NCBI GenBank assembly: GCA_016788585.1
Contig: JAEURP010000001.1
Location: forward strand, 124,001-188,000
Source: Chthonomonas sp.
GTDB lineage: Bacteria > Armatimonadota > Fimbriimonadia > Fimbriimonadales > Fimbriimonadaceae
Length of the DNA: 64,000 bases
Direction: 5' to 3'
Position 1 is the stretch's first letter. Every line of letters starts with the position of its first letter. The position numbers were made by a program, and so were the translations under genes. A model generated the notes under the pieces. The model searched no databases, was not told where the DNA came from, and saw only the letters and a list, made by a program, of their open reading frames with translations. Below are positions 1 to 64,000 of the stretch, piece after piece.

Positions 1-178
1 TCGAATGGGTCTTGGCAAACTCGTCAACAATCGCGTTGGTCCTATCCGTGCTGCCATCGCTGATCACTGCCACGTCGTAGTCGTAATCCTGAGCGTCGTA
101 ATACTCTGCAAGCCGCTCCAGCGTTCGCTGAATTCGGAGTTCTTCGTTATAGGCCGGGACCACGACACTCAGTCTCAA
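1..178 (-). CDS. Family 2 glycosyltransferase, N-terminal fragment
   Basis: Reading the minus strand from a TTG at 178 gives LRLSVVVPAYNEE at the N-terminus and then VISDGSTDRT. These are the first beta strand and the nucleotide-sugar-binding DGS/D segment of GT-A fold family 2 glycosyltransferases, of the dolichyl-phosphate or polyprenyl-phosphate sugar transferase kind. Only about 59 residues lie inside the window and the rest runs off the left edge, so the donor and acceptor cannot be named. An in-frame stop at 191-193 limits how far upstream the start can be; TTG at 178 is the only good candidate and has no clear ribosome binding site. The gene lies 40 bases downstream of the phosphodiester glycosidase on the same strand and is probably co-transcribed with it. 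Confidence 0.8.
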   Translation of the reverse strand, partial: MRLSVVVPAYNEELRIQRTLERLAEYYDAQDYDYDVAVISDGSTDRTNAIVDEFAKTHS

Positions 179-218
179 GTTCGCGGGAGTTTACTAGAGA
201 TTCCTAATGATGAGGTCA

Positions 219-962
219 CTAATCCGAAGGCAATAGAAACGGGGAGCGCTCGTAAACAACGAACAGGTTGCTCAACTTACGACCCGGTCGGACCTTGAGA
301 TCGCCCTTGTACAGCATCGCGGCGCTAGTACCTCCGTCCATGTTCACCGCATCATGAACACCAGCCGAGAGCATAGCCTTACCAAGTTCGCTAAGCGTCA
401 CCGCGTTGTTGGTGGCGAAGATCACCAGGCGGCCATCTTTGGTTGTGCCGACGGCGCAGCGCTCGGCGCTGCTCCACACCCGGGGATCTCGGAATTGCTG
501 ACTCTTGGGGTCGGGCGAGACGACGCCATTTCGAATAATCCGCACGGTGCCGCGTAAAGCGAAGCGGTAAGGGGACCAGTCGATCGCTTGGTCGAAAGCC
601 GAATCAAAAATCTTGACGTCGCCAAACCAATCCACGGCGACCACCGAGCCGCGATAACCTTCGGCGGTCTGCTTGCCCTCGACCACGATATCGCCGACGG
701 GAGAGGCGCTTGTCGGGTGGAAGAACGTGCCTGTGACTGCCACGGTCGGAGTGTCTTCCTTCACCAAACTCCAAATGGACTCGAGGCGAGGAGAGTGGAT
801 TACGGCAGGGCTAACTTGCTCAGACGTGAGGTCCACGGACACCGAGTGAAAGGCAAACTTGTTCCATCGCACCACCTGATATTCGACGGGGTGCAACTGA
901 GCGGCTGATGCGATCTGAATAGCACCACACAAGCCCACCGACAAAAACGCCTTGGTCCACAT
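219..962 (-). CDS. Secreted phosphodiester glycosidase (NAGPA-like)
   Basis: A 247-residue protein with a signal peptide (hydrophobic residues 5-20, probable cleavage after ASA). The C-terminal motif NMDGGTSAAMLYKG and the upstream RCAVGTTKDGRLVIF match the phosphodiester glycosidase (NAGPA) family, which cleaves sugar phosphodiesters such as those in cell-envelope polymers. TGTFFHP near residue 78 fits the usual G-x-F-F loop. The substrate here is unknown. It is exported, so it probably acts outside the inner membrane. No Shine-Dalgarno sequence is evident before the ATG; a TAGTAT hexamer lies 14 bases upstream. It heads a leftward unit with the glycosyltransferase fragment. Confidence 0.85.
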   Translation of the reverse strand: MWTKAFLSVGLCGAIQIASAAQLHPVEYQVVRWNKFAFHSVSVDLTSEQVSPAVIHSPRLESIWSLVKEDTPTVAVTGTFFHPTSASPVGDIVVEGKQTAEGYRGSVVAVDWFGDVKIFDSAFDQAIDWSPYRFALRGTVRIIRNGVVSPDPKSQQFRDPRVWSSAERCAVGTTKDGRLVIFATNNAVTLSELGKAMLSAGVHDAVNMDGGTSAAMLYKGDLKVRPGRKLSNLFVVYERSPFLLPSD

Positions 963-1150
963 AACTAGCTCACAACATACTAATAGCGGAAGTATCGTTC
1001 CACGGTACTCCGCATAAAAACCAGCTTTTGCTGGAGTTCGCTAGTTTCCCCCAAATTCAAAGAAAAGTGTCAATGGGGTCGAATGACTTTTTCTTGACCC
1101 ATTTGACGGCGGGGCACCAAATCGGATACCTTGGGAACAGGCAAGCGACG

Positions 1151-3088
1151 ATGCGACCTGGAGACCCTTCCGACAAACCTCAGGGAACCCAATCGGTACT
1201 CGCGAACGAAGGCCGCAACCCCCAGAACATTGACGGAAAAGTCCAGATTCCGCTTTGGTTTAGGCGGCTGACAATTTTCAATGTTTGTTTCACGGTGCTC
1301 GTGATCCTTTGGGGTGCCGTGGTCCGCGCAACCGGCAGCGGAGCGGGATGCGGCGATCATTGGCCAAAGTGCGATGGTGAAATCATTCCCACCGCCCTAG
1401 GCGGGGCAAAAGCCATCGAATTTACGCACCGAGCCATGACTGGGCTTTGGCTCATACCAGTCTTCTTCGTCGCGATTTGGGTCCTGCGAAACTTGCCAAA
1501 GGAAAGTGTCGTGCGCAAGGCAGCACTGATCTCTGCCGGGCTAGGGATTATCGAATCCTTGATTGGCGCGTGGCTCGTTCTTGGCAAATTGGTGGGCCAA
1601 GATCTTTCGGTTACGCGAGCCGTCGTGATGGCGCTGCACCACTTCAACACGACCTGCCTGCTCGCAGTTATCACGTTAACTGCATACTTCACATGGGGAG
1701 GCGAACGCGTTCGGCTCAAGGGGCAGGGAGCCGTGCTGGGAGCGCTGGGAGTCGGCGCCTTCGCCATGGTGGGCACAATCGTTAGCGGTGCCATTACGGC
1801 GCTTGGCGACACACTTTTCAAGCCGACCGACACCTTCGCCGGATTGGCAAGGACGATGGATCCAGCGGCGCACTTTTTGGAGCGACTGCGGATCGCACAC
1901 CCTGTCATTAGCACCTCGGCAACGCTTTACCTCCTGCTTGGATTAGCGTTTGTAGGAACCCTTCGCAAGTCGCCTCAGGTGAATAGCCTCACTCGTTGGA
2001 CGACGACACTACTCGTCTTGCAGCTTGGTCACGGTGCACTGAATGTTGCCCTAAAGGCGCCCGTCTACTTCCAGATCATGCACCTGCTGATTGCGGATGC
2101 GATCTGGATTCTGTTCGTGTTGCTATGCGCCCAGGCTCTTTCGGTAAAAATCGCACCAGTCATCGCAGAGGGCGACGAGGAGCCTTACACGATCTACTCG
2201 ATGCCTTGGAAAGAGAAAATCAACGCCTTTGTGGTGCTCACCAAGCCTCGAGTAATTAGTCTGCTCCTCTTTACAACAGTCTTGGCTATGTTCATTGCGG
2301 CCAGAGGATGGCCGGGTGGTTGGCTCTTGGTCTGGGTGACCATTGGCGGCTACTTCGCGGCGGGATCGGCAAATGCGATCAACATGGTTATTGATAGCGA
2401 TATCGATGGGCGCATGGCGAGAACAAGCCATCGACCGACGGTAGCGCACGTCATGCCTCTCTGGATGGCCTCGGCGTTTGCAATCGCATTGGCTGTCTTA
2501 AGCTTTGCTATTCTAGGTATGTCGGCGAATGTCCTGACCGCTGTGCTCGCAATGGCAGGGCTACTTTTCTACGTGGTCATCTACACGATCTTGCTGAAGC
2601 GTAGGACGTGGCACAACATCGTGATCGGCGGTGCGGCGGGGGCATTTCCTCCATTGGTTGGCTGGGCTGCAGTCACAAATTCACTAAGCCCGCTCGCTTG
2701 GTTCCTCTTTGCCCTAATCGTCGTGTGGACCCCGGTTCACTTCTGGGCTCTTGCACTGTTCATCAAGGACGAGTACCGAGAAGCCAACATTCCCATGCTT
2801 CCAGTGGTCAAAGGCGACCATGCCACAGTTGTCCAGATCACGGCTTACTCGATTCTAACCACAATTCTTTGCGCTTTCCCTCTCGTTCTGGGCGAGGCAG
2901 GACTCATTTATACGATCTCTGCCGTCTTGCTGAACGGAGTTTTAGTTTTGCGAAGTTGGCAACTCATGCAATCGCCCGACCGCCCAAAAGCGGTTCGTTT
3001 GTTCAAGTTTTCGATGGTCTACTTAGCCTTAATCTTCGTGATGATGGCGATAGACCAAGCTGGAGGAGGAGCCAGACTCTCTTTATAG
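1151..3088 (+). CDS. ctaB: Heme A synthase / protoheme IX farnesyltransferase fusion (CtaA-CtaB)
   Basis: A single membrane protein carrying both steps that turn heme B into heme A for the oxidase encoded downstream. The N-terminal half is CtaA/COX15: RATGSGAGCGDHWPKC with its cysteine pair, HRAMTG, HHFNTT and HPVIS histidines, about eight membrane segments. The C-terminal half is a UbiA-type CtaB: LTKPRVISLLL, the Asp-rich MVIDSDIDGRMARTSHRP and FIKDEYREANIPM. Such fusions are known, for example in Thermus. The start is uncertain: ATG at 1151 leaves about 28 polar residues before the first helix region, while ATG at 1073 or TTG at 1028 would lengthen it. It precedes actA by 42 bases on the same strand. 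Confidence 0.93.
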   Translation: MRPGDPSDKPQGTQSVLANEGRNPQNIDGKVQIPLWFRRLTIFNVCFTVLVILWGAVVRATGSGAGCGDHWPKCDGEIIPTALGGAKAIEFTHRAMTGLWLIPVFFVAIWVLRNLPKESVVRKAALISAGLGIIESLIGAWLVLGKLVGQDLSVTRAVVMALHHFNTTCLLAVITLTAYFTWGGERVRLKGQGAVLGALGVGAFAMVGTIVSGAITALGDTLFKPTDTFAGLARTMDPAAHFLERLRIAHPVISTSATLYLLLGLAFVGTLRKSPQVNSLTRWTTTLLVLQLGHGALNVALKAPVYFQIMHLLIADAIWILFVLLCAQALSVKIAPVIAEGDEEPYTIYSMPWKEKINAFVVLTKPRVISLLLFTTVLAMFIAARGWPGGWLLVWVTIGGYFAAGSANAINMVIDSDIDGRMARTSHRPTVAHVMPLWMASAFAIALAVLSFAILGMSANVLTAVLAMAGLLFYVVIYTILLKRRTWHNIVIGGAAGAFPPLVGWAAVTNSLSPLAWFLFALIVVWTPVHFWALALFIKDEYREANIPMLPVVKGDHATVVQITAYSILTTILCAFPLVLGEAGLIYTISAVLLNGVLVLRSWQLMQSPDRPKAVRLFKFSMVYLALIFVMMAIDQAGGGARLSL

Positions 3089-3089
3089 C

Positions 3090-3103
3090 CGGGGCGAGCC
3101 CCG
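3090..3103 (+). promoter_or_regulatory. GC-rich hairpin between ctaAB and actA
   Basis: CGGGG and CCCCG (3090-3094 and 3099-3103) form a 5-bp all-GC stem with a CGAG loop, two bases after the ctaAB stop codon. No T-run follows, so it is not a standard intrinsic terminator. It may be an RNA processing or stability element separating heme synthesis from the act-cox message. Confidence 0.35.
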
Positions 3104-3130
3104 CTGAGATTCAAGTAGGATAAAAGACTC

Positions 3131-3880
3131 ATGCCGCAACTGTTCAATGCCGCGACAAACTCATACGCGAAGATTAGCCTTATGGCTTTCGCGAGTTTGC
3201 CTGTTTTGGCGATTTTGGTTGGAATGACGCTTAGTCGAAATTCGCCAAATACGCGTCAGAACATCCCGCTGGACCAGCCGGTGCCATTCAGCCACCGACA
3301 CCACACAATTGAGCTTGGCATCGACTGCCGCTTCTGCCATACCAGTGTGGAGACGGCGGCCGATGCAGGCATGCCAAGCACGGAAACGTGTATGACCTGC
3401 CACTCCAACATTTGGACCAACAGCCCGCTCCTCGAGCCAGTTCGAAAGAGCTACGCCGAGAATAAGCCAATTGTTTGGACTCAGCTTAATAAGGTGCCTG
3501 AGTTCGTTTACTTCAACCACTCAGTGCACGTCAACAAGGGCATTAGCTGCAATCAGTGCCACGGAGCGATTCAGGATATGCAAATCGCTTACAAGTCGCG
3601 AAACTTGTTTATGTCGTGGTGCTTGGAGTGCCACCGCGAGCCAGAGAAGTACATGTATGCCGATCCGGCGAACAAGGAATTGAGCCCGCGTGAGCAGGTC
3701 TTTAACCTGTACGTGAAGTATCAGAAGGACGCATCTCGCCACTCGCTGAGTGGCATGGAAATGAACTTGATCAAAGGTGCTGAGCAGCATGCGCTCAGCA
3801 CGCAAGAGGGCCGCGATTTGGTAAAGGCCCGAGGAATCAAGAAGGAGCAGCTCATGGACTGCTATATCTGCCACCGCTAA
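3131..3880 (+). CDS. actA: Alternative complex III subunit ActA, pentaheme cytochrome c
   Basis: A 249-residue protein with one N-terminal membrane helix (about residues 16-35) and exactly five CxxCH haem c motifs: CRFCH, CMTCH, CNQCH, CLECH and CYICH. Several extra histidines (NHSVHVN, RHHTIEL) can serve as distal ligands. This is the layout of ActA, the periplasmic multihaem electron-transfer subunit of alternative complex III, a quinol:cytochrome c/oxidase oxidoreductase that replaces the bc1 complex. It opens the act-cox cluster. AGTAGGA about 12 bases before the ATG is a possible ribosome site. The last haem site is at the extreme C-terminus. Confidence 0.95.
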   Translation: MPQLFNAATNSYAKISLMAFASLPVLAILVGMTLSRNSPNTRQNIPLDQPVPFSHRHHTIELGIDCRFCHTSVETAADAGMPSTETCMTCHSNIWTNSPLLEPVRKSYAENKPIVWTQLNKVPEFVYFNHSVHVNKGISCNQCHGAIQDMQIAYKSRNLFMSWCLECHREPEKYMYADPANKELSPREQVFNLYVKYQKDASRHSLSGMEMNLIKGAEQHALSTQEGRDLVKARGIKKEQLMDCYICHR

Positions 3881-3892
3881 GGATTTACGATA

Positions 3893-6800
3893 ATGGGAAC
3901 GAGGGGAGAACTCAATTTAAGCGAAGTCCGAGAGAAATTGGCGGGCAAGTCTGGTCGTGCCTATTGGCGAAGCCTTGAAGAAGTTGCCGAGACGCCAGAG
4001 TTTCAGGCTTGGGTAGACGACGAATTTCCAAACCGTGCATCACTGATGAACGTCGATCGCCGAAGCTTGCTCAAGTACATGGGCGCTTCGATGATGCTCG
4101 CTGGCCTTGCCGGTTGCCGCAGCATGCGACTTCCTAGTGCGCAGCTTGTTCCTTACGTGAATCGCCCCGAAGAGATGGTGACGGGCGAGAAACTCTACTT
4201 CGCGACCGGCTACACGCTCCAGGGAATCACCGAAGGCATCATTGTTGAGAGCAACTACGGGCGTCCAACGAAGGTTGAAGGAAATCCAAAGCACCCGACC
4301 ACTGGCGGGGCAAGCAGCGCATTCATGCAGGCTTCGGTCCTTGATCTGTACGATCCAGACCGTAGCAAGAGTCCGACAAAAGACGGAATCACAAATGACT
4401 GGACAACGTTCTTAAGCGATGCTCGTAAGATCGTTTCCGATCTAAAGAAGAAGGGAGGTGAGGGCCTTGCTGTTCTCCTGCCGACCGTTGGTTCTCCTAG
4501 CTTGATAGCCGAATTAGAACGATTTCGAAAGGAGTTTCCAAGGGCCTCGATCGCTTCTTGGGAGCCTTCAGCGCGTGACAAGGCCTATCTGGGAACCGTG
4601 ATTGCCTTTGGCAAACCTCTGGAGACGGTCTATCACTTAAGCAAGGCCAAAGCAATTCTGGCAATCGATAGCGACTTCTTGGCCTCCGGTCCTGGCTTCT
4701 TGAAGAATGCCCGAGATTGGGCCGCAAGTCGCAACGTCGATGGGGACCCAGAGTCGATGAGCCGATTGTATGCGATCGAGCCGACACCATCCGCCACTGG
4801 AGCTCTTGCCGATCACCGGTTCCCTGCAGAGGCCGAAATGGTCGACCAATTCGTCCAAGCCCTTGCCGCTCGACTTGGCGTGCCGGTAAGCAACGCGAGC
4901 GTTGGGGGAGACCTTTCCGTATGGCTAGAAGCCGTTGCCCAAGATTTGGAAAAGAACAGCGGTCACGCTGTGGTTATTGGTGGCGAGTACCTATCGGCGG
5001 AAGCCCAAGCACTCTGTCATCTCATCAACCTCAAGCTTGGCGCCGAAGGGTCGCTTGTTACCCATCATTCGGCCGTTGCCTGGATGGCGGGCAAGCAGGA
5101 GGACTCTCTTCGAGCGTTTGCTGGAGCATTCGCCAATGGCGATACGGAGTTCCTTCTTGTCTTAGGTGGTAACCCAGCATTCAATGCACCGGCCGACCTA
5201 AAATTCGGTGAGCTGATTAAACAAGCCAAGGTATCCGCCCATCTTTCGCCAATGCTCGATGAGACCGGGCGAGTTTGCACTTGGCACTTGCCCGAGTCTC
5301 ACTCATTGGAAAGCTGGGGTGACGGTCGCGGACTCGATGGCACGGCGACTATCATCCAGCCTCTTATCGACCCGCTATTCGATACCAAATCAGTTCTTGA
5401 ACTCATGCTGGCGCTATTTGGTAATGCCGACTCGGCCCAAGACATCATCAAGGCTCGATGGGCCGGGCAAGGGTTGGACGACCAAGGTTGGCGCGCTGCC
5501 CTGCAAGACGGCATCATCCCAAACACAAAGGCTGCGGCGGCAGGACTCAGCGCTATGCCACCCGCCCCAATCAAAGCTATCACCGGGACTGGTGAGCTAG
5601 AAGTCCTGCTTAGGCTCGATCCAACGATCTTCGATGGTCGCTTTGCGAACAATGGCTGGCTGCAAGAGTTGCCTAAGCCACTCACGACGCTAACTTGGGA
5701 CAACACCGTTCAGCTGAGCCCGAAGCATGCCGAGAAACTCGGCGTTGTGAGTGGGGACTTAGTCGAGGTTGCAACTGCTTCTGGCAAAGTGACCGGCGGG
5801 GCTTGGGTGCTGCCAGGTCAGGCGGAGAACTCCGTAACAGTCCACTTGGGTTACGGCCGCGATATGAACGATACGCTCATCGCCGCTGGAACGGGGTTTA
5901 ACGCTTATCAACTTTGGGATGGCGCGAGCGCTGTGAAAGGCTCCGTAACAAAGGTCGGTGGCAAAGTCGCTTTGGCAAGCACGCAGATGCACCACTACCT
6001 AGAGGGTCGTGACATTGTGCGCGAAATGGAGCTCGATGCACTACTGCATCCGCACGAGGGCGAGCACCACGAAGGGCACCATCGAGACATCTCCATGTAC
6101 CCAGATCCTGAAAAGGAGTTTCCTTTCGAAGGGCCGAAGTGGGGCATGACAATCGACCTCAATGTCTGCACCGGATGCCACGCCTGCGTCACCGCCTGCC
6201 AAGCCGAGAACAACATCGCTGTGGTGGGCAAGGACCAGGTCCTGAAAGGGCGCGAAATGCATTGGATTCGCATCGATCGCTATTACGGAAGCAAGGACCT
6301 TGGCGAAATGAGCGGTAAGAAGAAGCCTACTCGGGCCGACCTCGATAACCCGACAACCCACCTTATGCCTGTGACCTGCATGCACTGCGAAGCCGCCCCT
6401 TGTGAGCCGGTTTGCCCAGTCGCGGCAACGGTTCACAGTAAAGAAGGACTCAACCAGATGGTTTATAACCGCTGCGTTGGCACTCGGTACTGCTCAAACA
6501 ACTGCCCCTACAAGGTCCGGCGCTTCAACTTCCTTAATTACAACGATCGCAAGTTCAGCGACTTCAAGATCGATGGTAAGAATTCGAGCCGAGACCTTCG
6601 TGTTCGGCTAATGGTTAACAACCCGGAAGTCACAGTTCGAGGCAGGGGTGTCATGGAGAAATGCACCTACTGCGTTCAGCGCATCAACGCAGCACGAATC
6701 ACCGCCAAGAACGCCTTTGCCAAGGGGCAGCGAGAAAAGCCCGAGCCGATGGATGGTGAAGTCATTACTGCGTGCCAACAAGCGTGCCCCACTGGAGCTA

Positions 6801-6949
6801 TCACCTTTGGCAACCTAGCCGATGAAAGCAGCAAGCTGGCTCGACTTAAGAAAATGCCGCGCAACTATTCGTTGTTGGAAGAGCTCAACACGCACAACCG
6901 CACTACTTACCTCACCAAGCTTCGCAACCCGAACAAGGAGATCGGATAA
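3893..6949 (+). CDS. actB: Alternative complex III subunit ActB, iron-sulfur protein with molybdopterin-like domain
   Basis: A 1018-residue fusion. Residues about 55-75 (DRRSLLKYMGASMML followed by LAGC) form a twin-arginine-type export signal with a lipobox-like cysteine. The middle (about 80-690) resembles the large molybdopterin oxidoreductase fold, which in ActB carries no known cofactor. The C-terminal part (about 760-1010) holds four cysteine clusters for Fe-S centres: CTGCHACVTAC, CMHCEAAPCEPVCPV, CVGTRYCSNNCPY and CTYC with CQQACPTGAI. It is the Fe-S electron wire of ACIII, placed on the periplasmic side. It starts 12 bases after actA with AAGGA upstream; its stop shares one base with the actC start (TAATG). 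Confidence 0.95.
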   Translation: MGTRGELNLSEVREKLAGKSGRAYWRSLEEVAETPEFQAWVDDEFPNRASLMNVDRRSLLKYMGASMMLAGLAGCRSMRLPSAQLVPYVNRPEEMVTGEKLYFATGYTLQGITEGIIVESNYGRPTKVEGNPKHPTTGGASSAFMQASVLDLYDPDRSKSPTKDGITNDWTTFLSDARKIVSDLKKKGGEGLAVLLPTVGSPSLIAELERFRKEFPRASIASWEPSARDKAYLGTVIAFGKPLETVYHLSKAKAILAIDSDFLASGPGFLKNARDWAASRNVDGDPESMSRLYAIEPTPSATGALADHRFPAEAEMVDQFVQALAARLGVPVSNASVGGDLSVWLEAVAQDLEKNSGHAVVIGGEYLSAEAQALCHLINLKLGAEGSLVTHHSAVAWMAGKQEDSLRAFAGAFANGDTEFLLVLGGNPAFNAPADLKFGELIKQAKVSAHLSPMLDETGRVCTWHLPESHSLESWGDGRGLDGTATIIQPLIDPLFDTKSVLELMLALFGNADSAQDIIKARWAGQGLDDQGWRAALQDGIIPNTKAAAAGLSAMPPAPIKAITGTGELEVLLRLDPTIFDGRFANNGWLQELPKPLTTLTWDNTVQLSPKHAEKLGVVSGDLVEVATASGKVTGGAWVLPGQAENSVTVHLGYGRDMNDTLIAAGTGFNAYQLWDGASAVKGSVTKVGGKVALASTQMHHYLEGRDIVREMELDALLHPHEGEHHEGHHRDISMYPDPEKEFPFEGPKWGMTIDLNVCTGCHACVTACQAENNIAVVGKDQVLKGREMHWIRIDRYYGSKDLGEMSGKKKPTRADLDNPTTHLMPVTCMHCEAAPCEPVCPVAATVHSKEGLNQMVYNRCVGTRYCSNNCPYKVRRFNFLNYNDRKFSDFKIDGKNSSRDLRVRLMVNNPEVTVRGRGVMEKCTYCVQRINAARITAKNAFAKGQREKPEPMDGEVITACQQACPTGAITFGNLADESSKLARLKKMPRNYSLLEELNTHNRTTYLTKLRNPNKEIG

Positions 6950-8370
6950 TGTCCAAGATTGTTAAAGAAAAGTTAGACGAATTAAACGATCTACTGCCCG
7001 GGCAGCACAGCTATTCAAAGCTCGATGATCAAATCGGGTCTTTGATTCTGGATCATAAGCGCCACCCGAAGGCCTGGTATGTGTTTGTCGCCATCGGCGG
7101 TCTTGGCACCTTGATGCTGCTGACCTCCATCGTATGGCTACTCTTCCAGGGCATCGGCATTTGGGGTAACAACCAGCCCGTCGGTTGGGGCTTCGACATC
7201 ATCAACTTCGTTTGGTGGATTGGTATTGGCCACGCCGGTACGCTGATTTCGGCGGTTCTTCTGCTCGTTCGCCAGCAGTGGCGCAACTCCATTAACCGCT
7301 TTGCGGAAGCGATGACCATCTTTGCGGTTATGTGTGCGGGGCTCTACCCGCTCCTGCACACTGGACGCCCGTGGGTAGCGTATTGGCTATTCCCATATCC
7401 CAACATTCTCGGTATGTGGCCTCAGTTCCGAAGCCCGCTTATTTGGGATGTCTTTGCGGTCACGACGTACATCACGATCTCGGCCTTGTTCTGGTTCATC
7501 GGCTTAATCCCCGACTTCGCCACGCTACGCGATAAGACCAAGAACGCGGTCGTCGCCCGAGTCTGGGCAATGCTTTCGCTTGGCTGGCGTGGCTCAGCAA
7601 AGCACTGGCATCGATATGAGCAGGCCTACCTGATTCTCGCTGGTCTTTCGACACCTCTCGTGCTTTCGGTGCACTCAATCGTGTCCCTTGACTTTGCCGT
7701 CTCTATCGTGCCCGGCTGGAACGTCACCGTGTTTCCACCCTACTTCGTGGCTGGTGCCGTGTTTGCGGGCTTCGCAATGGTGCTTACCTTTGCCATTCCG
7801 CTCCGAAAGTGGTACGGCTTGAACGACCTGATCACGGATACACATCTCGATTGGATGGCCAAGATCATGCTCACAACTGGGCTAGTCGTGTTCTATGGCT
7901 ATTTGAGCGAGGTCTTCTACGCTTGGTACAGCGGCGTTATATGGGAGCAAGCTCTCGTTCAGAACCGCTTCTTCGGCCCCTACGCTGGGTTGTTCTGGGC
8001 GCTGTGGTTCTGCAATGGACTCGCGCCGCAGATCCTTTGGTGGCCCAAAGCGCGGAAAAACGTTGTGGTCCTCTTTGTGGTCAGCCAATTGGTTTCGATT
8101 GGAATGTGGCTGGAGCGCTTCGTGATTATTCCGATGTCACTGCACCGCGACTACTTGCCCTCAAGCTGGGGAATGTATTCACCATCAGTGTGGGATTTCG
8201 GCATGTTCTTCGGAACTATTGGTTTCTTCATCCTGCTGATGTTCCTCTTCTTCCGATTCGTTCCGGTCATCAACATCTTCGAAATGAAGGATCTGCTCTA
8301 TAAGAAAACCGGTGATCACGTTGGCGATCACCACGGTGAGCTAGCGACTGCTGGCAAGGGGGCTGAATGA
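6949..8370 (+). CDS. actC: Alternative complex III subunit ActC, NrfD-like quinol-binding membrane protein
   Basis: A 473-residue polytopic protein of the NrfD/PsrC family with about ten membrane helices, the largest integral subunit of ACIII and the expected site of quinol oxidation next to ActB. Visible features include FVWWIGIGHAGTLISA in an early helix, HTGRPWVAYWLFPYPN in a loop and SVHSIVSLDFA. The C-terminus ends in a His-rich tail (DHVGDHHGE). Translation is coupled on both sides: TAATG with actB and ATGA with actD. Confidence 0.95.
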   Translation: MSKIVKEKLDELNDLLPGQHSYSKLDDQIGSLILDHKRHPKAWYVFVAIGGLGTLMLLTSIVWLLFQGIGIWGNNQPVGWGFDIINFVWWIGIGHAGTLISAVLLLVRQQWRNSINRFAEAMTIFAVMCAGLYPLLHTGRPWVAYWLFPYPNILGMWPQFRSPLIWDVFAVTTYITISALFWFIGLIPDFATLRDKTKNAVVARVWAMLSLGWRGSAKHWHRYEQAYLILAGLSTPLVLSVHSIVSLDFAVSIVPGWNVTVFPPYFVAGAVFAGFAMVLTFAIPLRKWYGLNDLITDTHLDWMAKIMLTTGLVVFYGYLSEVFYAWYSGVIWEQALVQNRFFGPYAGLFWALWFCNGLAPQILWWPKARKNVVVLFVVSQLVSIGMWLERFVIIPMSLHRDYLPSSWGMYSPSVWDFGMFFGTIGFFILLMFLFFRFVPVINIFEMKDLLYKKTGDHVGDHHGELATAGKGAE

Positions 8371-8939
8371 GCGCACACGCTGAAACGGTCGACCTGCTAT
8401 ATGGTGTTTGCGCAGAGTTTAATGCGCCAGGCGATCTGATTCGTGCCGCCGAAAAGGCCCGAGAAGCGGGATTCACGGAGATGGACTGCTTCTCGCCATT
8501 TCCGATTCACGGCCTAACCGACGCCATGAAGTTTCACGATGTGAAAGTTCCATGGACGATTTTTGGAGCTGGATTCCTCGGTGGACTGACGGGACTGGCC
8601 CTGCAATACATCACGTCGGTCTACACCTACCGGCACAATGTCGGAGGACGCCCCGCATTTAGCTGGCCATCATTCATTCCGGTTACCTACGAATGCACCA
8701 TTCTTTGCGCTGGCCTTGCGGCCGTGTTTGGAATGGCGGCTTTCAACGGTTTGCCGAAGCCCTATCATCCCGTGTTCAGTGCGCCAAATTTTGATCGGGC
8801 AAGTCAGGACAAATTCTTCCTATGCCTTGAAAACCACGATGGCTTCGATGCCGCAAAGGCTGAGGCTCTATTGAAATCGACTAATGCCGTAAATGTGGCG
8901 CGAGTGGATGCTGAGGAGGCAGGAAATTGGAGCCAATGA
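8367..8939 (+). CDS. actD: Alternative complex III subunit ActD (DUF3341)
   Basis: A 190-residue protein with a soluble N-terminal domain (YGVCAEFNAPGDLIRAAEKA, then a MDCFSPFPIHG segment typical of DUF3341) and two membrane helices at about 58-80 and 105-128. ActD is a structural membrane subunit of ACIII without cofactors. It overlaps actC by four bases (ATGA) and actE by four bases (ATGA), as expected for a tightly coupled operon. Confidence 0.93.
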   Translation: MSAHAETVDLLYGVCAEFNAPGDLIRAAEKAREAGFTEMDCFSPFPIHGLTDAMKFHDVKVPWTIFGAGFLGGLTGLALQYITSVYTYRHNVGGRPAFSWPSFIPVTYECTILCAGLAAVFGMAAFNGLPKPYHPVFSAPNFDRASQDKFFLCLENHDGFDAAKAEALLKSTNAVNVARVDAEEAGNWSQ

Positions 8940-9625
8940 AGTTCGGTTTGAGTTCGGAGTTTGGATTGCGTAAGTTCTTACCTAAGATCTCGCTTCTCGT
9001 TTTCATGAGCGCGACTCTAGCGGGTTGCCATACCGACATGTGGTACCAGGCCAAAGTCACGCCTTGGGACAAAGATGAGAGTGGCACCTTTAAGGACGGC
9101 GCGGCGAGCCGACCCGTTCCTAAGGGCACGGTCGCCCAGGGCTGGGCGAAGCTTGATGAAGCCGAATCCACGGGATTTGAAAATGGAAAGCTGACTAACA
9201 AGTTTCCGGCGAGACTAACGCTCGATGGTGACGTTGTCGACACGAATACCGAAATGGTGAAGGTCATGAAGCGGGGCAAGGAGCGGTTTCACGTGGTTTG
9301 CTCACACTGCCATGGTGAGGCTGGTGACGGCCAAGGCATGATTACCAAGCGTGGTCTTGTATTGAAGCGGGAGCCGGCCAATTATCACAGCGAGCGACTT
9401 CGTAAGATGCCGGTCGGGCACTTCTTCGACGTGATGACCCATGGCTTCGGCACGATGTACAGCCAAGCGAGCCGCGTCACTCCTGATGACCGGTGGGCAA
9501 TTGTCGCGTATATCCGTGCTTTGCAGGCTAGCCAAAACGTGAACGAATTCTCGGCAGAAGACAAGAAGCTCATGGAAGAAGCAGCAGCGGCAGAGGCTAA
9601 GAAGACAGAAGGAGGCCACCACTAA
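8936..9625 (+). CDS. actE: Alternative complex III subunit ActE, monohaem cytochrome c lipoprotein
   Basis: A 229-residue protein with a lipoprotein signal (SATLAGC, cysteine near residue 30) and a single haem motif CSHCHGEAGDGQGM, with later Met residues (MPVGHFFDVMTHGFGTMYS) available as axial ligand. It matches ActE, a membrane-anchored monohaem cytochrome c of ACIII. ATG at 8936 overlaps the actD stop; a TTG three codons upstream is less likely. The C-terminus is an Ala/Glu/Lys-rich tail. The actF start shares its last base (TAATG). Confidence 0.93.
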   Translation: MKFGLSSEFGLRKFLPKISLLVFMSATLAGCHTDMWYQAKVTPWDKDESGTFKDGAASRPVPKGTVAQGWAKLDEAESTGFENGKLTNKFPARLTLDGDVVDTNTEMVKVMKRGKERFHVVCSHCHGEAGDGQGMITKRGLVLKREPANYHSERLRKMPVGHFFDVMTHGFGTMYSQASRVTPDDRWAIVAYIRALQASQNVNEFSAEDKKLMEEAAAAEAKKTEGGHH

Positions 9626-10809
9626 TGGAGAAAGCAAAGTTTGGGCACTTAGGCAATCTTGGTTTGCTCATGGGAGTCCTCTTTGGGGGCACCGCATTGG
9701 CGCTGATGTTTGGAGGCGATAAGGCAATGGGAGCCGAAATGGTTCGCTCGTGGACATGGGCTTGGGGTGTCTTTATGGCGTTGACTCTTGGGTCTCTCGG
9801 GATGGCACTGCTCTCCTATATCACCCGAGGTGCCTGGAGCCAATCCGTGCTTCGACTCTTTGAAGCAGGCGGTGGTGCCAAGACGCTTTTCATCATGGCG
9901 CTACTGTTTCTGCCTGTCGCCGCGAATTTCGGAGTCCCTTATTACAAGTGGTTCCCGCTTCAAGTTCACGATGAGTACATGGTGACGAAAGCGCAATGGC
10001 TGAACCCCCAGGGATTTGGAATCCGGTTTGGCATCTACTTCCTCATCTGGATGTATTTGGCAGCGCGGTTGCGGAAGTCAAGTTTGCGGCAAGACGAATC
10101 CCGCGAAATCAGGGAACAGCACTTCAGAACCAACCTTGCTTCGCCCGGAATGGTGGTCTTCATCCTTTCCGTTACGCTTGCGGCGACAGACTGGTTTATG
10201 AGCATGGATCCCCACTGGTTTAGCACCATGTACGGCCCGCTGTTCATCATCGTGTCTGCTAACATGGCGCTCGCGCTAGCAACGTTTATCGTTTGCCGAA
10301 ACGCCAAGAAGGAACCTTACAATCAGATTGTAAGCGAGGATTTGACCAAAGACTTAGGCAACCTCAACTTCATGATGACGATGCTCTGGATCTACTTCTC
10401 GCTGAGTCAGTTCATCATCATTTGGTCAGGAAATCTGCCGGAGTTTACGAGCTTCTACTACAAGCGGCAGGTCGAAAGCCAATTCTTACTCATCCTTGGG
10501 GCCGTGAACGTTGTCTTTGGTTGGTTGATTCCGTGGACCGCTTTGCTCGCGCCCCGAACTAAGCGCAACCTTTCTCTCCTCGCCTTTACAGCGGCAGCCA
10601 TCTTCCTCATGAGATTCATCGATCTCTACTGGACGATCATGCCGTTCATGCGCGGAGGCCAAGTATTACCGATTTGGACCGACTTGCTGGCGATACTTAG
10701 CATCGGCAGCTTCTGGATGTGGATGTTTGGTAAGACCACGACGGAAGCAGAGCTGCTACCAGCTCACGACACAAGACTACAGGAGGCATTACATCATGAG
10801 CACGCATGA
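9625..10809 (+). CDS. actF: Alternative complex III subunit ActF, NrfD-like membrane protein
   Basis: A 394-residue polytopic protein with about ten hydrophobic helices, the second NrfD-like subunit of ACIII. VTLAATDWFMSMDPHWFSTM and SGNLPEFTSFYYKR are the conserved loops seen in ActF. It is thought to stabilise the complex and may take part in proton movement. A TAATG junction couples it to actE, and its last 14 bases overlap the next small gene. Confidence 0.93.
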   Translation: MEKAKFGHLGNLGLLMGVLFGGTALALMFGGDKAMGAEMVRSWTWAWGVFMALTLGSLGMALLSYITRGAWSQSVLRLFEAGGGAKTLFIMALLFLPVAANFGVPYYKWFPLQVHDEYMVTKAQWLNPQGFGIRFGIYFLIWMYLAARLRKSSLRQDESREIREQHFRTNLASPGMVVFILSVTLAATDWFMSMDPHWFSTMYGPLFIIVSANMALALATFIVCRNAKKEPYNQIVSEDLTKDLGNLNFMMTMLWIYFSLSQFIIIWSGNLPEFTSFYYKRQVESQFLLILGAVNVVFGWLIPWTALLAPRTKRNLSLLAFTAAAIFLMRFIDLYWTIMPFMRGGQVLPIWTDLLAILSIGSFWMWMFGKTTTEAELLPAHDTRLQEALHHEHA

Positions 10810-11224
10810 ATATCATGACGACCCAGAAGAACTAGCTAAGTCGCAAGCGGCTCGCTATGAGCTTCGGGACGGCGACTATAAGGGAGTTGCCAAGATTGTG
10901 CTGGGCTTCTTCGTGGGTACTGCTATCTGTTTTCCTGTCGCCTACGCGCTGATGTTGCTCGTCAGCAAGACGATGGTGCCGCGACCCTACGCAATCAATT
11001 CGGTCCGAATGGATGCCCCGAGAACGATGCCGACCAAGGCACCGCTTCAGACCAATACAACGGCCCACAGCGACATGGAGGACTTGCGCAAGCATGACCA
11101 TGTGCAAACAGAGACTTATGGCAACAGTTCGATTAATCAAGGCAAGAAGCGAGTGCCCGTCGATCGCGCGATCGAGGTTCTGAGTAAGGAAGGGACCAGC
11201 GGCATTACCGGAGGGGCCAATTGA
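10796..11224 (+). CDS. Small single-span membrane protein of the act-cox cluster
   Basis: A 142-residue protein with one membrane helix (about residues 34-56, GVAKIVLGFFVGTAICF onward). The tail after the helix is polar and Met/Thr-rich. I do not recognise a named family. ATG at 10796 has a strong AGGAGG at 10780-10785 and overlaps the end of actF; the stop overlaps the TTG of the SCO gene. Its fixed place between ActF and SCO suggests an accessory or additional subunit of ACIII, or an oxidase assembly factor. It has no cysteines or CxxCH, so it does not carry c-type haem. Confidence 0.75.
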   Translation: MSTHEYHDDPEELAKSQAARYELRDGDYKGVAKIVLGFFVGTAICFPVAYALMLLVSKTMVPRPYAINSVRMDAPRTMPTKAPLQTNTTAHSDMEDLRKHDHVQTETYGNSSINQGKKRVPVDRAIEVLSKEGTSGITGGAN

Positions 11225-12087
11225 GGCGACTGTTGTACGCAGGTGCTGCACTAGCTCTCGTAGGCACTAGCCTTGCTCAGCCGGCGGCTCCAAAGGCAAG
11301 GGGTTTCGACAAAGATTCAATTGGCATCGACCAGAAGCTTGGAAATCGTATTCCTCTCGAAACAAAGTGGCGCGACGAGTTTGGGGAAGATGTCACGCTA
11401 GGCGAATTTTTTCATAATAAGAAGCCGGTGATCATTGTTCCGGTCTTCTACCGATGCAAGGCTGCCTGCCTCGTCGTGTTTGACAAAACCGTCAAGTCAG
11501 TGATGGCACTTCAGGCTCGTTATCCCAACGATGAGTTTGAAGTCGTCGCTTTTTCCATCGACCCTACTGAAACCGCAATTGATGCCAAGGTCACGGAATC
11601 AGGAATCAACAAAGTTTACGTAGAGGGGGCACACAATGACAAAGAGGAGGCGGTCGCGCTCGAACGGGCGAAAGAAACTTGGCACTTTTTGACCGGCGAC
11701 ATCGACGCGGTGACCAAACTCACCACCGCGATTGGATTTCGATTTACTTACGAGCCCGAAATTGACCGGATCAATCACGCGACGGGAATCATGGTGGCCA
11801 CCCCTGAGGGCAAGCTCGCGAGCTATCTCATGGGATCTGAGTTTCCGGCACCGGCAATTCGCAACTCGCTGGAGATTGCCCGTAAGGAGCAGGTTGGACC
11901 GGAGGCAGAACCCATCCTCTTGGGTTGCTTTATGATGGATCCTGCAACCGGCAAATATCGCCTCGTCGTGCAACAAGCTCTGAAGGTAGCAGGAATCGGA
12001 ACACTGCTAATTCTTAGCGCTTCGATTTTTGTACTGAGCACCAAGAACAAGCAGCGACCACGCAGCGGAGGCCCTTCAACAATATGA
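11221..12087 (+). CDS. SCO1/SenC family copper chaperone
   Basis: A 288-residue thioredoxin-fold protein for delivery of copper to the CuA site of oxidase subunit II, whose gene follows directly. An N-terminal signal peptide (MRRLLYAGAALALVGTSLA) is followed by the copper-binding CKAAC (CxxxC) in VFYRCKAACLVVF and the distal histidine in INHATGIMVATPEG. A C-terminal helix (about 258-275) anchors it to the membrane, unlike classical SCO1 with an N-terminal anchor. The start is TTG at 11221, sharing bases with the previous TGA. The stop overlaps ctaC (ATGA). Confidence 0.92.
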   Translation: MRRLLYAGAALALVGTSLAQPAAPKARGFDKDSIGIDQKLGNRIPLETKWRDEFGEDVTLGEFFHNKKPVIIVPVFYRCKAACLVVFDKTVKSVMALQARYPNDEFEVVAFSIDPTETAIDAKVTESGINKVYVEGAHNDKEEAVALERAKETWHFLTGDIDAVTKLTTAIGFRFTYEPEIDRINHATGIMVATPEGKLASYLMGSEFPAPAIRNSLEIARKEQVGPEAEPILLGCFMMDPATGKYRLVVQQALKVAGIGTLLILSASIFVLSTKNKQRPRSGGPSTI

Positions 12088-13076
12088 ACTTCCCTTTTGC
12101 GCCTGAACAGGCATCCAACTTCGCGGTTGAATACGACACGCTGTTTTATATCATCACTGCGTTCACGGTTCTCACGACGCTGTTTGTGTTCTTGTTGTGC
12201 CTGGGACTGATCATCAAGTACAAACGAGGCAGCGGAAAGCCAGAGGACCGTAGCAATCCGATGCATCACAATACGATCATCGAGTTGTCTTCATCCGGAG
12301 GCTTCTTGGTGATTGGGTTAGGCATCTTCTTCTGGGGCGCCAAGATGTACCTCGAAATGCGCCAGCCGCCCGAGAACGCTATGGAAATCAACGTGATTGG
12401 CAAGCGGTGGATGTGGCACGCGCAGCACGACAATGGCGTTCGCGAGAACAACGAGCTGCACGTGCCGGTGGGTACTCCAGTCAAGCTGACCATGATTAGC
12501 CAGGATGTGATTCACAGCTTTTACATCCCACAATTTCGCGTTCAATACATGGTCGTTCCGGGTCGCTACACGCAGATGTGGTTTACTCCGACAAAGCCTG
12601 GGAAGTACAACCTGTTCTGTGCCATGCACTGTGGAACCCAGCACTCCGAAATGGGCGGCTACGTCTATGCCTTGGAGCCTAGCGAGTTCGCGAAATGGAA
12701 GGAGTCAGGTGGGGATCGTTTTCGTCCCAAACCTGAAATGCCCGCGGCGGCAGGCAAACAGCTTTACGAAGATTTCATGTGTGGCTCCTGCCATACCGAA
12801 CAAGACAATAAAAGGGCACCCTCCCTTTACGGACTTTTCGGCCGGCAGCGCCAGTTCACAGATGGCTCGTCGATGGTTGCAGACCGAGACTATATCCGGC
12901 AGTCATTGCTGGCACCCGAAGGGAAAATCACCAAGGGCTACGAGAGCATGATGCAGCCGTACTCATTTACTGAAGAGCAGATCCTTGAGCTGATCGAGTA
13001 CATCAAGACTCTCGGCACTCCGGCCGCACCTGCCGCGCCGGTGACAGCAGCCCAAAACGCAGGGGAACAACGATGA
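12084..13076 (+). CDS. ctaC: Cytochrome c oxidase subunit II with fused cytochrome c (caa3 type)
   Basis: A 330-residue protein with two N-terminal membrane helices (about 18-42 and 70-90), then a cupredoxin domain with CuA ligands: His in [11 protein letters not shown] and the cluster [12 protein letters not shown]. The position between the two cysteines that is usually Glu (C-x-E-x-C) reads Met here. A C-terminal cytochrome c domain carries CGSCH at about 234, with SMMQPYSF supplying a Met ligand. The fusion makes this a caa3 oxidase, able to take electrons directly from ACIII or a small cytochrome. It is coupled to both neighbours by ATGA overlaps. Confidence 0.95.
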
Positions 13077-14728
13077 CAACCCAAGTCGCGACTGAAGAAA
13101 AGAACTACCTGCAAGAGGGTCACACATTAGCCTCGTGGCTATTGACTAAGGACCATAAGCGGATTGCCGTCCTTTATCTCATCTCTGTCTCCTTCTTCTT
13201 CCTTGTAGGCTCAATCGCTGCGATGATGGTGCGCCTCGAACTCACCTCGCCACGCGGCGTCTTGATGTCGAACGAAACCTACAACAAGGCATTTACTGCG
13301 CACGGTGCAGTGATGATCTTCTTCTTCCTGCTGGTTGCGATCCCGGCAGTGTTTGGCAACTTTCTGATTCCTATCATGATCGGTGCACGAGACCTAGCTT
13401 TTCCAAGGCTGAACTTGTTGAGCTGGTACTTCTACATGGCTGGAGGAACCATGTTCCTGATCGCAATGATGTCGGGGGGCGTGGACGCAGGCTGGACATT
13501 CTATACTCCGCTCTCATCGATCTACTCGAATGGTCAGATAACGCTGGCGCTTGTCGCTGCCTTTGTGTCGGGATTCAGTTCGATCTTCACAGGCGTCAAC
13601 TTTATTGCAACCATTCATAAGATGCGTGCCCCGGGAATGACTTGGTGGCGGCTTCCTCTTTATGTTTGGAGCCACTACGCCGCCTCACTGATCATCATCT
13701 TGGGTACGCCGGTTGTCGCCATCACTTTGCTGCTGGTCGTCTTCGAACGAGTAGCCAAGATTGGCATCTTCAGCCCAGAACTCGGTGGGGACCCTGTGCT
13801 CTTCCAGCACATGTTCTGGTTCTACAGCCACCCCGCGGTTTACATCATGGTCCTGCCTGGCATGGCGGTCATTAGCGAGGTCATGGCGTGCTTCAGCCGG
13901 AACAAGGTCTTTGGCTATAAGTTTGTGGCGCTGTCATCCCTTGGCATCGCCGCATTGGGATTCATCGTCTGGGGGCACCACATGTTCGTCTCATCCCAGT
14001 CGATGTACCAAGGAATCGTGTTCTCGTTTACGAGCTTCCTGGTTGCTGTACCCTCGGCCATCAAGGTCTTCAACTGGTCTTTGACCATGTACAAGGGATC
14101 TGTTTGGCTGGCATCGCCAATGATCTACGCCTTAGGCTTTATTGGCCTGTTCACAGTTGGAGGCTTGACCGGACTCTATTTGGCTAGCACTGGAACTGAC
14201 GTCCACGTCACGGCCACGTACTTCGTGGTTGCGCACTTCCACTATGTGATGGTCGGCGGAACGCTCCTCGCATTCCTCGCGGCCCTCCACTTCTGGTGGC
14301 CAAAGATGTTTGGAGTTCTCTACCCAGAAGCAATCGCGAAGTGGAACGCCCTGCTGGTCTTTATCGGGTTCAACTTGACGTTCTTGCCGCAGTTCGTGGT
14401 CGGTTACCTCGGAATGCCTCGACGCTACCACTACTACTACTTTGCTCCCGAGTTCCAGGTCTATCACGTCATGTCGACCCTTGGTGCCTCGGCCCTGGCG
14501 ATATCGCTGATTACCCCAGCGTTCTACTTGACCTATTCACTCTTTAAGGGGCCAAAGGCACCGCCCAATCCCTGGGCCGCCAAGGGGCTCGAATGGGAGG
14601 CTTGTGCCTCGCCACCGATTAAGCACAACTTCCATGGCGTGCCGGTGGTTGTGGGCGATGTTTACGACTATGATGCCGAAGCCGAAGAACGCGCGTTGCG
14701 AGGGCTTCCGCCAAAGGAGACACACTAA
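13073..14728 (+). CDS. ctaD: Cytochrome c oxidase subunit I, A2 type
   Basis: A 551-residue haem-copper oxidase subunit I with twelve membrane helices, holding haem a, haem a3 and CuB. The helix VI motif reads [13 protein letters not shown]. This YSHPxV form, without the Glu of XGHPEV, defines A2-type oxidases, in which Tyr and Ser replace Glu in the D proton channel, as in Rhodothermus. CuB and haem histidines lie in WGHHMF and [11 protein letters not shown]. It is linked by ATGA to ctaC and TAATG to ctaE. Confidence 0.96.
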
Positions 14729-15399
14729 TGGCGATATCTCTTAACAAGATGAACCAACCTCAGGACGTCGTTTACGAACAGTTCGAAGATCTTGCGCAAC
14801 AGCAGGAGACCTACGTCATCGGTATGTGGGCCTTTCTGGTCACCGAAGTCATGTTCTTCGGTGTCATGTTCATGTCATACGTCGTCTACCGATGGAAGTA
14901 CCAACCCTATTTCTATGCGCTCCACCAGGAACTGGACTGGAGAATCGGCGGCATCAATACCTTCATTCTGCTCCTGAGTTCGTTCTCCGTTGCTTTAGCC
15001 GTCCACTTCCATCAGAAGAAGAAGAAGATGCAGACATTGGCATGCTTGGGCTTTACCAACCTTTGCGCCCTCGCGTTCCTTGTCATCAAGATGCTCTTTG
15101 AGTACATTCCGAAGTGGAATCACGGTCACTACCCTGGCCCGGGATTCACTTGGGATAACCCAAACATTCCTGGCAACATCGCCCAGTTGTGGTACAGCCT
15201 TTATTTCGGCACGACCGGCTTACATGGCCTCCACGTTTTGATCGGAATCATCCTGTTCAGCGTATTGATGTTCATGATCGCCGTCGATCATCCAGCGATC
15301 ACTGACTACTTGCCGACAGAAATGTTGGGCCTCTATTGGCACTTCGTTGATATCGTGTGGATATTCCTGTATCCGCTGTACTACCTTATGCCCAAGTAA
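14728..15399 (+). CDS. ctaE: Cytochrome c oxidase subunit III
   Basis: A 223-residue membrane protein with about five helices. WAFLVTEVMFFGVMF and GTTGLHGLHVLIG, followed by YWHFVDIVWIFLYPLYYL at the C-terminus, are the conserved subunit III segments. It supports stability of subunit I and the proton entry site. The length suits the five-helix bacterial form. It is coupled to ctaD by TAATG. Confidence 0.95.
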   Translation: MAISLNKMNQPQDVVYEQFEDLAQQQETYVIGMWAFLVTEVMFFGVMFMSYVVYRWKYQPYFYALHQELDWRIGGINTFILLLSSFSVALAVHFHQKKKKMQTLACLGFTNLCALAFLVIKMLFEYIPKWNHGHYPGPGFTWDNPNIPGNIAQLWYSLYFGTTGLHGLHVLIGIILFSVLMFMIAVDHPAITDYLPTEMLGLYWHFVDIVWIFLYPLYYLMPK

Positions 15400-15404
15400 C
15401 GACC

Positions 15405-15863
15405 ATGTCTGAACACGCATCTCACGCACACGACCATAGCCACCACATCACGCCGTTTTTCACACTCGTGAAGACACTGATGCTTTTGGCCGTTCTCATG
15501 GTTGTCACAATTGCTTGGGCTCAAATCGCTCCAGAAGCGCTGAAGGGCGTTCCTCCTGCGATGGCATCGCTCATCAACAACCTGATTGCGATGGGCATTG
15601 CTTTTGTCAAAGCCGTCGCCGTTATCATGATCTTCATGGGCGTTAAGTACCAATCACATGTCGTCAAGACCTACGCGGCATTGGGCTTTGTTTGGTTCCT
15701 CATGATGTTCATCATGTTTGCCGACTACGGAACGCGGCATTGGGAATCCGTTCGAGGTTGGACGCCCGAAACCAAACAAATGGCACTGCCACGAGCTGAT
15801 GAGCCATTCGAACCTGGCATGCCTCCTCGCAAAGACATCCATATTCCTGATCAGCATCACTAA
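15405..15863 (+). CDS. ctaF: Cytochrome c oxidase subunit IV-like protein
   Basis: A 152-residue protein beginning with a His-rich segment (HASHAHDHSHH), then three hydrophobic helices at about residues 20-40, 52-75 and 85-105. This is the shape of bacterial subunit IV, a small accessory subunit. ATG at 15405 follows the ctaE stop by five bases. The N-terminal histidines might bind metal, but this is inference. It is the last gene of the act-cox cluster; its stop overlaps the opposing plsC stop (CTAA at 15860-15863). Confidence 0.88.
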   Translation: MSEHASHAHDHSHHITPFFTLVKTLMLLAVLMVVTIAWAQIAPEALKGVPPAMASLINNLIAMGIAFVKAVAVIMIFMGVKYQSHVVKTYAALGFVWFLMMFIMFADYGTRHWESVRGWTPETKQMALPRADEPFEPGMPPRKDIHIPDQHH

Positions 15864-16444
15864 AGACCCAGGATTTCATCGCGTACTCTCTCAACGAAGT
15901 CACCTTCGGTCCTCCATGGATTGCCAAAGCTAATCGTGACCCATGATAATGCAGGTCTCGGTAAAAGTTGGCCGTAGGGCAAGATACGATTAGCTCCGCG
16001 GATGCGAGCGCAAACCACAGTGCAATTCGTGATACTGGCAATCAAGGCAACACCGGGTTGAATCTCGCCGAGTTCACCCGTTTTGCTGAGCTTTCCTTCT
16101 GGAAAGATGCAGACTACGCGGCCGCTTTCTATCAGGTCGCTGGCTCGACGAAGGGCGCCTCGATCAGGCGTTCCTCGCTTCACGGGAAAGGCCCCGAAAA
16201 CTCGAAGGATCGCGCCCAGCAACCCCATGCGAAACAACTCCTCCTTGGCCATGAAGACAACGTGGCGAGGCAGAGCTGCTTGTACCAAAACCGGGTCAAT
16301 GTCGCTGGTGTGATTAACAAGCAAGAGCACTCCCCCCTCCTTGGGAAACCGGGTCCGATTGCGCCACCGAAATGGCCCAAGCAGTACGAGCAACAGAAGG
16401 CCGAGAAGCCGCACGAATGGCAGAAGAAGGCTAATCCTCACCAA
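15860..16444 (-). CDS. plsC: 1-acyl-sn-glycerol-3-phosphate acyltransferase
   Basis: A 194-residue acyltransferase that makes phosphatidic acid in phospholipid synthesis. The catalytic HX4D box is NHTSDIDPV near residue 37, and the phosphate-binding box is FPEGKLSKTG near residue 115. One N-terminal hydrophobic segment associates it with the membrane. The start is TTG 16444 or GTG 16441, inside the last codons of purN, so the two are translationally coupled. It is slightly short for PlsC but all motifs are present. Confidence 0.9.
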   Translation of the reverse strand: MVRISLLLPFVRLLGLLLLVLLGPFRWRNRTRFPKEGGVLLLVNHTSDIDPVLVQAALPRHVVFMAKEELFRMGLLGAILRVFGAFPVKRGTPDRGALRRASDLIESGRVVCIFPEGKLSKTGELGEIQPGVALIASITNCTVVCARIRGANRILPYGQLLPRPALSWVTISFGNPWRTEGDFVERVRDEILGL

Positions 16445-17030
16445 GCACCTGAGCTAGAGCAGTCGGATAGGCCTCGTGCTCGAGCTGCAGAACTCTGGCC
16501 GCCAAGCTCTCCGGCGTATCATCGGGCAGGACCGGGCACCGTCGCTGCAGAATCACCGCGCCCTCGTCGTAGTTGTTAGTTACCCAATGAACCGAACATC
16601 CGCTTTCGGAATCTCCGGCGTCGAGGACCGCTTTGTGAACATTGCGTCCATACATTCCTTTGCCTCCGTACTTCGGCAGCAGTGCCGGGTGGATGTTCAA
16701 CACCTGGCCATTCAGCATCTGAATAATTTCAGGGGGCAAAAGCTTTATATATCCAGCAAGGCAGAGCAATTGGATGCCTTCAAGCGCGGCGCCTAGACTG
16801 GGACAGCCCTCTCTTCCAAAAATCTGAATTGGAACTCCAAGCGCCCTTGCCCGAGCCAATGCAGGAGAATCTGGATCACTTGCCAACACCACAGCTGGAA
16901 TAGCTGGCACCCGCCCGGACTGCATCGCAAGTACGAGGGCCTCCATATTGGACCCTCGCCCCCGATTTCCCACCAGTATCGCGACTCGCTGTTTCACCTG
17001 CTTCATTATCGCTTCAGCAGTGAATGGCAT
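16431..17030 (-). CDS. purN: Phosphoribosylglycinamide formyltransferase
   Basis: A 199-residue formyltetrahydrofolate-dependent GART, the third step of purine synthesis. GNRGRGSNMEAL is the phosphate-binding loop (usually SGxGSN), LAGYIKLLPPEI follows, and the active-site block is NIHPALLPKYGGKGMYG with Asn, His and the later Asp (DSESGCSVHWV). ATG at 17030 has GAGG eight bases upstream; an in-frame ATG at 17006 would begin MKQVKQRVAIL and has a poorer site. The usual SGNGSN loop is replaced by GNRGRGSN. Confidence 0.92.
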   Translation of the reverse strand: MPFTAEAIMKQVKQRVAILVGNRGRGSNMEALVLAMQSGRVPAIPAVVLASDPDSPALARARALGVPIQIFGREGCPSLGAALEGIQLLCLAGYIKLLPPEIIQMLNGQVLNIHPALLPKYGGKGMYGRNVHKAVLDAGDSESGCSVHWVTNNYDEGAVILQRRCPVLPDDTPESLAARVLQLEHEAYPTALAQVLGED

Positions 17031-17054
17031 GCCACTTGCCTCAGGTTAGAAATC

Positions 17055-17330
17055 ATGGTAAGCGCGATGTTGGCAATTCCGGCCAATGCCTGTCAGTGGA
17101 TTCAGCCAGAGTCTCCCCTCTACACCGTTATCGGTGTCAGGCGACAGTGGCGCCGCTGGGCGCTTACTCTTGCCGCCGGGTCACAGCGCTACGAAGTCGT
17201 GATCGAGGGAGAGCCGGTCGAAGAGAAGCAGGCTCGCGTGGGCAGAGGCGATCACATCGCGATCGTTGGAAGGTCTCACCCAGCGCAAGGAATAATCCGC
17301 CTCGAAGACATCCGCAAGATCATGCGCTAG
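17055..17330 (+). CDS. Small protein of unknown function
   Basis: A 91-residue protein divergent from purN. Its second half (RRQWRRWALTLAAGSQRYEV, EPVEEKQARVGRGDHIAIV) looks like a small beta-rich domain. I recognise no family. Support for its reality: the stop exactly overlaps the opposing gene's stop (CTAG, 17327-17330), a junction seen at other convergent pairs in the window. A much longer rightward frame here (from 17024) is antisense to two minus-strand genes and is not a gene. Confidence 0.55.
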   Translation: MVSAMLAIPANACQWIQPESPLYTVIGVRRQWRRWALTLAAGSQRYEVVIEGEPVEEKQARVGRGDHIAIVGRSHPAQGIIRLEDIRKIMR

Positions 17331-17755
17331 AACAGATCGGCGTTCGTGTCAACGGCGATCCATATCAAGGTCCGAAAGTCATCTGGGGCATTTGGCCGGT
17401 TGGTTCCATTATTTGCGCGGTTATCGTAAACGGCCCAATTAATCCACCTCTCATCCCATTTGCCATGCTTGGCGGCAAACTTCTTCAGCGCAGCGGCTAC
17501 TTCACTTGCAGGCGCCTGTGTACTGAAGAACGCTTCGTCTCGAATAACTCGCCGGTCATTGACATGAGGATTACTCGCAATGCCTGTTTGCCGCATGATC
17601 AAGATGTCGAGTGGCAAGGTCGTGTCCTTTATCATGACATTCAGCATGTAGCGATCACGCTCAAAGCAGACCCTTTCGTAGATGAACCAAGCTCCGACAA
17701 GCGTAATCAAGGTGACCGGAACGAGCACCCTCGCCCTGAGAATGTTCTTCACCAT
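17327..17755 (-). CDS. Membrane-anchored protein of unknown function
   Basis: A 142-residue protein with an N-terminal hydrophobic segment (about residues 8-25, VLVPVTLITLVGAWFIYE) and a soluble remainder. No known family recognised. It starts within the last codons of the Cys-rich gene (ATGGTGA overlap), so the pair is co-translated and the products may work together outside the inner membrane. Confidence 0.65.
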   Translation of the reverse strand: MVKNILRARVLVPVTLITLVGAWFIYERVCFERDRYMLNVMIKDTTLPLDILIMRQTGIASNPHVNDRRVIRDEAFFSTQAPASEVAAALKKFAAKHGKWDERWINWAVYDNRANNGTNRPNAPDDFRTLIWIAVDTNADLF

Positions 17756-18507
17756 GCTCCTCCAAATTTTGACAGTGTCCCGCAGGGCGTTCCGGCGGCC
17801 TGCAAGGTCTCAAAAACGACTTTTGCCTTATTGCGAACCTCAGGACCCAGGTTACGATGCCACCAGGGACCGCCCCCGGGACCTCCATTCCACATCGACA
17901 CGAATGACCCACAGGATCCAACCTTTCCATTGTTACACTGGGGCAAAGCAATGGCCGCCAACCAAAGCGCGGCCAACTCCATGGCCGCGGGGCAATTCTT
18001 CTTGATCAGTTCGTGCAGTTCACCTGAACTGATGCTGAGCAGGTTAGCGTATTTGAACTTCATGAGTAAGTCCGGTTTGCACTTTCGGAGCTTCTGTATC
18101 GCAACCATGATCGTCGTCCCGTTTTGCTGAATACACCCAACCGTCGGGGGACCAAATGGGCCGGATCCGTCCATCGGAATGAGGTCGTCTGAGCACCGCT
18201 TATAGAGCGGATCGTGCTCCCACCAACTTCGTTCGGCCATGATCGAGGCGCAGAGGCAATTGGCGCTGACTCCATACGTCGATGCGGCAACGCAACACCC
18301 GCCACCAAGAGTCTTCCCGTAGACGTCATGAGGAACGCCTAGGTCTTTGATCTGCTGCCAAAGCTCCTCCATCTCCTCCCGGTGCATTCCCGGTGTAGAC
18401 ATCGGGACTTCCTCCCTTTGGCTCGCGATAGCCAAGAATGCGCCGATACCAAGCGCTGCCGCCAAATTGGCGGCAATGGCAACGGTTTTGGTGGATGGGC
18501 GAGACAC
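17749..18507 (-). CDS. Cysteine-rich secreted protein of unknown function
   Basis: A 252-residue protein starting at GTG 18507, with an N-terminal hydrophobic segment (about residues 8-27) suggesting a signal peptide or anchor. About a dozen cysteines occur in short clusters (GGGCCVAAS, ANCLCASIM, GSCGSF, TPCGTL), probably disulfide-bonded in the periplasm. A Gly/Trp-rich patch (WNGGPGGGPWWHRN) lies near residue 208. The segment ASIMAERSWWEHDPL is faintly like the Glu-containing helix of lysozyme-type folds, but this is too weak to call. No family recognised. Confidence 0.65.
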   Translation of the reverse strand: MSRPSTKTVAIAANLAAALGIGAFLAIASQREEVPMSTPGMHREEMEELWQQIKDLGVPHDVYGKTLGGGCCVAASTYGVSANCLCASIMAERSWWEHDPLYKRCSDDLIPMDGSGPFGPPTVGCIQQNGTTIMVAIQKLRKCKPDLLMKFKYANLLSISSGELHELIKKNCPAAMELAALWLAAIALPQCNNGKVGSCGSFVSMWNGGPGGGPWWHRNLGPEVRNKAKVVFETLQAAGTPCGTLSKFGGAW

Positions 18508-18552
18508 TCTGTACTAAGGATGACGCATCAGGAGCCCAACGCGTGCCAAGCC

Positions 18553-19086
18553 TCAAACTCCGGCTTGGTGTTGATAGAGATCATGTAGCATTACGATCTG
18601 CCCGCCGTGGTAGCTCTCATGCTGAATCACATGACCCAACACCCATCGCGGAGTGAGCTTGCGTCGAGTAGCTGGTAACCACTCGTCAGGGGGTGGCAAC
18701 TGCTTCAAGCATGCGATTGTCTCTTTCCGATAACGGTCCTGAAGCGCGAAGTACCAACTGAGAGGCTCATGGTAAGGAGAGGGCCATTTGTCCTCATCGA
18801 CGTTGATTTCATTCCACATGAGCTCCACCTTTATCTCCGCGCTGATCTCTTCTTTGAGCACAAACCACCGAAGCCACGCCACTTCCACGATAATCATGTG
18901 TAGCATGATTGCCCCGATCGATTGACCGTTAGGGCGAGGTTTCCAGCAAACTTCTTCGGCAGGCAGATCATCGACGAACAACTCGTCTTTCCAATCGTAA
19001 GTGGCATCCAGGAGCATCGCTCCGAGGGTCGCGTATGGCTCCAGCAGGTCAGGGAGAGGCGCGATATCGCGGTCCATACTCGCCAT
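18553..19086 (-). CDS. DinB-fold protein
   Basis: A 177-residue four-helix-bundle protein of the DinB/YfiT type. The metal-binding pattern is visible: His in AIMLHMIIVE near residue 77, and QHESYHGGQI near residue 155 supplying two histidines. Members are putative metal-dependent transferases or thiol-related enzymes; the reaction here is unknown. ATG at 19086 has GGAGGG nine bases upstream. It is divergent from a second DinB-fold gene 60 bases away. Confidence 0.82.
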   Translation of the reverse strand: MASMDRDIAPLPDLLEPYATLGAMLLDATYDWKDELFVDDLPAEEVCWKPRPNGQSIGAIMLHMIIVEVAWLRWFVLKEEISAEIKVELMWNEINVDEDKWPSPYHEPLSWYFALQDRYRKETIACLKQLPPPDEWLPATRRKLTPRWVLGHVIQHESYHGGQIVMLHDLYQHQAGV

Positions 19087-19146
19087 GTTAGCAGGCCCTC
19101 CGGCATCTCCGTGCGTTCGCTAGCAGACTCCCAGTAGACTTCTGAC

Positions 19147-19644
19147 GTGAATGTCTCCGAAGCCCTCCTCGAATCGTGGGACCGCCAATGCAAGTGCGTG
19201 AATAGCCTTGCCACTCTGGTCACAACTGACCTTTCCCAATCAAAGCCATCCGATGATGGCATGACCCTGGCCGCCCAATTTAGCCATGTCAATGAAGTGC
19301 GGTCGTACTGGTTTCAGCACGCTAGCGGCAGCCCTTATGACGGCTACGAGGAACTTTTCATACAGGTTGGTGACGAATGGATCATGTCGGAAGACATGTC
19401 GGCGATTAAGAAGCAGCTAGCGTTAAGCGAAACTGCGATCCGGTCATGGCTAAAGTCTGCCTTCGACAGCGACCACCAAGTCTCCGGGCCCTACGACCAC
19501 CCAGTTTTCTACTTGCAACACATGATCTGGCATGAAGGCTATCATGTCGCACTAATCATGCTAGCCCTCCGAAAAGCCGGACACGAACCTTCTGAAGAAT
19601 GGGAGGATTCACATCTGTGGGGCAATTGGCGCAACTACGGCTAG
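19147..19644 (+). CDS. DinB-fold protein (second copy)
   Basis: A 165-residue protein of the DinB/YfiT fold, with the histidine triad in AAQFSHVNEV near residue 42 and MIWHEGYHVALIML near residue 128. It is divergent from, and only distantly similar to, the neighbouring DinB protein. The start is GTG 19147. Its stop overlaps the opposing FAD oxidase stop (CTAG, 19641-19644). Substrate unknown. Confidence 0.82.
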   Translation: MNVSEALLESWDRQCKCVNSLATLVTTDLSQSKPSDDGMTLAAQFSHVNEVRSYWFQHASGSPYDGYEELFIQVGDEWIMSEDMSAIKKQLALSETAIRSWLKSAFDSDHQVSGPYDHPVFYLQHMIWHEGYHVALIMLALRKAGHEPSEEWEDSHLWGNWRNYG

Positions 19645-20654
19645 GCTTGAAAGTGGAATTCAGAGGGAATCGGCTGCCCTTCGGTGATGCCCGCAAGGGT
19701 TCGCCCCGTCCATGGCCCGAGCTTGAATCCGTGTCCGCTACAGCATGACGCGAACAGTATGTTGTCGCCGACCCAACCCATTCTGAACATCTCGTCGGGT
19801 GTGCTGGTGTAGATGCACGTCGTAACGTGCTGAACGTCTGGCTTCGTGATTCCAAATCGGTCTCGAAGGGCTGAGTTGATCACCTCCATGTCCTCCGTGC
19901 CGGGAACCCCCATGTCATCAGGATTTGTAAGTGGGCCGTTTTCATGGGCTCCAACCTTCGCGCCAAGATCGTCGCTCGGGAAGCCGTAAGCCAAAGTCGT
20001 GTCGTCGATCCAGACCGCACCCTCGATTGGGGTTTGCTCATAGCCAAACGTCTGGCGCGTGACCCGAACATCGAGGTCCGGAACGAGGTTGGTGATCCAC
20101 CCACCGGCGGCCACGATGCACAGATCATGAGATTGAGCCAGTTCGTGTGGGTCGCCTTTTGACAGATGGAACTGCACGCAGTGGGCAACGCAAACATCGT
20201 AAGTCACCCGCAATGCCAAGTCGGCGCGAACATAGCCGGCTTCAGGCGTGAAGATGCCGACCTCACCGCCATCCAATCTCAGTCGGCTAAGTTTCTGAGG
20301 TGCCTTCGCCGGGCCAAGCACTTCATGCGGAACCGACAGAGACTCGAGGGCCGCGATTCCAGTTTGAATCCTCTCGGAATCGCGGTTCCCAAAGTATAAC
20401 AAGCCGCATTCGGTTACCAATTTCTGCCCGGTTTGCGCTTCCAGATCCGCCCACATGGGATACGCCTCCGTCATGAGCCCCGTCCAAAACGCGCTCGTAT
20501 ACGCCTTCCTGACAATGCGCGTTCGACCATGCGAACTGCCGCGATCATGAAAGAGGGGAAACTGCTCAAAGACATGAACTTCGTGGCCCCGCTTGACCAG
20601 TGCCTTGGCCGTGCTGAGCCCAACAATGCCAGCGCCAACAACGGCGACCTTCAT
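19641..20654 (-). CDS. FAD-dependent amine/amino-acid oxidase (sarcosine oxidase-like)
   Basis: A 337-residue flavoprotein of the DAO superfamily. The N-terminus has the dinucleotide-binding VVGAGIVGLSTA, then GSSHGRTRIVRKAY, which corresponds to the SSxxxxRxxR flavin-linked segment of monomeric sarcosine oxidase and N-methyltryptophan oxidase. The C-terminus has SCCSGHGFKLGPWTG, matching the conserved FSGHGFK region; in family members a cysteine in this region binds FAD covalently. It probably oxidises a secondary amine or amino acid. ATG at 20654 overlaps the ABC transporter stop (ATGA). Confidence 0.87.
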   Translation of the reverse strand: MKVAVVGAGIVGLSTAKALVKRGHEVHVFEQFPLFHDRGSSHGRTRIVRKAYTSAFWTGLMTEAYPMWADLEAQTGQKLVTECGLLYFGNRDSERIQTGIAALESLSVPHEVLGPAKAPQKLSRLRLDGGEVGIFTPEAGYVRADLALRVTYDVCVAHCVQFHLSKGDPHELAQSHDLCIVAAGGWITNLVPDLDVRVTRQTFGYEQTPIEGAVWIDDTTLAYGFPSDDLGAKVGAHENGPLTNPDDMGVPGTEDMEVINSALRDRFGITKPDVQHVTTCIYTSTPDEMFRMGWVGDNILFASCCSGHGFKLGPWTGRTLAGITEGQPIPSEFHFQA

Positions 20655-22435
20655 GCCCGAACAGCCTCGCCGGTTTGAACGCGCCAAAGCGCCGCATAGA
20701 GGCCATTGCCGCGCACCAGTTCTTCGTGAGTTCCCGCCTCAGTGATACGACCGCCTTCAAGTACCCAAATCTTATCGGCGTCGCGGACCGTGGAGAGACG
20801 GTGGGCGATCACAATCGAAGTCCGATCCTTCGTAACCTTGGCGAGCGACCGCTGAATAGCCGCCTCGGTCTCATTGTCCACTGCACTTGTAGCTTCATCA
20901 AGAATCAGGATCGCAGGATCGCGCAGAACCGCGCGGGCGATGCTCAATCGCTGTCGTTGGCCACCAGAGAGCTTCACCCCGCGCTCACCGACAACCGTGT
21001 CGTAGCCCTCCGGCAAACCAGTGATGAAGTCGTGCGCTTCGGCTGACCGTGCAGCTTCCTCGATTTCTTCCTGCGTGGCTTCGGGCCGACCATACGCGAT
21101 GTTATCGCGAACCGAGCCATGAAAGAGAAAGACATCTTGGCTCACGTAACCCATTGAACTGCGCAAGGATGCGTAGGAAAGCTCGCGTACATCGTGCCCA
21201 TCGATCTTCACCGAGCCCGACCGCGCATCGTAGAATCGCAACAGCATCCGTAGCAAAGTCGTCTTGCCCGAACCGGTCGCGCCGACGATCGCATGGGTCT
21301 CGCCAGCCGGAACCTTCAGCGAAATGCCCTGCACGACATCGGGACCATCGCCATAGCCAAAGCCAACCTGATCGAGCTCAATCTCCCCTCGCACCGGCAA
21401 TGCAAGAGCACTGGCACCCGACTGCATCGAAGGCACTACGTCCATCAATCCAAAAATCCTTCGCGTCGAGGCCATCGCGCGTTGATACAGATCGAGCGTC
21501 TCGCCAAGCCGTGTCATTGGCCAAAGCAAGCGCTGGGTCATGAAGACAAGCACCGAATAAAGCCCAACTTCAAGACGACCATTAAGCGCCATCCAGCCGC
21601 CTATTGTAAGGGTGCAAGTGAAGCCAGAGAGAATCACCATGCGAATCAGCGGCACGAAGGCCGAACTGAACTTGATTGCCTCGCGGTTCGCCGAGAGGTA
21701 GTCATCGCTGACTTGCCTCAGCCTCTCGATCTCGCGCTTCTCGGCCGTAAATGCCTTGATGGTCGTGATACCGCCGAGATTCGCATTGAGGGTCGCGCTG
21801 AGTTCGGCGACACCCTCTCGCACACCTGTGTACAGTGGCTCAAGTCGCTCTTGGTAAAGGAGTGAACCTAGAACAATCAGCGGAATGGGCAAGAACGCCG
21901 TCGCCGTGAGTAGAAGTGAACTCATCGCGAAGACAATTCCGACCAGAATCACATTCCAGAAGAGATCAATGATGCTCGCGGCGCCACCATCCAAAAACCG
22001 CTCCAGCTGGTTGATGTCGTCGTTGAGCACCGAGAGCAAGCCGCCGCTAGTCGTGTCCTCGAAGTACGCGACCTCAAGATTCTGAACATGAGTGTAAAGT
22101 TCGAGCCGCATGTCGTGCTGAATGGTCTGCGCGAGGTTCCGCCAACCGACATTACTAAGGTAACCGAACGTGCTTTCTAGAATCCAAATGAGTGCATTGA
22201 GGCAAGCCAGAATGACAAGCTGCTGCCAACGGTCGGTGACACCGATCAGGTTCGCAACAAACGAATCTTGACCCTTAACAATGACGTCGATAACGACGCC
22301 AATGAGTATTTCCGGGGCGACGTCCATCACCTTGCCCAAGGTGGTGTAAGTCGTAGCGGCGATCACTTTGCGGCGATGCGGCCTTGCATAACGCCAAAGT
22401 CGGCGAAGTCCAGAAGAATCAGGCGTCACTGCCAA
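20651..22435 (-). CDS. ABC exporter, fused membrane and ATPase domains
   Basis: A 594-residue half-transporter: six-helix type I exporter domain (about 20-310), then the ATPase with Walker A GATGSGKTT, signature LSGGQRQRLSIARA, Walker B ILILDEATSA and the H-loop IVIAHRLSTV. It would work as a dimer, exporting a lipid, peptide or drug; the substrate cannot be told. The start is uncertain: TTG 22435 lies in the loop of an inverted repeat and GTG 22429 in its stem. The stop overlaps the FAD oxidase start. Confidence 0.9.
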   Translation of the reverse strand: MAVTPDSSGLRRLWRYARPHRRKVIAATTYTTLGKVMDVAPEILIGVVIDVIVKGQDSFVANLIGVTDRWQQLVILACLNALIWILESTFGYLSNVGWRNLAQTIQHDMRLELYTHVQNLEVAYFEDTTSGGLLSVLNDDINQLERFLDGGAASIIDLFWNVILVGIVFAMSSLLLTATAFLPIPLIVLGSLLYQERLEPLYTGVREGVAELSATLNANLGGITTIKAFTAEKREIERLRQVSDDYLSANREAIKFSSAFVPLIRMVILSGFTCTLTIGGWMALNGRLEVGLYSVLVFMTQRLLWPMTRLGETLDLYQRAMASTRRIFGLMDVVPSMQSGASALALPVRGEIELDQVGFGYGDGPDVVQGISLKVPAGETHAIVGATGSGKTTLLRMLLRFYDARSGSVKIDGHDVRELSYASLRSSMGYVSQDVFLFHGSVRDNIAYGRPEATQEEIEEAARSAEAHDFITGLPEGYDTVVGERGVKLSGGQRQRLSIARAVLRDPAILILDEATSAVDNETEAAIQRSLAKVTKDRTSIVIAHRLSTVRDADKIWVLEGGRITEAGTHEELVRGNGLYAALWRVQTGEAVRA

Positions 22436-22455
22436 CCATTGTGACAGTGACGCCT
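22421..22455 (-). repeat. Perfect 11-bp inverted repeat at the DUF1579/ABC transporter junction
   Basis: AGGCGTCACTG (22421-22431) and CAGTGACGCCT (22445-22455) pair perfectly around a 13-base loop. It lies just after the DUF1579 stop codon and covers the apparent start of the ABC transporter. It could terminate the upstream transcript or hide the start of the downstream gene; no T-run follows. Confidence 0.55.
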
Positions 22456-22473
22456 AACCTGAGTTTGCCGCGA

Positions 22474-22968
22474 TTACTTCGCGGAGACGAAGTGGTGGTC
22501 GATGAAGGTTTCGTACTTGTCGCCGTCGCCCATACCAACGTTCATCGTGAAGCCGCCCTTGCCCTTGGTGAGAACCATCTTGATTCGGCCCTTCTGCCCC
22601 ATGATTTCGAGCATGTCGGTGGTTGTCGTGAGCGTGTCGCCCTTCACGTCGCCATAACCGGAGATCGCCATGCCGCCCATGCTATCGAACCAGGTGCTGA
22701 TGTACTTGTTGCGAGTTTCGTCCCAGCTCACAAGCATCAAACCTTCCATGGGCATGTCCATTACCGATCCAACGAATTCCATTTGCACATGGCGCTTTGC
22801 GAGAACCCACTTGGCATTGCATGTGCCCTTTTCCTTGCTCACCTTTTCGTCAAGCGTCCACTTGCCTGTCAAGCCGTCGAGCCAATCGAGCTGCTTGGGG
22901 CGCTCTTGGTTTTGGGCCATAGCGAAAGATGCAAGAACGAGTGTTGAGAGAACGAATGCGCGTTTCAT
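22474..22968 (-). CDS. Secreted DUF1579-like protein
   Basis: A 164-residue protein with a signal peptide (MKRAFVLSTLVLASFAMA). The mature part has GLTGKWTL, MEFVGSVMDMPMEG and YISTWFDSMGGMAISGYG, the pattern of DUF1579, a lipocalin/nitrobindin-like barrel family of unknown role. ATG at 22968 was chosen because it begins the signal peptide; the longer frame adds only unlikely residues. It lies 19 bases after the DUF2779 gene. Confidence 0.82.
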   Translation of the reverse strand: MKRAFVLSTLVLASFAMAQNQERPKQLDWLDGLTGKWTLDEKVSKEKGTCNAKWVLAKRHVQMEFVGSVMDMPMEGLMLVSWDETRNKYISTWFDSMGGMAISGYGDVKGDTLTTTTDMLEIMGQKGRIKMVLTKGKGGFTMNVGMGDGDKYETFIDHHFVSAK

Positions 22969-22987
22969 CGTAGCCGTAAGGTAGCAC

Positions 22988-24454
22988 TCACGATGGCAAT
23001 ATTGCAAGGCAAAGCGCTTGATAGATGCGCACCATCGCCTCGGTGTCGAGCTTGCAGTACGCCAGAAGATCTTCTCTAGTCTGGGCCGCGATCTCGGGCG
23101 GTGTTTGGGAATCGATCATTCTGAGATATCCGATCTGCGCCGCCTGACCATCCTTGATGTTCAGCCCGTCGTAGCTAAAGCCCTCAACCAGGGTTGGCAA
23201 GGTGACTTTAATCGAGGTCTTTCCCTTAAAATCGGGGTGAAAGACATTGTCCTTGATCGCAACCATCAGGTCCCATTGCTTCGCCTTCAAGAGGTCGAGG
23301 CACTCTTGGCTCCCGGGAATCTCTGCGCGATTGAGGGCTCCGAGCTGCCGCTCTTCGTAGGGCGAGTAGTGCACGACAGTAGCTGCTTCTCTTAGCAGAG
23401 GCAATATTGTCTGGCAGAAATCTTCGCGCGGGTCTTCCGCACCTTCGGGCAAGAACTCGAAGTGCCGCCATTCGGATTCCGGCTGGGCGGCGTAATCCAC
23501 CATGTGCCCCGACCATTGGAACTGAATATCTTCATAAGGGCGAGTGCCGGCAAAGAGCGGAAAGGCTGAGCCGACGGTTTCAAAGTCCAAGAACAACGCC
23601 GGAAACTTAACCTGATCAAGCGCAACTTGAAGGCCAGGATCGTAATCGGGCTTTCCGGTTCGAATGGCAGCAAGGGTTCGAATCGTCGACTCATTGAGTT
23701 CAGACTGGTCAGTCAGGTCTGCGGAGAACACAATGCCGCTCTCGACCAACTTATCAGCGGCTCGCCAATTTAAATCCGGGATGTGAAAGATAGTGCCGCT
23801 CGTGCCTTCGGGATGGCACTTCTCAAGAAACTCGCAGTCATCGGGGCGAAAACACTTTCTGGCCAAGTGCTTCGCTGGAGCCTCTTCGCTGGCCAGAGCC
23901 GCTTCTGCAATACGAATGCCAGCATCAACCTTGGGCATCACCTTGTCCTTTCGGGCCCAAACCGATTCCACTTGGAGTAGCTCGTTGTGATCGTAATCAA
24001 CATCGCCGGGCCAGCGGTAGGCCGTATTCACGAAACCGATACAAACGTCCTCGATCGGAATCCCGCAAAGTCCCATTACGTAGGCTTGAAAGAACGCTTC
24101 TTGTTCGTAGTCGGGCTTGACCGAGGCACCCGACTTGAATTCGATCAGTCGCCACCCGCCAGGCACCCGCTCAAGAACATCCGCGCGCGTCACCAGTGAG
24201 CCAACTTGGAACGAAGGCTCAAAAAGAACGCTGTTACTCGTGTCGGCGATCGCCTCTTTGGTCGCCTCAAGCCCATCGCGCCATGGCAAGAGAACGCCCG
24301 TCGGGTACCGGCGACGGGCATACTCGCCGATGCGGTTGCCAACATCTATTCGCCAACGTATTGTTTCGTCGAGTGGCGAACGGTGCCTCTCGCTATACCA
24401 AGCCAGCCGGGGGCAACGTTGAGCAAGTTTGTAGGCGCGCTTGGTGACCGACAT
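22988..24454 (-). CDS. DUF2779 protein: RecB/Cas4-like nuclease joined to an RNase H-like exonuclease
   Basis: A 488-residue two-domain protein. The N-terminal part has the PD-(D/E)xK nuclease signature (RADVLERVPGGWRLIEFKSG: Asp, then Glu-x-Lys) and four cysteines placed as in Cas4 and AddB Fe-S nucleases: C14 in QRCPRLAW, then CFRPDDCEFLEKC around residue 210. The C-terminal DUF2779 domain has DEDD/RNase H-like acidic motifs: FLDFETVGSAFPLF, VVHYSPYEERQL and YCKLDTEAM. The family is predicted to degrade or repair DNA or RNA. ATG at 24454 was chosen; a GTG six bases upstream is in frame. Confidence 0.85.
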   Translation of the reverse strand: MSVTKRAYKLAQRCPRLAWYSERHRSPLDETIRWRIDVGNRIGEYARRRYPTGVLLPWRDGLEATKEAIADTSNSVLFEPSFQVGSLVTRADVLERVPGGWRLIEFKSGASVKPDYEQEAFFQAYVMGLCGIPIEDVCIGFVNTAYRWPGDVDYDHNELLQVESVWARKDKVMPKVDAGIRIAEAALASEEAPAKHLARKCFRPDDCEFLEKCHPEGTSGTIFHIPDLNWRAADKLVESGIVFSADLTDQSELNESTIRTLAAIRTGKPDYDPGLQVALDQVKFPALFLDFETVGSAFPLFAGTRPYEDIQFQWSGHMVDYAAQPESEWRHFEFLPEGAEDPREDFCQTILPLLREAATVVHYSPYEERQLGALNRAEIPGSQECLDLLKAKQWDLMVAIKDNVFHPDFKGKTSIKVTLPTLVEGFSYDGLNIKDGQAAQIGYLRMIDSQTPPEIAAQTREDLLAYCKLDTEAMVRIYQALCLAILPS

Positions 24455-24599
24455 GGGCACCCCAAGTGTAACCGATCACAATGCCAGGTTGACACCAACA
24501 TCCCTGGCAATGGGGTCAACGTTAGCCACTTAATCCACTCGTAGGTTTGCAGTAAGGATTTGTGGTGACAACCTCACCTCAGCCGCCCTTAGTGTATGT

Positions 24600-24666
24600 G
24601 AGCAACTGACCAACTGCTTCCCACTCTTGAGTATGGGAAAACTATTGGTTGGTTGGTCAGTTGTTC
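24600..24666 (-). repeat. Nested inverted repeat after the mannosidase stop
   Basis: The outer arms AGCAACTGACCAAC (24601-24614) and GTTGGTCAGTTGTT (24652-24665) pair with one G-U, and bases 24600/24666 extend them. Inside, TTCCCA (24618-24623) pairs with TGGGAA (24634-24639) around a CTC/GAG mini-stem. The right arm touches the mannosidase stop codon. No T-run follows on the minus strand, so this is a structured 3' end rather than a textbook terminator. The rest of the 24455-24599 gap shows nothing recognisable. Confidence 0.6.
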
Positions 24667-27600
24667 TAAACATCTAGCATCAACGTGATGATCTCGAAGG
24701 GTCGATAGCGAATCTCAACTTCGTTGTCGGCCACGTCGAGTTCTTGCTCCGGAGTCTCTTCGAGGTTGCAAATCCAGGCTCGCTTAATCTTGTGGGCACT
24801 GGTCAGTGAACCAATGCCGCGAGTGTTGTGACATTCATAGAGTCGCACAATGATCCGGTTGCTGTCTTCGGCCTTCTTGACCGACTCGACGATCAAGTTA
24901 CGAGAGTCAAGCGAAAGGAACTCCGGCAAGCCGCCCGGCTGCCCGGGGCTTGGCTTGAGCAATGCGCTTCGCATCGGCGCATTGTGCGCGTAAGCTGCCG
25001 CGATCACATCGCTATGAATGATCTGATCGAAGTGCGGCAACAGCACATAGCTGAAGCGATGCCTCCCCATGTCGCAAAGCGGATCGGGCGACTTTGGAGC
25101 GCGAAGCAGCGACATCCGCATGACATTCGCCCGGCAGTCAAAGCCATACTTGGCGTCGTTCAAAAGCGCAACACCCAAGTCGCCTTGGCTCATGTCGATC
25201 CACTTTTGCGCCGGAACCTCAAAGCGAGCCGAGTCCCAACTGGTGTTCACGTGCGTCGGCCTCTCGGTGTGCCCATATTGAATCTCGTAGGTCGCCCGGT
25301 TGGTATTCAGGTTAAGCGGAAACGCAACCTTGAGCAGTTTGTGGCTCTCGCGCCATTCAATCTCGGTGTCAAAGCGGACGCCAGGCGTCGGCCCAAGGCT
25401 AATGCGCTGCTTGATCCAGCTGACCTCGCTGATCTTGCGAACGATCTCAACGGCAACTCGAACCGGCCCGCGCTCCACGATCTCGAAAGACTCGGCTTTA
25501 AGAAGCGACTTCTCAGTTTCAAGTGTCCAAGGGTCAATATCCCAAGCATCCCAGAAGTTTGGGCGGTCATCGAAGATTTGAAAGACATTGCCAAGCTTGC
25601 CGGGCTCAATAAACTCGACTGTCCGGTCATCGTAAGAAGCTAAGCTTGAGATATTGCCATTGCCGTCAAAGCGCACGACCCACTCGCTATTTTCCAGGCG
25701 GCGATCGCGGGCTTTCAGGCGGCTGTTTCGCTGCGGCAGAACTTCATTTGTGAAATCACCGACAGCCACGCTGCCGAGCGCTTCGTCAGGCGTTTCAAAG
25801 ATGAGCTTCTTCTCACCAAACTCTTCGATGAGTTGAACCGGATAGGCATTGCCTTCGCATTCAAGCGTCGTTGGAACGGCTTCGCTAGTCCACTCTACCG
25901 AGCCTTGTGTTGGAATCGTGGCATTGGCAAACATCGCAACCGGATGGAACATATCAGCGGTGTCGAACTTCTGCCCGATTTCGAGAAGAGCATCCTGTAC
26001 GACTTCATGACCAGCCTTTAAAATCTCGGCATAGTCGCGGTCGGAATCTTCGTAGACCTCACGCACCGACGAGCCAGGAATGATGTCATGAAACTGATTG
26101 AGAAGCACGAGCTTCCAGGCATCTTCAAGCTTCTTATCCGGATACGCCTTGGGGAAACTCGGCGCAAAACAAGAGAGCATCTCCGCGTCGCGTAACAAGA
26201 ATTCAGAAACGCGGTTCCACTTCTTGTTGTTTGCTTGGCTTGTATAGGTACCTCGGTGCATTTCGAGGTAAAGCTCGCCGGACCACGTCATCAGGTCGCG
26301 GCTCTTGGCGCGAGCCTCGCGAAAGAAGTCAACCGACTTGCGACCAGTTTCAATTTCAGGAAGATAGGGCGAGGCCTGGCTCCTGCGAAGCATTTCAAGA
26401 TGCTGCTCGGTCGGTCCGCCTCCGCCATCGCCCCAGCCAAAAAGATACAAACTTTGATCGCTCCTGGCTTGATCTTTGTGCTTCTTGACACTCTCCATGA
26501 GCTGCCCCGGTTCGCACGAACCGATATAGGTGTCCGCTGGAGGAAAGTGCGACCAGACCTTGGTGCCGTCAATGCCTTGCCACCAGAACGTGTTGTGGGG
26601 GAATTTGTTGGTTTGGTTCCAACTAATCTTCTGGGTCAGGAAGTACTTGATGCCAAATTTCTCTAGGATTTGTGGGAGCGCGGCGGCGTAACCGAACACG
26701 TCAGGAAGCCACATATCGTCGGTGGTTACTCCCAGCTTCTGCTTAAAGTAGCGGCGTCCGTAGAGGAACTGACGAACGAGTGATTCGCCGCCAGTCACAT
26801 TACAGTCCGCCTCGACCCACATGCTGCCGACGACTTCCCACTGGCCCTTCCTAATCGCGCTCTTAACTCGCTTAAACAAGTCGGGGTACTCCTGTTCGAG
26901 CCACTCGTATTGGCTGGCCTGGCTGTGAGCAAACACATAGTCCGGGTAGCGCTCCATGAGATAAAGTTGGTTCGCCGCAGTGTGCGCCATTTTGTAATGG
27001 GTGATTTGAAGGGGCCATAGCCAAGCGGTGTCGAGATGGGCGTGACCGACTGCCGTCACCTTGTGCTTCATTTCGGTGTTCAGGGAGCCGAGGGCGTCCT
27101 TGATCAGCTTTCGGGCCGGTGCGATGGTCGCTGGGTCTTCGCTCAAGATGTTACATGCTTGATTGAGAGCTCGCATGAGAGTCGCATAGCCTGGATCATC
27201 CTTCGGGAGGCTCTTCATGAGATCGATGGCAAAGACAAAATCGAAGTGCAAGGGGACCAGTTCAGAATTGATGACCGCGATCGTTACTCCCTGAAACGTC
27301 TCAGTCAACTCCTCTCTCGCTGGAGTATCACCAATGAGTCGCACTTGCGGGTTCCCCGTGTGGGTCTGAATGTATAGCTCGAGTTCTTCGCCGCCCTTTG
27401 CGCTGTCGGTGAGTCGGTAAAGGGCATGGGGTCCGTCGATGCCACGCTCGGGGGAATTGCCTTTCCAGACTGTCCGCTCCCCACCGGTGACCGCTTCCAT
27501 GACAACCTCGCAACCGCGCCATTCTCGGGGGATGCTTCCTTTCACCCGAAACCAAAACACTGTGTAAGCCGGCCCATAGCGGTGCCCGGCTTCAACTTTT

Positions 27601-27758
27601 TTCCATCCGACGGTGCCTCGAGCGTCCTCTTCTGTAGCGCAGGCCTTGCTCAGCATCTCAGCCTCCAAGGGACGTCGTTCCCCAACAAGCCGCTCTTGAA
27701 TGAGTTGCTGATGAACCCGCAGAATGCGGTTTAAGGTCAGGTCCGGGTGCTTGAGCAT
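24666..27758 (-). CDS. Alpha-mannosidase, glycoside hydrolase family 38
   Basis: A 1030-residue retaining alpha-mannosidase without a clear signal peptide, so probably cytoplasmic. The catalytic domain begins near residue 235 with AVGHAHLDTAWLWPL (zinc ligands His and Asp). The nucleophile Asp lies in MWLPDVFGYAAALPQIL, and further zinc/substrate residues in VEADCNVTGGESL. The C-terminal part (about 600-1030) is the GH38 beta-sandwich region. Length is normal for the family. It would trim mannose from imported oligosaccharides. A TAAAAT hexamer lies six bases before its ATG. It is divergent from the DprA-like gene. Confidence 0.95.
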   Translation of the reverse strand: MLKHPDLTLNRILRVHQQLIQERLVGERRPLEAEMLSKACATEEDARGTVGWKKVEAGHRYGPAYTVFWFRVKGSIPREWRGCEVVMEAVTGGERTVWKGNSPERGIDGPHALYRLTDSAKGGEELELYIQTHTGNPQVRLIGDTPAREELTETFQGVTIAVINSELVPLHFDFVFAIDLMKSLPKDDPGYATLMRALNQACNILSEDPATIAPARKLIKDALGSLNTEMKHKVTAVGHAHLDTAWLWPLQITHYKMAHTAANQLYLMERYPDYVFAHSQASQYEWLEQEYPDLFKRVKSAIRKGQWEVVGSMWVEADCNVTGGESLVRQFLYGRRYFKQKLGVTTDDMWLPDVFGYAAALPQILEKFGIKYFLTQKISWNQTNKFPHNTFWWQGIDGTKVWSHFPPADTYIGSCEPGQLMESVKKHKDQARSDQSLYLFGWGDGGGGPTEQHLEMLRRSQASPYLPEIETGRKSVDFFREARAKSRDLMTWSGELYLEMHRGTYTSQANNKKWNRVSEFLLRDAEMLSCFAPSFPKAYPDKKLEDAWKLVLLNQFHDIIPGSSVREVYEDSDRDYAEILKAGHEVVQDALLEIGQKFDTADMFHPVAMFANATIPTQGSVEWTSEAVPTTLECEGNAYPVQLIEEFGEKKLIFETPDEALGSVAVGDFTNEVLPQRNSRLKARDRRLENSEWVVRFDGNGNISSLASYDDRTVEFIEPGKLGNVFQIFDDRPNFWDAWDIDPWTLETEKSLLKAESFEIVERGPVRVAVEIVRKISEVSWIKQRISLGPTPGVRFDTEIEWRESHKLLKVAFPLNLNTNRATYEIQYGHTERPTHVNTSWDSARFEVPAQKWIDMSQGDLGVALLNDAKYGFDCRANVMRMSLLRAPKSPDPLCDMGRHRFSYVLLPHFDQIIHSDVIAAAYAHNAPMRSALLKPSPGQPGGLPEFLSLDSRNLIVESVKKAEDSNRIIVRLYECHNTRGIGSLTSAHKIKRAWICNLEETPEQELDVADNEVEIRYRPFEIITLMLDV

Positions 27759-27764
27759 TTTCGG

Positions 27765-27770
27765 ATTTTA
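27765..27770 (-). promoter_or_regulatory. -10 element of the mannosidase gene, leaderless arrangement
   Basis: TAAAAT on the minus strand ends six bases before the ATG at 27758. Transcription would start at or next to the start codon, and no ribosome binding site fits between. Confidence 0.5.
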
Positions 27771-27792
27771 TCTCGGAGCATGATCGTCAGTT

Positions 27793-27807
27793 TATATGAC
27801 ATATAAT
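27793..27807 (+). promoter_or_regulatory. Palindromic operator candidate overlapping a TATAAT box
   Basis: TATATG-A-CATATA (27793-27805) is a perfect palindrome around one base. It overlaps a consensus -10, TATAAT (27802-27807), which ends 11 bases before the DprA-like start codon. The position between two divergent genes, and on top of a -10, fits a repressor site. The cognate regulator is not in the window. Confidence 0.45.
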
Positions 27808-27818
27808 AGACAGTAGCA

Positions 27819-28679
27819 ATGGATGCGATCGAAACGGCAATGGTTTGCTTGTACTTGCGGGGGCTACGGTCCTGTGGCACGCCCCGTCGGCGGTGGCCCA
27901 TGGTCTTAGAGGCTTTGCGGGAATCATCTTGTCGCTGCCAGTCAGCGGCGATTGCTGCATTGCAAAGCGCTGCCCTCTTTGAAGAGTCGGCATGCCTCAG
28001 GGACGCTGCTCACTGGGCCCGGGCCGAGCGCCTGGTCAGTTCCGGTGCGGCCCTTGGCGTTTCCAACGCCGCCTATCCCGCTCGATGGCGGCGCGTCCTC
28101 GGTGCATCATCACCCGCAGCTCTTTGGGCAGCAGGGCCGCCCCCACTTGGAGGCCCTAGGTTCGTGGCGGTTGTTGGCTCTCGCACGCCAACAGATGATG
28201 CGGCTAAAGCAGTCACTACCTGCGTGCGCGAAATCGGCGCGATGGGATTTGGAATCGTTAGCGGTGGGGCCAGAGGTATCGACCGTTTAGCGCTCGAGGT
28301 TGCCCAAAAGCACCAGATTCCGATGCTCGTCTTGCTTCCTGCAATCTCTAGCACCTCGGCGCCCTCGCTCAGCATGAACCATTCTGGCGCCAAGTGCCAA
28401 TCGGCTTCCTTTATGGAGCGTAACGTGCTAATTTATGCCGCTGCCGAGTATGCCATTGCATTTGGCCCTCGCTTCAAAGAGGGCGGAACCTGGCATGGCG
28501 CCCTTGAAGCCCACCGCCGCCGCCTCACAAAAATTCTCGTCTACTCGGAAGACAATCTTGGGGCTCGAGCCCTGATCTCAATCGGAATAGGCCCATATGA
28601 TCCAGCTGAGGGCCTAGCTTCTGCCCTTGCTCATCGTGGGCCACAGCACCACCTGCCTATGGCCGAGCCCTGGGGCTAA
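27819..28679 (+). CDS. DprA/Smf-like Rossmann-fold protein, divergent
   Basis: A 286-residue protein. The central domain (about 110-245) follows DprA: VAVVGSRTPTDD, then GIVSGGARGIDRLALEVA, then ERNVLIYAAAEYAIAFGP and KEGGTWHGALEA, the last two in the places of the RNRIIAGLS and SGSLITA motifs of true DprA. The N-terminal 100 residues are Ala/Arg-rich and not a normal HhH/SAM domain, and no C-terminal winged helix is present. It might load RecA on single-stranded DNA in transformation, or be a DprA/LOG-type nucleotide-binding protein with another role. Confidence 0.75.
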   Translation: MDAIETAMVCLYLRGLRSCGTPRRRWPMVLEALRESSCRCQSAAIAALQSAALFEESACLRDAAHWARAERLVSSGAALGVSNAAYPARWRRVLGASSPAALWAAGPPPLGGPRFVAVVGSRTPTDDAAKAVTTCVREIGAMGFGIVSGGARGIDRLALEVAQKHQIPMLVLLPAISSTSAPSLSMNHSGAKCQSASFMERNVLIYAAAEYAIAFGPRFKEGGTWHGALEAHRRRLTKILVYSEDNLGARALISIGIGPYDPAEGLASALAHRGPQHHLPMAEPWG

Positions 28680-28696
28680 CAGGCGCGGCCTTAAGC

Positions 28697-28702
28697 TACA
28701 AT
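28697..28702 (+). promoter_or_regulatory. -10 element of the tdh-like gene, leaderless arrangement
   Basis: TACAAT ends six bases before the GTG at 28709, with no Shine-Dalgarno sequence between. Confidence 0.5.
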
Positions 28703-28708
28703 CTCCCC

Positions 28709-29746
28709 GTGTTCGCCATCGCAAAGTTGCGCCCAGAACTCGGGATCGATGTCATCGAAGCTCCCGAACCGGCGATCCGCCCTGGACATGTCAAGCTTCG
28801 AGTAAAGAGCGGTTCCGTATGCGGCACCGATCTCCACATCTACCATTGGGATGCTTTCAGTCAGGGCCGAATCAAACCACCTCGGATCATCGGCCATGAG
28901 TTTTGCGGTGAGATTATTGAAGTCGGCGAAGGAGTTCCGGGGAGCCGCATAGGTGAGTTTGTCAGTAGCGAGAGTCATATCGTTTGCGGAACGTGTCGGC
29001 AGTGCCTGAGTGGGCAGGCCCATGTTTGCGTCAACACCCGATTACTTGGCATCGATGTCGATGGCGGCTTTGGTGGCTTTGCGGTAATCCCCACCGAGAA
29101 TGCGCGCGTGACACCCCGAGTCGTTCCCGAGGGCGTCGCGAGCATGCTCGATGCTCTTGGAAATGCGGTCCACACCGTGATGGCTGGGCCGATTGAGAAC
29201 GGCACGATCTTGATCACCGGCATGGGGCCGATTGGCCTTTTTGCAGTGGCGATTTGTAAGGCCCTGGGAGCCCACAAGGTGATCGTTACGGAGGTCCGGC
29301 AGTATCGCAAAGAATTGGCAGAGCAACTTGGCGCCGATGTGATTCTGGACCCGACCCAGCACGACGTCGCCGCCGAGCTCCGAGCGCTCGCTCCCCAAGG
29401 AGTCGACGCGACACTTGAGATGAGCGGGCATCCGAGCGCGCTCCCTTTAGCGATTACCCACACTCGGCCAGGGGGACGGATCAGCCTGCTCGGGCTTTAT
29501 CAAGAGGCCCAGCAGACGATCGAACTCAACACGCTCATCATGAAGGGCATCGACCTGCAAGGTATTGTTGGTCGCCGACTACCTGAGACTTGGGATCAGA
29601 TGATCTGGTTGTTAGTTGAAAAGAAGCTGGACGTCACCCCCGTTGTCACCCACCGCGTTTCGTTCCGCGATGTCCAGTCGGCCATGGAGACTCTTGAGAA
29701 GGGCGAGGCGGGCAAAATTGTCCTCGACTTCTCCGATGCCGGCTGA
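28709..29746 (+). CDS. tdh: Zinc-dependent alcohol dehydrogenase, L-threonine 3-dehydrogenase-like
   Basis: A 345-residue medium-chain dehydrogenase. The catalytic zinc ligands are Cys in SVCGTDLHIYHWD and His-Glu in IIGHEFCGEI. The structural zinc site is partly reduced: HIVCGTCRQCLSGQAHVC keeps four cysteines. The coenzyme site is GMGPIGLFAVAICKALGA followed by VIVTEV. The GTDLHIYxWD form and overall length match threonine 3-dehydrogenase (threonine to 2-amino-3-ketobutyrate, NAD). No kbl partner is nearby, so a related polyol dehydrogenase remains possible. GTG at 28709 is the start. Confidence 0.85.
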   Translation: MFAIAKLRPELGIDVIEAPEPAIRPGHVKLRVKSGSVCGTDLHIYHWDAFSQGRIKPPRIIGHEFCGEIIEVGEGVPGSRIGEFVSSESHIVCGTCRQCLSGQAHVCVNTRLLGIDVDGGFGGFAVIPTENARVTPRVVPEGVASMLDALGNAVHTVMAGPIENGTILITGMGPIGLFAVAICKALGAHKVIVTEVRQYRKELAEQLGADVILDPTQHDVAAELRALAPQGVDATLEMSGHPSALPLAITHTRPGGRISLLGLYQEAQQTIELNTLIMKGIDLQGIVGRRLPETWDQMIWLLVEKKLDVTPVVTHRVSFRDVQSAMETLEKGEAGKIVLDFSDAG

Positions 29747-29792
29747 GGCAAATCCCAGTAACCAAACCCCGTTCTTTCGAACTGCCAGCAGG

Positions 29793-29798
29793 TACAAT
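29793..29798 (+). promoter_or_regulatory. -10 element of the TPR gene, leaderless arrangement
   Basis: TACAAT ends nine bases before the ATG at 29808; a TTCTTT 15 bases upstream is a poor -35. No ribosome binding site is evident. Confidence 0.45.
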
Positions 29799-29807
29799 TT
29801 GCAAGCT

Positions 29808-31640
29808 ATGAGCGTTGCAGTTTTGCCTTTTAATGCCGGACCAGAGACCCGCCCTACGTTGGCCCGCCAGTTCGCCAACTTCGCGGCGGAAGTCGTTCGT
29901 GCCCGCACGCAGGCAGAAGTGCACTCGGTCAACTACCTGATGCAGGTGAGTGAGGAGCAACCCGCCAAGTACGCCAATGTCAACCCATCCGAAGGCCTGA
30001 ATGAGATCGATATGATCAAGCAGCTGTTTGAACAGACTCAAGCCGCCGCTGCTATGGACGGATTACTGGTCGAAAAGGACGGGAAGTACCACCTCACCTA
30101 TCGAATCTTCGCCAATGGCACCGAGGCGCCCGTCGCCGAAGAGACCTTTGAGTTTGATAACACGGGCGCGTTCCGCCCGATGCGGACAATGATCGAAGAG
30201 CTTTGCGCCCGGGCAGAGGTGGTACTTCCCGCCGAAGCTCAGACCGATGACCAGCTCTTTGGCACGGCGAACAGCGAGGCTTTCGTCAAGTTTATTGAAG
30301 GCTATGACGCCCTGCAATACATCGAGAAGACCCAGGGCCAGGTCATCAATGAATTCAACCCGAAGTTTGCGTACGACGCTTTGCTTGAGGCCATACAGCT
30401 TGACAGTGAGTGGGAGGCGCCCTATGCGACCCTGCTGAACCTTTGCCGGGCCTGTACCCAGTTGCGTTTGGGCCGATCTGAAGATATTGAAGAGGCACTC
30501 ACCAAGGCCAAGTCTCTCACTCCCGATGACATCCGTGCCATGGTTGTGCTGGGTGAGTTCTACCAAGCCGTCAATAACAGTGCGAAGTCCTTAGAGGTCT
30601 TGCAGGAAGCTCTGAAGATCGAAGATAACGAACCTGCAATTTACACTCGAATTGGTATCGCGCAAAGTGCTCTTGGTCAAGTCGATGAGGCCGAGGCCAG
30701 CTTCCAAAAGGCAGTAGAACTTGAGCCAGTGGACAAGCCAAGTATGGGCTTTCTCGCTCAAATCGTGGCTGGTCAAGGCCGCGCCCACGAAGTTCCGATG
30801 CTCTGGCGAGAAGTCGTGGATGCTAACCCCGAGAACTCACACGCCTGGGCCAATTACGGCGCATCGCTAGTGCAGGCTGGCAACGAAGCCGAAGCGCTTC
30901 GGGCTTTTGACGAAGGGCTCGAAAAGGCCAAGGAGCCGCTCATCGTGAAGCGTGCTTACGCCCCTGCTCTCGCTCACGTCCAAGAGTTCGACAAGGCGAT
31001 GGACTACTACGAAGACGTCATCGAGATGGCGCCACAGGACGTTCAACTGCTCATCGAATACGCCCAGACCTTGCAAGCTGCCGGCCGCACATTCGAAGTG
31101 CCAAAGGTGCTTCGCGACGTTCTGGGTGGCAACCCCGATCCAAACACGCGAGCGCAGACCCTCGCTTGGCTCGTCGAACTCGAGCAGCCAAAGCGCGTCG
31201 AGAGCGTCGCCCAGGCTCAGGAGAAGATGAACGCCGAGGACTACGAAGGCGCCGTGAAGATCCTGCGCCCGATGCGAAACTGGCTCGCCGACTACTGGAA
31301 GATGTGGGCGCTGTATGCCGCGGCACTTAACCGAAGTGGCGACTTCCGCGAGGCCGAAGAAGCCTCTAATCGCCTGATCCAGCTCTTCCCCGGCAACGAA
31401 ATTGGCTTCGCCGAACTCGGTAACGCGCTCGGCCCACAAGGCAAACACGAGGAGCAATACAACGCGATGCGCTATGGCCTCTCCATTTTGCCGAATTCGC
31501 TGCCGATCGTGGTCAACTATGGCCTCGCGGCGAAGCGACTTGGGAAGACCGACGAGGCCAAGCAAGTGGCCGAAGCGCTTCGCCAGGCTGCCGCCGATAA
31601 CAAGGACCTTCAAGAAGTCGTCGCCGAACTGGAGAAGTAA
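29808..31640 (+). CDS. TPR-repeat protein
   Basis: A 610-residue protein without signal peptide. The N-terminal domain (MSVAVLPFNAGPE to about residue 140) resembles the FlgO/CsgG-type or adenylate-cyclase-associated domain often found before TPRs, with an internal EETFEFDNTG segment. From about residue 150 onward there are about ten tetratricopeptide repeats, for example YTRIGIAQSALGQVDEAEAS and HAWANYGASLVQAGNEAEAL. It is probably a scaffold for protein-protein contacts; partner unknown. ATG at 29808 was preferred over a 64-residue low-quality extension that overlaps tdh. Confidence 0.82.
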   Translation: MSVAVLPFNAGPETRPTLARQFANFAAEVVRARTQAEVHSVNYLMQVSEEQPAKYANVNPSEGLNEIDMIKQLFEQTQAAAAMDGLLVEKDGKYHLTYRIFANGTEAPVAEETFEFDNTGAFRPMRTMIEELCARAEVVLPAEAQTDDQLFGTANSEAFVKFIEGYDALQYIEKTQGQVINEFNPKFAYDALLEAIQLDSEWEAPYATLLNLCRACTQLRLGRSEDIEEALTKAKSLTPDDIRAMVVLGEFYQAVNNSAKSLEVLQEALKIEDNEPAIYTRIGIAQSALGQVDEAEASFQKAVELEPVDKPSMGFLAQIVAGQGRAHEVPMLWREVVDANPENSHAWANYGASLVQAGNEAEALRAFDEGLEKAKEPLIVKRAYAPALAHVQEFDKAMDYYEDVIEMAPQDVQLLIEYAQTLQAAGRTFEVPKVLRDVLGGNPDPNTRAQTLAWLVELEQPKRVESVAQAQEKMNAEDYEGAVKILRPMRNWLADYWKMWALYAAALNRSGDFREAEEASNRLIQLFPGNEIGFAELGNALGPQGKHEEQYNAMRYGLSILPNSLPIVVNYGLAAKRLGKTDEAKQVAEALRQAAADNKDLQEVVAELEK

Positions 31641-31653
31641 TGTTCTTAAATGG

Positions 31654-32091
31654 TTAGCCATAGCTGCTATCAGCCTGTTCCAACGGAGTAAATGTCAAGA
31701 TCATCCGAACGAATCCAAAGAGAAAGAAAATCCAGTCCCATTCGTGGAACAGGTGCAGCATGTTTGAACCTGGACCATTATAGATATCGCACGCAGCATA
31801 GGTCGCGAACATATACGGCAAGGCCAATATCGTCAAGATGACCCCCGTCCAGCGGTTCATAAACCACGTTAATGGCGCAGGTAGTAGCATGAGCATGTAC
31901 CCAATGACGCCGCTGTTCACCGACGCACAGACGTAGACCACGGCGGCTGCGAAAACGATTGAAATGATCCTATCAAGCCATCTCCAGCGGGACTGACGGT
32001 TCTGCTGATTCAGACGGGGATATGGCGAGGTGAGTCTAGGCTCGATAAGGCTGTTACGCCATTCGAACCGGTCGAGTTGCAATCCATCCAA
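31654..32091 (-). CDS. Membrane protein of unknown function, last gene of the envelope operon
   Basis: About 145 residues if it starts at TTG 32091; longer starts would lie far inside the upstream gene. A polar N-terminus is followed by three or four hydrophobic segments (IISIVFAAAVVYVCAS, MLMLLPAPLTWF, VILTILALPYMFA and WIFFLFGFVRMIL). No family recognised. It overlaps the end of the Lpt-like gene by 38 bases, so the start is unsure. It ends 13 bases from the convergent TPR gene. Confidence 0.6.
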   Translation of the reverse strand: MDGLQLDRFEWRNSLIEPRLTSPYPRLNQQNRQSRWRWLDRIISIVFAAAVVYVCASVNSGVIGYMLMLLPAPLTWFMNRWTGVILTILALPYMFATYAACDIYNGPGSNMLHLFHEWDWIFFLFGFVRMILTFTPLEQADSSYG

Positions 32092-33487
32092 TTGGCCCTT
32101 CAAGCGGTCGTGGGGGATTGGTGCCTGAACCACCTCCTGGGTTCTCGGGAATCTCATCCTCATCCACGGTGCCTTGCGCTTCGACCATCGTCGCGCTCCA
32201 CGTCTCGACATCACGCGCCGTAGAGAAGGTGAACGTCTCCGACTTCACGGTCGAGCCATCCGAAAACGTCGCTCGAACATCGCGCTGTTTGGCCTTACCC
32301 AACAGCTTCATGCGTTCATTCTCGCCGTCCCATTCGGCCCGCGGGGCCCAAACCATGCGCCACTGGCCCTCGGGCAACTCTTGCCGGGCTTGGGGTGAAC
32401 CAGTCGCAAGAGCTCGACGCTGGCCTTTCTGATACCAATACTCGATGCGATCCGCGAGCACCCGAACCGGATACTTACGCCGGTTTTCTAGCGAGCGCAA
32501 CTCATCCGAGTCTTTGGGCGCGGGCCCCGACTTACGCGTGATTTCATCTGGGACCACGGGCCGCATCGGCTGCAGCGGCTCAACCTTGAGTCCGCGCTCC
32601 GCTTCGGCCTTGATGAGCATATTCACTTTGCCTTCCAAGATCGCCCGCCGCTCGCGTCGGAACACCACCACTCGGTCGCACATTAAGTTGGCTTCCTGGC
32701 CAAAGTACCGCACATTGCCGGAGGCCACCAGCATTTCTGGTCGTCCATCCACCGGATCAAACTTCTCAATCTTATCGGCCCGGATTTCGACCTCCCCATT
32801 TTTGGCAGTCGCCTTCACAAGGGTCAAGTGCCCTTTCTCACCAAACGACTCTCCTTCGCTAGTCAGCGTCCATGGCTTTGCCGGCGATGGCTGTTGCACG
32901 GGCACCTCTTCGTTCTGGGCGAGAGTGCCGACCCAGACCACCTTGCCGATGGTCCATTTCTCTGTCTTAAAATTGTAATTGAGCTTCTTTGCGTCAATGT
33001 TTCCGCTATAAAACTTGCCCTTTACGCCTTCTGGGATGACCATGTCTTGGGTCAAGTTGCTATACATCAGCTGATCACTCTTAAGGTCGATGTCCTTATT
33101 CCAAGCTCGAATGCCGCGATCGAGAAACAGGCGCTTCACTTGATCCTGCCAGACTCCCTTGTCTGCGACGAAAGACCATACAGTCTTTTGATCCTGCTTG
33201 AACATTCCATTGCGGATCTTTTCTGCCCGATAGATGTTTCGGTCTCGAGTGATTTCCAGCTTGTCGCTGTCGGCCATCATGACCAACTTCCCATCTTGGT
33301 ATCCCCGTAACTTCGTATCATGCATCGTTACGGCAGCCTTTGAAGGATCTTCTGGCTTCGGCTTGAAGTCGGCAAATGGATCGGCTTGAATGACCGATCG
33401 CACACCAAGGAATCCAGCCCACAACAAAGCAATAGACGCGACCCCCCAAAGGAAATTGCGGACAATGGGCTTAGTTGAGCGTGACAT
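32054..33487 (-). CDS. LptC/LptA (OstA)-like lipopolysaccharide transport protein
   Basis: A 477-residue protein with an N-terminal membrane anchor (about residues 11-30) and a periplasmic part rich in the short alternating strands of the OstA/LptA-LptC beta-jellyroll: LRGYQDGKLVMMADSDKLEI, SDQLMYSN, EVEIRADKIEKFD, MLVASGNVRYFGQEANLMCD, RVLADRIEYWYQKGQRRALA. LptC and LptA are each below about 200 residues in Proteobacteria, so this looks like several modules in one chain, able to bridge the periplasm. It points to an outer membrane with LPS-like glycolipid. It overlaps both neighbours. Confidence 0.75.
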   Translation of the reverse strand: MSRSTKPIVRNFLWGVASIALLWAGFLGVRSVIQADPFADFKPKPEDPSKAAVTMHDTKLRGYQDGKLVMMADSDKLEITRDRNIYRAEKIRNGMFKQDQKTVWSFVADKGVWQDQVKRLFLDRGIRAWNKDIDLKSDQLMYSNLTQDMVIPEGVKGKFYSGNIDAKKLNYNFKTEKWTIGKVVWVGTLAQNEEVPVQQPSPAKPWTLTSEGESFGEKGHLTLVKATAKNGEVEIRADKIEKFDPVDGRPEMLVASGNVRYFGQEANLMCDRVVVFRRERRAILEGKVNMLIKAEAERGLKVEPLQPMRPVVPDEITRKSGPAPKDSDELRSLENRRKYPVRVLADRIEYWYQKGQRRALATGSPQARQELPEGQWRMVWAPRAEWDGENERMKLLGKAKQRDVRATFSDGSTVKSETFTFSTARDVETWSATMVEAQGTVDEDEIPENPGGGSGTNPPRPLEGPIGWIATRPVRMA

Positions 33488-34322
33488 TCTGCTGGACAGT
33501 GTCGCCCGGACTATTCAGTACAACCGGAACCGGGCCAGAGGTAAGCGTACCATTCGTTGCGGTCACCGTATAAGAACCAGGGGCAACCCAGAAACCAAAT
33601 CGGCGATCGCTCCCGGTTGTCATCTGCCGCACCACAGTGCTTCCCAACTTCAACTGGACCGTGGCGCCAACTCCGCTACCTGAGGGATTAACCAATCCTT
33701 CGATATTGAAGGGAGTTCCCGGGGGGGCCACTCCTGAATCGGGCAGCAACAACACGTCTCCCAAGGATGCGATGCCGCTTACTGGAAGCGCATCGGGCGT
33801 GAAAATGCGAGGAAAGAATCCGCTCTTTCCCGCTCGTCCCTCCATGGCCTGAAAGTTTGCTGGCTGCGCTGGGTCATAGGCGACCCCAACAAGGACGTAA
33901 TTACCGCTACCGTCGGTCGTGGTTCGAATCCCTCCGAGCTTCACCTCCGCTCCAGCAATGGGTGAATTGTCGTTCTGATTTCGCACAACTCCATTTACGG
34001 TTACCTTCTGCGGTCCGACAAAAAACAAGCCCAGATCTCGATCTTCGGCGGCAGCGGGAAAGGTGAAATCAAACGTCATGCTATTCCAAGCAACGGACAT
34101 TGCCGTCTGGCCGGCTGGCACCTCGATACCAAAGAAGCCATCGGACTCGGTTGCGACCGTCGTTCCCGCAATGGTGACTTGGGCGGCCGGCACCGGGGCG
34201 CCATTGTTCGAGATACTTAGGACAGTGCCCGAAAGAAATATCGTCGCGGGCGTCCCACCCCCACCGCCGCCACAGCCGACGAGCAGTAAACAAAGCGAAA
34301 CCAGCAGAATCAGTAATTTCAT
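33471..34322 (-). CDS. Lipoprotein with carboxypeptidase-regulatory-like domains
   Basis: A 283-residue lipoprotein: hydrophobic signal and lipobox LLVGC followed by a Gly run. The mature part has three short beta-sandwich (CarboxypepD_reg-like) units, each with a pattern such as GAPVPAAQVTIAGTTVATES, NSPIAGAEVKLGGIRTTTDG and GVGATVQLKLGSTVVRQMT. These units usually give adhesion or structural roles at the cell surface. It overlaps the large secreted protein (ATGA) and the Lpt-like gene (17 bases). Confidence 0.8.
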   Translation of the reverse strand: MKLLILLVSLCLLLVGCGGGGGGTPATIFLSGTVLSISNNGAPVPAAQVTIAGTTVATESDGFFGIEVPAGQTAMSVAWNSMTFDFTFPAAAEDRDLGLFFVGPQKVTVNGVVRNQNDNSPIAGAEVKLGGIRTTTDGSGNYVLVGVAYDPAQPANFQAMEGRAGKSGFFPRIFTPDALPVSGIASLGDVLLLPDSGVAPPGTPFNIEGLVNPSGSGVGATVQLKLGSTVVRQMTTGSDRRFGFWVAPGSYTVTATNGTLTSGPVPVVLNSPGDTVQQNVTLN

Positions 34323-37006
34323 TGGACGAAGTTGTTATCAATCAGCAAAGTTCGAGTCGCTGAGGTTGCCGTAAAGGTATAGGTTGCCGATCCCGAGTAG
34401 ATCGTAAGATAGCTGCGAACGGGGTCCCGAAACACATAGGTGCTTGGACGATTAGTTTCGCGGGTCATGGCAAAACTGTAGGTTCGCCCCGGCTTGAGGT
34501 TCGCGAGGTTGATCGTCCAAGTCGCCGGATTACCAAAGGCCTTCGTTGCCCGATAGAGGCCCTCATTAACCTTAATACTCAACCCAGAAGATCCCGGGGG
34601 AGCCTCGATATCGAAGGCCCGGTCGATCGCATTGGTCGCGCCCTGACGCTGTCCAAAGACCGCCGTCGCTCGCTCCCCAGCACCAGTCAGTGACAGTGCG
34701 ATATTCCAATACTTGGGGACGACGGGAGTCGAGCGACTACCGGACCCAGTGCCACCGAAGACAATCGTCGCCCCAGTTGGCGACAACACCTTGATGAAGA
34801 AGGGCTTCCCCGCTGCCAGGCCAGTGATCGAGGAGTAACTGCCAGTTTCAGGCATCCCAGTGATCGCATCGCTGGCCCCAGGAACAAACTCAAAGATATC
34901 GCTTCCAATCAGATCACCAACGGCTTCGCTATAAATTTTTGGAAAGCCCGTGTCGGCGACAAAGGTCAGTTCGCTTCGGCTGATGCTATTTGCGAGAGGG
35001 TTGCAGACCATATTCCAGCCTTGGCGCAAGGCAACGCTAATCGGTTGCTCCGACGCCTGATAACCGGGCACCGATAGACTCCCGCCGCTCTCCAATCGCA
35101 CAAAGTGCGAGTGCCCTTCTCGCAACGAGCCCGACCGCGGGAAAAACTCGAAACGCGCGTTCGCTGGATTCCAGCGGGAACCCATCGTAGCATTCTCAGA
35201 TAGACCTAGCACTTGGTCGAGCCGAGTCCTCGTGGTCTGGATTGGGAAGCCCATCATTTGGATGCCTTGCTGCAGGAAAACATCGAAAGAAGTCCGTGGC
35301 CCAACATCGAGCACCAGACCGATGTCGCCGGGCCCCTTGTTGACCCTTCTCGTCAAAATAGTCGTTGTGCCTTGGCCAGTGGTCCGTTTCACACGGACCG
35401 TCATCGGCAGGGATCCATCGAATGGCGTATCAGTTATTGTCGCCCCAAAGGCGAAATTGCTTACCGGAATGATATGAACCGTACTGCCATATTGGACCTC
35501 GACGGTAAAGGTCTGACCCGAGGCTGCGGCCACACCCGTAATCGTCCCGTAGACGTCCTTGGGTGTCGGATTTGAGGCGGTGGCGATTGCTCCCGCCGGC
35601 AAGGAAACTCGAGCTATTTGATCCTGAACGGGAACATCCACGGTCACGCGATACGGCTCACCACCGGTCGGTGTCCCCGGGAAATTCGGAACGACATTGC
35701 CATAGGCCTGAACTATGTCGATGCGGTCGTCTTGCCCGCTACCAAAGAATCGGGTGAAGTCCGTCGACCAGAAGATTGGGTAACTCGTGCCAGCCAGCAG
35801 GTTTTCGTTTCCGTTTGGCAAGGTCTCGAAATAGTGGGCTTGGATCGCAAAGACTCCGAAATCAGGACCCTCCAGCCCGGCGAGAATTGGAAATGGCTGA
35901 ACTTGAAGTTTGAGCCCAGGAGAGAGTGACGGGTCCAAGATGAATTGTCTAGCAGTCCAAGACCCAAAACTCAGACCCTCGACACCACTACTGGTGAGCG
36001 TTTGCCCGAGTGCATTGAGCTGGGAGATCGACTGATAGGCACCGGTGTTCGCGTAGTAGCTGGTCAGAAGGGAGCTGGCGAAGGACGGATACTCGACCAA
36101 CACCTTTTGAAAAGCGGAACCGGCCATGAGATACCGCAACAAGTAGAGCCCGCCGACCGAACCTCCCAGTGGGAGTTGAGTGTTTACAAGGTTAGGCGCA
36201 ATAAATGTGGGGTTACTCAGCGCTGGCTGGTTGTTCCAATCGTAGTACGACCCAAGGTCATAGCTACTCTGCAGAGTTTGCTCGATTGCTTCGGTGTCGA
36301 GCGTGGCAGGAAGAGCTCCCGGTGTTCGACAAATCCGCAAGGTCGCAGCCCGAACCAGGCCCTCATCCCAGGCTTCAAATGGGAGCTGCTTGCTCCCCAT
36401 ATAGGCTAGCAATAGCGTATGAACGAAGTTAACGGCGGCGACCTCTGGTTTGATTCCAATCCCGTCGGCATATACGGGAAACCGTATCTCGCGCTGCCCG
36501 CTTCCGTTGTTGTCGATGTAAATACCCCCGGCAACGGCATGGCGGTCTGGAATGTCCGCATCATAGTTTCGAACCCAAACCGTTCCGGCTTCCGCCGGCG
36601 CCCCAAAAACTAGATTCAGGCGCGATTGCACGGTCGCATATACGTCGGTCAAAAGCGCTTGGTAGTTGCTCGGGAAAGCGCGGGCTCCAGAAGACTCGAA
36701 TTGAAGCGCAATGCCAGGGGAGCCTCGAAAAGCTGGGAATCTCTGGCGGGATGGTGCGCCCTCTAACTTCACCCGAATGGGCAGCGTGAAAATAGGAGCC
36801 CTACGTCCGCCTTGAGCCATGACTTCTCTCTCACGGGCGCTCAGCGTTGCAAGGTTCGCTGTGAATTGCCGTACGCTTTGCTCTACGGAATCAACACCTC
36901 GGGCAGAGGAATAGGGCACGGATAGGGTTGTTCCGGCTACGACAGAGGTCAGCGCACCGAACAGCACGACAGCCCAAGCAGAGCAATACAAAGGTCGCTT
37001 TAGCAT
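34319..37006 (-). CDS. Large secreted protein with degenerate gluzincin-like region
   Basis: An 895-residue exported protein (signal peptide about residues 1-25). Residues about 190-230 read FVHTLLLAYMGS then EAWDEGLVRAAT. This resembles the HExxH...(N/D)EG helix pair of gluzincin metallopeptidases, but the Glu and second His of HExxH are missing, so peptidase activity is doubtful. The C-terminal third is beta-rich. It has no membrane helix after the signal. It is one base from the upstream lipoprotein gene and overlaps the downstream one by ATGA. Function unknown; a structural or binding role in the envelope is inferred from context. Confidence 0.75.
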   Translation of the reverse strand: MLKRPLYCSAWAVVLFGALTSVVAGTTLSVPYSSARGVDSVEQSVRQFTANLATLSAREREVMAQGGRRAPIFTLPIRVKLEGAPSRQRFPAFRGSPGIALQFESSGARAFPSNYQALLTDVYATVQSRLNLVFGAPAEAGTVWVRNYDADIPDRHAVAGGIYIDNNGSGQREIRFPVYADGIGIKPEVAAVNFVHTLLLAYMGSKQLPFEAWDEGLVRAATLRICRTPGALPATLDTEAIEQTLQSSYDLGSYYDWNNQPALSNPTFIAPNLVNTQLPLGGSVGGLYLLRYLMAGSAFQKVLVEYPSFASSLLTSYYANTGAYQSISQLNALGQTLTSSGVEGLSFGSWTARQFILDPSLSPGLKLQVQPFPILAGLEGPDFGVFAIQAHYFETLPNGNENLLAGTSYPIFWSTDFTRFFGSGQDDRIDIVQAYGNVVPNFPGTPTGGEPYRVTVDVPVQDQIARVSLPAGAIATASNPTPKDVYGTITGVAAASGQTFTVEVQYGSTVHIIPVSNFAFGATITDTPFDGSLPMTVRVKRTTGQGTTTILTRRVNKGPGDIGLVLDVGPRTSFDVFLQQGIQMMGFPIQTTRTRLDQVLGLSENATMGSRWNPANARFEFFPRSGSLREGHSHFVRLESGGSLSVPGYQASEQPISVALRQGWNMVCNPLANSISRSELTFVADTGFPKIYSEAVGDLIGSDIFEFVPGASDAITGMPETGSYSSITGLAAGKPFFIKVLSPTGATIVFGGTGSGSRSTPVVPKYWNIALSLTGAGERATAVFGQRQGATNAIDRAFDIEAPPGSSGLSIKVNEGLYRATKAFGNPATWTINLANLKPGRTYSFAMTRETNRPSTYVFRDPVRSYLTIYSGSATYTFTATSATRTLLIDNNFVQ

Positions 37007-37007
37007 C

Positions 37008-38315
37008 TTAATATACGAAGGATTGTACGGGGCTCAAGGTTCGACTGGCATTACTATTGGCAAGGCCGAGAACGATGTAATAGTACGTTCGACCCGAAAC
37101 GAATCCACCAAGATTGGCGATCCGGTTATAAGAATAGCCGGTCCCGCCAACAGGACTACTTTCGTTGTTCCAAATTGAGTTCAGGTCAACGCTCGGGAAG
37201 TCGCTAAAGACATAAACAACGAACGAAGTGGCTCCGGAAAGGTTGTCCCAAGAGAACTCCAAATTGCTCCCAACCGTGAAGGCGTCGGCGGTCAAGTCAT
37301 CCAGAGTGCGCGCTTGAGCAATGGCACTTCGCGGACCTTCACTATCTGGATCGTCGGGGAATCGCGTTCCGAGCGCCGACACTTGGTAACGGTAGGTCGA
37401 ACTTGGTAGCAGATTAGTGTCGGTATCAATGTACGTGCCCGATAATGGCTCGCGATAGAAGTCGTAATCGGTGATCGACCCACTCGACATCCCTCGATAA
37501 ATGCCGTAGCCATAAAAATCGTCGCCGATCAGGCGATCCCAATTGAGCTCGACTTCAATTGGATTGTCGAACGTACTCGTTCGACCCGTCGTCGTCGGGC
37601 GTTTGGGGTTCCAGCGGCGCTTTATGTTCTCATACGCGCCCGCCGGATTGGGGCCACCTCGATTGCCGAAGCGTGGACTAACCCAAGTGGTCGCACTGAG
37701 CCCAGTAACTTGCGGAAGCGCCGGGAAGCCAGCATCTAAAAGGACAAAATTGACTGTTCGCTCCTCCCCATTTGCCAACGTGACCGTCCCCGTGTCGTTG
37801 GAAAATCCAGGTGCGCCAGCTTGAACGGTGTAGGGCACCGACCCGCCAAGATAGTCGAGCGAGTATCGGCCATCGGAATCTGTTACGGTCGACGCGCTGG
37901 TCAAGTATCCGTCGCTGTAAGCAAAGACCCGCGCACCAACGATCGGGTCACCAAAATCGTTTCGAACGGTGCCCCTTATCTCGGCTAGCCGATTGACCGG
38001 GAAGACCACAATATTGCAACTGTACTGGGCCTCTTCGGCCACTGCGCGAACCATGTTTCGTCCCCGATATGTGACGCCGTCCTGAACCGTTTCGGCAAAC
38101 ACGTTGATGTCTCCGGCTCGGCTACCCCGCAATGTGTACGACCCATTTACGCTACTGCGCGTTGAGGCATCACTTGTCCAAACATCGGCATCTCGAACGG
38201 GCTGACCGTCTTCGTCAGCGACGCGACCACTCAAGGTCGAGTTCTCATAAACAACACTGCCGCAACCCGCAATCAGCAGTGACGTGAGAGGCAAGAGCCA
38301 AAGAGGTGATTTCAT
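37008..38315 (-). CDS. Lipoprotein with carboxypeptidase-regulatory and fibronectin III-like domains
   Basis: A 435-residue lipoprotein with lipobox LLIAGC. Two or more CarboxypepD_reg-like units follow (GRVADEDGQPVRDADVWTSD, GTVRNDFGDPIVGARVFAYS), then fibronectin III-like segments (VELNWDRLIGDDFYGYGIYR, SSTYRYQVSALG and LEFSWDNLSGATSFVVYVF). This suggests a surface or periplasmic binding protein. It lies 36 bases after the beta-barrel gene and one base before the large secreted protein. Confidence 0.8.
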   Translation of the reverse strand: MKSPLWLLPLTSLLIAGCGSVVYENSTLSGRVADEDGQPVRDADVWTSDASTRSSVNGSYTLRGSRAGDINVFAETVQDGVTYRGRNMVRAVAEEAQYSCNIVVFPVNRLAEIRGTVRNDFGDPIVGARVFAYSDGYLTSASTVTDSDGRYSLDYLGGSVPYTVQAGAPGFSNDTGTVTLANGEERTVNFVLLDAGFPALPQVTGLSATTWVSPRFGNRGGPNPAGAYENIKRRWNPKRPTTTGRTSTFDNPIEVELNWDRLIGDDFYGYGIYRGMSSGSITDYDFYREPLSGTYIDTDTNLLPSSTYRYQVSALGTRFPDDPDSEGPRSAIAQARTLDDLTADAFTVGSNLEFSWDNLSGATSFVVYVFSDFPSVDLNSIWNNESSPVGGTGYSYNRIANLGGFVSGRTYYYIVLGLANSNASRTLSPVQSFVY

Positions 38316-38351
38316 TATTGCAATGACAGTGACGTCTCAAATAATCCCGCG

Positions 38352-40892
38352 TTACCGAGGGAAGGTGAACGACAGCTCCATGTCAAAGCTACCAGACCGA
38401 TAGGCGCCACTGGTCGATGTACCGCCAGTGTTGCGAACATCGCGGTAACGGTAACCAATGTTCAGTGCAAGCGCATCGATCAATTGGTATTGATAGGTCA
38501 GGGCGGCAGTCACATCCGATTGGGGGAGATAGCCCGTCGTCGTTCCGCTGATAAATTCGGCAAAGAGGTTTTCGCGTCGCCCAAGGCGGTAGCTGGCTGT
38601 TCCTTCAAAGGTAAAACCATTCTGTTGGTAGATGCTGGACCCGCCCGTCAAAAGCGCGCTCGTCCGAACGGCATAGCTCATGCGGCTACTAAAGCGACCA
38701 TCTAAGCTCGCCGTCAACAGCGTCGCCGAAGAAGTCTGCGGACTGCTTAAGTACTTGGTGTTGCTGGTATCGAGCCGCATCGAAAATCGGTGCAAGGGAC
38801 TCATCATCCAAAAAAGTGAGAGCCCAGCCCCCTGAGTCTCGCTATTGCTACTCACACTTCCGGTGTATCGGTTGATGTATGCGTCTATGCCGGTGCTGAA
38901 CCGTTCATGGGGATGGTAATCGATGACCAATGAAGCCAGCCGAGAGCCCGTTGCGCCGAGGAAGTTTAGTCCGGGCACGGTGCCAGTGAAGCCGCTCGAT
39001 CCCAAGCCCAAGCCCGTTCCATCATTGTAGGCTCCCAGTCCATTAACGCCACCACTATCGGTGTCGCTAAACCGAGCCGAGACCGACAGCTTTTCCGATG
39101 GCACGTAGGCCAAATTCAAGTCAGCGCGCCTTCCTAAGCCACTATCCCCGCCCGACCGCACGCTGTTTAGACTGAGCGCCGTATCGAGCGTCAATCTCGA
39201 ATTCGGTCGCCACGAGGCGACGCCGGTGAGGCCACTGACAGAAAATGATTGCTGCGGAGAGTTGGTTACGAATGTGGTCGGTCCGGACCCCATCATGTGA
39301 TTTAGAGAAAGGCGATAGTCCCAGTTCGAGTAGCCCTTATTCGTCGCCAGCGAGAATGCGTTGGAGAGCGACGGATTACCGAGAATGCTAGTTTGCCGGC
39401 GATCCCAACTGAGCCGCAAAGGCTGACCGGTTTCACTCGGTGTGATTTCGTAAACCAAGCCAGAAGAATTCACCTTCGATTGACGATAAACCACGTTGCC
39501 GCCTCCGTCCACGGTTCGAGTTGTCACGTTTGCGGCCGCGTGATTAGCCGAGATCTTCGATCTTGAATTCAGCTCATATGAAAGGGCAACATCACCGGCG
39601 CGCTCATTTCGATTAAAGTTTGCGCTTTCCACGCTGACAAAGCCGCGAGGAACATCACGCGCGCCTGCGCGCAATGACCAGGCGCCTTGCGAGAAGTCGA
39701 GGGTCAGACCTTGCGCTAAGCCGCGACTTGGATTTAGCTCGTTCTTCAGCTTGCCGTTGGCAAGAGCATAGCTAATCGCCCCGTTCTTACCGAGCGGCAG
39801 GCGATAATCCAGCCCAACAACTTCCCGGTCCCCGTCCACGGTTTGCCGCGGCTTTGGAGTGTAAACCACGTCGATCTCGTCGGTCGACGGCATGAACCGG
39901 GTGAAAAAGAAGGTGGCTGCATTGTCCACATCGAAGTAGTAGTCCACCCCCTCGGTCTGAAGAACACCATTAACCCGGACGATAATTGGACGACTGGTCA
40001 GCGGTTCGTAGTAGAGCGTGTAAGGCGTGCTCGGAGGGCCGAAACCGAAAAATTTATCGAGCCTAGTCGACCCAAACGAGCTGTTACGTGCGACTTGCCG
40101 CATCGCAGTAAGCCCCACTTTTCCACCCTTGCCAAAGTCATAGCTCAACCCTGCGCCGTCGATTGTGCCTCGTTGCGAGTTCATCCCGTAGGCCTCGAAG
40201 GTAACCGCGATGGTGCTGCTGGGGGCGACCGCCAAAGTGGTGAATGTGATCGAACCAACTTCGTAACTGATCGTGTAGTCACGGCCCCTTTGCATGAGGA
40301 GTCCGTCGACTTGGATGCGCTCACTCTCAGGCACGATTTGGTTGGTTTGCAGATAGTAGGGCCCGCTACTGCCGTTACCGGGTATGGCCACTGTCTCTGC
40401 ACGGGCCTTTGCCTGACTCGTCACGGCGCGTGCTTGGAAGTTTCCCGACTTGTACCCCACCTGGGCTCCACGCAAAGTGCGACTGAAAGACGCAAACCGA
40501 TTGGTGTTTAGCATGCTGCCCTGGATGTCCCCCAGATTGACTTTCCAGCCACTTTGCTCGTAGTCGATGCTGAACTTTTGTGAGGTCGGGTCCGTGAAGC
40601 GGCTGTCCAAGAATGCTGCTTCAAAGTTGAACAATCCAAAAACTCGGCGACCAGAAATCTGTAGCTGGCCAACGTCAGTAAATGGGCGATGCCCGAGGCC
40701 GCTGTAGTTTGTGACGTTGTAGGCTTCGCGGTCTCCACTCACCGATCGAATGTGGTACCCCAGCCTTCGATACCCGCTGACCTGGATCCGATCAATTAGG
40801 TTCCGATTGATCCAGTTCCAATTCTGCGAACCAGCCGCGCCAATGACGGGCACAGCCGCGCAGAGCCAGAAAATGAGAGACCTAGCGAACAC
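38352..40892 (-). CDS. Outer-membrane beta-barrel protein
   Basis: An 846-residue exported protein with a signal peptide (ending near AAG at residue 20). From about residue 85 it consists of many amphipathic strands with aromatic girdles, for example FNFEAAFLDSRF, WDYRLSLNHMMGSG, LNIGYRYRDVR and the final SFDMELSFTFPR, with no membrane helices. Two plug-like segments around 200-330 (MQRGRDYTISYEVGSITF, EGVDYYFDVDNAATFFF) look like repeated small beta domains. It is likely a large porin or exporter barrel. It overlaps the csaB stop by 11 bases. Confidence 0.75.
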   Translation of the reverse strand: MFARSLIFWLCAAVPVIGAAGSQNWNWINRNLIDRIQVSGYRRLGYHIRSVSGDREAYNVTNYSGLGHRPFTDVGQLQISGRRVFGLFNFEAAFLDSRFTDPTSQKFSIDYEQSGWKVNLGDIQGSMLNTNRFASFSRTLRGAQVGYKSGNFQARAVTSQAKARAETVAIPGNGSSGPYYLQTNQIVPESERIQVDGLLMQRGRDYTISYEVGSITFTTLAVAPSSTIAVTFEAYGMNSQRGTIDGAGLSYDFGKGGKVGLTAMRQVARNSSFGSTRLDKFFGFGPPSTPYTLYYEPLTSRPIIVRVNGVLQTEGVDYYFDVDNAATFFFTRFMPSTDEIDVVYTPKPRQTVDGDREVVGLDYRLPLGKNGAISYALANGKLKNELNPSRGLAQGLTLDFSQGAWSLRAGARDVPRGFVSVESANFNRNERAGDVALSYELNSRSKISANHAAANVTTRTVDGGGNVVYRQSKVNSSGLVYEITPSETGQPLRLSWDRRQTSILGNPSLSNAFSLATNKGYSNWDYRLSLNHMMGSGPTTFVTNSPQQSFSVSGLTGVASWRPNSRLTLDTALSLNSVRSGGDSGLGRRADLNLAYVPSEKLSVSARFSDTDSGGVNGLGAYNDGTGLGLGSSGFTGTVPGLNFLGATGSRLASLVIDYHPHERFSTGIDAYINRYTGSVSSNSETQGAGLSLFWMMSPLHRFSMRLDTSNTKYLSSPQTSSATLLTASLDGRFSSRMSYAVRTSALLTGGSSIYQQNGFTFEGTASYRLGRRENLFAEFISGTTTGYLPQSDVTAALTYQYQLIDALALNIGYRYRDVRNTGGTSTSGAYRSGSFDMELSFTFPR

Positions 40893-41940
40893 AGTTTTGA
40901 AGGACTTCGATATTGAGCATCGCTTGCTGCCGGAGGACTTCGCGTCTCGCCACCAGTTTCTCGGCCACTTGGTCTCGTTGCTTCATCATCGTTTGGAATA
41001 CATCAAAGACGCGCGAGGCCGTTAGGCTGTTCATCGGAAGTGCGCCCGGGAGGCCCGCCTCACTGGCAAACGCCGATACCTTGGGGTCGTAGCTCAACAT
41101 CACGCTAGGCACGCCCACCGTAGTGGCAATGATCCCTCCATGGAGCCGCATGCTGATCACCCCATCCATTCGCAACAACCTCTTCTGAAGTTCCATCGGA
41201 GTAGTGAGCTTTCTTAAACTGGGGATCTTTCCGCCTTGGGCTTTCTCGATGCTCTGGATCAGAGGCCCATCAAGTTGCCGGTCGAGTTCAATCAGCGTTG
41301 GCATGTAACCGTTTTCGAAAAGCAGTCGACTAAGATCGGCAAAAAGTCTTTCCACCTCTTGCGGCCTACCATGAGGCCTTGGAATCAATCCAACCGACTT
41401 CATCGATCCAACCTGGAAACCACCCTCCTCACCGGTTACTGTTGGAAGCAAAAACGCCATGTCGCTGGTTGCTCTCGGGGTGGCTTTTATTCCTAGAGAT
41501 TGCAGAGTTCGAATGGACTCAGGATCGCGGACGGTTATTGCATCCGCGCTCTCGAAGGCGAATTTCGCTGCTCGCTTACCTAAGAATGAACTGAGCGGCC
41601 CAACACCTTGGGAGAGCAAAGCCACCTTTTTGTTGAGCTTCTTGGCTTCACGGACGAGGTTGGCGTAGAACATCGCGCTCTTAACACTCGTGACATCCTG
41701 AAAAATGGACCCCCCGGGAAACACCAACGCGTGATGCTCACTCATGGCTTGCCGGAACCGAGCCATGTCCTTTCTTGGAATGCTGCTGAGTCCATAGAGG
41801 CGATAAGTTTCCTCAGGTGCACCGCTCAGAACCGTGGGTTCGAGCCCAGCTTGGCGAATCCCCTCGATGAAGCCCAGAAGGATTGCATCATCACCGAGAT
41901 TCTCGCAGCCAAAATATCCGGCGAGTAAAACCTTCTTCAT
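40882..41940 (-). CDS. csaB: Polysaccharide pyruvyl transferase CsaB
   Basis: A 352-residue ketal-pyruvyl transferase. The N-terminus KVLLAGYFGCENLGDDAIL is the family signature, followed by HALVFPGGSIFQDVTSVKS, ALLSQGVGPLSS and the C-terminal SMRLHGGIIATTVGVPSVML. CsaB adds pyruvate to a cell-wall polymer, which is then bound by SLH domains of S-layer proteins. ATG at 41940 overlaps the DUF5693 stop (ATGA); the upstream in-frame extension belongs to the neighbour's coding region. Confidence 0.93.
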   Translation of the reverse strand: MKKVLLAGYFGCENLGDDAILLGFIEGIRQAGLEPTVLSGAPEETYRLYGLSSIPRKDMARFRQAMSEHHALVFPGGSIFQDVTSVKSAMFYANLVREAKKLNKKVALLSQGVGPLSSFLGKRAAKFAFESADAITVRDPESIRTLQSLGIKATPRATSDMAFLLPTVTGEEGGFQVGSMKSVGLIPRPHGRPQEVERLFADLSRLLFENGYMPTLIELDRQLDGPLIQSIEKAQGGKIPSLRKLTTPMELQKRLLRMDGVISMRLHGGIIATTVGVPSVMLSYDPKVSAFASEAGLPGALPMNSLTASRVFDVFQTMMKQRDQVAEKLVARREVLRQQAMLNIEVLQNCVR

Positions 41941-43742
41941 GCGGGAAGCCACCGACGTACCAAGGGCCAGAGCGCTAACCCCACAATAAGGCCAGCTACC
42001 AACCCGATCGTAATCCGGATTAAGCCAACCATCACGGGAGTGTGAAGGTGGCACATCGTATTGACCATGCTTGTCTGTCCGATCATACCAAGGGCGACTA
42101 ACAAGCCACCTATCGACTGTGACCGCTTGTTCGGCCGAGCCAGAGCGAACAATCCGATAATGAGCGCCGGATGCCCGAGGATGAACTCCTTTGTTCTCGG
42201 CCGCACACTGAGGTACCGCTCCAGCAGGCTGCGAATTTTGAGTTCGATTCCGCTTACCGCCGCAGGATTGTCATTGCCGGTACGCGCAAGCATGAAACCG
42301 AGCCCAATGAGCACAACAAGTCCTACGATGATCGAGCCCCACGTTACCGGCGAGGAAACCAGCTTTGGCAATTCAAAGTGGTCGCGAATGACCATAGCAC
42401 CAACGATGAGGATGGGAAGAAAGTGGGCGACTTTGACGGCCCAGAAAGTGTCTGCCCGGACGTAAAATGCCGGTCCATTGAGCAACCCGGCTACGCAGAG
42501 TCCGCCAACGATACTAACAATCGAAACAAGGCCGAATTGAATGATCGGATGGAACCCAGACCACTGCCTAAGAGCCATGTATCCGAGAACGGGCAAAAGC
42601 ACTGCCGCCAAGGTCGCAAGGTATGTGGAGTCGTTCTTGACTATTGCAAGTCCTGCGACTGCAACTAAGGCGACGGCCCCGGCGAGAAGTAGCGGCTTGC
42701 TGGTGACCGTGGTGAGAAGCATTGCCATTCCGATCCCCAGGACCGCGAGGGCAATGACTGGCACAGCCTTCTCGGCTCCCGTTGGGTCCTCCCAGGGGTG
42801 GGGTTCTCGAACTGCGAGTCCTTCCTTGCGGATGGCGTTGGAAACCTTGTTGATAGACGCCAACAGTGACTTCAGAGGTGTTTCTTGAGTGTCGTCGAAG
42901 GGGCGTACGAGCAGAATACGCTGATTTCGCTCGCCAGCTGCCCTTCCGTACCGCTCCACAACCTCGCCCGGGGTCATGGCCCCAATCTCAGCAGCTTGAA
43001 TCGCATGGAGGCGAACAACGTTCCGAGGGTCCAGAGCCGTCATCTTTGCCTCACCACTCATTTTCGCAAACTCCGGCGAGCAGTAGACCATTCCTTTGGC
43101 TTTCAAGGCATTTACCAAGTCTTGCAGGTGCGCACGGCTCCCCAGCACACTATCGCCTTGTGGCAAGAACCCGAATGCGCCGAGTCCGGCGGCATCCGCG
43201 ACGATCGCCTCTACATAGGCTTTTGTCGGGCTAACAGTGTTAGAGTTGCGAGCGATGAGCGCGAGGCCCGCTTCGGTGATTTGTTTGGCAGCAAAGGCAT
43301 CGAGTCCTAACGAAACCGACTTCAAGGTATCCATCGGGGTATCACTCGACAGTTGGATGCCTCGTCCCGCGTCTGCCGGGAAAATGACCCCTCGCCGCGT
43401 TAGCGCGCGCCGAACCCTTGGTTCAGCCTGCCCGCCGCTCAGAAATTTGATGCCAGTGTCGGGGCTGGTCGTCAAAGTCATTTCGCCCCGATCAATAGCA
43501 TCGCCAATCGTATCCTCGGGCAGGATCACGGCTCTCAGGCCCACCTCTATGAGTTCGGCAAGCGCTTGATCTGAGGGAATTCCAGAAGTGGACGCCGCGG
43601 CCGTAATCACGCCCCATTCAAGCGCCGGTGCGACGGCACGATTTCCCGCCTCGACCTTGTGACGCAATGCCACGGAATAGAGGGACGCGATTGCCGCGAG
43701 CAGTACGCAGGGCCAAACCCAGATTGGAAGCTTGTTAGTCAT
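41937..43742 (-). CDS. DUF5693 membrane protein, partner of CsaB
   Basis: A 601-residue protein with one N-terminal helix (about 7-27), a large extracytoplasmic domain (about 30-315, PALEWGVITAAASTSG, LRAVILPEDTIGDAI) and about eight membrane helices in the C-terminal half. This is the shape of DUF5693, which is often next to csaB and is suspected to take part in supplying or flipping the wall polymer substrate. That role is inference. It overlaps the rhomboid stop by eight bases and csaB by four. Confidence 0.85.
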   Translation of the reverse strand: MTNKLPIWVWPCVLLAAIASLYSVALRHKVEAGNRAVAPALEWGVITAAASTSGIPSDQALAELIEVGLRAVILPEDTIGDAIDRGEMTLTTSPDTGIKFLSGGQAEPRVRRALTRRGVIFPADAGRGIQLSSDTPMDTLKSVSLGLDAFAAKQITEAGLALIARNSNTVSPTKAYVEAIVADAAGLGAFGFLPQGDSVLGSRAHLQDLVNALKAKGMVYCSPEFAKMSGEAKMTALDPRNVVRLHAIQAAEIGAMTPGEVVERYGRAAGERNQRILLVRPFDDTQETPLKSLLASINKVSNAIRKEGLAVREPHPWEDPTGAEKAVPVIALAVLGIGMAMLLTTVTSKPLLLAGAVALVAVAGLAIVKNDSTYLATLAAVLLPVLGYMALRQWSGFHPIIQFGLVSIVSIVGGLCVAGLLNGPAFYVRADTFWAVKVAHFLPILIVGAMVIRDHFELPKLVSSPVTWGSIIVGLVVLIGLGFMLARTGNDNPAAVSGIELKIRSLLERYLSVRPRTKEFILGHPALIIGLFALARPNKRSQSIGGLLVALGMIGQTSMVNTMCHLHTPVMVGLIRITIGLVAGLIVGLALWPLVRRWLPA

Positions 43743-44427
43743 CGAATTCTTGATCGGTAAGTCGTTCGAGGCGGTAGTCCTTCAGAAGCTTGGCCCGCCC
43801 GCCAAGTATCAGGACGGTTAGCATCCCCGCCGCGAAGCCGCCTGCGTGCGCCCAGTTGGCAACCCCCTCTTGGGGAACCAAGATTTGAAACACGAACCAG
43901 AAACCGAGCATGACCCAAGCAACGATTGAGAAGGGAATGAACACCAAAGGGAAGATAATAAACTGAATCCGGTTGCCGGGGAAGAGCAGGAAATATGCTC
44001 CCAAAACGCCCCCAATTGCACCCGAGGCGCCGAGCGTCGGCACGGATGAAGTTGGCAAAAAGAGGATGTGGGCTGCCGAAGCGACAATGCCCCAGAAGAT
44101 GTAATAGAGGGCATACCGAGGTGCCCCGAGCACTTCCTCGACTCGCCCGCCAAAGGTCAGCAAGAACAGGAGGTTACCGACCAAGTGCATCAGGTTGGCG
44201 TGAAGGAAGAGCATCGTGAAGAGGCTAGTCAAATTGGCTGGCTCGCCCCGGCCCTGAATTACCGCGATGATCTCTGTTGGCCTCATGGCGAGATCCGAGA
44301 AAATGATCCCGCTACCATTGATCGAACCGAGGCGATCCCACACGTAGATGATGATGTTGAGGGCAATCAGGGTGTAAGTAACCCAATGCCTCCCACTCGT
44401 TCTCAGGTCATCGCGGATTGGAACCAT
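43735..44427 (-). CDS. Rhomboid family intramembrane serine protease
   Basis: A 230-residue protein with six or seven membrane helices. The catalytic Ser lies in GASGAIGGVLGAY (GxSG) near residue 133 and the catalytic His in WAHAGGFAAGML near residue 190. HLVGNLLFLLTFG is the conserved helix before it. It cleaves membrane proteins within a helix; in this operon its substrate might be one of the exported envelope proteins. Its ATG begins directly after the TAG of the repeat protein gene. Confidence 0.92.
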   Translation of the reverse strand: MVPIRDDLRTSGRHWVTYTLIALNIIIYVWDRLGSINGSGIIFSDLAMRPTEIIAVIQGRGEPANLTSLFTMLFLHANLMHLVGNLLFLLTFGGRVEEVLGAPRYALYYIFWGIVASAAHILFLPTSSVPTLGASGAIGGVLGAYFLLFPGNRIQFIIFPLVFIPFSIVAWVMLGFWFVFQILVPQEGVANWAHAGGFAAGMLTVLILGGRAKLLKDYRLERLTDQEFDD

Positions 44428-46416
44428 CTATCGGTCCCAGAAGATACCGAATTGGCTCTCGGCGGGGCGATCGTTACGATCGGTCCAGTTGACGATTCGA
44501 GATGCATTTGTCGCCCAATTGGTGGCAGTTGGATATGTATCGGTCCCCGATCCGTCGTAGAAAAGCCCTAAGCCGAGACCCCTCTCTCGCAAACTGTTCT
44601 TCGGAACATCGGCGCTTCTTCCCAACGTGATGTTGCTCGAATCATAGCGGTCATTTCCATCGAAGTCCATGAAGACGCCAAACCCATTAGCGCTACTTGC
44701 ACCCAAGCTAAGATTCGGCGCCTTGTAGTTGTCTCCTCCAAAGCGGTCGATAAACATCCCAACACTGAAATCGTGACCGGCGCCGAGGGCCATATTCTGG
44801 GTCGCAACATATTCATCGACCCCGCCCTCGTCTTCAAAATAACCAATGCCAAAGTGAGCGGCCGCGCCTTGCACATACCAAACGCCCGTGTACAGATCAT
44901 TTCCGCCCCGATCCCACAGGGCGCCCACGCCATCCCAATAGCCGACACCTTGGCCAAATACTCCACAGGCGAAGTTATCATTGCCGTCAAGATCGTAGAG
45001 CACTCCGACCCCACCACTCAACGAGTGACCATCCAGATAATCGGCCCGACGTCCAACTCCTGCACCCTGAGCCATGCTGACATTGGCCTGCGCAGTTTGT
45101 GGGCTAGGGAAATCGAGATCCACATTGTTGGCAATGTATGAGTCGTTACCTTGACGATCAACTATGGCTCCAAATCCGCCTGGGCCTCCATACCCCTGCA
45201 CGGCGCTAAATCCGGCGTACTTGTCGGAACCCGCCATATCTTCGATGATGCCCAATCCGAAGTAGCCGTAGCCCTGCGCATTTACATAGGCATCATAGGT
45301 GTCGTTGCCCGCAGTGTCGCTAACAAACCCGACCCCGAATGTGCCGCTTGCAAGGCCCGGCGTTGTGGTCCGGTACAGGTCGTCGCCCTGCATATCAAAA
45401 ATCATGCTGACCCCCAAAGTGGCGCCTCCGGGCCCCCAGTCGGTGGCGTTTTTGCGATCGGGATCTTGTCGCACTGGCAGAGCAGCAAGTTTCTCGTGGC
45501 TCAAGTACTTGTCATTGCCACGGCTGTCGATTACTATGCTTGCCCAATTAGCCACAGTTCGGTTGCTCGGATAACCCACATAGGTGTCATTGCCGCCAGA
45601 ATCCAGAATCAGCAGGGCCTGGGCGCCGGAGTACTTGTCATCATTCCCGCCCGAAATGATGATCTCTCCCCAGCCCGTGGGAATACGAAGATTGAATTTC
45701 TCAGTCGTGTCGATCCCAAGGAGCTTATTGCGGGCAACCGTGCAGGCTGCGGCCACGTCTTGGCTCGCCGCGAAAAGGTAGGTCATGTCGACGGACTCGA
45801 TGTCTCGCACCATTCGACTCGCCCGGTCTGCATCATAGGAAGCAGGCTCGGGAGTTCGCGCGCGAACGAAAAGGGACTCTAGATTGTCAACTTTGGAAAA
45901 CGAAGCCCGGCGCATGGGCGCCACGTCCATAAGGACAGTTAAGATGAGCGCTGCTGCCTGGCGAGCGGGTTCGGGAATGCTGGTCAGAACCGGTACATTG
46001 CCCGAGATCAGGTTGGAACGCCTCATACGCTCCAAAACGCCCGCCAATGAGCCCGGCCGATTCGCAAACTGCTCCGCCGATGCAATCTGATTCCCAAGGA
46101 TCGATCGCCGGACACCGTGACCCACCATTCGAGCTCCAGCGGCAAGACTATCACCCGGCTTATCACTCGCCGAAGCAATAAGCTCTCTTTGAACTGACAT
46201 TAAAAACGGCAGACGCCAAGGATTTGAATATGCGCTCTCGTAAAACGTCCCCGGATAGGCCTTATCTTGGAAAAAACCAACGATTTGTTGATCGAACTTC
46301 GCCGTATTGGTATTGAGGCCCGCCGTGCCGAGCGCAACATCAAACGTGTTGTCTAAACTCTGAGCGTAGGTGGCCACCGTCAGGCCAATCGTCATGCAAA
46401 GGGCAACTCTCTTCAT
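44428..46416 (-). CDS. Secreted protein with tandem GND-Y repeats
   Basis: A 662-residue exported protein (signal peptide MKRVALCMTIGLTVATYAQS). The N-terminal 270 residues are helical and without known domain. From about residue 300 to the end there are about twelve repeats of roughly 30 residues with the core D-x-x-G-N-D-x-Y, for example DSGGNDTYVGY, DSRGNDKYL, DTAGNDTYDAY, DRQGNDSYIA, DLDGNDNFA, DRGGNDLYTG and DFDGNDRYDSS. The Gly-Asn-Asp cores are like calcium-binding RTX nonapeptides, spaced by Gly-rich strands. A calcium-binding beta-solenoid is inferred. First gene of the envelope operon. Confidence 0.8.
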   Translation of the reverse strand: MKRVALCMTIGLTVATYAQSLDNTFDVALGTAGLNTNTAKFDQQIVGFFQDKAYPGTFYESAYSNPWRLPFLMSVQRELIASASDKPGDSLAAGARMVGHGVRRSILGNQIASAEQFANRPGSLAGVLERMRRSNLISGNVPVLTSIPEPARQAAALILTVLMDVAPMRRASFSKVDNLESLFVRARTPEPASYDADRASRMVRDIESVDMTYLFAASQDVAAACTVARNKLLGIDTTEKFNLRIPTGWGEIIISGGNDDKYSGAQALLILDSGGNDTYVGYPSNRTVANWASIVIDSRGNDKYLSHEKLAALPVRQDPDRKNATDWGPGGATLGVSMIFDMQGDDLYRTTTPGLASGTFGVGFVSDTAGNDTYDAYVNAQGYGYFGLGIIEDMAGSDKYAGFSAVQGYGGPGGFGAIVDRQGNDSYIANNVDLDFPSPQTAQANVSMAQGAGVGRRADYLDGHSLSGGVGVLYDLDGNDNFACGVFGQGVGYWDGVGALWDRGGNDLYTGVWYVQGAAAHFGIGYFEDEGGVDEYVATQNMALGAGHDFSVGMFIDRFGGDNYKAPNLSLGASSANGFGVFMDFDGNDRYDSSNITLGRSADVPKNSLRERGLGLGLFYDGSGTDTYPTATNWATNASRIVNWTDRNDRPAESQFGIFWDR

Positions 46417-47581
46417 TTTTGCTGTACTAGCCGCCTCGGCAGCTGTGGCGAAGATCGTTGAGCCGCCAATCGCAACACCGCCACCTTCGATCCCATTTAA
46501 CCCGGTCGAGCTATTTGCGAGCAAACCAAACCAATTCTCCTTCCCAAGTGCGTGGGAATCGCCGTACCCCGAAAATCAAAACGTCAAGATTCACGCTTTT
46601 GTGCCCGATTCTTCCGAAGCCGTGCCTGTTGTCATCGTTCTTCACTACTGGGGGGCGCCCGACCTGAAGGGTGAAACCGAATTTGCGCAGAAACTAAACC
46701 AACAGGGGATCGGCGCCGTGATTATGGAGCTCCCTTTCCACCTATCTCGAACCCCAAAAGGAAGCCGGAGCGGCGAACTCGCGATTCAGCCCGATCCTCT
46801 CAAGCTAAAGGCCACGATGATCCAAGCCGTTTGGGACGTTCGCCGAACGATCGACTGGATTGAGACTCGACCCGAATTCGACGCGACAAAGATTGGCCTG
46901 AGTGGAACCAGTCTTGGTGCGATCGTGGGTAGCATGACCTTCGCCGTCGAGCCGAGAATTGACGCCTACTGTTCCATTTTGGGAGGAGCTGACCTCGCCG
47001 ACACCATTTGGTCCAGTTCAAGGCTAGTCCGAGAACGAGAAGTCCTGCGACGAAATCGCTGGACTCGAGAGAAACTCATCGAAGAACTCAAGGATATCGA
47101 ACCTACTGAATACTTGAGTAAAGAAGAGTCACGTCCTGCCTACTTGATTGCAGCTCGATACGACACCATTGTTCCGGCGAGGAGCTACGACGCGTTGCGC
47201 GTTGCCTTGCCCCAGATGAAGACGATGTGGCTCGATACAGGTCACTTTGGTGGATTTGTCGTGCAGTCGGGCGTCTTCAGATCGGTCGCCCGCTTCTTCA
47301 CCCAGTCTTTCGCTGGAGAAGTTTTCACCCCCCCAGCCCGACTTTACGCCCCAACGCTAAGAATCGGCGCTCCGGTTAACCTCGAAACTGGATTTCAGGT
47401 TGGGATTGGCCTCGATATATGGAAATTTGATGACGAGGGCAAAGGATTTGCAACGATTTTCATTACACCCAAAGGCCCTCAAGCATTCATTGGCATGAAG
47501 GTGACCAGCGGATTGGCTGCTGGAGTGACCGTCTTGCCGCGAAAGACAACGTTGGGACTGCTGTGGAGCTTTGTTCTGTAA
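46394..47581 (+). CDS. Secreted alpha/beta hydrolase
   Basis: A 395-residue protein with a signal peptide (MQRATLFIFAVLAASAAVA). The hydrolase triad is visible: Ser in LSGTSLGAIVG, Asp in AARYDTIVPARSY and His in LDTGHFGGF, with VVIVLHYWGAPD as the oxyanion strand. It is probably an esterase or lipase of dienelactone-hydrolase type; substrate unknown. The C-terminal 100 residues form an extra beta-rich part. ATG at 46394 lies inside the first codons of the divergent repeat-protein gene. Confidence 0.85.
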   Translation: MQRATLFIFAVLAASAAVAKIVEPPIATPPPSIPFNPVELFASKPNQFSFPSAWESPYPENQNVKIHAFVPDSSEAVPVVIVLHYWGAPDLKGETEFAQKLNQQGIGAVIMELPFHLSRTPKGSRSGELAIQPDPLKLKATMIQAVWDVRRTIDWIETRPEFDATKIGLSGTSLGAIVGSMTFAVEPRIDAYCSILGGADLADTIWSSSRLVREREVLRRNRWTREKLIEELKDIEPTEYLSKEESRPAYLIAARYDTIVPARSYDALRVALPQMKTMWLDTGHFGGFVVQSGVFRSVARFFTQSFAGEVFTPPARLYAPTLRIGAPVNLETGFQVGIGLDIWKFDDEGKGFATIFITPKGPQAFIGMKVTSGLAAGVTVLPRKTTLGLLWSFVL

Positions 47582-48321
47582 CCGATGCCGCAAGGCGAAA
47601 CGTTCTCCAGACCTATATGGGTCTGGCCCAACATCTGTCTAACGCAAGACTGATTCAGCACCAGAACTTCTCCGGCACGATCTCACTTTTGCCGTATGCG
47701 TTTTGCAACTTCATCATGGGTGTCCATGGCAGTGAAGACGAGCGCCCCGAAATTGTTCATGAGATCGACCGCTGGGCTAGATTGCAACCAGCGCTTCGGG
47801 TTTATGTGCTCTCCGGCGACGAGCCCGATTCGATCGGTGAGTCGCTGACCGACATCGGCTTTTCGCTCGTAAACCAGATGGTCCAGATGGCCTGGTTTCC
47901 CGTAGAGACACTTGGCCGAGAAGAATGGACTCCGGCCAATTGTCAAGACGAGCGCAGGACTATTGCGTCTTTCATGGTTCAACAGTTCTTTGCCATGAAC
48001 GCCGCGGACTTCAGGAACCTCGTCGTTGAGACAACTACCACAGGCCCGCACGAGCTTTGGCAGATCATTGATGAGAGGTCGGTAGTAGCAGCGGCCATGG
48101 TATCACCCTCTCAAACTGCACTTGGAATTTACAATGTGTGCGTAGACTCTTCCTTGCGTAGGAGAGGCTATGGTACGGCCCTGATGCGTTCAGCCCAAAT
48201 CCGCGCCCACCACCTGCAATTACCCATTGTTTTGCAGTGCGATGCATCACTTTCTGAGTGGTACCGCGAACTTGGATTTCAAGTTTTTGGCGAAATGCGT
48301 ACGTTTCAACGTCGCAATTGA
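47563..48321 (+). CDS. GNAT family N-acetyltransferase
   Basis: A 252-residue protein; the C-terminal half is a GNAT domain with the acetyl-CoA loop DSSLRRRGYGTALMRSAQ (Q/RxxGxG/A) and LQCDASLSEWYRELGFQVFG. The N-terminal half may be a degenerate second GNAT fold. The substrate is unknown. GTG at 47563 overlaps the hydrolase gene by 19 bases; ATG at 47617 is an alternative start. Confidence 0.82.
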   Translation: MELCSVTDAARRNVLQTYMGLAQHLSNARLIQHQNFSGTISLLPYAFCNFIMGVHGSEDERPEIVHEIDRWARLQPALRVYVLSGDEPDSIGESLTDIGFSLVNQMVQMAWFPVETLGREEWTPANCQDERRTIASFMVQQFFAMNAADFRNLVVETTTTGPHELWQIIDERSVVAAAMVSPSQTALGIYNVCVDSSLRRRGYGTALMRSAQIRAHHLQLPIVLQCDASLSEWYRELGFQVFGEMRTFQRRN

Positions 48322-48353
48322 TCTTTTATTGCGTAATATAGAGACCTAGGCCC

Positions 48354-49217
48354 TTGAAACGGAACGCCTTCTCTCTGGTTGAGTTGCTTGTTGTCATCGC
48401 GATCATCGCGGTGCTGGCGGCGATTTTGTTCCCGGTGTTCTCATCGGCACGCCGTGCTGCGTTCGCTTCGGTGTGCCTTAACAACTTCAAGCAAGCCGGA
48501 TTGGCCGCGAATCTTTACTTCAATGACAACAATGAAGGAATGTTGCCGGCAGCTTACAACGGCACTTCTGGCGCCAATGCTCTCAATGATCGCCGCTGGC
48601 CCCAGATTCTGAATGCGTATATGGGAGACCGCCGGCTCTATAAGTGCCCGGCTGATCCCAAGCCGTGGCCGCGTCCACCCGCCACTTTTGACCAAGACCT
48701 TCGCGTAGACGCCATCGAATACGACTATGCAGTCGCGAAGCTGAGCAACCTTGGTTACAACTATCTGTATCTCGCTCCGATCGTAAGTATCGGTTCCAAT
48801 CGGTTATCATTACCGCGCACATTGGGCAACATCCTCACGCCTAGTGGAACGATTTTTGGCCTTGATTCTGTGGAATCTGTGAACCAAGCCGGTTTCCCAT
48901 CGGGCGGAGGAAGCCACCTCGTCGTGCCACCTTGTCGCTGGAAGCAGGAAGGCGGAAGCCAGGTACTTGATTCGTACTATTACGGCCAAGGTATTGAGAT
49001 TATTGCTGACCTCCCCGGTTGGGCCAAAAACTCTCAAAACAAGTTCACCGAGTACGGTGGAGCCTGGCCGTGGCACACCGGAAGGATGAATGTGCTATTT
49101 ATCGACGGCCATGTCAAACCGATGACTCCGAGCCGATTGGTCGCAGGTTGCACGATCGAGTTTCAGCCCCAGGGCGTCATCGTCGACAGCGGTCGATACG
49201 ACTGGGACCTCCAGTAA
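48354..49217 (+). CDS. Type IV pilin-like protein with H-x9-DG C-terminus
   Basis: A 287-residue protein with a class III prepilin signal: short basic leader, [20 protein letters not shown] (cleavage before Phe, Glu at +5), then [20 protein letters not shown]. The C-terminus has [15 protein letters not shown], the H-x9-DG motif of the pseudopilins common in Planctomycetes and Armatimonadota. The start is TTG 48354; a TAATAT lies 14 bases upstream. Processed by a prepilin peptidase, it may be part of a type II/IV secretion-like fibre. Confidence 0.92.
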
Positions 49218-49222
49218 CCTGC

Positions 49223-49228
49223 CATAAT
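49223..49228 (+). promoter_or_regulatory. -10 element of the mdh gene, leaderless arrangement
   Basis: CATAAT ends eight bases before the ATG at 49237; only GGGCAG, a weak ribosome site, lies between. Confidence 0.4.
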
Positions 49229-49236
49229 TTGGGCAG

Positions 49237-50172
49237 ATGAAAGTTAGCATTATTGGCGGCGGTGGTCGCGTTGGATCTGATGCCGCGTTTGCCCTACAAC
49301 TGGGTGGAATTGTTAAGGAAATTGCTCTTGTCGACATGAATGCCGACATGGCGGCCGGTGAGGCGCTCGATATTCGGCACGGTTCCCATTACACCTCGAG
49401 CCAAGTCATCACGAGTAGCGGCGACTATAGCGCTGTCGAAGGATCGAACTGCGTTGTCGTCACTGCTGGTCTGCGCCGCAAGCCAGACGAGAGTCGGTTG
49501 GAACTCATCAACCGAAACGTTGGCCTGTTCAACTCAATTCTCGATAGCCTCAAGTCCACGAAGTTGGCCGACGACGCTACAATCGTCGTCGTTTCAAATC
49601 CAGTAGATATTCTCACCCACATCGCGATTGAATCTGGCATTACGTCGCCAAGTCGGACAATTGGTCTCGGAACTGTTCTCGACACCTGCCGATTCTGCAG
49701 CCTGCTTGCCGATCACTTCAGAGTTCCGGCCAAGGATGTGAATGCCCTCATCCTCGGTGAACACGGCGATAGCATGGTTCCGATCTGGTCCTCCGCCAAC
49801 CTTGGTGGCGCTCCCCTCGCTTCGATTCCAGGCTTCTCGCAAGAAGTAGCCCAAGGCATCTTTGACTTCACCAAGAAGTCGGGTGCCGAAGTCATTCGCC
49901 TCAAGGGTGGGGCGGGGCGAGCTGTCGGCGTCTCGATTAAGGAAGTGGTCGAAGCGATTGCGCTTGATTCCGGCCGAGTCCTTCCCGTGAGCGCTCTGCA
50001 AACTGGAAAGCTGGGAATCAGCGATATTTCGCTTTCATTGCCAACACGCGTGGGTCGAAATGGCGCCAATGAAATTTTGGCCCCCGGCGTCACTGATTCC
50101 GAGCGAGACGCACTCCAAGCATCGGCGGCAGCGCTAAAGGAAGTCCTGGGCCAAGTCAAAGCTGGCGTATAA
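49237..50172 (+). CDS. mdh: LDH-like malate dehydrogenase
   Basis: A 311-residue NAD-dependent 2-hydroxyacid dehydrogenase of the lactate/malate family. The coenzyme loop is GGGGRVGSDAA, the catalytic His is in ILGEHGDSMVPIWSSA, and the catalytic Asp-Arg pair lies around NPVDILTH and TVLDTCRF. The specificity loop reads TAGLRRKPDESR: Arg occupies the position that is Gln in lactate dehydrogenases and Arg in malate dehydrogenases, so malate/oxaloacetate is predicted. The rest of the loop looks LDH-like. Confidence 0.9.
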   Translation: MKVSIIGGGGRVGSDAAFALQLGGIVKEIALVDMNADMAAGEALDIRHGSHYTSSQVITSSGDYSAVEGSNCVVVTAGLRRKPDESRLELINRNVGLFNSILDSLKSTKLADDATIVVVSNPVDILTHIAIESGITSPSRTIGLGTVLDTCRFCSLLADHFRVPAKDVNALILGEHGDSMVPIWSSANLGGAPLASIPGFSQEVAQGIFDFTKKSGAEVIRLKGGAGRAVGVSIKEVVEAIALDSGRVLPVSALQTGKLGISDISLSLPTRVGRNGANEILAPGVTDSERDALQASAAALKEVLGQVKAGV

Positions 50173-50182
50173 GGTGGCCCTC

Positions 50183-50214
50183 AGACCTCAGGGAGCAAGT
50201 CTTCTCTGAGGTCT
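50183..50214 (+). terminator. Hairpin terminator candidate after mdh
   Basis: AGACCTCAG (50183-50191) pairs perfectly with CTGAGGTCT (50206-50214), and the stem extends inward through GGAG/CTTCT with G-U pairs to 50195/50202, leaving a six-base loop. It lies ten bases after the mdh stop. The following ATTGATTTC is only weakly T-rich. Confidence 0.6.
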
Positions 50215-50229
50215 ATTGATTTCAAACAT

Positions 50230-51165
50230 ATGAATCTCCTCATCCTTGGCGGCACTAAGTTCGTCGGTCGGCATCTTGCCGAAGCAGCCCTTGATCGAGG
50301 ATGGAATGTTACGCTCTTTCATCGCGGCCAGACCAACCCAGATATCCTGCCCGATGCCACTCACCTCAATGGTGACCGACTTGAAGACTTGAGCGCGCTG
50401 GCGGGGCGTGAGTGGGATTTTTGCGCCGATACCTGTGCTTACTTCCCTAGGGCCATTCGCCTCGCGGGAGAGGCCCTCGCGGGGAAAGTTCAGCGCATGG
50501 CCTTTGTCTCTACAATCTCAGTCTATGCCGACAGCGAGGCTACACGGGTTGGAAGCCCCGTGGCGACCATCGACAATCCAGAAACAGAGGAGGTCACGGG
50601 CGAAACCTATGGGGCTCTGAAAGCCCTTTGCGAGTCAGAACTTCAACGAATCTGGGGCGATAAGTGTTGGACCGTACGACCGGGCATCATCGCCGGCCCA
50701 TACGACCCAACCGATCGGTTCACCTATTGGGTGGATAGAGTCGCGAGATTCAAAGCCTTCGTCAAGCCAGCCAGACTGAACCAGCCGGTTCAGGCCATCG
50801 ATGCTCGGGCCTTGGCAGAGTTCATTTTGGATGGGCTAGTAGCTGGGCATCGGCAAACCGTGAATACGGTCGGCCCCGAGGCCGCACTCGATTTCGACCA
50901 CCTACTGAAGCGAATTCGGCGCGAACTGCGTGCCGAAGACTATGAACTTCTGCCCCGACCCGAAGGAGTTTCGTTACCACTAGAATTGCCCGCCAACCGC
51001 TACGAGATGTTCTCAATCGACCCACGCCCCGCCGTCGAGATGGGGCTGAAGCTCCCAGGAATTCGAACGACGATTCGTAATACCTATGAGTGGTGGCAAA
51101 CTGAAAATCGCCGCCCAAGCATGGAGCAAAACAATCTCGGCGAAGTGTTGAGAACGACTTCATAG
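50230..51165 (+). CDS. NAD-dependent epimerase/dehydratase family protein (SDR)
   Basis: A 311-residue extended SDR. The N-terminus LLILGGTKFVGRHLAEAALD is the GxxGxxG nucleotide-binding loop. After VQRMAFVSTISVYADS comes the active-site pair YGALKALCE (YxxxK). The C-terminal half (VRPGIIAGPYDPTDRFTYW) resembles isoflavone-reductase-like and plastid CSP41-like sugar epimerases. The substrate is unknown. ATG at 50230 follows the mdh hairpin by 15 bases. Confidence 0.85.
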   Translation: MNLLILGGTKFVGRHLAEAALDRGWNVTLFHRGQTNPDILPDATHLNGDRLEDLSALAGREWDFCADTCAYFPRAIRLAGEALAGKVQRMAFVSTISVYADSEATRVGSPVATIDNPETEEVTGETYGALKALCESELQRIWGDKCWTVRPGIIAGPYDPTDRFTYWVDRVARFKAFVKPARLNQPVQAIDARALAEFILDGLVAGHRQTVNTVGPEAALDFDHLLKRIRRELRAEDYELLPRPEGVSLPLELPANRYEMFSIDPRPAVEMGLKLPGIRTTIRNTYEWWQTENRRPSMEQNNLGEVLRTTS

Positions 51166-51172
51166 TTTCACA

Positions 51173-51202
51173 GTCGACTTTTTGATTCAAGGTAGCTACA
51201 AT
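51173..51202 (+). promoter_or_regulatory. Promoter of deoC
   Basis: GTCGAC (51173-51178) and TACAAT (51197-51202) are 18 bases apart, a fair -35/-10 pair. The -10 ends six bases before the ATG at 51209 with no ribosome site between, so the transcript would be leaderless. Confidence 0.5.
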
Positions 51203-51208
51203 AGAACC

Positions 51209-52180
51209 ATGGCTCAAGCCACTTCCAAGCCCATCGCGCCAATGCGCAATCCAGGAATGCCGCTGGATTTGGATTGGGTCGAGTCCGTCCGGGTCAACCG
51301 CTCAGCGGCCGAACGACGCGCGACCACTCTGACCGGCCGACGCACTGTGAAAAAGCAGTGGCAGGCAGCTTGGCTTCTCAAGTCGATCACGCTCATGGAC
51401 CTGACAACCCTGTCTGGAGACGACACTCCCGGTACGGTTCTACGGCTCTGCGCCAAGGCGAAGCAACCCGTTCGGCAGGACTTGCTAGACGCCTTAGAAA
51501 TGCCCCCTATCACGACGGCCGCGGTTTGCGTTTACCACGCGATGGTGCCTAGCGCGGTCGAAGCACTTGCGGGCAGCGGAATTCCCGTAGCCGCTGTCGC
51601 GGCAGGGTTCCCACATGGCCTTTCGCCACTCAGGGAGCGAATCCACGAAATAAGAGCCAGCGTTGCCGCAGGGGCGACCGAAATCGACATCGTCATCAGT
51701 CGCCAGCATGTTCTGAACGCCGACTGGGCCGCGCTGTACGACGAGGTCACGATGTTCCGAGAGGCCTGCGGCGAAGCTCATCTGAAGAGCATTCTTGCCA
51801 CGGGCGAGTTGGCAACCCTTGAGAATGTCGCGAAGGCCAGTGTAGTCGCCATGATGGCGGGAAGTGACTTCATCAAGACCTCGACGGGAAAGGAATCCAC
51901 CAACGCCACTCTTCCAGTCGGGTTGACGATGGCGCGCCAGATCCGCACATTTAGGGAAAGAACCGGCTACAAGATTGGCTTTAAGCCCGCCGGGGGAATT
52001 CGAACTGCTAAGCAAAGCCTTGACTGGATGATTCTGATGAAAGAGGAGTTAGGCATCGAGTGGCTCGATCCTCACCTTTTTCGATTAGGCGCCTCGACCC
52101 TTCTTAGTGACATCGAGCGACAACTCGAACACTTCATCTCTGGGCGATACTCCGCGTTCAACCGACATCCGATGGCATGA
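51209..52180 (+). CDS. deoC: Deoxyribose-phosphate aldolase
   Basis: A 323-residue class I aldolase splitting 2-deoxyribose 5-phosphate into glyceraldehyde 3-phosphate and acetaldehyde. The Schiff-base Lys lies in SDFIKTSTGK, the second catalytic Lys in IGFKPAGGIRT, and Asp in ATEIDIVIS. An N-terminal extension of about 60 residues precedes LMDLTTLSGDDTPGTV, making it the long DeoC form. The stop overlaps the next gene (ATGA). Confidence 0.94.
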   Translation: MAQATSKPIAPMRNPGMPLDLDWVESVRVNRSAAERRATTLTGRRTVKKQWQAAWLLKSITLMDLTTLSGDDTPGTVLRLCAKAKQPVRQDLLDALEMPPITTAAVCVYHAMVPSAVEALAGSGIPVAAVAAGFPHGLSPLRERIHEIRASVAAGATEIDIVISRQHVLNADWAALYDEVTMFREACGEAHLKSILATGELATLENVAKASVVAMMAGSDFIKTSTGKESTNATLPVGLTMARQIRTFRERTGYKIGFKPAGGIRTAKQSLDWMILMKEELGIEWLDPHLFRLGASTLLSDIERQLEHFISGRYSAFNRHPMA

Positions 52181-53175
52181 TTACCGCACTTCTTCTGACT
52201 CAGACCCCTTCCCTTGAAGCCCAAATTGACGCTCTGATCCGCGACAACAAGGTGCCCGGTATCGCCGTCGTGGTTCGGAAAAAGGGCAAAAACATCGTGC
52301 GGATCGCCAAGGGCTACGCTAACTTGGAGACGAGCACAAAGATGAGCCTCGACTCGGTCCACGAACTTGCTTCGGTGAGTAAGCAATTTACGGCCACGGC
52401 GGCGATGAGGCTAGTCGAAATGGGAAAGCTATCGCTCGACGCTCCCCTGAGCCAGTTTGTTGACGAAGCACCCGAGTCGTGGCAACGCGTCAAGGTGCAG
52501 CACCTGCTAGAGCACACCAATGGATTGCCTGATTACCTCTCGCCTGATCTCGATCTGGGAGTCAACACTTCGCTCAGCTCATTGATCCGCGGAATCAAGG
52601 GGAAACCCCTCTTGTTCGAGCCAGGAAGCAAATGGGCCTATTCAAATTCGGGCTACATGGTCCTTGGTCACGTCATCGAAAGGGCCAGCGGACAGTCCTT
52701 TACAGCAATTTTGAACAGTGAAGTGATCTCGAAAGCGGGCATGAAATCGGCCTGCGTGGCAAACCCAACCCAGATCTTGCCAAATCGCGCCTATGGCTAC
52801 TCTAAAAGTGGAGGAGGCTGGAAGAACGAGATGTACGTGTCATCGGTTTTGTCAGCCTGCGGCGACGGAATGATGATGTCGTCGGCCAATGACCTACTGG
52901 CTTGGCACAATGCCCTCGTAAAAGGGCAAATTCTTAGTAACGCTTCTTGGCAGAAAATGTGGACGCCAACCCCTCAATCACAAGGCAGGTATGGCTTCGG
53001 ATTTGGGGTCGAGCGCGCAGGTGCAAAGCCACGACTCTTGCATAGCGGAGCTTGGGTTGGTACCGGAACCTTTTTGATGAGCGACATCGAGACAGACAGT
53101 GCCATCATCATCTTGGTCAATTGCGATCAACCGCCGATCAAAGATCTCATCGAGGCGGCTTACGCTAAGCTCTAA
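52177..53175 (+). CDS. Beta-lactamase-fold serine hydrolase
   Basis: A 332-residue class C beta-lactamase/DD-peptidase-fold protein. Ser and Lys are in ELASVSKQFTAT (SxxK), the Tyr motif is YSNSGYMVLGH (YxN), and the third motif is a HSGAW (HxG). A weak N-terminal hydrophobic stretch suggests export. Such enzymes are often esterases or peptidases rather than true lactamases. It is coupled to deoC by ATGA, and its stop overlaps the opposing gene (CTAA, 53172-53175). Confidence 0.9.
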   Translation: MITALLLTQTPSLEAQIDALIRDNKVPGIAVVVRKKGKNIVRIAKGYANLETSTKMSLDSVHELASVSKQFTATAAMRLVEMGKLSLDAPLSQFVDEAPESWQRVKVQHLLEHTNGLPDYLSPDLDLGVNTSLSSLIRGIKGKPLLFEPGSKWAYSNSGYMVLGHVIERASGQSFTAILNSEVISKAGMKSACVANPTQILPNRAYGYSKSGGGWKNEMYVSSVLSACGDGMMMSSANDLLAWHNALVKGQILSNASWQKMWTPTPQSQGRYGFGFGVERAGAKPRLLHSGAWVGTGTFLMSDIETDSAIIILVNCDQPPIKDLIEAAYAKL

Positions 53176-54224
53176 AATCCGGGAAGAGTTGCGGATAGAA
53201 TCTCTCTAACTTCAGGACTCGCCTTTTCTCGAAGCTTAGCGATAACCCTGTCACGCACCGACATCTCCTTAAAGGTGGCCGAATAGACTAGCGGGCTACA
53301 AGGGTATTTCAATAGCCTGGAGTTGAGGTCGAGCTGACCGAGCGACCTTCCCTTGGAGTCTTTGGGATACCGCTGCGAGTAGTACTCTGTGAAGCCCGAA
53401 GTGCCCTTAACTGGCGAATCGAGCTTTAGTTCATTCTCGCAGAGCAACAGCGAAACGAGCCGATCGATTCCGGCATCTGTCGGCGACATCGCCACCGCAG
53501 ATAGGGCGTTCTGAACGGCCATTTGTTGCTCCATCACCATGAGCGCAACTAGGTCGCTGTGAGGGGTTAAGTACTTTTTTGTGTCAAAGAATTGACTTAA
53601 ATCTGTAATGTTTGCGCCCACATCTCGGTTCAGCTTTGGCGCCTCGTCGGGCGGTGTGCTCGTCGTGTTACCCATGTGGCGCATCTTCCCATGCAAGCCG
53701 GTTACATACCATCCGCCCCATCGATTCTCGAAGGGCGTTTCAGCGGTTACGAGAACCGCACGCGATTCCAGGCGCGGGTAGCCGCTGGGCGCGACGTGAG
53801 ATGACGTTGCAAACAACTGCGACGGAACCTTGGAGCTTCCACCGCCGTGGCATCGGAAGCAAAGGAACTCTTGGTGACCCTCCAACTTTGCCCCCCCAGC
53901 CTTATTGAGAATGGTGTAGAACTGTGGCCCTTTGGAAGGGTGAACCGACATTACTTCGAGCATCGGCGCCGTCGGAATGAACGCGACATAGGTGTGCTCG
54001 TTAAAGTAAATGGCCCTTGGGTTCTTGGGACTGATCTGACCTTGCAGGCTCGACTTACTAAACACCAAGACCTGAGATGAAGGGTCGATGTCAAGTTCCT
54101 TCAGTACCGACTTTAGATAGCCCTGCTTATCCTCGAACTTGATTGAGGATGTGTCGATCGTTGAGACTGGGTCGGCCAAAACCGCAACCACCGGAATCAA
54201 CGAGCAAAGAACGAGGAGTCGCAT
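53172..54224 (-). CDS. Secreted monohaem cytochrome-like protein
   Basis: A 350-residue exported protein (signal MRLLVLCSLIPVVAVLA) with a single CxxCH haem site, FLCFRCHGGGSSKVPSQL, near residue 140. Downstream lie VAPSGYPRLESRAVLV, ENRWGGWYVTGLHGKMRHMG and HSDLVALMVMEQQMAVQN, whose His and Met could serve as axial ligands. I recognise no named family; it may be a periplasmic redox protein. AGAGGGAGAG directly precedes the ATG, with CAAAAT ten bases upstream. Confidence 0.7.
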   Translation of the reverse strand: MRLLVLCSLIPVVAVLADPVSTIDTSSIKFEDKQGYLKSVLKELDIDPSSQVLVFSKSSLQGQISPKNPRAIYFNEHTYVAFIPTAPMLEVMSVHPSKGPQFYTILNKAGGAKLEGHQEFLCFRCHGGGSSKVPSQLFATSSHVAPSGYPRLESRAVLVTAETPFENRWGGWYVTGLHGKMRHMGNTTSTPPDEAPKLNRDVGANITDLSQFFDTKKYLTPHSDLVALMVMEQQMAVQNALSAVAMSPTDAGIDRLVSLLLCENELKLDSPVKGTSGFTEYYSQRYPKDSKGRSLGQLDLNSRLLKYPCSPLVYSATFKEMSVRDRVIAKLREKASPEVREILSATLPGF

Positions 54225-54234
54225 CTCTCCCTCT

Positions 54235-54249
54235 ATTTTGGCGCACAAT
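54235..54249. promoter_or_regulatory. Divergent -10 elements between the haem protein and MFS genes
   Basis: On the minus strand CAAAAT (54240-54235) ends ten bases before the haem-protein ATG at 54224. On the plus strand CACAAT (54244-54249) ends eight bases before the MFS TTG at 54258. The two start codons are only 33 bases apart. Confidence 0.4.
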
Positions 54250-54257
54250 AAGCGGTC

Positions 54258-55436
54258 TTGCGTCATTGGCTTGCATCGCTATACCTCGCAATTTTCCTAG
54301 ACTTAGTCGGGTTCGGGATGATCATTCCGGACATCCAACTACTTGCCGAGAGCCAAGGGGCGCCTGGTTGGCTCATTGGCGCAATCCTCGCAAGTACCTT
54401 CGTGATCCAACTTTTTGTTTCACCGGCGTGGGGTCGCGCCAGCGATCGAGTTGGGCGAAAGCCTATCTTGCTTATCTGTACAGGTTTTTCAGCATTGGGC
54501 ATGCTCATTTACGGAGTCTCGACGAGCATCCCGCTCCTGTTGCTCAGTCGCCTTTGCTCCGGTCTCGGCGGAGCGAATGTCGCCATAGCGCAAGCCATCA
54601 TTGCCGATGGGACTTCAACAGAGGAGCGAACTGCCGCCATGGGAAAGATTGGTGCGGCAATCACGTGCGGCCTTATTGGAGGACCAGTCCTCGGCGGATT
54701 TGTCGGAAAGCACCTTGGTAGTTCGTGGGTTGGATTCATCGCGGCAAGCTGTTCAGCACTTGGGCTCTTGCTGATTTGGGGATTCCTGCCAAACCCAAAG
54801 CCAGCAGGCGCGGCCGCAAGGAAGACTGTCCTTTTCGACCTTCGCCTCATTCGATCCTATCCCCGTGTCCGTGATCTAGTTTTGGTCTCATCAATTGCCT
54901 GGTTTGCGCTAGCCACCCTTGAAGGCACATTTGGCCGCCTCATTAAAGCAACCCTAGGATTTGATCAGTCGCATTTTGGAGTCGTATTTGGGTTTGAGTC
55001 GTTGGTCGGGTTCACGGTACAGGCCTATCTCCTCGCGGTGATCGCAAAGCGATTAAGAGATGGGACGATGCTACGTGGAGCTTATGTCCTTCAAGGGTTG
55101 GGGCTGGGGCTAACCCCCTTCACTTATCTCTTCCCAATCCCGGGCTTTTGGTTGCCAGTTCTTCTGAGCTTTAGCCTTCTATTCGCGGTCGGTCAAGGCA
55201 TCGCCAATCCGACGATTAATAGTCTGTGTAGCAAGCTAACACCGGAAGACCGTCAAGGCGAACTCTTCGGGCTACTGCAAGGCGCCCGCTCATTAGGCTT
55301 CATTGCAGGACCACTAATTGGGGGAGTCCTATTCGACTGGCACCCTTCAAGCCCTTACCTACTTGCTGGTTGCGTTTGCGTGCTTGCCGCCGTCTTAGTG
55401 AAAGTCGATGAAGCTGAACTCACGACTTCTTCTTGA
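54258..55436 (+). CDS. MFS transporter, TetA-like
   Basis: A 392-residue protein with twelve membrane helices. The loop 2-3 signature reads [14 protein letters not shown], and motif C-like glycines occur in [13 protein letters not shown], as in drug:H+ antiporters of the TetA/MdtG group. The substrate is unknown. The start is TTG 54258 (no ATG fits). The end overlaps the small DUF1328 gene on the opposite strand by 17 bases. Confidence 0.9.
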
Positions 55437-55575
55437 AGAGGCTGAGTACTGCCATCACGAGGAAGACGATGAAAAGGATCTTTGCGATGTCGGCTGCCAT
55501 TCCGGCGATACCTCCAAACCCGAGTACCGCAGCGACAATGGCGATGATGAAGAAAGTAACTGCGTAATGAAGCAT
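55420..55575 (-). CDS. Small DUF1328 (YtjA-like) membrane protein
   Basis: A 51-residue protein reading [19 protein letters not shown], then [16 protein letters not shown], then [17 protein letters not shown]: two membrane helices around a Gly-rich turn and a basic tail. This is the DUF1328/YtjA pattern, small stress-related membrane proteins of unknown role. ATG at 55575 has GGAG seven bases upstream. It is convergent and overlapping with the MFS gene. Confidence 0.88.
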
Positions 55576-55654
55576 AAGTTTCTCCGCTAGCTAATATACG
55601 TTCGACCAATCACTCACGATAAAAGCTTGGGTAATCTGACCCATTCCTGAAGTT

Positions 55655-56998
55655 CTATTTATTGAACTTCTTTCGAGATACCAAGAACTCCACGGCATCG
55701 GCGTTGATTTGAACTGACACCTTGCCAAATCTCTTCGCTTCGAAGGTCTTGATTTCATGCCAAACCCCTTCTTTCTGGGCTACGGCTCGGTACCTGCCAA
55801 CTGGTAACGTCGCCACCCACTGCCCCACGGCTACCTTAACCGCTTTGATGGGTAGAGGTCGCCAATTGACACCCAGCCTGGGGTGGCTCGCCTGCCCCAA
55901 CTTGGCAACGTCATAAACCTTCGATATCTCCGATGAAAACAAGTCCAAGACGCCCTTGCTGTACCACCAACTATGACCAAGACTAAACGTTTGCCGAGTT
56001 AGCTTGACGTACTTTTCAATGTCACCTCTTTTTGCATCTGGGCCATCTCCAGTCAATCGAATGCCAGCAATTAAGTTCTTCCTTCGCGGTCCAGCAAAAC
56101 CAACTTGCCCATGCCAATCTCGGGCAAAGTCTTCGTAACTAAGCCGGTAGACCTGGGGAACAAACTCGTCCCAAGATGGAGCTGAAGTCCATGAGCCCCA
56201 ACTTGGCCAGTCAATCAGGTAATTCTCAAGTGCCCAAGGGTGAGGACCAGGCGACAGCGAGACGATGAAGTTTCGCCCGGCGGTCTTCTTCACTTCGGTC
56301 ACGAGCCTCTTAGAGAAGTCTTCCACCTTACGCTGCCGCCACTGCATCCATTCCGGGTCTCGTGGATCGGTAGGTGGTGCCTTACCGCCATGCTCGCGGG
56401 CGTAAAGCGCAACCGTGAATTCGTCATAGCCCATGTCTATGTATGGCCAGACTATGCGATCGTCAAACTGAATGCCATCAAGGTCGTACTTTCGTACAGC
56501 ATCCAACACGATGCCCAATATTAGCGACTGCGCATCCGGGTGAATTGGATTGAGCCAAACGAACCCGTTTTTGGCAACCACATTTCCGTCTCGATCGCGA
56601 CTCAACCAGTCTTTGCGAGTTCGCAAATGGTTGTATGAATCTTTGTAAGCTGCGATAAAGCCGTACTCAAACCACGCGATGTAGGTTAGTTGGTTTCGGT
56701 GGGCTTCGATTAAGGTCTCTTGCAACAGGTCCCGCTGGACGGCACCAGAAGGCGATGCATTGACCCTTAGCGGGACGCCGATAGCCTCGCGCATTGTTTC
56801 GCTGGGAAACTCTGTGTAGCCATCTTTCCAAACCTCCACATAGACTGTGTTCAATCCAATCTCCCGCAATCTCCGCATGGTTGTGGCGGTATTCAAAGGG
56901 TTGCTGATGGCATCGTTTGATGTGGTGGTCAGCCACGTTCCGCGTACTTCGGGCAGAGCAACCGATTGGTACAGCATTAGCAAGCAAAGTAAACTCAT
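55655..56998 (-). CDS. Secreted GHL10 (DUF187) family glycoside hydrolase
   Basis: A 447-residue protein with a signal peptide (MSLLCLLMLYQSVA). EVRGTWLTTTSND and LREIGLNTVYVEVWKDGY are the start of the GHL10 barrel, followed by YDLDGIQFDDRIVWPY, which holds the Asp pair of the active-site strand, and FIVSLSPGPHPWALEN. The family is predicted to hydrolyse glycans of the cell surface. A C-terminal beta domain of about 80 residues follows. ATG at 56998 starts the signal peptide. Confidence 0.9.
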   Translation of the reverse strand: MSLLCLLMLYQSVALPEVRGTWLTTTSNDAISNPLNTATTMRRLREIGLNTVYVEVWKDGYTEFPSETMREAIGVPLRVNASPSGAVQRDLLQETLIEAHRNQLTYIAWFEYGFIAAYKDSYNHLRTRKDWLSRDRDGNVVAKNGFVWLNPIHPDAQSLILGIVLDAVRKYDLDGIQFDDRIVWPYIDMGYDEFTVALYAREHGGKAPPTDPRDPEWMQWRQRKVEDFSKRLVTEVKKTAGRNFIVSLSPGPHPWALENYLIDWPSWGSWTSAPSWDEFVPQVYRLSYEDFARDWHGQVGFAGPRRKNLIAGIRLTGDGPDAKRGDIEKYVKLTRQTFSLGHSWWYSKGVLDLFSSEISKVYDVAKLGQASHPRLGVNWRPLPIKAVKVAVGQWVATLPVGRYRAVAQKEGVWHEIKTFEAKRFGKVSVQINADAVEFLVSRKKFNK

Positions 56999-57076
56999 TT
57001 CAGCACTCCGTCGAATACAGGTCTCTGATGGTATCTCGTTGGATTCTGCAACCAAGACTCTCTCGTCTTTATCTCA

Positions 57077-58039
57077 ATGCTGCCAATACTCATGACCTTG
57101 GCGACGCCTAAACCTTGGACTCTCGTCGCGGGTGGCGATATCATGTTTTACGGCATTGGCGCAAAGACTGCACCTCTTAACGAAATTGCCTCGACTTTTC
57201 GAAGAGCCGATATCGCCTACGCAAACCTCGAGATTCCGATTACTAGTGCGCAAACCCCGACTCGTAGAAAGACCGCCGAAGAAATCAAAGCTAAGCATCA
57301 GTTTATTCTCAAAGCCGACCCCGGCCACATTGCCAATCTAAAAGGCACGTTTGACCTCTTGAGCCTTGCCAATAACCACGCAATGGACTACGGCGTGAAG
57401 GGCCTGAACGAAACGAAAGCCCTCCTCGACAAGGCTGGAATCCAACACTCGGGCGCCGGCAGCAATGTTGCCGAGGCTATTCGCCCCACGATCAAAACGC
57501 TTCCCAACGGGATCCGCGTTGGCATGATTAGCTACCTCGCGTTCATGAGCACCGGCGGCCTCTGGAAGTGCACGCCTGCGACCTCCAAGACTCCCGGACT
57601 AGCTGGCCTCGACCTCGGCGCAAACCCAAAACACGAGCGCGTCAAGGCCATCGTGAAAGCCGCTAAGAAGAACTGTGACTTCCTCATTGTCGCTTTGCAC
57701 TGGGGAATCGAGCGCCAAAACAAGCCCACAAAGTATCAGATCGACCTCGGCCGCAACTTCATCAATTCGGGGGCCGATGTCGTTCTCGGCGCACACCCGC
57801 ATCGCCTCCAGGGACGTGAAATCTATAAGGGTAAGCCCATTCTCTACTCAATGGGCAATCTCATCTCGCCTTTGCCAGCTGCCTCGGCTATCTATACGCT
57901 AAGGTTCGACGGCACCAAATTTAGTTCGTGGGATATACGACCAATGCGCAACGCTGGCGGCAAGGCCAAGTGGTACAGCACCAAGGATGAGCCTGCCATC
58001 AAAAGGCAGATTCTTGCCCTCGACAAGTTGATTCGGTAA
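57077..58039 (+). CDS. CapA-family metallophosphatase-like protein
   Basis: A 320-residue protein of the CapA (poly-gamma-glutamate synthesis) family. The metal-site residues lie in VAGGDIMFYG, IAYANLEIPI, SLANNHAMDYG, ALHWGIERQ and GAHPHRLQG, in the expected order. Its action is on polymers or phosphoesters at the cell surface; the true substrate in this organism is unknown. A second ATG at 57092 is also possible. It is divergent from the GHL10 gene. Confidence 0.9.
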   Translation: MLPILMTLATPKPWTLVAGGDIMFYGIGAKTAPLNEIASTFRRADIAYANLEIPITSAQTPTRRKTAEEIKAKHQFILKADPGHIANLKGTFDLLSLANNHAMDYGVKGLNETKALLDKAGIQHSGAGSNVAEAIRPTIKTLPNGIRVGMISYLAFMSTGGLWKCTPATSKTPGLAGLDLGANPKHERVKAIVKAAKKNCDFLIVALHWGIERQNKPTKYQIDLGRNFINSGADVVLGAHPHRLQGREIYKGKPILYSMGNLISPLPAASAIYTLRFDGTKFSSWDIRPMRNAGGKAKWYSTKDEPAIKRQILALDKLIR

Positions 58040-58066
58040 GTAAGTTACTTTTAAAGGCACTTGAAG

Positions 58067-59242
58067 TTACCCTTGAGATTCAAGCAATTCCTTCTTCCCA
58101 TTGTTTTTCGGGAGGGCCAGGATAGCCACGGTCGCCAGTAGGATGCCAGAAATAAGGAAGTGTGCTTTCGGCATGACGAGTGGCGTAGCTCCAATTACGA
58201 ATGCCAAGCAAACGGGCACGAAGCAGCGTCTCTCCCCCATCTCAAACCGATCGCGCACCAGCCAGGTCGATAAGATAAATAGAGCCACCGGAATCGAGAC
58301 CGACAGCTCTGCCGTAAACAAATCTACGTGAGCATCTCCGCCCAGCGTCTCGCGCAAAACCGCGAATCCAACTCCCGTGCAAGCAGCTGAAGCAAACACA
58401 AAGAAGTGCCCATAACCCCATTGGAGCGCCCTGCGAAGGTGCCCCTCCGGCAGGTGCGTTCCCCAATGAAAGTAATAGCCGTACATGCAAAACGTGATGA
58501 CCGCGCAGCTCACGGCATGCAGCATCGCCTCTGGCGTCGGGCTGAGCTGCTCCGCGGTCTGCCGCAAAAACCCAACTATGGAGAGGAAGCATTCGCCTAG
58601 AACGATAATCGTGACCAAGCCGTACCGCTCAATGATATGGCCCCTATGCCAGCCCGTCCCTTCGCCGCGAAACTCGGCAAGCACCGGCACACTGAGTTCT
58701 CCAATAACTCCCGCGATGAAAAGCCAAATGTAGTAGGGTGCCGATACTGGAGTCAACAGCACCGCCGCGATCCAAAAGGCCTGCATGGCAAGAATTCCCC
58801 ACCCGTAGGTATGCGATGAGAACCTCTGAGCTGCGTTCTCATGGGGTGCCCAGAACCACAAAGCTGCCATCGCAGCCCGCATGATCACGAAGCCGATCAA
58901 GCAAGTGTAAATGGGCTGCCCGGCATAAACCGCCGGAATTCCCGCGGCAATGGTCAGCGCCCCGAACAGCGCGATCAACGTCATCACTCGAAAGAACGCC
59001 GATCGGTCGTCAAACGATGAAGCGAACCAGGTGTAGTTCATCCACGACCACCAGATCATGAAGAACGCCATGATGAAGCTGATCAGGCCCTGGACAATGT
59101 GTCCTTCGGCGAGGCCGTGATGAAACCCTGCCGCCGCCGTGGCGATCGCGATAACCGTCGCAAGGTCAAAGAGCAACTCCAAGGGGGTAGCAGCCCGGTG
59201 CTCCCCATGAGCAAGCTTCTGATGAGGCCGAAATAGGCGCAT
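58067..59242 (-). CDS. ltrA: Low temperature requirement A (LtrA) family membrane protein
   Basis: A 391-residue protein with about ten membrane helices. ATPLELLFDLATVIAIATAA near the N-terminus, IIERYGLVTIIVLGECFLSI in the middle and HWGTHLPEG are the LtrA signatures. Its function is unknown in general. TAAACT ends nine bases before the ATG. It is the last gene before the tRNA-Arg scar. Confidence 0.92.
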   Translation of the reverse strand: MRLFRPHQKLAHGEHRAATPLELLFDLATVIAIATAAAGFHHGLAEGHIVQGLISFIMAFFMIWWSWMNYTWFASSFDDRSAFFRVMTLIALFGALTIAAGIPAVYAGQPIYTCLIGFVIMRAAMAALWFWAPHENAAQRFSSHTYGWGILAMQAFWIAAVLLTPVSAPYYIWLFIAGVIGELSVPVLAEFRGEGTGWHRGHIIERYGLVTIIVLGECFLSIVGFLRQTAEQLSPTPEAMLHAVSCAVITFCMYGYYFHWGTHLPEGHLRRALQWGYGHFFVFASAACTGVGFAVLRETLGGDAHVDLFTAELSVSIPVALFILSTWLVRDRFEMGERRCFVPVCLAFVIGATPLVMPKAHFLISGILLATVAILALPKNNGKKELLESQG

Positions 59243-59584
59243 TGCGAACTCAGTTTAGTCTACATATTCGAAACAAGCAGCAGCAGGGCCCGGGCTCTGC
59301 TCTTCTCGCTCCAATAGCGCTTGCTGTGCATTTTGAGGGTTAGCAGGAATGGCTGGAAGTCCCCTCTGTATTGGAGGAGCGGTAGCGACGTTTCGAGCCC
59401 TCATGAAAAAGGCGCAGGCCGTAACGCGCACGGCGGCCAAGCTCTCGAAGAAGTCGTTCTCAAGGTTGGAACACCAGCGAACGACTGACTTGTCCTTATG
59501 GCGAGACTAGTATTGTTCTCTACAAAACCTAGAAGTGTAGAGAAAATCAAGGCAGTCACAGATCCAGTTCTCGTCTGGAATATT
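59243..59584. other. Gap left of the tRNA-Arg scar, no confident gene
   Basis: About 340 bases without a convincing gene. A 61-codon minus-strand frame (59255-59440, TTG start, Pro/Ala-rich product) and a 35-codon plus-strand frame from an ATG near 59402 exist, but neither has a ribosome site or recognisable product. The only clear structure is the inverted repeat at 59516-59544. Confidence 0.5.
59516..59544. repeat. Inverted repeat left of the tRNA-Arg scar
   Basis: TTCTCTACA (59516-59524) and TGTAGAGAA (59536-59544) are perfect complements around an 11-base loop. It lies 41 bases left of the tRNA remnant. It may be an old terminator or a protein-binding site. No T-run follows on either strand. 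Confidence 0.5.
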
Positions 59585-59628
59585 TGGCGGCCCCGGAGGG
59601 AATCGAACCCCCAACACCCTCCTTAGGA
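59585..59628 (-). other. Orphan 3' half of tRNA-Arg(CCU), probable attachment-site scar
   Basis: On the minus strand the segment folds as the 3' half of a tRNA: an anticodon loop with T33 and anticodon CCT followed by AA, anticodon stem 3' strand GGAGG, variable GTGTT, T stem GGGGG, loop TTCGATT, CCCTC, acceptor 3' strand CGGGGCC, discriminator G and an encoded CCA at 59587-59585. The bases to its right do not complete the anticodon stem (TGTCA instead of CCTCC), and no acceptor 5' strand GGCCCCG was found nearby. The break at the anticodon loop is typical of tRNA 3' ends duplicated by tyrosine-recombinase integration. Confidence 0.75.
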
Positions 59629-59641
59629 CTGACATTTTTAG

Positions 59642-59676
59642 GTTCAACGAGCCCGAGCGGTTGTCCGCCGTTGAAC
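59642..59676. repeat. Bulged inverted repeat beside the tRNA-Arg scar
   Basis: GTTCAACG (59642-59649) pairs with CGTTGAAC (59669-59676). Inside, GCGG (59657-59660) pairs with CCGC (59665-59668) around TTGT. One strand is continuous and the other carries a seven-base bulge. The position just inside the predicted element end fits an integrase or accessory-protein arm site or a structured RNA. Confidence 0.5.
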
Positions 59677-59762
59677 GTAAATGATTGCTGAATTCCACTG
59701 CGTTAGAGAGACCTTTGAGAGACGTTCATGAGGATTGGCCTTGTTTGGGCAGCAAGGCATGC

Positions 59763-59768
59763 CAGAAT
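59763..59768 (+). promoter_or_regulatory. -10-like element of the Crp-family gene
   Basis: CAGAAT ends six bases before the ATG at 59775, the same spacing as other first genes in the window. No strong ribosome site is present (GAAGCG). Confidence 0.35.
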
Positions 59769-59774
59769 GAAGCG

Positions 59775-60476
59775 ATGTCCGATCAATCCGAAGCACCGTC
59801 GCGCCGGGAGGTGCTCGCGGGCAGCACGTTGCTTGGCAGTTTGAGCGACGATCAGGTGGGCGAACTGGTCGTCAATTCTCGCATGGCCCATGCTGAAAAG
59901 GGAGAGACCATTTGGCTGAACGGCAGTAGCGTTTCTTTTTTTGGCGTGGTGGGTACGGGTTTTGTTAAGATGACCACGGTAGGGCCAAGTCATCAAGAGA
60001 TCACGACTGAAATCATGGGTCCCGGACACGTTTTCGGTCTGCTCGGAGTAATTGACGGCACAGGGTGCCCGCAGACTGCCAAAGCAATCACCGGCACCTG
60101 GTATCTCAAGGTGCCTAAAGCAGGCATTTTGCCCTTTTACGAGCAGAACGTGGTGCTCAAGGAGCAGTTGTTCAAGCGAACGACTCATCGCCTAAGGCAG
60201 GCCTTTGATCTGATCGCTCATTTATCCGTGGGAACGGTTGAGCAACGCGTTGCCGCTGTGCTTCTTGTTCTGACTCGCTCCTTTGGTCGGGACTGCCCGG
60301 ATGGAATCCTTTTGGATGTACCTCTCACCAGGCAAGAGATCGCTGAACTTGCTGGGACGACCGTGGAGTCCACCATCCGCATTATGAGTCGCTGGCAGAA
60401 GCAAGAGTGGATTGAAACTCAGGCACGGCACATTCTTGTGAAGGACCTTGATCGACTTCTTGAGGCCGTCCGGTAG
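59775..60476 (+). CDS. Crp/FNR family transcriptional regulator
   Basis: A 233-residue regulator: cyclic-nucleotide-binding-like beta roll (about 15-130, EKGETIWLNGSSVSFFGVV, MGPGHVFGLLGVI), a dimer helix, then a winged helix (PLTRQEIAELAGTTVESTIR). The recognition helix keeps the Glu and Arg that contact TGA half-sites in FNR-type proteins. The N-terminal Cys set that binds 4Fe-4S in FNR is absent, with only one Cys in GTGCPQT, so a Dnr/haem-NO or other ligand mode is possible. It probably controls the operon that begins 78 bases later. Confidence 0.88.
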   Translation: MSDQSEAPSRREVLAGSTLLGSLSDDQVGELVVNSRMAHAEKGETIWLNGSSVSFFGVVGTGFVKMTTVGPSHQEITTEIMGPGHVFGLLGVIDGTGCPQTAKAITGTWYLKVPKAGILPFYEQNVVLKEQLFKRTTHRLRQAFDLIAHLSVGTVEQRVAAVLLVLTRSFGRDCPDGILLDVPLTRQEIAELAGTTVESTIRIMSRWQKQEWIETQARHILVKDLDRLLEAVR

Positions 60477-60505
60477 GCTCAAATCATCCCGGGTGGACAC
60501 GAACT

Positions 60506-60519
60506 ATGACGAATATCAT
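60506..60519 (+). promoter_or_regulatory. FNR/Dnr-type operator upstream of the ferredoxin-Rieske operon
   Basis: ATGAC-GAAT-ATCAT matches the xTGAy-N4-rTCAx pattern of FNR/Dnr boxes; its half-sites are ATGAC and, on the other strand, ATGAT. It lies between the Crp-family gene and the 4Fe-4S gene. Its centre is 42.5 bases before the GTG at 60555, the class II activation distance if transcription starts at that codon. Confidence 0.6.
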
Positions 60520-60554
60520 GGTTCATGTTTGCCAGACGTGCAACCATTGTCGTT

Positions 60555-61160
60555 GTGAGTGAGCGGCAGTTCTACATAGACCCCAGTCGGTGCATTGGCT
60601 GCAACGCGTGTGTCCAGGCGTGCGCGGAGTGTGACACTCACCCGGGAGTTTCGATGATTCACTTGGAACAAGTCCAGCGAGCCGACTCTGTTCAGACAAC
60701 CCCGATAATCTGTATGCACTGTGACGAACCCGCCTGCGCGATGGTTTGCCCGGCGGATGCAATCAAAAAGACCCCAGATGGAGCGGTTCAAAGTTCGCTG
60801 AAGCCACGCTGCATAGGATGCACTAACTGCCTCTTCGCTTGTCCGTTCGGAGTGCCCAAGTACGACGTTGAAGTAGATCAGATGATGAAATGCGACATGT
60901 GCTACGAGCGCACTTCAATAGGCCTCAAACCAATGTGCGCTACCGTGTGCCCATCCGGTGCACTATTCTACGGGACGCCTGAAGAACTCGCCGCTCAACG
61001 GTCGGGAACGCCGATTAACGAGTTTGTTTTTGGAAAAAAGACTATCACCACCAAGGTCCACCTGATGATGCCTCAAGGGTCAAAACGTCTTGACGTCAAG
61101 CCTGATACCGTAGTTCGCCGATCTGACTTACTCACCGCAGTGAGGCAAGTGGAGCACTGA
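60555..61160 (+). CDS. 4Fe-4S dicluster electron-transfer protein
   Basis: A 201-residue ferredoxin-type subunit like DmsB, NrfC and PsrB. Cysteine clusters: [39 protein letters not shown] and [11 protein letters not shown] with CATVCPSG, enough for about four [4Fe-4S] centres. No export signal, so it may sit in the cytoplasm or be carried with a partner. GTG at 60555 ([10 protein letters not shown]) was chosen because the operator at 60506-60519 would otherwise lie only five bases before the ATG at 60525. It would relay electrons between the Rieske protein and a catalytic subunit. Confidence 0.85.
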
Positions 61161-61166
61161 TTAAGC

Positions 61167-61664
61167 ATGAACGACAAGCTGAGAGAAGATTTTCCGATTG
61201 AGTGGGAAGACGACCACTTTGTAACTCGCCGTGAGTTCTTCAAGTTCCTCACGTTGGCCAGTGGTGGCATCGCGGTAGGTACGGCGGCACTAGCGGCTTA
61301 CGCCCAAATTCCGAAAGATGAGATCAAGTTTGAAGTCGCAAAGATTTGCTCGACCGAAGATTTAAAACCGGGTTCCGCACTTGCTTTTAGCTATCCTCGC
61401 CCAGCTGATTTATGTATTCTCGTTCGGAAGCAGGACGGCGAGTTCGTCGCCTTCAAACGGCGGTGCACTCACCTTTCATGCCCCGTAGAGTACGAAGTCA
61501 AAAACGAGCGCGAGCTCCTCTATTGCCCTTGCCACAACGGTGCCTTTTCTCTTGAAGACGGCAGCGTGATTCAAGGACCGCCTCCTCATCCTCTACCGCA
61601 AGTGAAAATTGAAATTCGCAACAGTGAAATATGGGCTACGGGCGCGATCAAGGGTGACCACTGA
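61167..61664 (+). CDS. Rieske [2Fe-2S] protein with Tat signal
   Basis: A 165-residue Rieske protein. Residues about 20-45 (TRREFFKFLTLASGG, then a hydrophobic stretch) form a twin-arginine signal or membrane anchor. Cluster ligands are CTHLSCPV (Cys, His) and YCPCHNGAF (Cys, His). It is more like arsenite-oxidase or nitrite-reductase-type small Rieskes than a bc1 subunit, as no cytochrome b is near. It follows the 4Fe-4S gene by six bases and overlaps the small membrane gene by one base (TGATG). Confidence 0.9.
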   Translation: MNDKLREDFPIEWEDDHFVTRREFFKFLTLASGGIAVGTAALAAYAQIPKDEIKFEVAKICSTEDLKPGSALAFSYPRPADLCILVRKQDGEFVAFKRRCTHLSCPVEYEVKNERELLYCPCHNGAFSLEDGSVIQGPPPHPLPQVKIEIRNSEIWATGAIKGDH

Positions 61665-61897
61665 TGACCACGCCAGAATTCCATCGCCGTCGCCAAAAGG
61701 CGGTTGTTTTAGTCGGGTTCTTGCTGTTTGCGCTGATCCTGTTTCTCATCCAGCTGTGGCTGTTTGTGATGGTGCTCGAGAACACCCTGGCGGGAAATAC
61801 GGATATGGTTATTCAAGCATCTGCGTTTAGCTTCTTACTGTTGGGCACTAATATCTGGATGCTCGCAGGAGTGAAGCGGCTGATGAAGATGCAGTAA
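61664..61897 (+). CDS. Small two-helix membrane protein of the Rieske operon
   Basis: A 77-residue protein with basic N-terminus and two hydrophobic helices (about 14-38 and 48-68). I recognise no sure family. Its start shares one base with the Rieske stop, so it is made in step with it. It may anchor the Rieske/ferredoxin pair to the membrane. A T-run (61911-61918) follows the stop after a weak AGAA/TTCT stem. Confidence 0.7.
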   Translation: MTTPEFHRRRQKAVVLVGFLLFALILFLIQLWLFVMVLENTLAGNTDMVIQASAFSFLLLGTNIWMLAGVKRLMKMQ

Positions 61898-62018
61898 GTG
61901 ATAGAAAACGATTCTTTTTTGGGCGAGAAGTAGAGAAAGTCTAATCTCAACTCATCTCGATTGGTGATTTACTGTTACCTCAGCAGTGCACTCTATTGAA
62001 TTGCTTGAACTGGATCGG

Positions 62019-62495
62019 CTAGTTTGCCCATTCAGCCTGTTCCCGTGGACAAGATTCCTTTGCTGGTTCTGAATCCAAAAACGCGAGGGCGGTTAGGAGC
62101 AACACAAGGACGGCCGAAGTGACGATGTATTGATAGTGTAGGTTTGACTCTCTCACGACTTCTCCCGATAGCCTTTGTAACATTCGGTCGTGAAGAGCCG
62201 GTTGAACTAAGAGGCTTTTTGTGAGATAACAACTGAGAGTAATCAAGGCGAGAACTTTATGCCAGCGTCCTCCGAATAAGGACAGCAATACGGTCACTGG
62301 AACTAGGACTGATTCGGCCAAATGCAATGCACCGAACTGAACACGGCCAACATCAAGTAGCTCAAACGTGGAAGGCTTTTGAGCGGTGAACTTGACGGCG
62401 GCCCCGACATGACCGAGGCCAACGATTAGCCCGGCACAGATTCCGGCGAGGCCCTGACCGATGCGAAACAGTCTTCGTTTTCGGCGCTCACTCAC
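62019..62495 (-). CDS. Four-helix membrane protein of unknown function
   Basis: A 158-residue protein with a basic N-terminus and four hydrophobic segments (GLAGICAGLIVGLGHVGAAV, LAESVLVPVTVLLSLFGG, VLALITLSCYLT and IVTSAVLVLLLTALAFL). Two conserved-looking His/Glu stretches (FGALHLAESVLV) could bind a quinone or haem, but this is speculation. It lies six bases downstream of the molybdoenzyme gene on the same strand and so is likely co-transcribed with it. The 61898-62018 gap holds nothing else recognisable. Confidence 0.65.
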   Translation of the reverse strand: MSERRKRRLFRIGQGLAGICAGLIVGLGHVGAAVKFTAQKPSTFELLDVGRVQFGALHLAESVLVPVTVLLSLFGGRWHKVLALITLSCYLTKSLLVQPALHDRMLQRLSGEVVRESNLHYQYIVTSAVLVLLLTALAFLDSEPAKESCPREQAEWAN

Positions 62496-62501
62496 TGATA
62501 G

Positions 62502-64000
62502 TTAGGGAGCCTCTGACCTCTCGATTTTCACGCAAGCCCGCTTGTATTCGGGAATGCCGCTTACCGGATCGTAAGAGCGGACTGTGAGGTTGTTCGCCGC
62601 CTTGCGCCCAGGCCAGTGGTACGGAATGAAGACGGTATCGGGGCGAATCGTGGAGACCACTTTGGCCTGTAGGACGACTTCGCCGCGGCGACTAGTGACG
62701 CGCATCCAGTCCTTGTCAGCGATGCCATATTGTGCGGCCAAGGTTGGGTGTATCTCGACATAGGGATCGGAACAGAGGTCGACCAGCCCTCCGATCCGGC
62801 GAGTCTGCGTTCCGCTCAGATAGTGCGACACCACCCGCCCGGTCGTCAGAACCACCGGATATTCTTCGTCCGGCTCTTCCAGCGGCGGCCGGTACTTCAC
62901 GGCATTGAAGTGCGCTTTGCCGTCTGGGGTCTTGAACTTTAGGTCCTCCCAAAGGCGCGGTGTGCCTGGGTGACCAATTTCAGGGCAGGGCCAAAAAACG
63001 CCGAGTTCTTTCTCGATGCGCTCATAGGTGATTCCGTAGTAGTCCGCAGTTCCGCCCTTGCTCGCCACTCGTAGCTCGTTAAAGATGTCCTCGGCAGATT
63101 TAAAGTGGTCAAAGAATTTCCCTCGCCCAAGTCGGCGGGCGAGTTCCAAGATGATATCGGTATCGGCCTTGGCGTTCCCCGGAGGATTGACCGCCTTTTG
63201 GATCCTGATCACCCGTCCCTCGGCGCTTGTGCTGGTTCCTTCTTCCTCTTCGTGGAGCGAACCGGCCATCACGATATCGGCATGGTGCGCAGTTTCATTC
63301 AAGAAGAAATCGATGGCCGTGTAGTGCTCCAGTTTGTTGAGAGCCTCGCGGGTGAAGTTGGAATCCGGGAGCGACACGAGCGGGTTGAAGCAAATGGAAA
63401 TTAGGGCTTTGATTCCTCCAGCGTGGATCATCTCCATGATCTCGGGAGCTGTGTGGCCCTTGCCGGGGAGTTCTTCATCGGTGCAACCCCAGGCTGAACA
63501 GATGTACGCCCGATGATCCGGATTAGAGATATCCCGATTGCCTGGGAGCTGGTCGCACTTGTGCCCGTGCTCTCGTCCCCCTTGACCATTGCCTTGGCCT
63601 GTGATGGTTCCGTATCCACAGCCTTTGCGCCCGATCCGTCCGGTGGCTAGAACGAGGTTGATGCAGCTGACCACATTGTCTACGCCCTTAGAGCTGTGCT
63701 CAATACCCCTTGCGTGCATTAGGAAACTGGTTTTCGCTTCGCCCCACATCCGTCCAGCGCGAATGATATCTTCGACCTTGATGCCGCTGATGCGACTTGC
63801 TTCTTCTAGCGGTAGGGCTAGGGCCGCCGCCTTCGTTTCTTCCCATCCCGAGGTGTATTCAGCAATAAACTCTTCGTTGGCGAGTCCCTCTTCGATCAGT
63901 ACGCGGAGGATGCCAAGCAAGAGTGCCGAGTCCGTGCCAGGAAGGACGGGAAGGTGAAGATCGCACGTGCGCGCGATAGGCGTCACGCGGGGATCGATCA
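62502..64000 (-). CDS. Molybdopterin oxidoreductase, nitrate reductase NasA/NarB-like, C-terminal part
   Basis: The C-terminal about 498 residues of a molybdopterin-guanine-dinucleotide enzyme. The frame continues to the right edge (DPRVTPIARTCDLHLPVLPG), so the start is outside the window. GQGNGQGGREHGHKCDQLPG, ICFNPLVSLPDSNFTREAL, AGSLHEEEEGTSTSAEGRVI and VLTTGRVVSHYLSGTQTRR are the cofactor-binding blocks of the NasA/NarB/formate-dehydrogenase group. The GNGQGG block and loop around SLPDSNFTR point to assimilatory-type nitrate reductase, but formate dehydrogenase cannot be excluded without the N-terminal Fe-S and metal-ligand region. Confidence 0.88.
   Translation of the reverse strand, partial: IDPRVTPIARTCDLHLPVLPGTDSALLLGILRVLIEEGLANEEFIAEYTSGWEETKAAALALPLEEASRISGIKVEDIIRAGRMWGEAKTSFLMHARGIEHSSKGVDNVVSCINLVLATGRIGRKGCGYGTITGQGNGQGGREHGHKCDQLPGNRDISNPDHRAYICSAWGCTDEELPGKGHTAPEIMEMIHAGGIKALISICFNPLVSLPDSNFTREALNKLEHYTAIDFFLNETAHHADIVMAGSLHEEEEGTSTSAEGRVIRIQKAVNPPGNAKADTDIILELARRLGRGKFFDHFKSAEDIFNELRVASKGGTADYYGITYERIEKELGVFWPCPEIGHPGTPRLWEDLKFKTPDGKAHFNAVKYRPPLEEPDEEYPVVLTTGRVVSHYLSGTQTRRIGGLVDLCSDPYVEIHPTLAAQYGIADKDWMRVTSRRGEVVLQAKVVSTIRPDTVFIPYHWPGRKAANNLTVRSYDPVSGIPEYKRACVKIERSEAP

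Follow-up and report, generated by a model that had tools for sequence, protein, structure and literature searches.

In integrons, the integrase lies next to a primary site, and the cargo units lined up there have no integrase of their own and occur in differing order. Tandem islands at RNA genes, including integrase-less ones, CIMEs and additive islands with tRNA repeats are also known already (PMC3146451, PMC5704250, PMC10872708). Among the ssrA-specific islands of Dehalococcoides, which include vcr-GI, some contain no integration module and were proposed to be mobilised in cis (PMC3146451).

Here, we analysed a window of 64,000 nucleotides, i.e. the whole stretch C27:124001-188000 of a Fimbriimonadaceae genome of 2.38 Mb in 27 contigs; window coordinates are C27 coordinates minus 124000. 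The window contains the left 4.4 kb of an 18.1-kb nitrate-reduction unit at tRNA-Arg(CCU). With a probability of roughly 0.85, this unit is a genomic island without an integrase that is mobilised in cis or in trans and belongs to a tandem-accretion locus of the Fimbriimonadaceae. In the open-licence literature, searches on mobile elements of Fimbriimonadales gave no published account of this locus, nor did we find one of such islands in Armatimonadota.

Boundaries of the unit at tRNA-Arg(CCU)

An orphan 3' part of tRNA-Arg(CCU), comprising nucleotides 32-76, is located on the minus strand at 59585..59629 (GTCCTAAGGAGGGTGTTGGGGGTTCGATTCCCTCCGGGGCCGCCA) and extends from the start of the anticodon loop to the CCA. 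We regard it as the scar of an attachment site, with the chromosome on its left and the element on its right. An earlier note on this DNA had recognised the fragment one nucleotide short, at 59585-59628, and had reported that the 5' half is absent nearby; ARAGORN detected no intact tRNA in the 64-kb window. The scar is identical to the intact tRNA-Arg(CCU) of the genome at 43 of 45 positions, the two substitutions being transitions. A search of the genome with the scar gave strong matches only at the scar itself, at the right end of C27 and on contig C10. As the latter two copies match the scar with an E-value of 7.7e-15 (94% identity over 48 nt), a chance match is excluded. An Rfam scan of the scar returned a chance-level match over the T-arm only, as would be anticipated when half of the tRNA is missing.

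The intact tRNA-Arg(CCT) is located on C10, 18.1 kb to the right of the scar and in direct orientation, with the boundary at C27:201695. One unit thus comprises 18,110 bp (C27:183585-201694). The resulting order of chromosome, scar, element, intact tRNA and chromosome matches the expectation for integration at a tRNA 3' end. The earlier note had placed the element to the right of the minus-strand scar and had predicted an intact tRNA-Arg(CCU) beyond position 64000 rather than only to the left. The copy that closes the right side, whose last 45 nt are those compared with the scar above, agrees with both statements.

C27 ends at 201743, within the second tRNA copy, and its terminal 141 bases match the start of the reverse-complemented C10 exactly. 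Since the contig breaks at this copy, the join of C27 and C10 rests on the 141-nt overlap together with synteny. An exact overlap of this length is presumably typical de Bruijn assembler output at a branching node. The break may stem from a co-occurring genome in which the neighbour is a different one, as the contig stops at fragment position 49, near position 46, where the junctions of relatives leave the intact tRNA. A circular form of the 18.1-kb unit is not supported as the cause, because its branch would be due by fragment position 46, whereas the contig stops at 49.

To the left of the scar, an LtrA-family gene is encoded on the minus strand (58067..59242; Pfam LtrA 1.5e-69), which is syntenic with tRNA-Arg(CCU) in G004, a genome of the same genus. 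There, the left-flank genes including LtrA (69% amino acid identity) and the tRNA together with its TolB-like neighbour gene occur on one contig in the same order. Neither the nitrate island nor the scar is present between LtrA and tRNA-Arg(CCU) in G004, so the gene order on the right is not one that all relatives keep without the scar. The relative lacking the DNA from 59630 onward that the earlier note had proposed for comparison was found only in part: the flanks are colinear, but 6.1 kb of RND/metal-related (metal-efflux) genes intervene. The comparison supports an insertion, although the site is not clean or base-exact. LtrA was rejected as a family-wide marker of empty sites, as close homologues occur only in G001 and G004 and the one in G001 is on another contig.

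Both ends of the unit carry conserved motifs. The left end shows an inverted repeat, TAGGTTCAACG...CGTTGAACGTA (59639..59679, plus strand), which is kept in the type-A junctions of relatives, followed by two GAGAGAC direct repeats (59706..59723, plus strand), a pair that recurs at the left ends of nearly all units. Following the fragment, type-A left ends read TGACATTT..TAGGTTCAACG..CGTTGAACCTA, while a second type starts with TGAA. At most right ends of units and integrase islands, the motif TAGGTTCAAA (8-10 of 10 positions) is found 1-4 nt before the core, which is tRNA-derived at the junctions. Chromosome sides score 4-7, with one 8 in G102, and the background frequency of scores of at least 8 in 22 nt is 0.4%. 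The right end of the unit studied here scores 8 of 10; the motif is absent at the right ends of the cop unit, the G002 defence unit and the G105 unit. These end motifs resemble the arm sites of recombinases, for which the inverted repeat is a candidate, and the TAGGTTCAA sites are candidate integrase-binding sites.

Gene content and transfer of the nitrate-reduction unit

The part of the unit within the window (59630..64000, continuing outside to C27:201694) begins with three genes on the plus strand. These encode a Crp/Fnr-type regulator (59775..60476; Pfam HTH_Crp_2 8.5e-18, cNMP_binding 1.1e-11), a DmsB/NrfC-like 4Fe-4S ferredoxin-type electron-transfer protein (60525..61160; Fer4_11 2.3e-20) and a Rieske [2Fe-2S] protein (61167..61664; Rieske 1.4e-14). 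On the minus strand follow a small membrane protein without Pfam match (62019..62495), replaced by a different gene at the same spot in related units, and a molybdopterin oxidoreductase of 726 amino acids (62502..64000, on to C27:188682; Molybdopterin 6.6e-60). The latter is a NasC-like catalytic subunit of nitrate reductase; NasC is its best NCBIfam model, with 804 bits, below the cut-off of 1100. The Crp-Rieske-molybdoenzyme genes are therefore located inside the element, as anticipated in the earlier note. Further to the right, the unit encodes a TauE-like permease, a MoaE-ThiF/MoeB fusion, MoeA, a MoaC-Mog fusion, MoaA and two NarK-type transporters. Next are a glyoxalase-like protein, a 457-aa membrane protein without family match, a second Crp/Fnr regulator, a MobA-like protein, a carboxymuconolactone-decarboxylase-like protein and a membrane protein with a weak NarI-like match. 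This gene content makes it likely that the unit serves to convert nitrate to nitrite and has its own cofactor supply.

The integrase that had been considered possible beyond position 64000 is not part of the element: C27 and C10 have no PF00589 match, the genome's six being distributed over C4 (two), C18, C23, C6 and C12. No relaxase, conjugation or other transfer genes were detected among the annotated open reading frames of the unit and no viral structural or packaging genes by Pfam. The junction pattern had no match in IMG/VR, and a megablast search of the 18-kb unit against plasmids gave none either. The GC content of the unit (55.1%) equals that of its flanks (55.3%), for which reason composition-based island finders would miss it.

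The tRNA-bounded interval itself is the shared unit. Homology by blastn to G002 (same genus) and G033 (another genus) extends from C27:183584/5 to 201742, i.e. from fragment to fragment. Homology to G029 (another genus) runs from 183584 to 201771, through the intact tRNA-Arg(CCU), as in the genome studied here. In G009, the shared unit likewise begins at the scar. Gaps inside this homology are located at 185.9-186.5 and 195.7-196.2 kb, the first being the spot of the small membrane protein. The units of relatives are about 83% identical to ours at the DNA level, and the nitrate reductase is 96-97% identical in amino acids across genera. In comparison, rpoB of the four relatives shows 73-76% nucleotide identity to ours and its protein 77% (G009) and 73% (G033), the frames of G002 and G029 being incomplete. 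This discrepancy between nitrate reductase and RpoB (96-97% versus 73-77%) makes horizontal transfer of the nitrate unit between genera well supported. Between G002 and G033, the cus unit is 98.3% and the cop unit 97.5% identical in nucleotides, compared with 73.5% for rpoB. G001 and G004, both of the same genus, possess an enzyme only 80% identical to the nitrate reductase, on other contigs.

The nitrate unit of G002 contains about 6 kb of extra genes (G002:C2:786712-792900), which on visual inspection form a second respiratory module that includes another molybdoenzyme. A typical Fimbriimonadaceae junction (L097:2828-2857) was found on a 7.9-kb contig binned as Cryobacterium (JAHBSS010000065.1); misbinning is the likely cause, and wider transfer is a possible source.

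Rows of units and the linked integrase in relatives

A junction profile search revealed chains in which 48-nt tRNA fragments separate as many as five units, for nitrate, copper, RND efflux or defence, whose order varies between genomes; the names of the metal units (cus, cop, RND) were assigned from a reading of the translations. Counted from the intact tRNA outward, the genome studied here contains the nitrate unit, and G029 contains nitrate, RND efflux (cus) and copper (cop), the cop unit being assigned to the row by an inferred link between two contigs. The row in G002 is defence, cop, cus and nitrate, whereas G033 has an integrase-defence island, cop, cus, nitrate and a second RND unit. 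In G102, an integrase island is followed by cop, nitrate and cus, and in G103 by cop+cus and nitrate. G102 is 88-89% identical to G033 in the nitrate and cus units, while its cop unit shows 68.5% identity to that of G033 and 90.5% to that of G103. These discordant values favour separate histories of the units, although recombination within rows could also produce them. G002 and G033 share a nitrate-cus-cop block in one order (95.8% identity over 30 kb), which fits a transfer of the whole block.

Two further arrangements were observed. In G102, the integrase island and the cop unit flank a second, divergent complete tRNA-Arg(CCT) (G102:C1:1679958-1680033; L145:14958-15033), whose distance to the main tRNA-Arg(CCT) is about 31.6 kb. 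G105 has other cargo at the same tRNA, placed between a tRNA fragment and the intact tRNA, which judged from translations is apparently a Kdp-type potassium uptake set (G105:C1:980623-988756, L149).

A clade of tyrosine integrases is linked to this tRNA. The ten best relatives of the G033 integrase among 85 family genomes (65-100% identical) all lie 95-111 nt from the 3' end of tRNA-Arg(CCU), as calculated from coordinates. They occur in G033, G009, G011, G104, G108, G097, G006, G103, G102 and G005, and the next integrase group is at most 55% identical. The adjacent tRNA is intact or near full length in all seven genomes checked (G033, G009, G006, G011, G102, G103, G104). Three of the ten open frames contain one internal stop, at the edge of the match or inside it. 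In G033, the integrase beside the tRNA has a Phage_integrase domain, and its island also encodes a large serine recombinase, a TrwB-like ATPase, Replic_Relax, an ArdC-like protein and a type I restriction gene. Integrase islands occur in tandem in G033, G009, G011, G102 and G103. Phage records contain distant relatives of this integrase, at most about 27% identical among the matches listed.

The genome studied here has no integrase of the tRNA-Arg clade. Its nearest homologue is 49% identical and adjoins tRNA-Val(GAC) (G000:C6:8132-9778, L133), from which it follows that related integrases may use different tRNA targets. Because of this distance and neighbourhood, it was judged unlikely to be the enzyme acting at the tRNA-Arg site. 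In G001, three related integrase genes are spaced about 11.4 kb apart (G001:C10:3165-26938), which suggests another tandem row.

Origin of the unit and comparison with known systems

We propose that site-specific integration of the 18.1-kb nitrate unit displaced the host 3' end of tRNA-Arg(CCU), which is now the orphan, and that the unit's own copy of the 3' part now completes the working gene on the right. The most likely crossover point is the anticodon loop or its immediate vicinity, which is where identity between the two copies begins. Integration was most probably carried out by a tyrosine integrase of the tRNA-linked clade, acting either in cis, with the unit accreted to a helper island, or in trans. 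Excision, a circular intermediate, transfer and a route between cells would be presumed steps of the same process.

Decay is the strongest competing explanation, albeit a rather doubtful one. As in a classical CIME, an integrative element would have lost its integrase and transfer genes after insertion and would now be a fixed remnant, movable only with a helper. Such a history would explain a unit without recombinase, the two substitutions in its scar and the right-end motif of 8 of 10, as in ageing ends, and it is the usual account of CIMEs (PMC5704250). However, several genera share this integrase-less unit, with the same boundaries in each. Decay is unlikely to have arrived independently at one form, so the form lacking an integrase seems itself to have been mobile, either by itself or as part of a block. 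It is improbable that, once larger DNA pieces had been transferred, homologous recombination at tRNA fragments or at flanking units in common was instead responsible for the recent moves, a process that needs no site-specific integrase. The nitrate-cus-cop block of G002 and G033 is compatible with it, but fragments of 48 nt are short for this process, the nitrate unit is directly at the tRNA in G029 and in the genome studied here, the end motifs are conserved and the integrase clade is linked to the site. A chimeric join by assembly or binning as the source of the tRNA fragment, to which the 27 contigs and the break at the second copy might point, is very improbable and already contradicted by independent genomes, as other assemblies, including G029 and the single-contig G102, show the same anatomy and the tRNA-TolB neighbourhood is kept in G001, G004 and G029.

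With an integrase-less island in a tandem-accretion locus as the preferred reading, the pathway for nitrate reduction, together with synthesis of its cofactor, appears to pass from genus to genus within Armatimonadota as a single tRNA-bounded unit. Entire metabolic abilities seem to be exchanged in this form, as closely related blocks are located at the same tRNA in other bacterial genera, often lined up with metal-resistance blocks. The conserved ends, the differing order and the linked integrase turn cargo movement without an own recombinase into a directly testable question. More tentatively, it may be speculated that a family-wide exchange exists in Fimbriimonadaceae, in which the tRNA-Arg(CCU) tyrosine integrase moves integrase-less cargo cassettes with conserved ends in trans and stacks them in variable order. 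If so, the system would work like an integron with operon-sized cassettes (nitrate, copper, RND efflux) and tRNA fragments as sites. Compared with integrons, the sites here are tRNA fragments, the units are multi-gene stretches of 1.5-24 kb and the integrase matches the phage-integrase family.

Like a tRNA-targeted island, the unit has a tRNA with a direct repeat and is absent from a relative (G004, with other genes at the site), although it has no integrase of its own. It resembles tycheposons and additive flexible islands in its tRNA-bounded cargo, with nitrogen metabolism among the functions, and in the tRNA 3'-end repeats between cassettes, but tycheposons carry a tyrosine recombinase (PMC10872708) and the nitrate unit has none. 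The absence of relaxase and conjugation genes among its annotated open reading frames separates it from ICEs and IMEs. The ssrA islands of Dehalococcoides are similar in their tandem position at the 3' end of an RNA gene, with direct repeats of that end between them, and in their respiratory cargo; they differ in their tmRNA target, 20-bp repeats and the serine recombinase DsiB (PMC3146451), compared with tRNA-Arg(CCU), a repeat of 45-48 nt, a linked tyrosine integrase and nitrate-reduction and metal-resistance cargo here. The unit fits the definition of a CIME in keeping attL/attR-like ends while integrase and, among the annotated open reading frames, transfer genes are absent, and like CIMEs and accreted elements related to ICEs and IMEs it is found att-flanked beside helper-like islands in tandem (PMC5704250). 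CIMEs are described as decayed (PMC5704250), whereas the same integrase-less units recur here with fixed limits and in differing order in several genera, and this recurrence is the departure from the decayed-CIME account.
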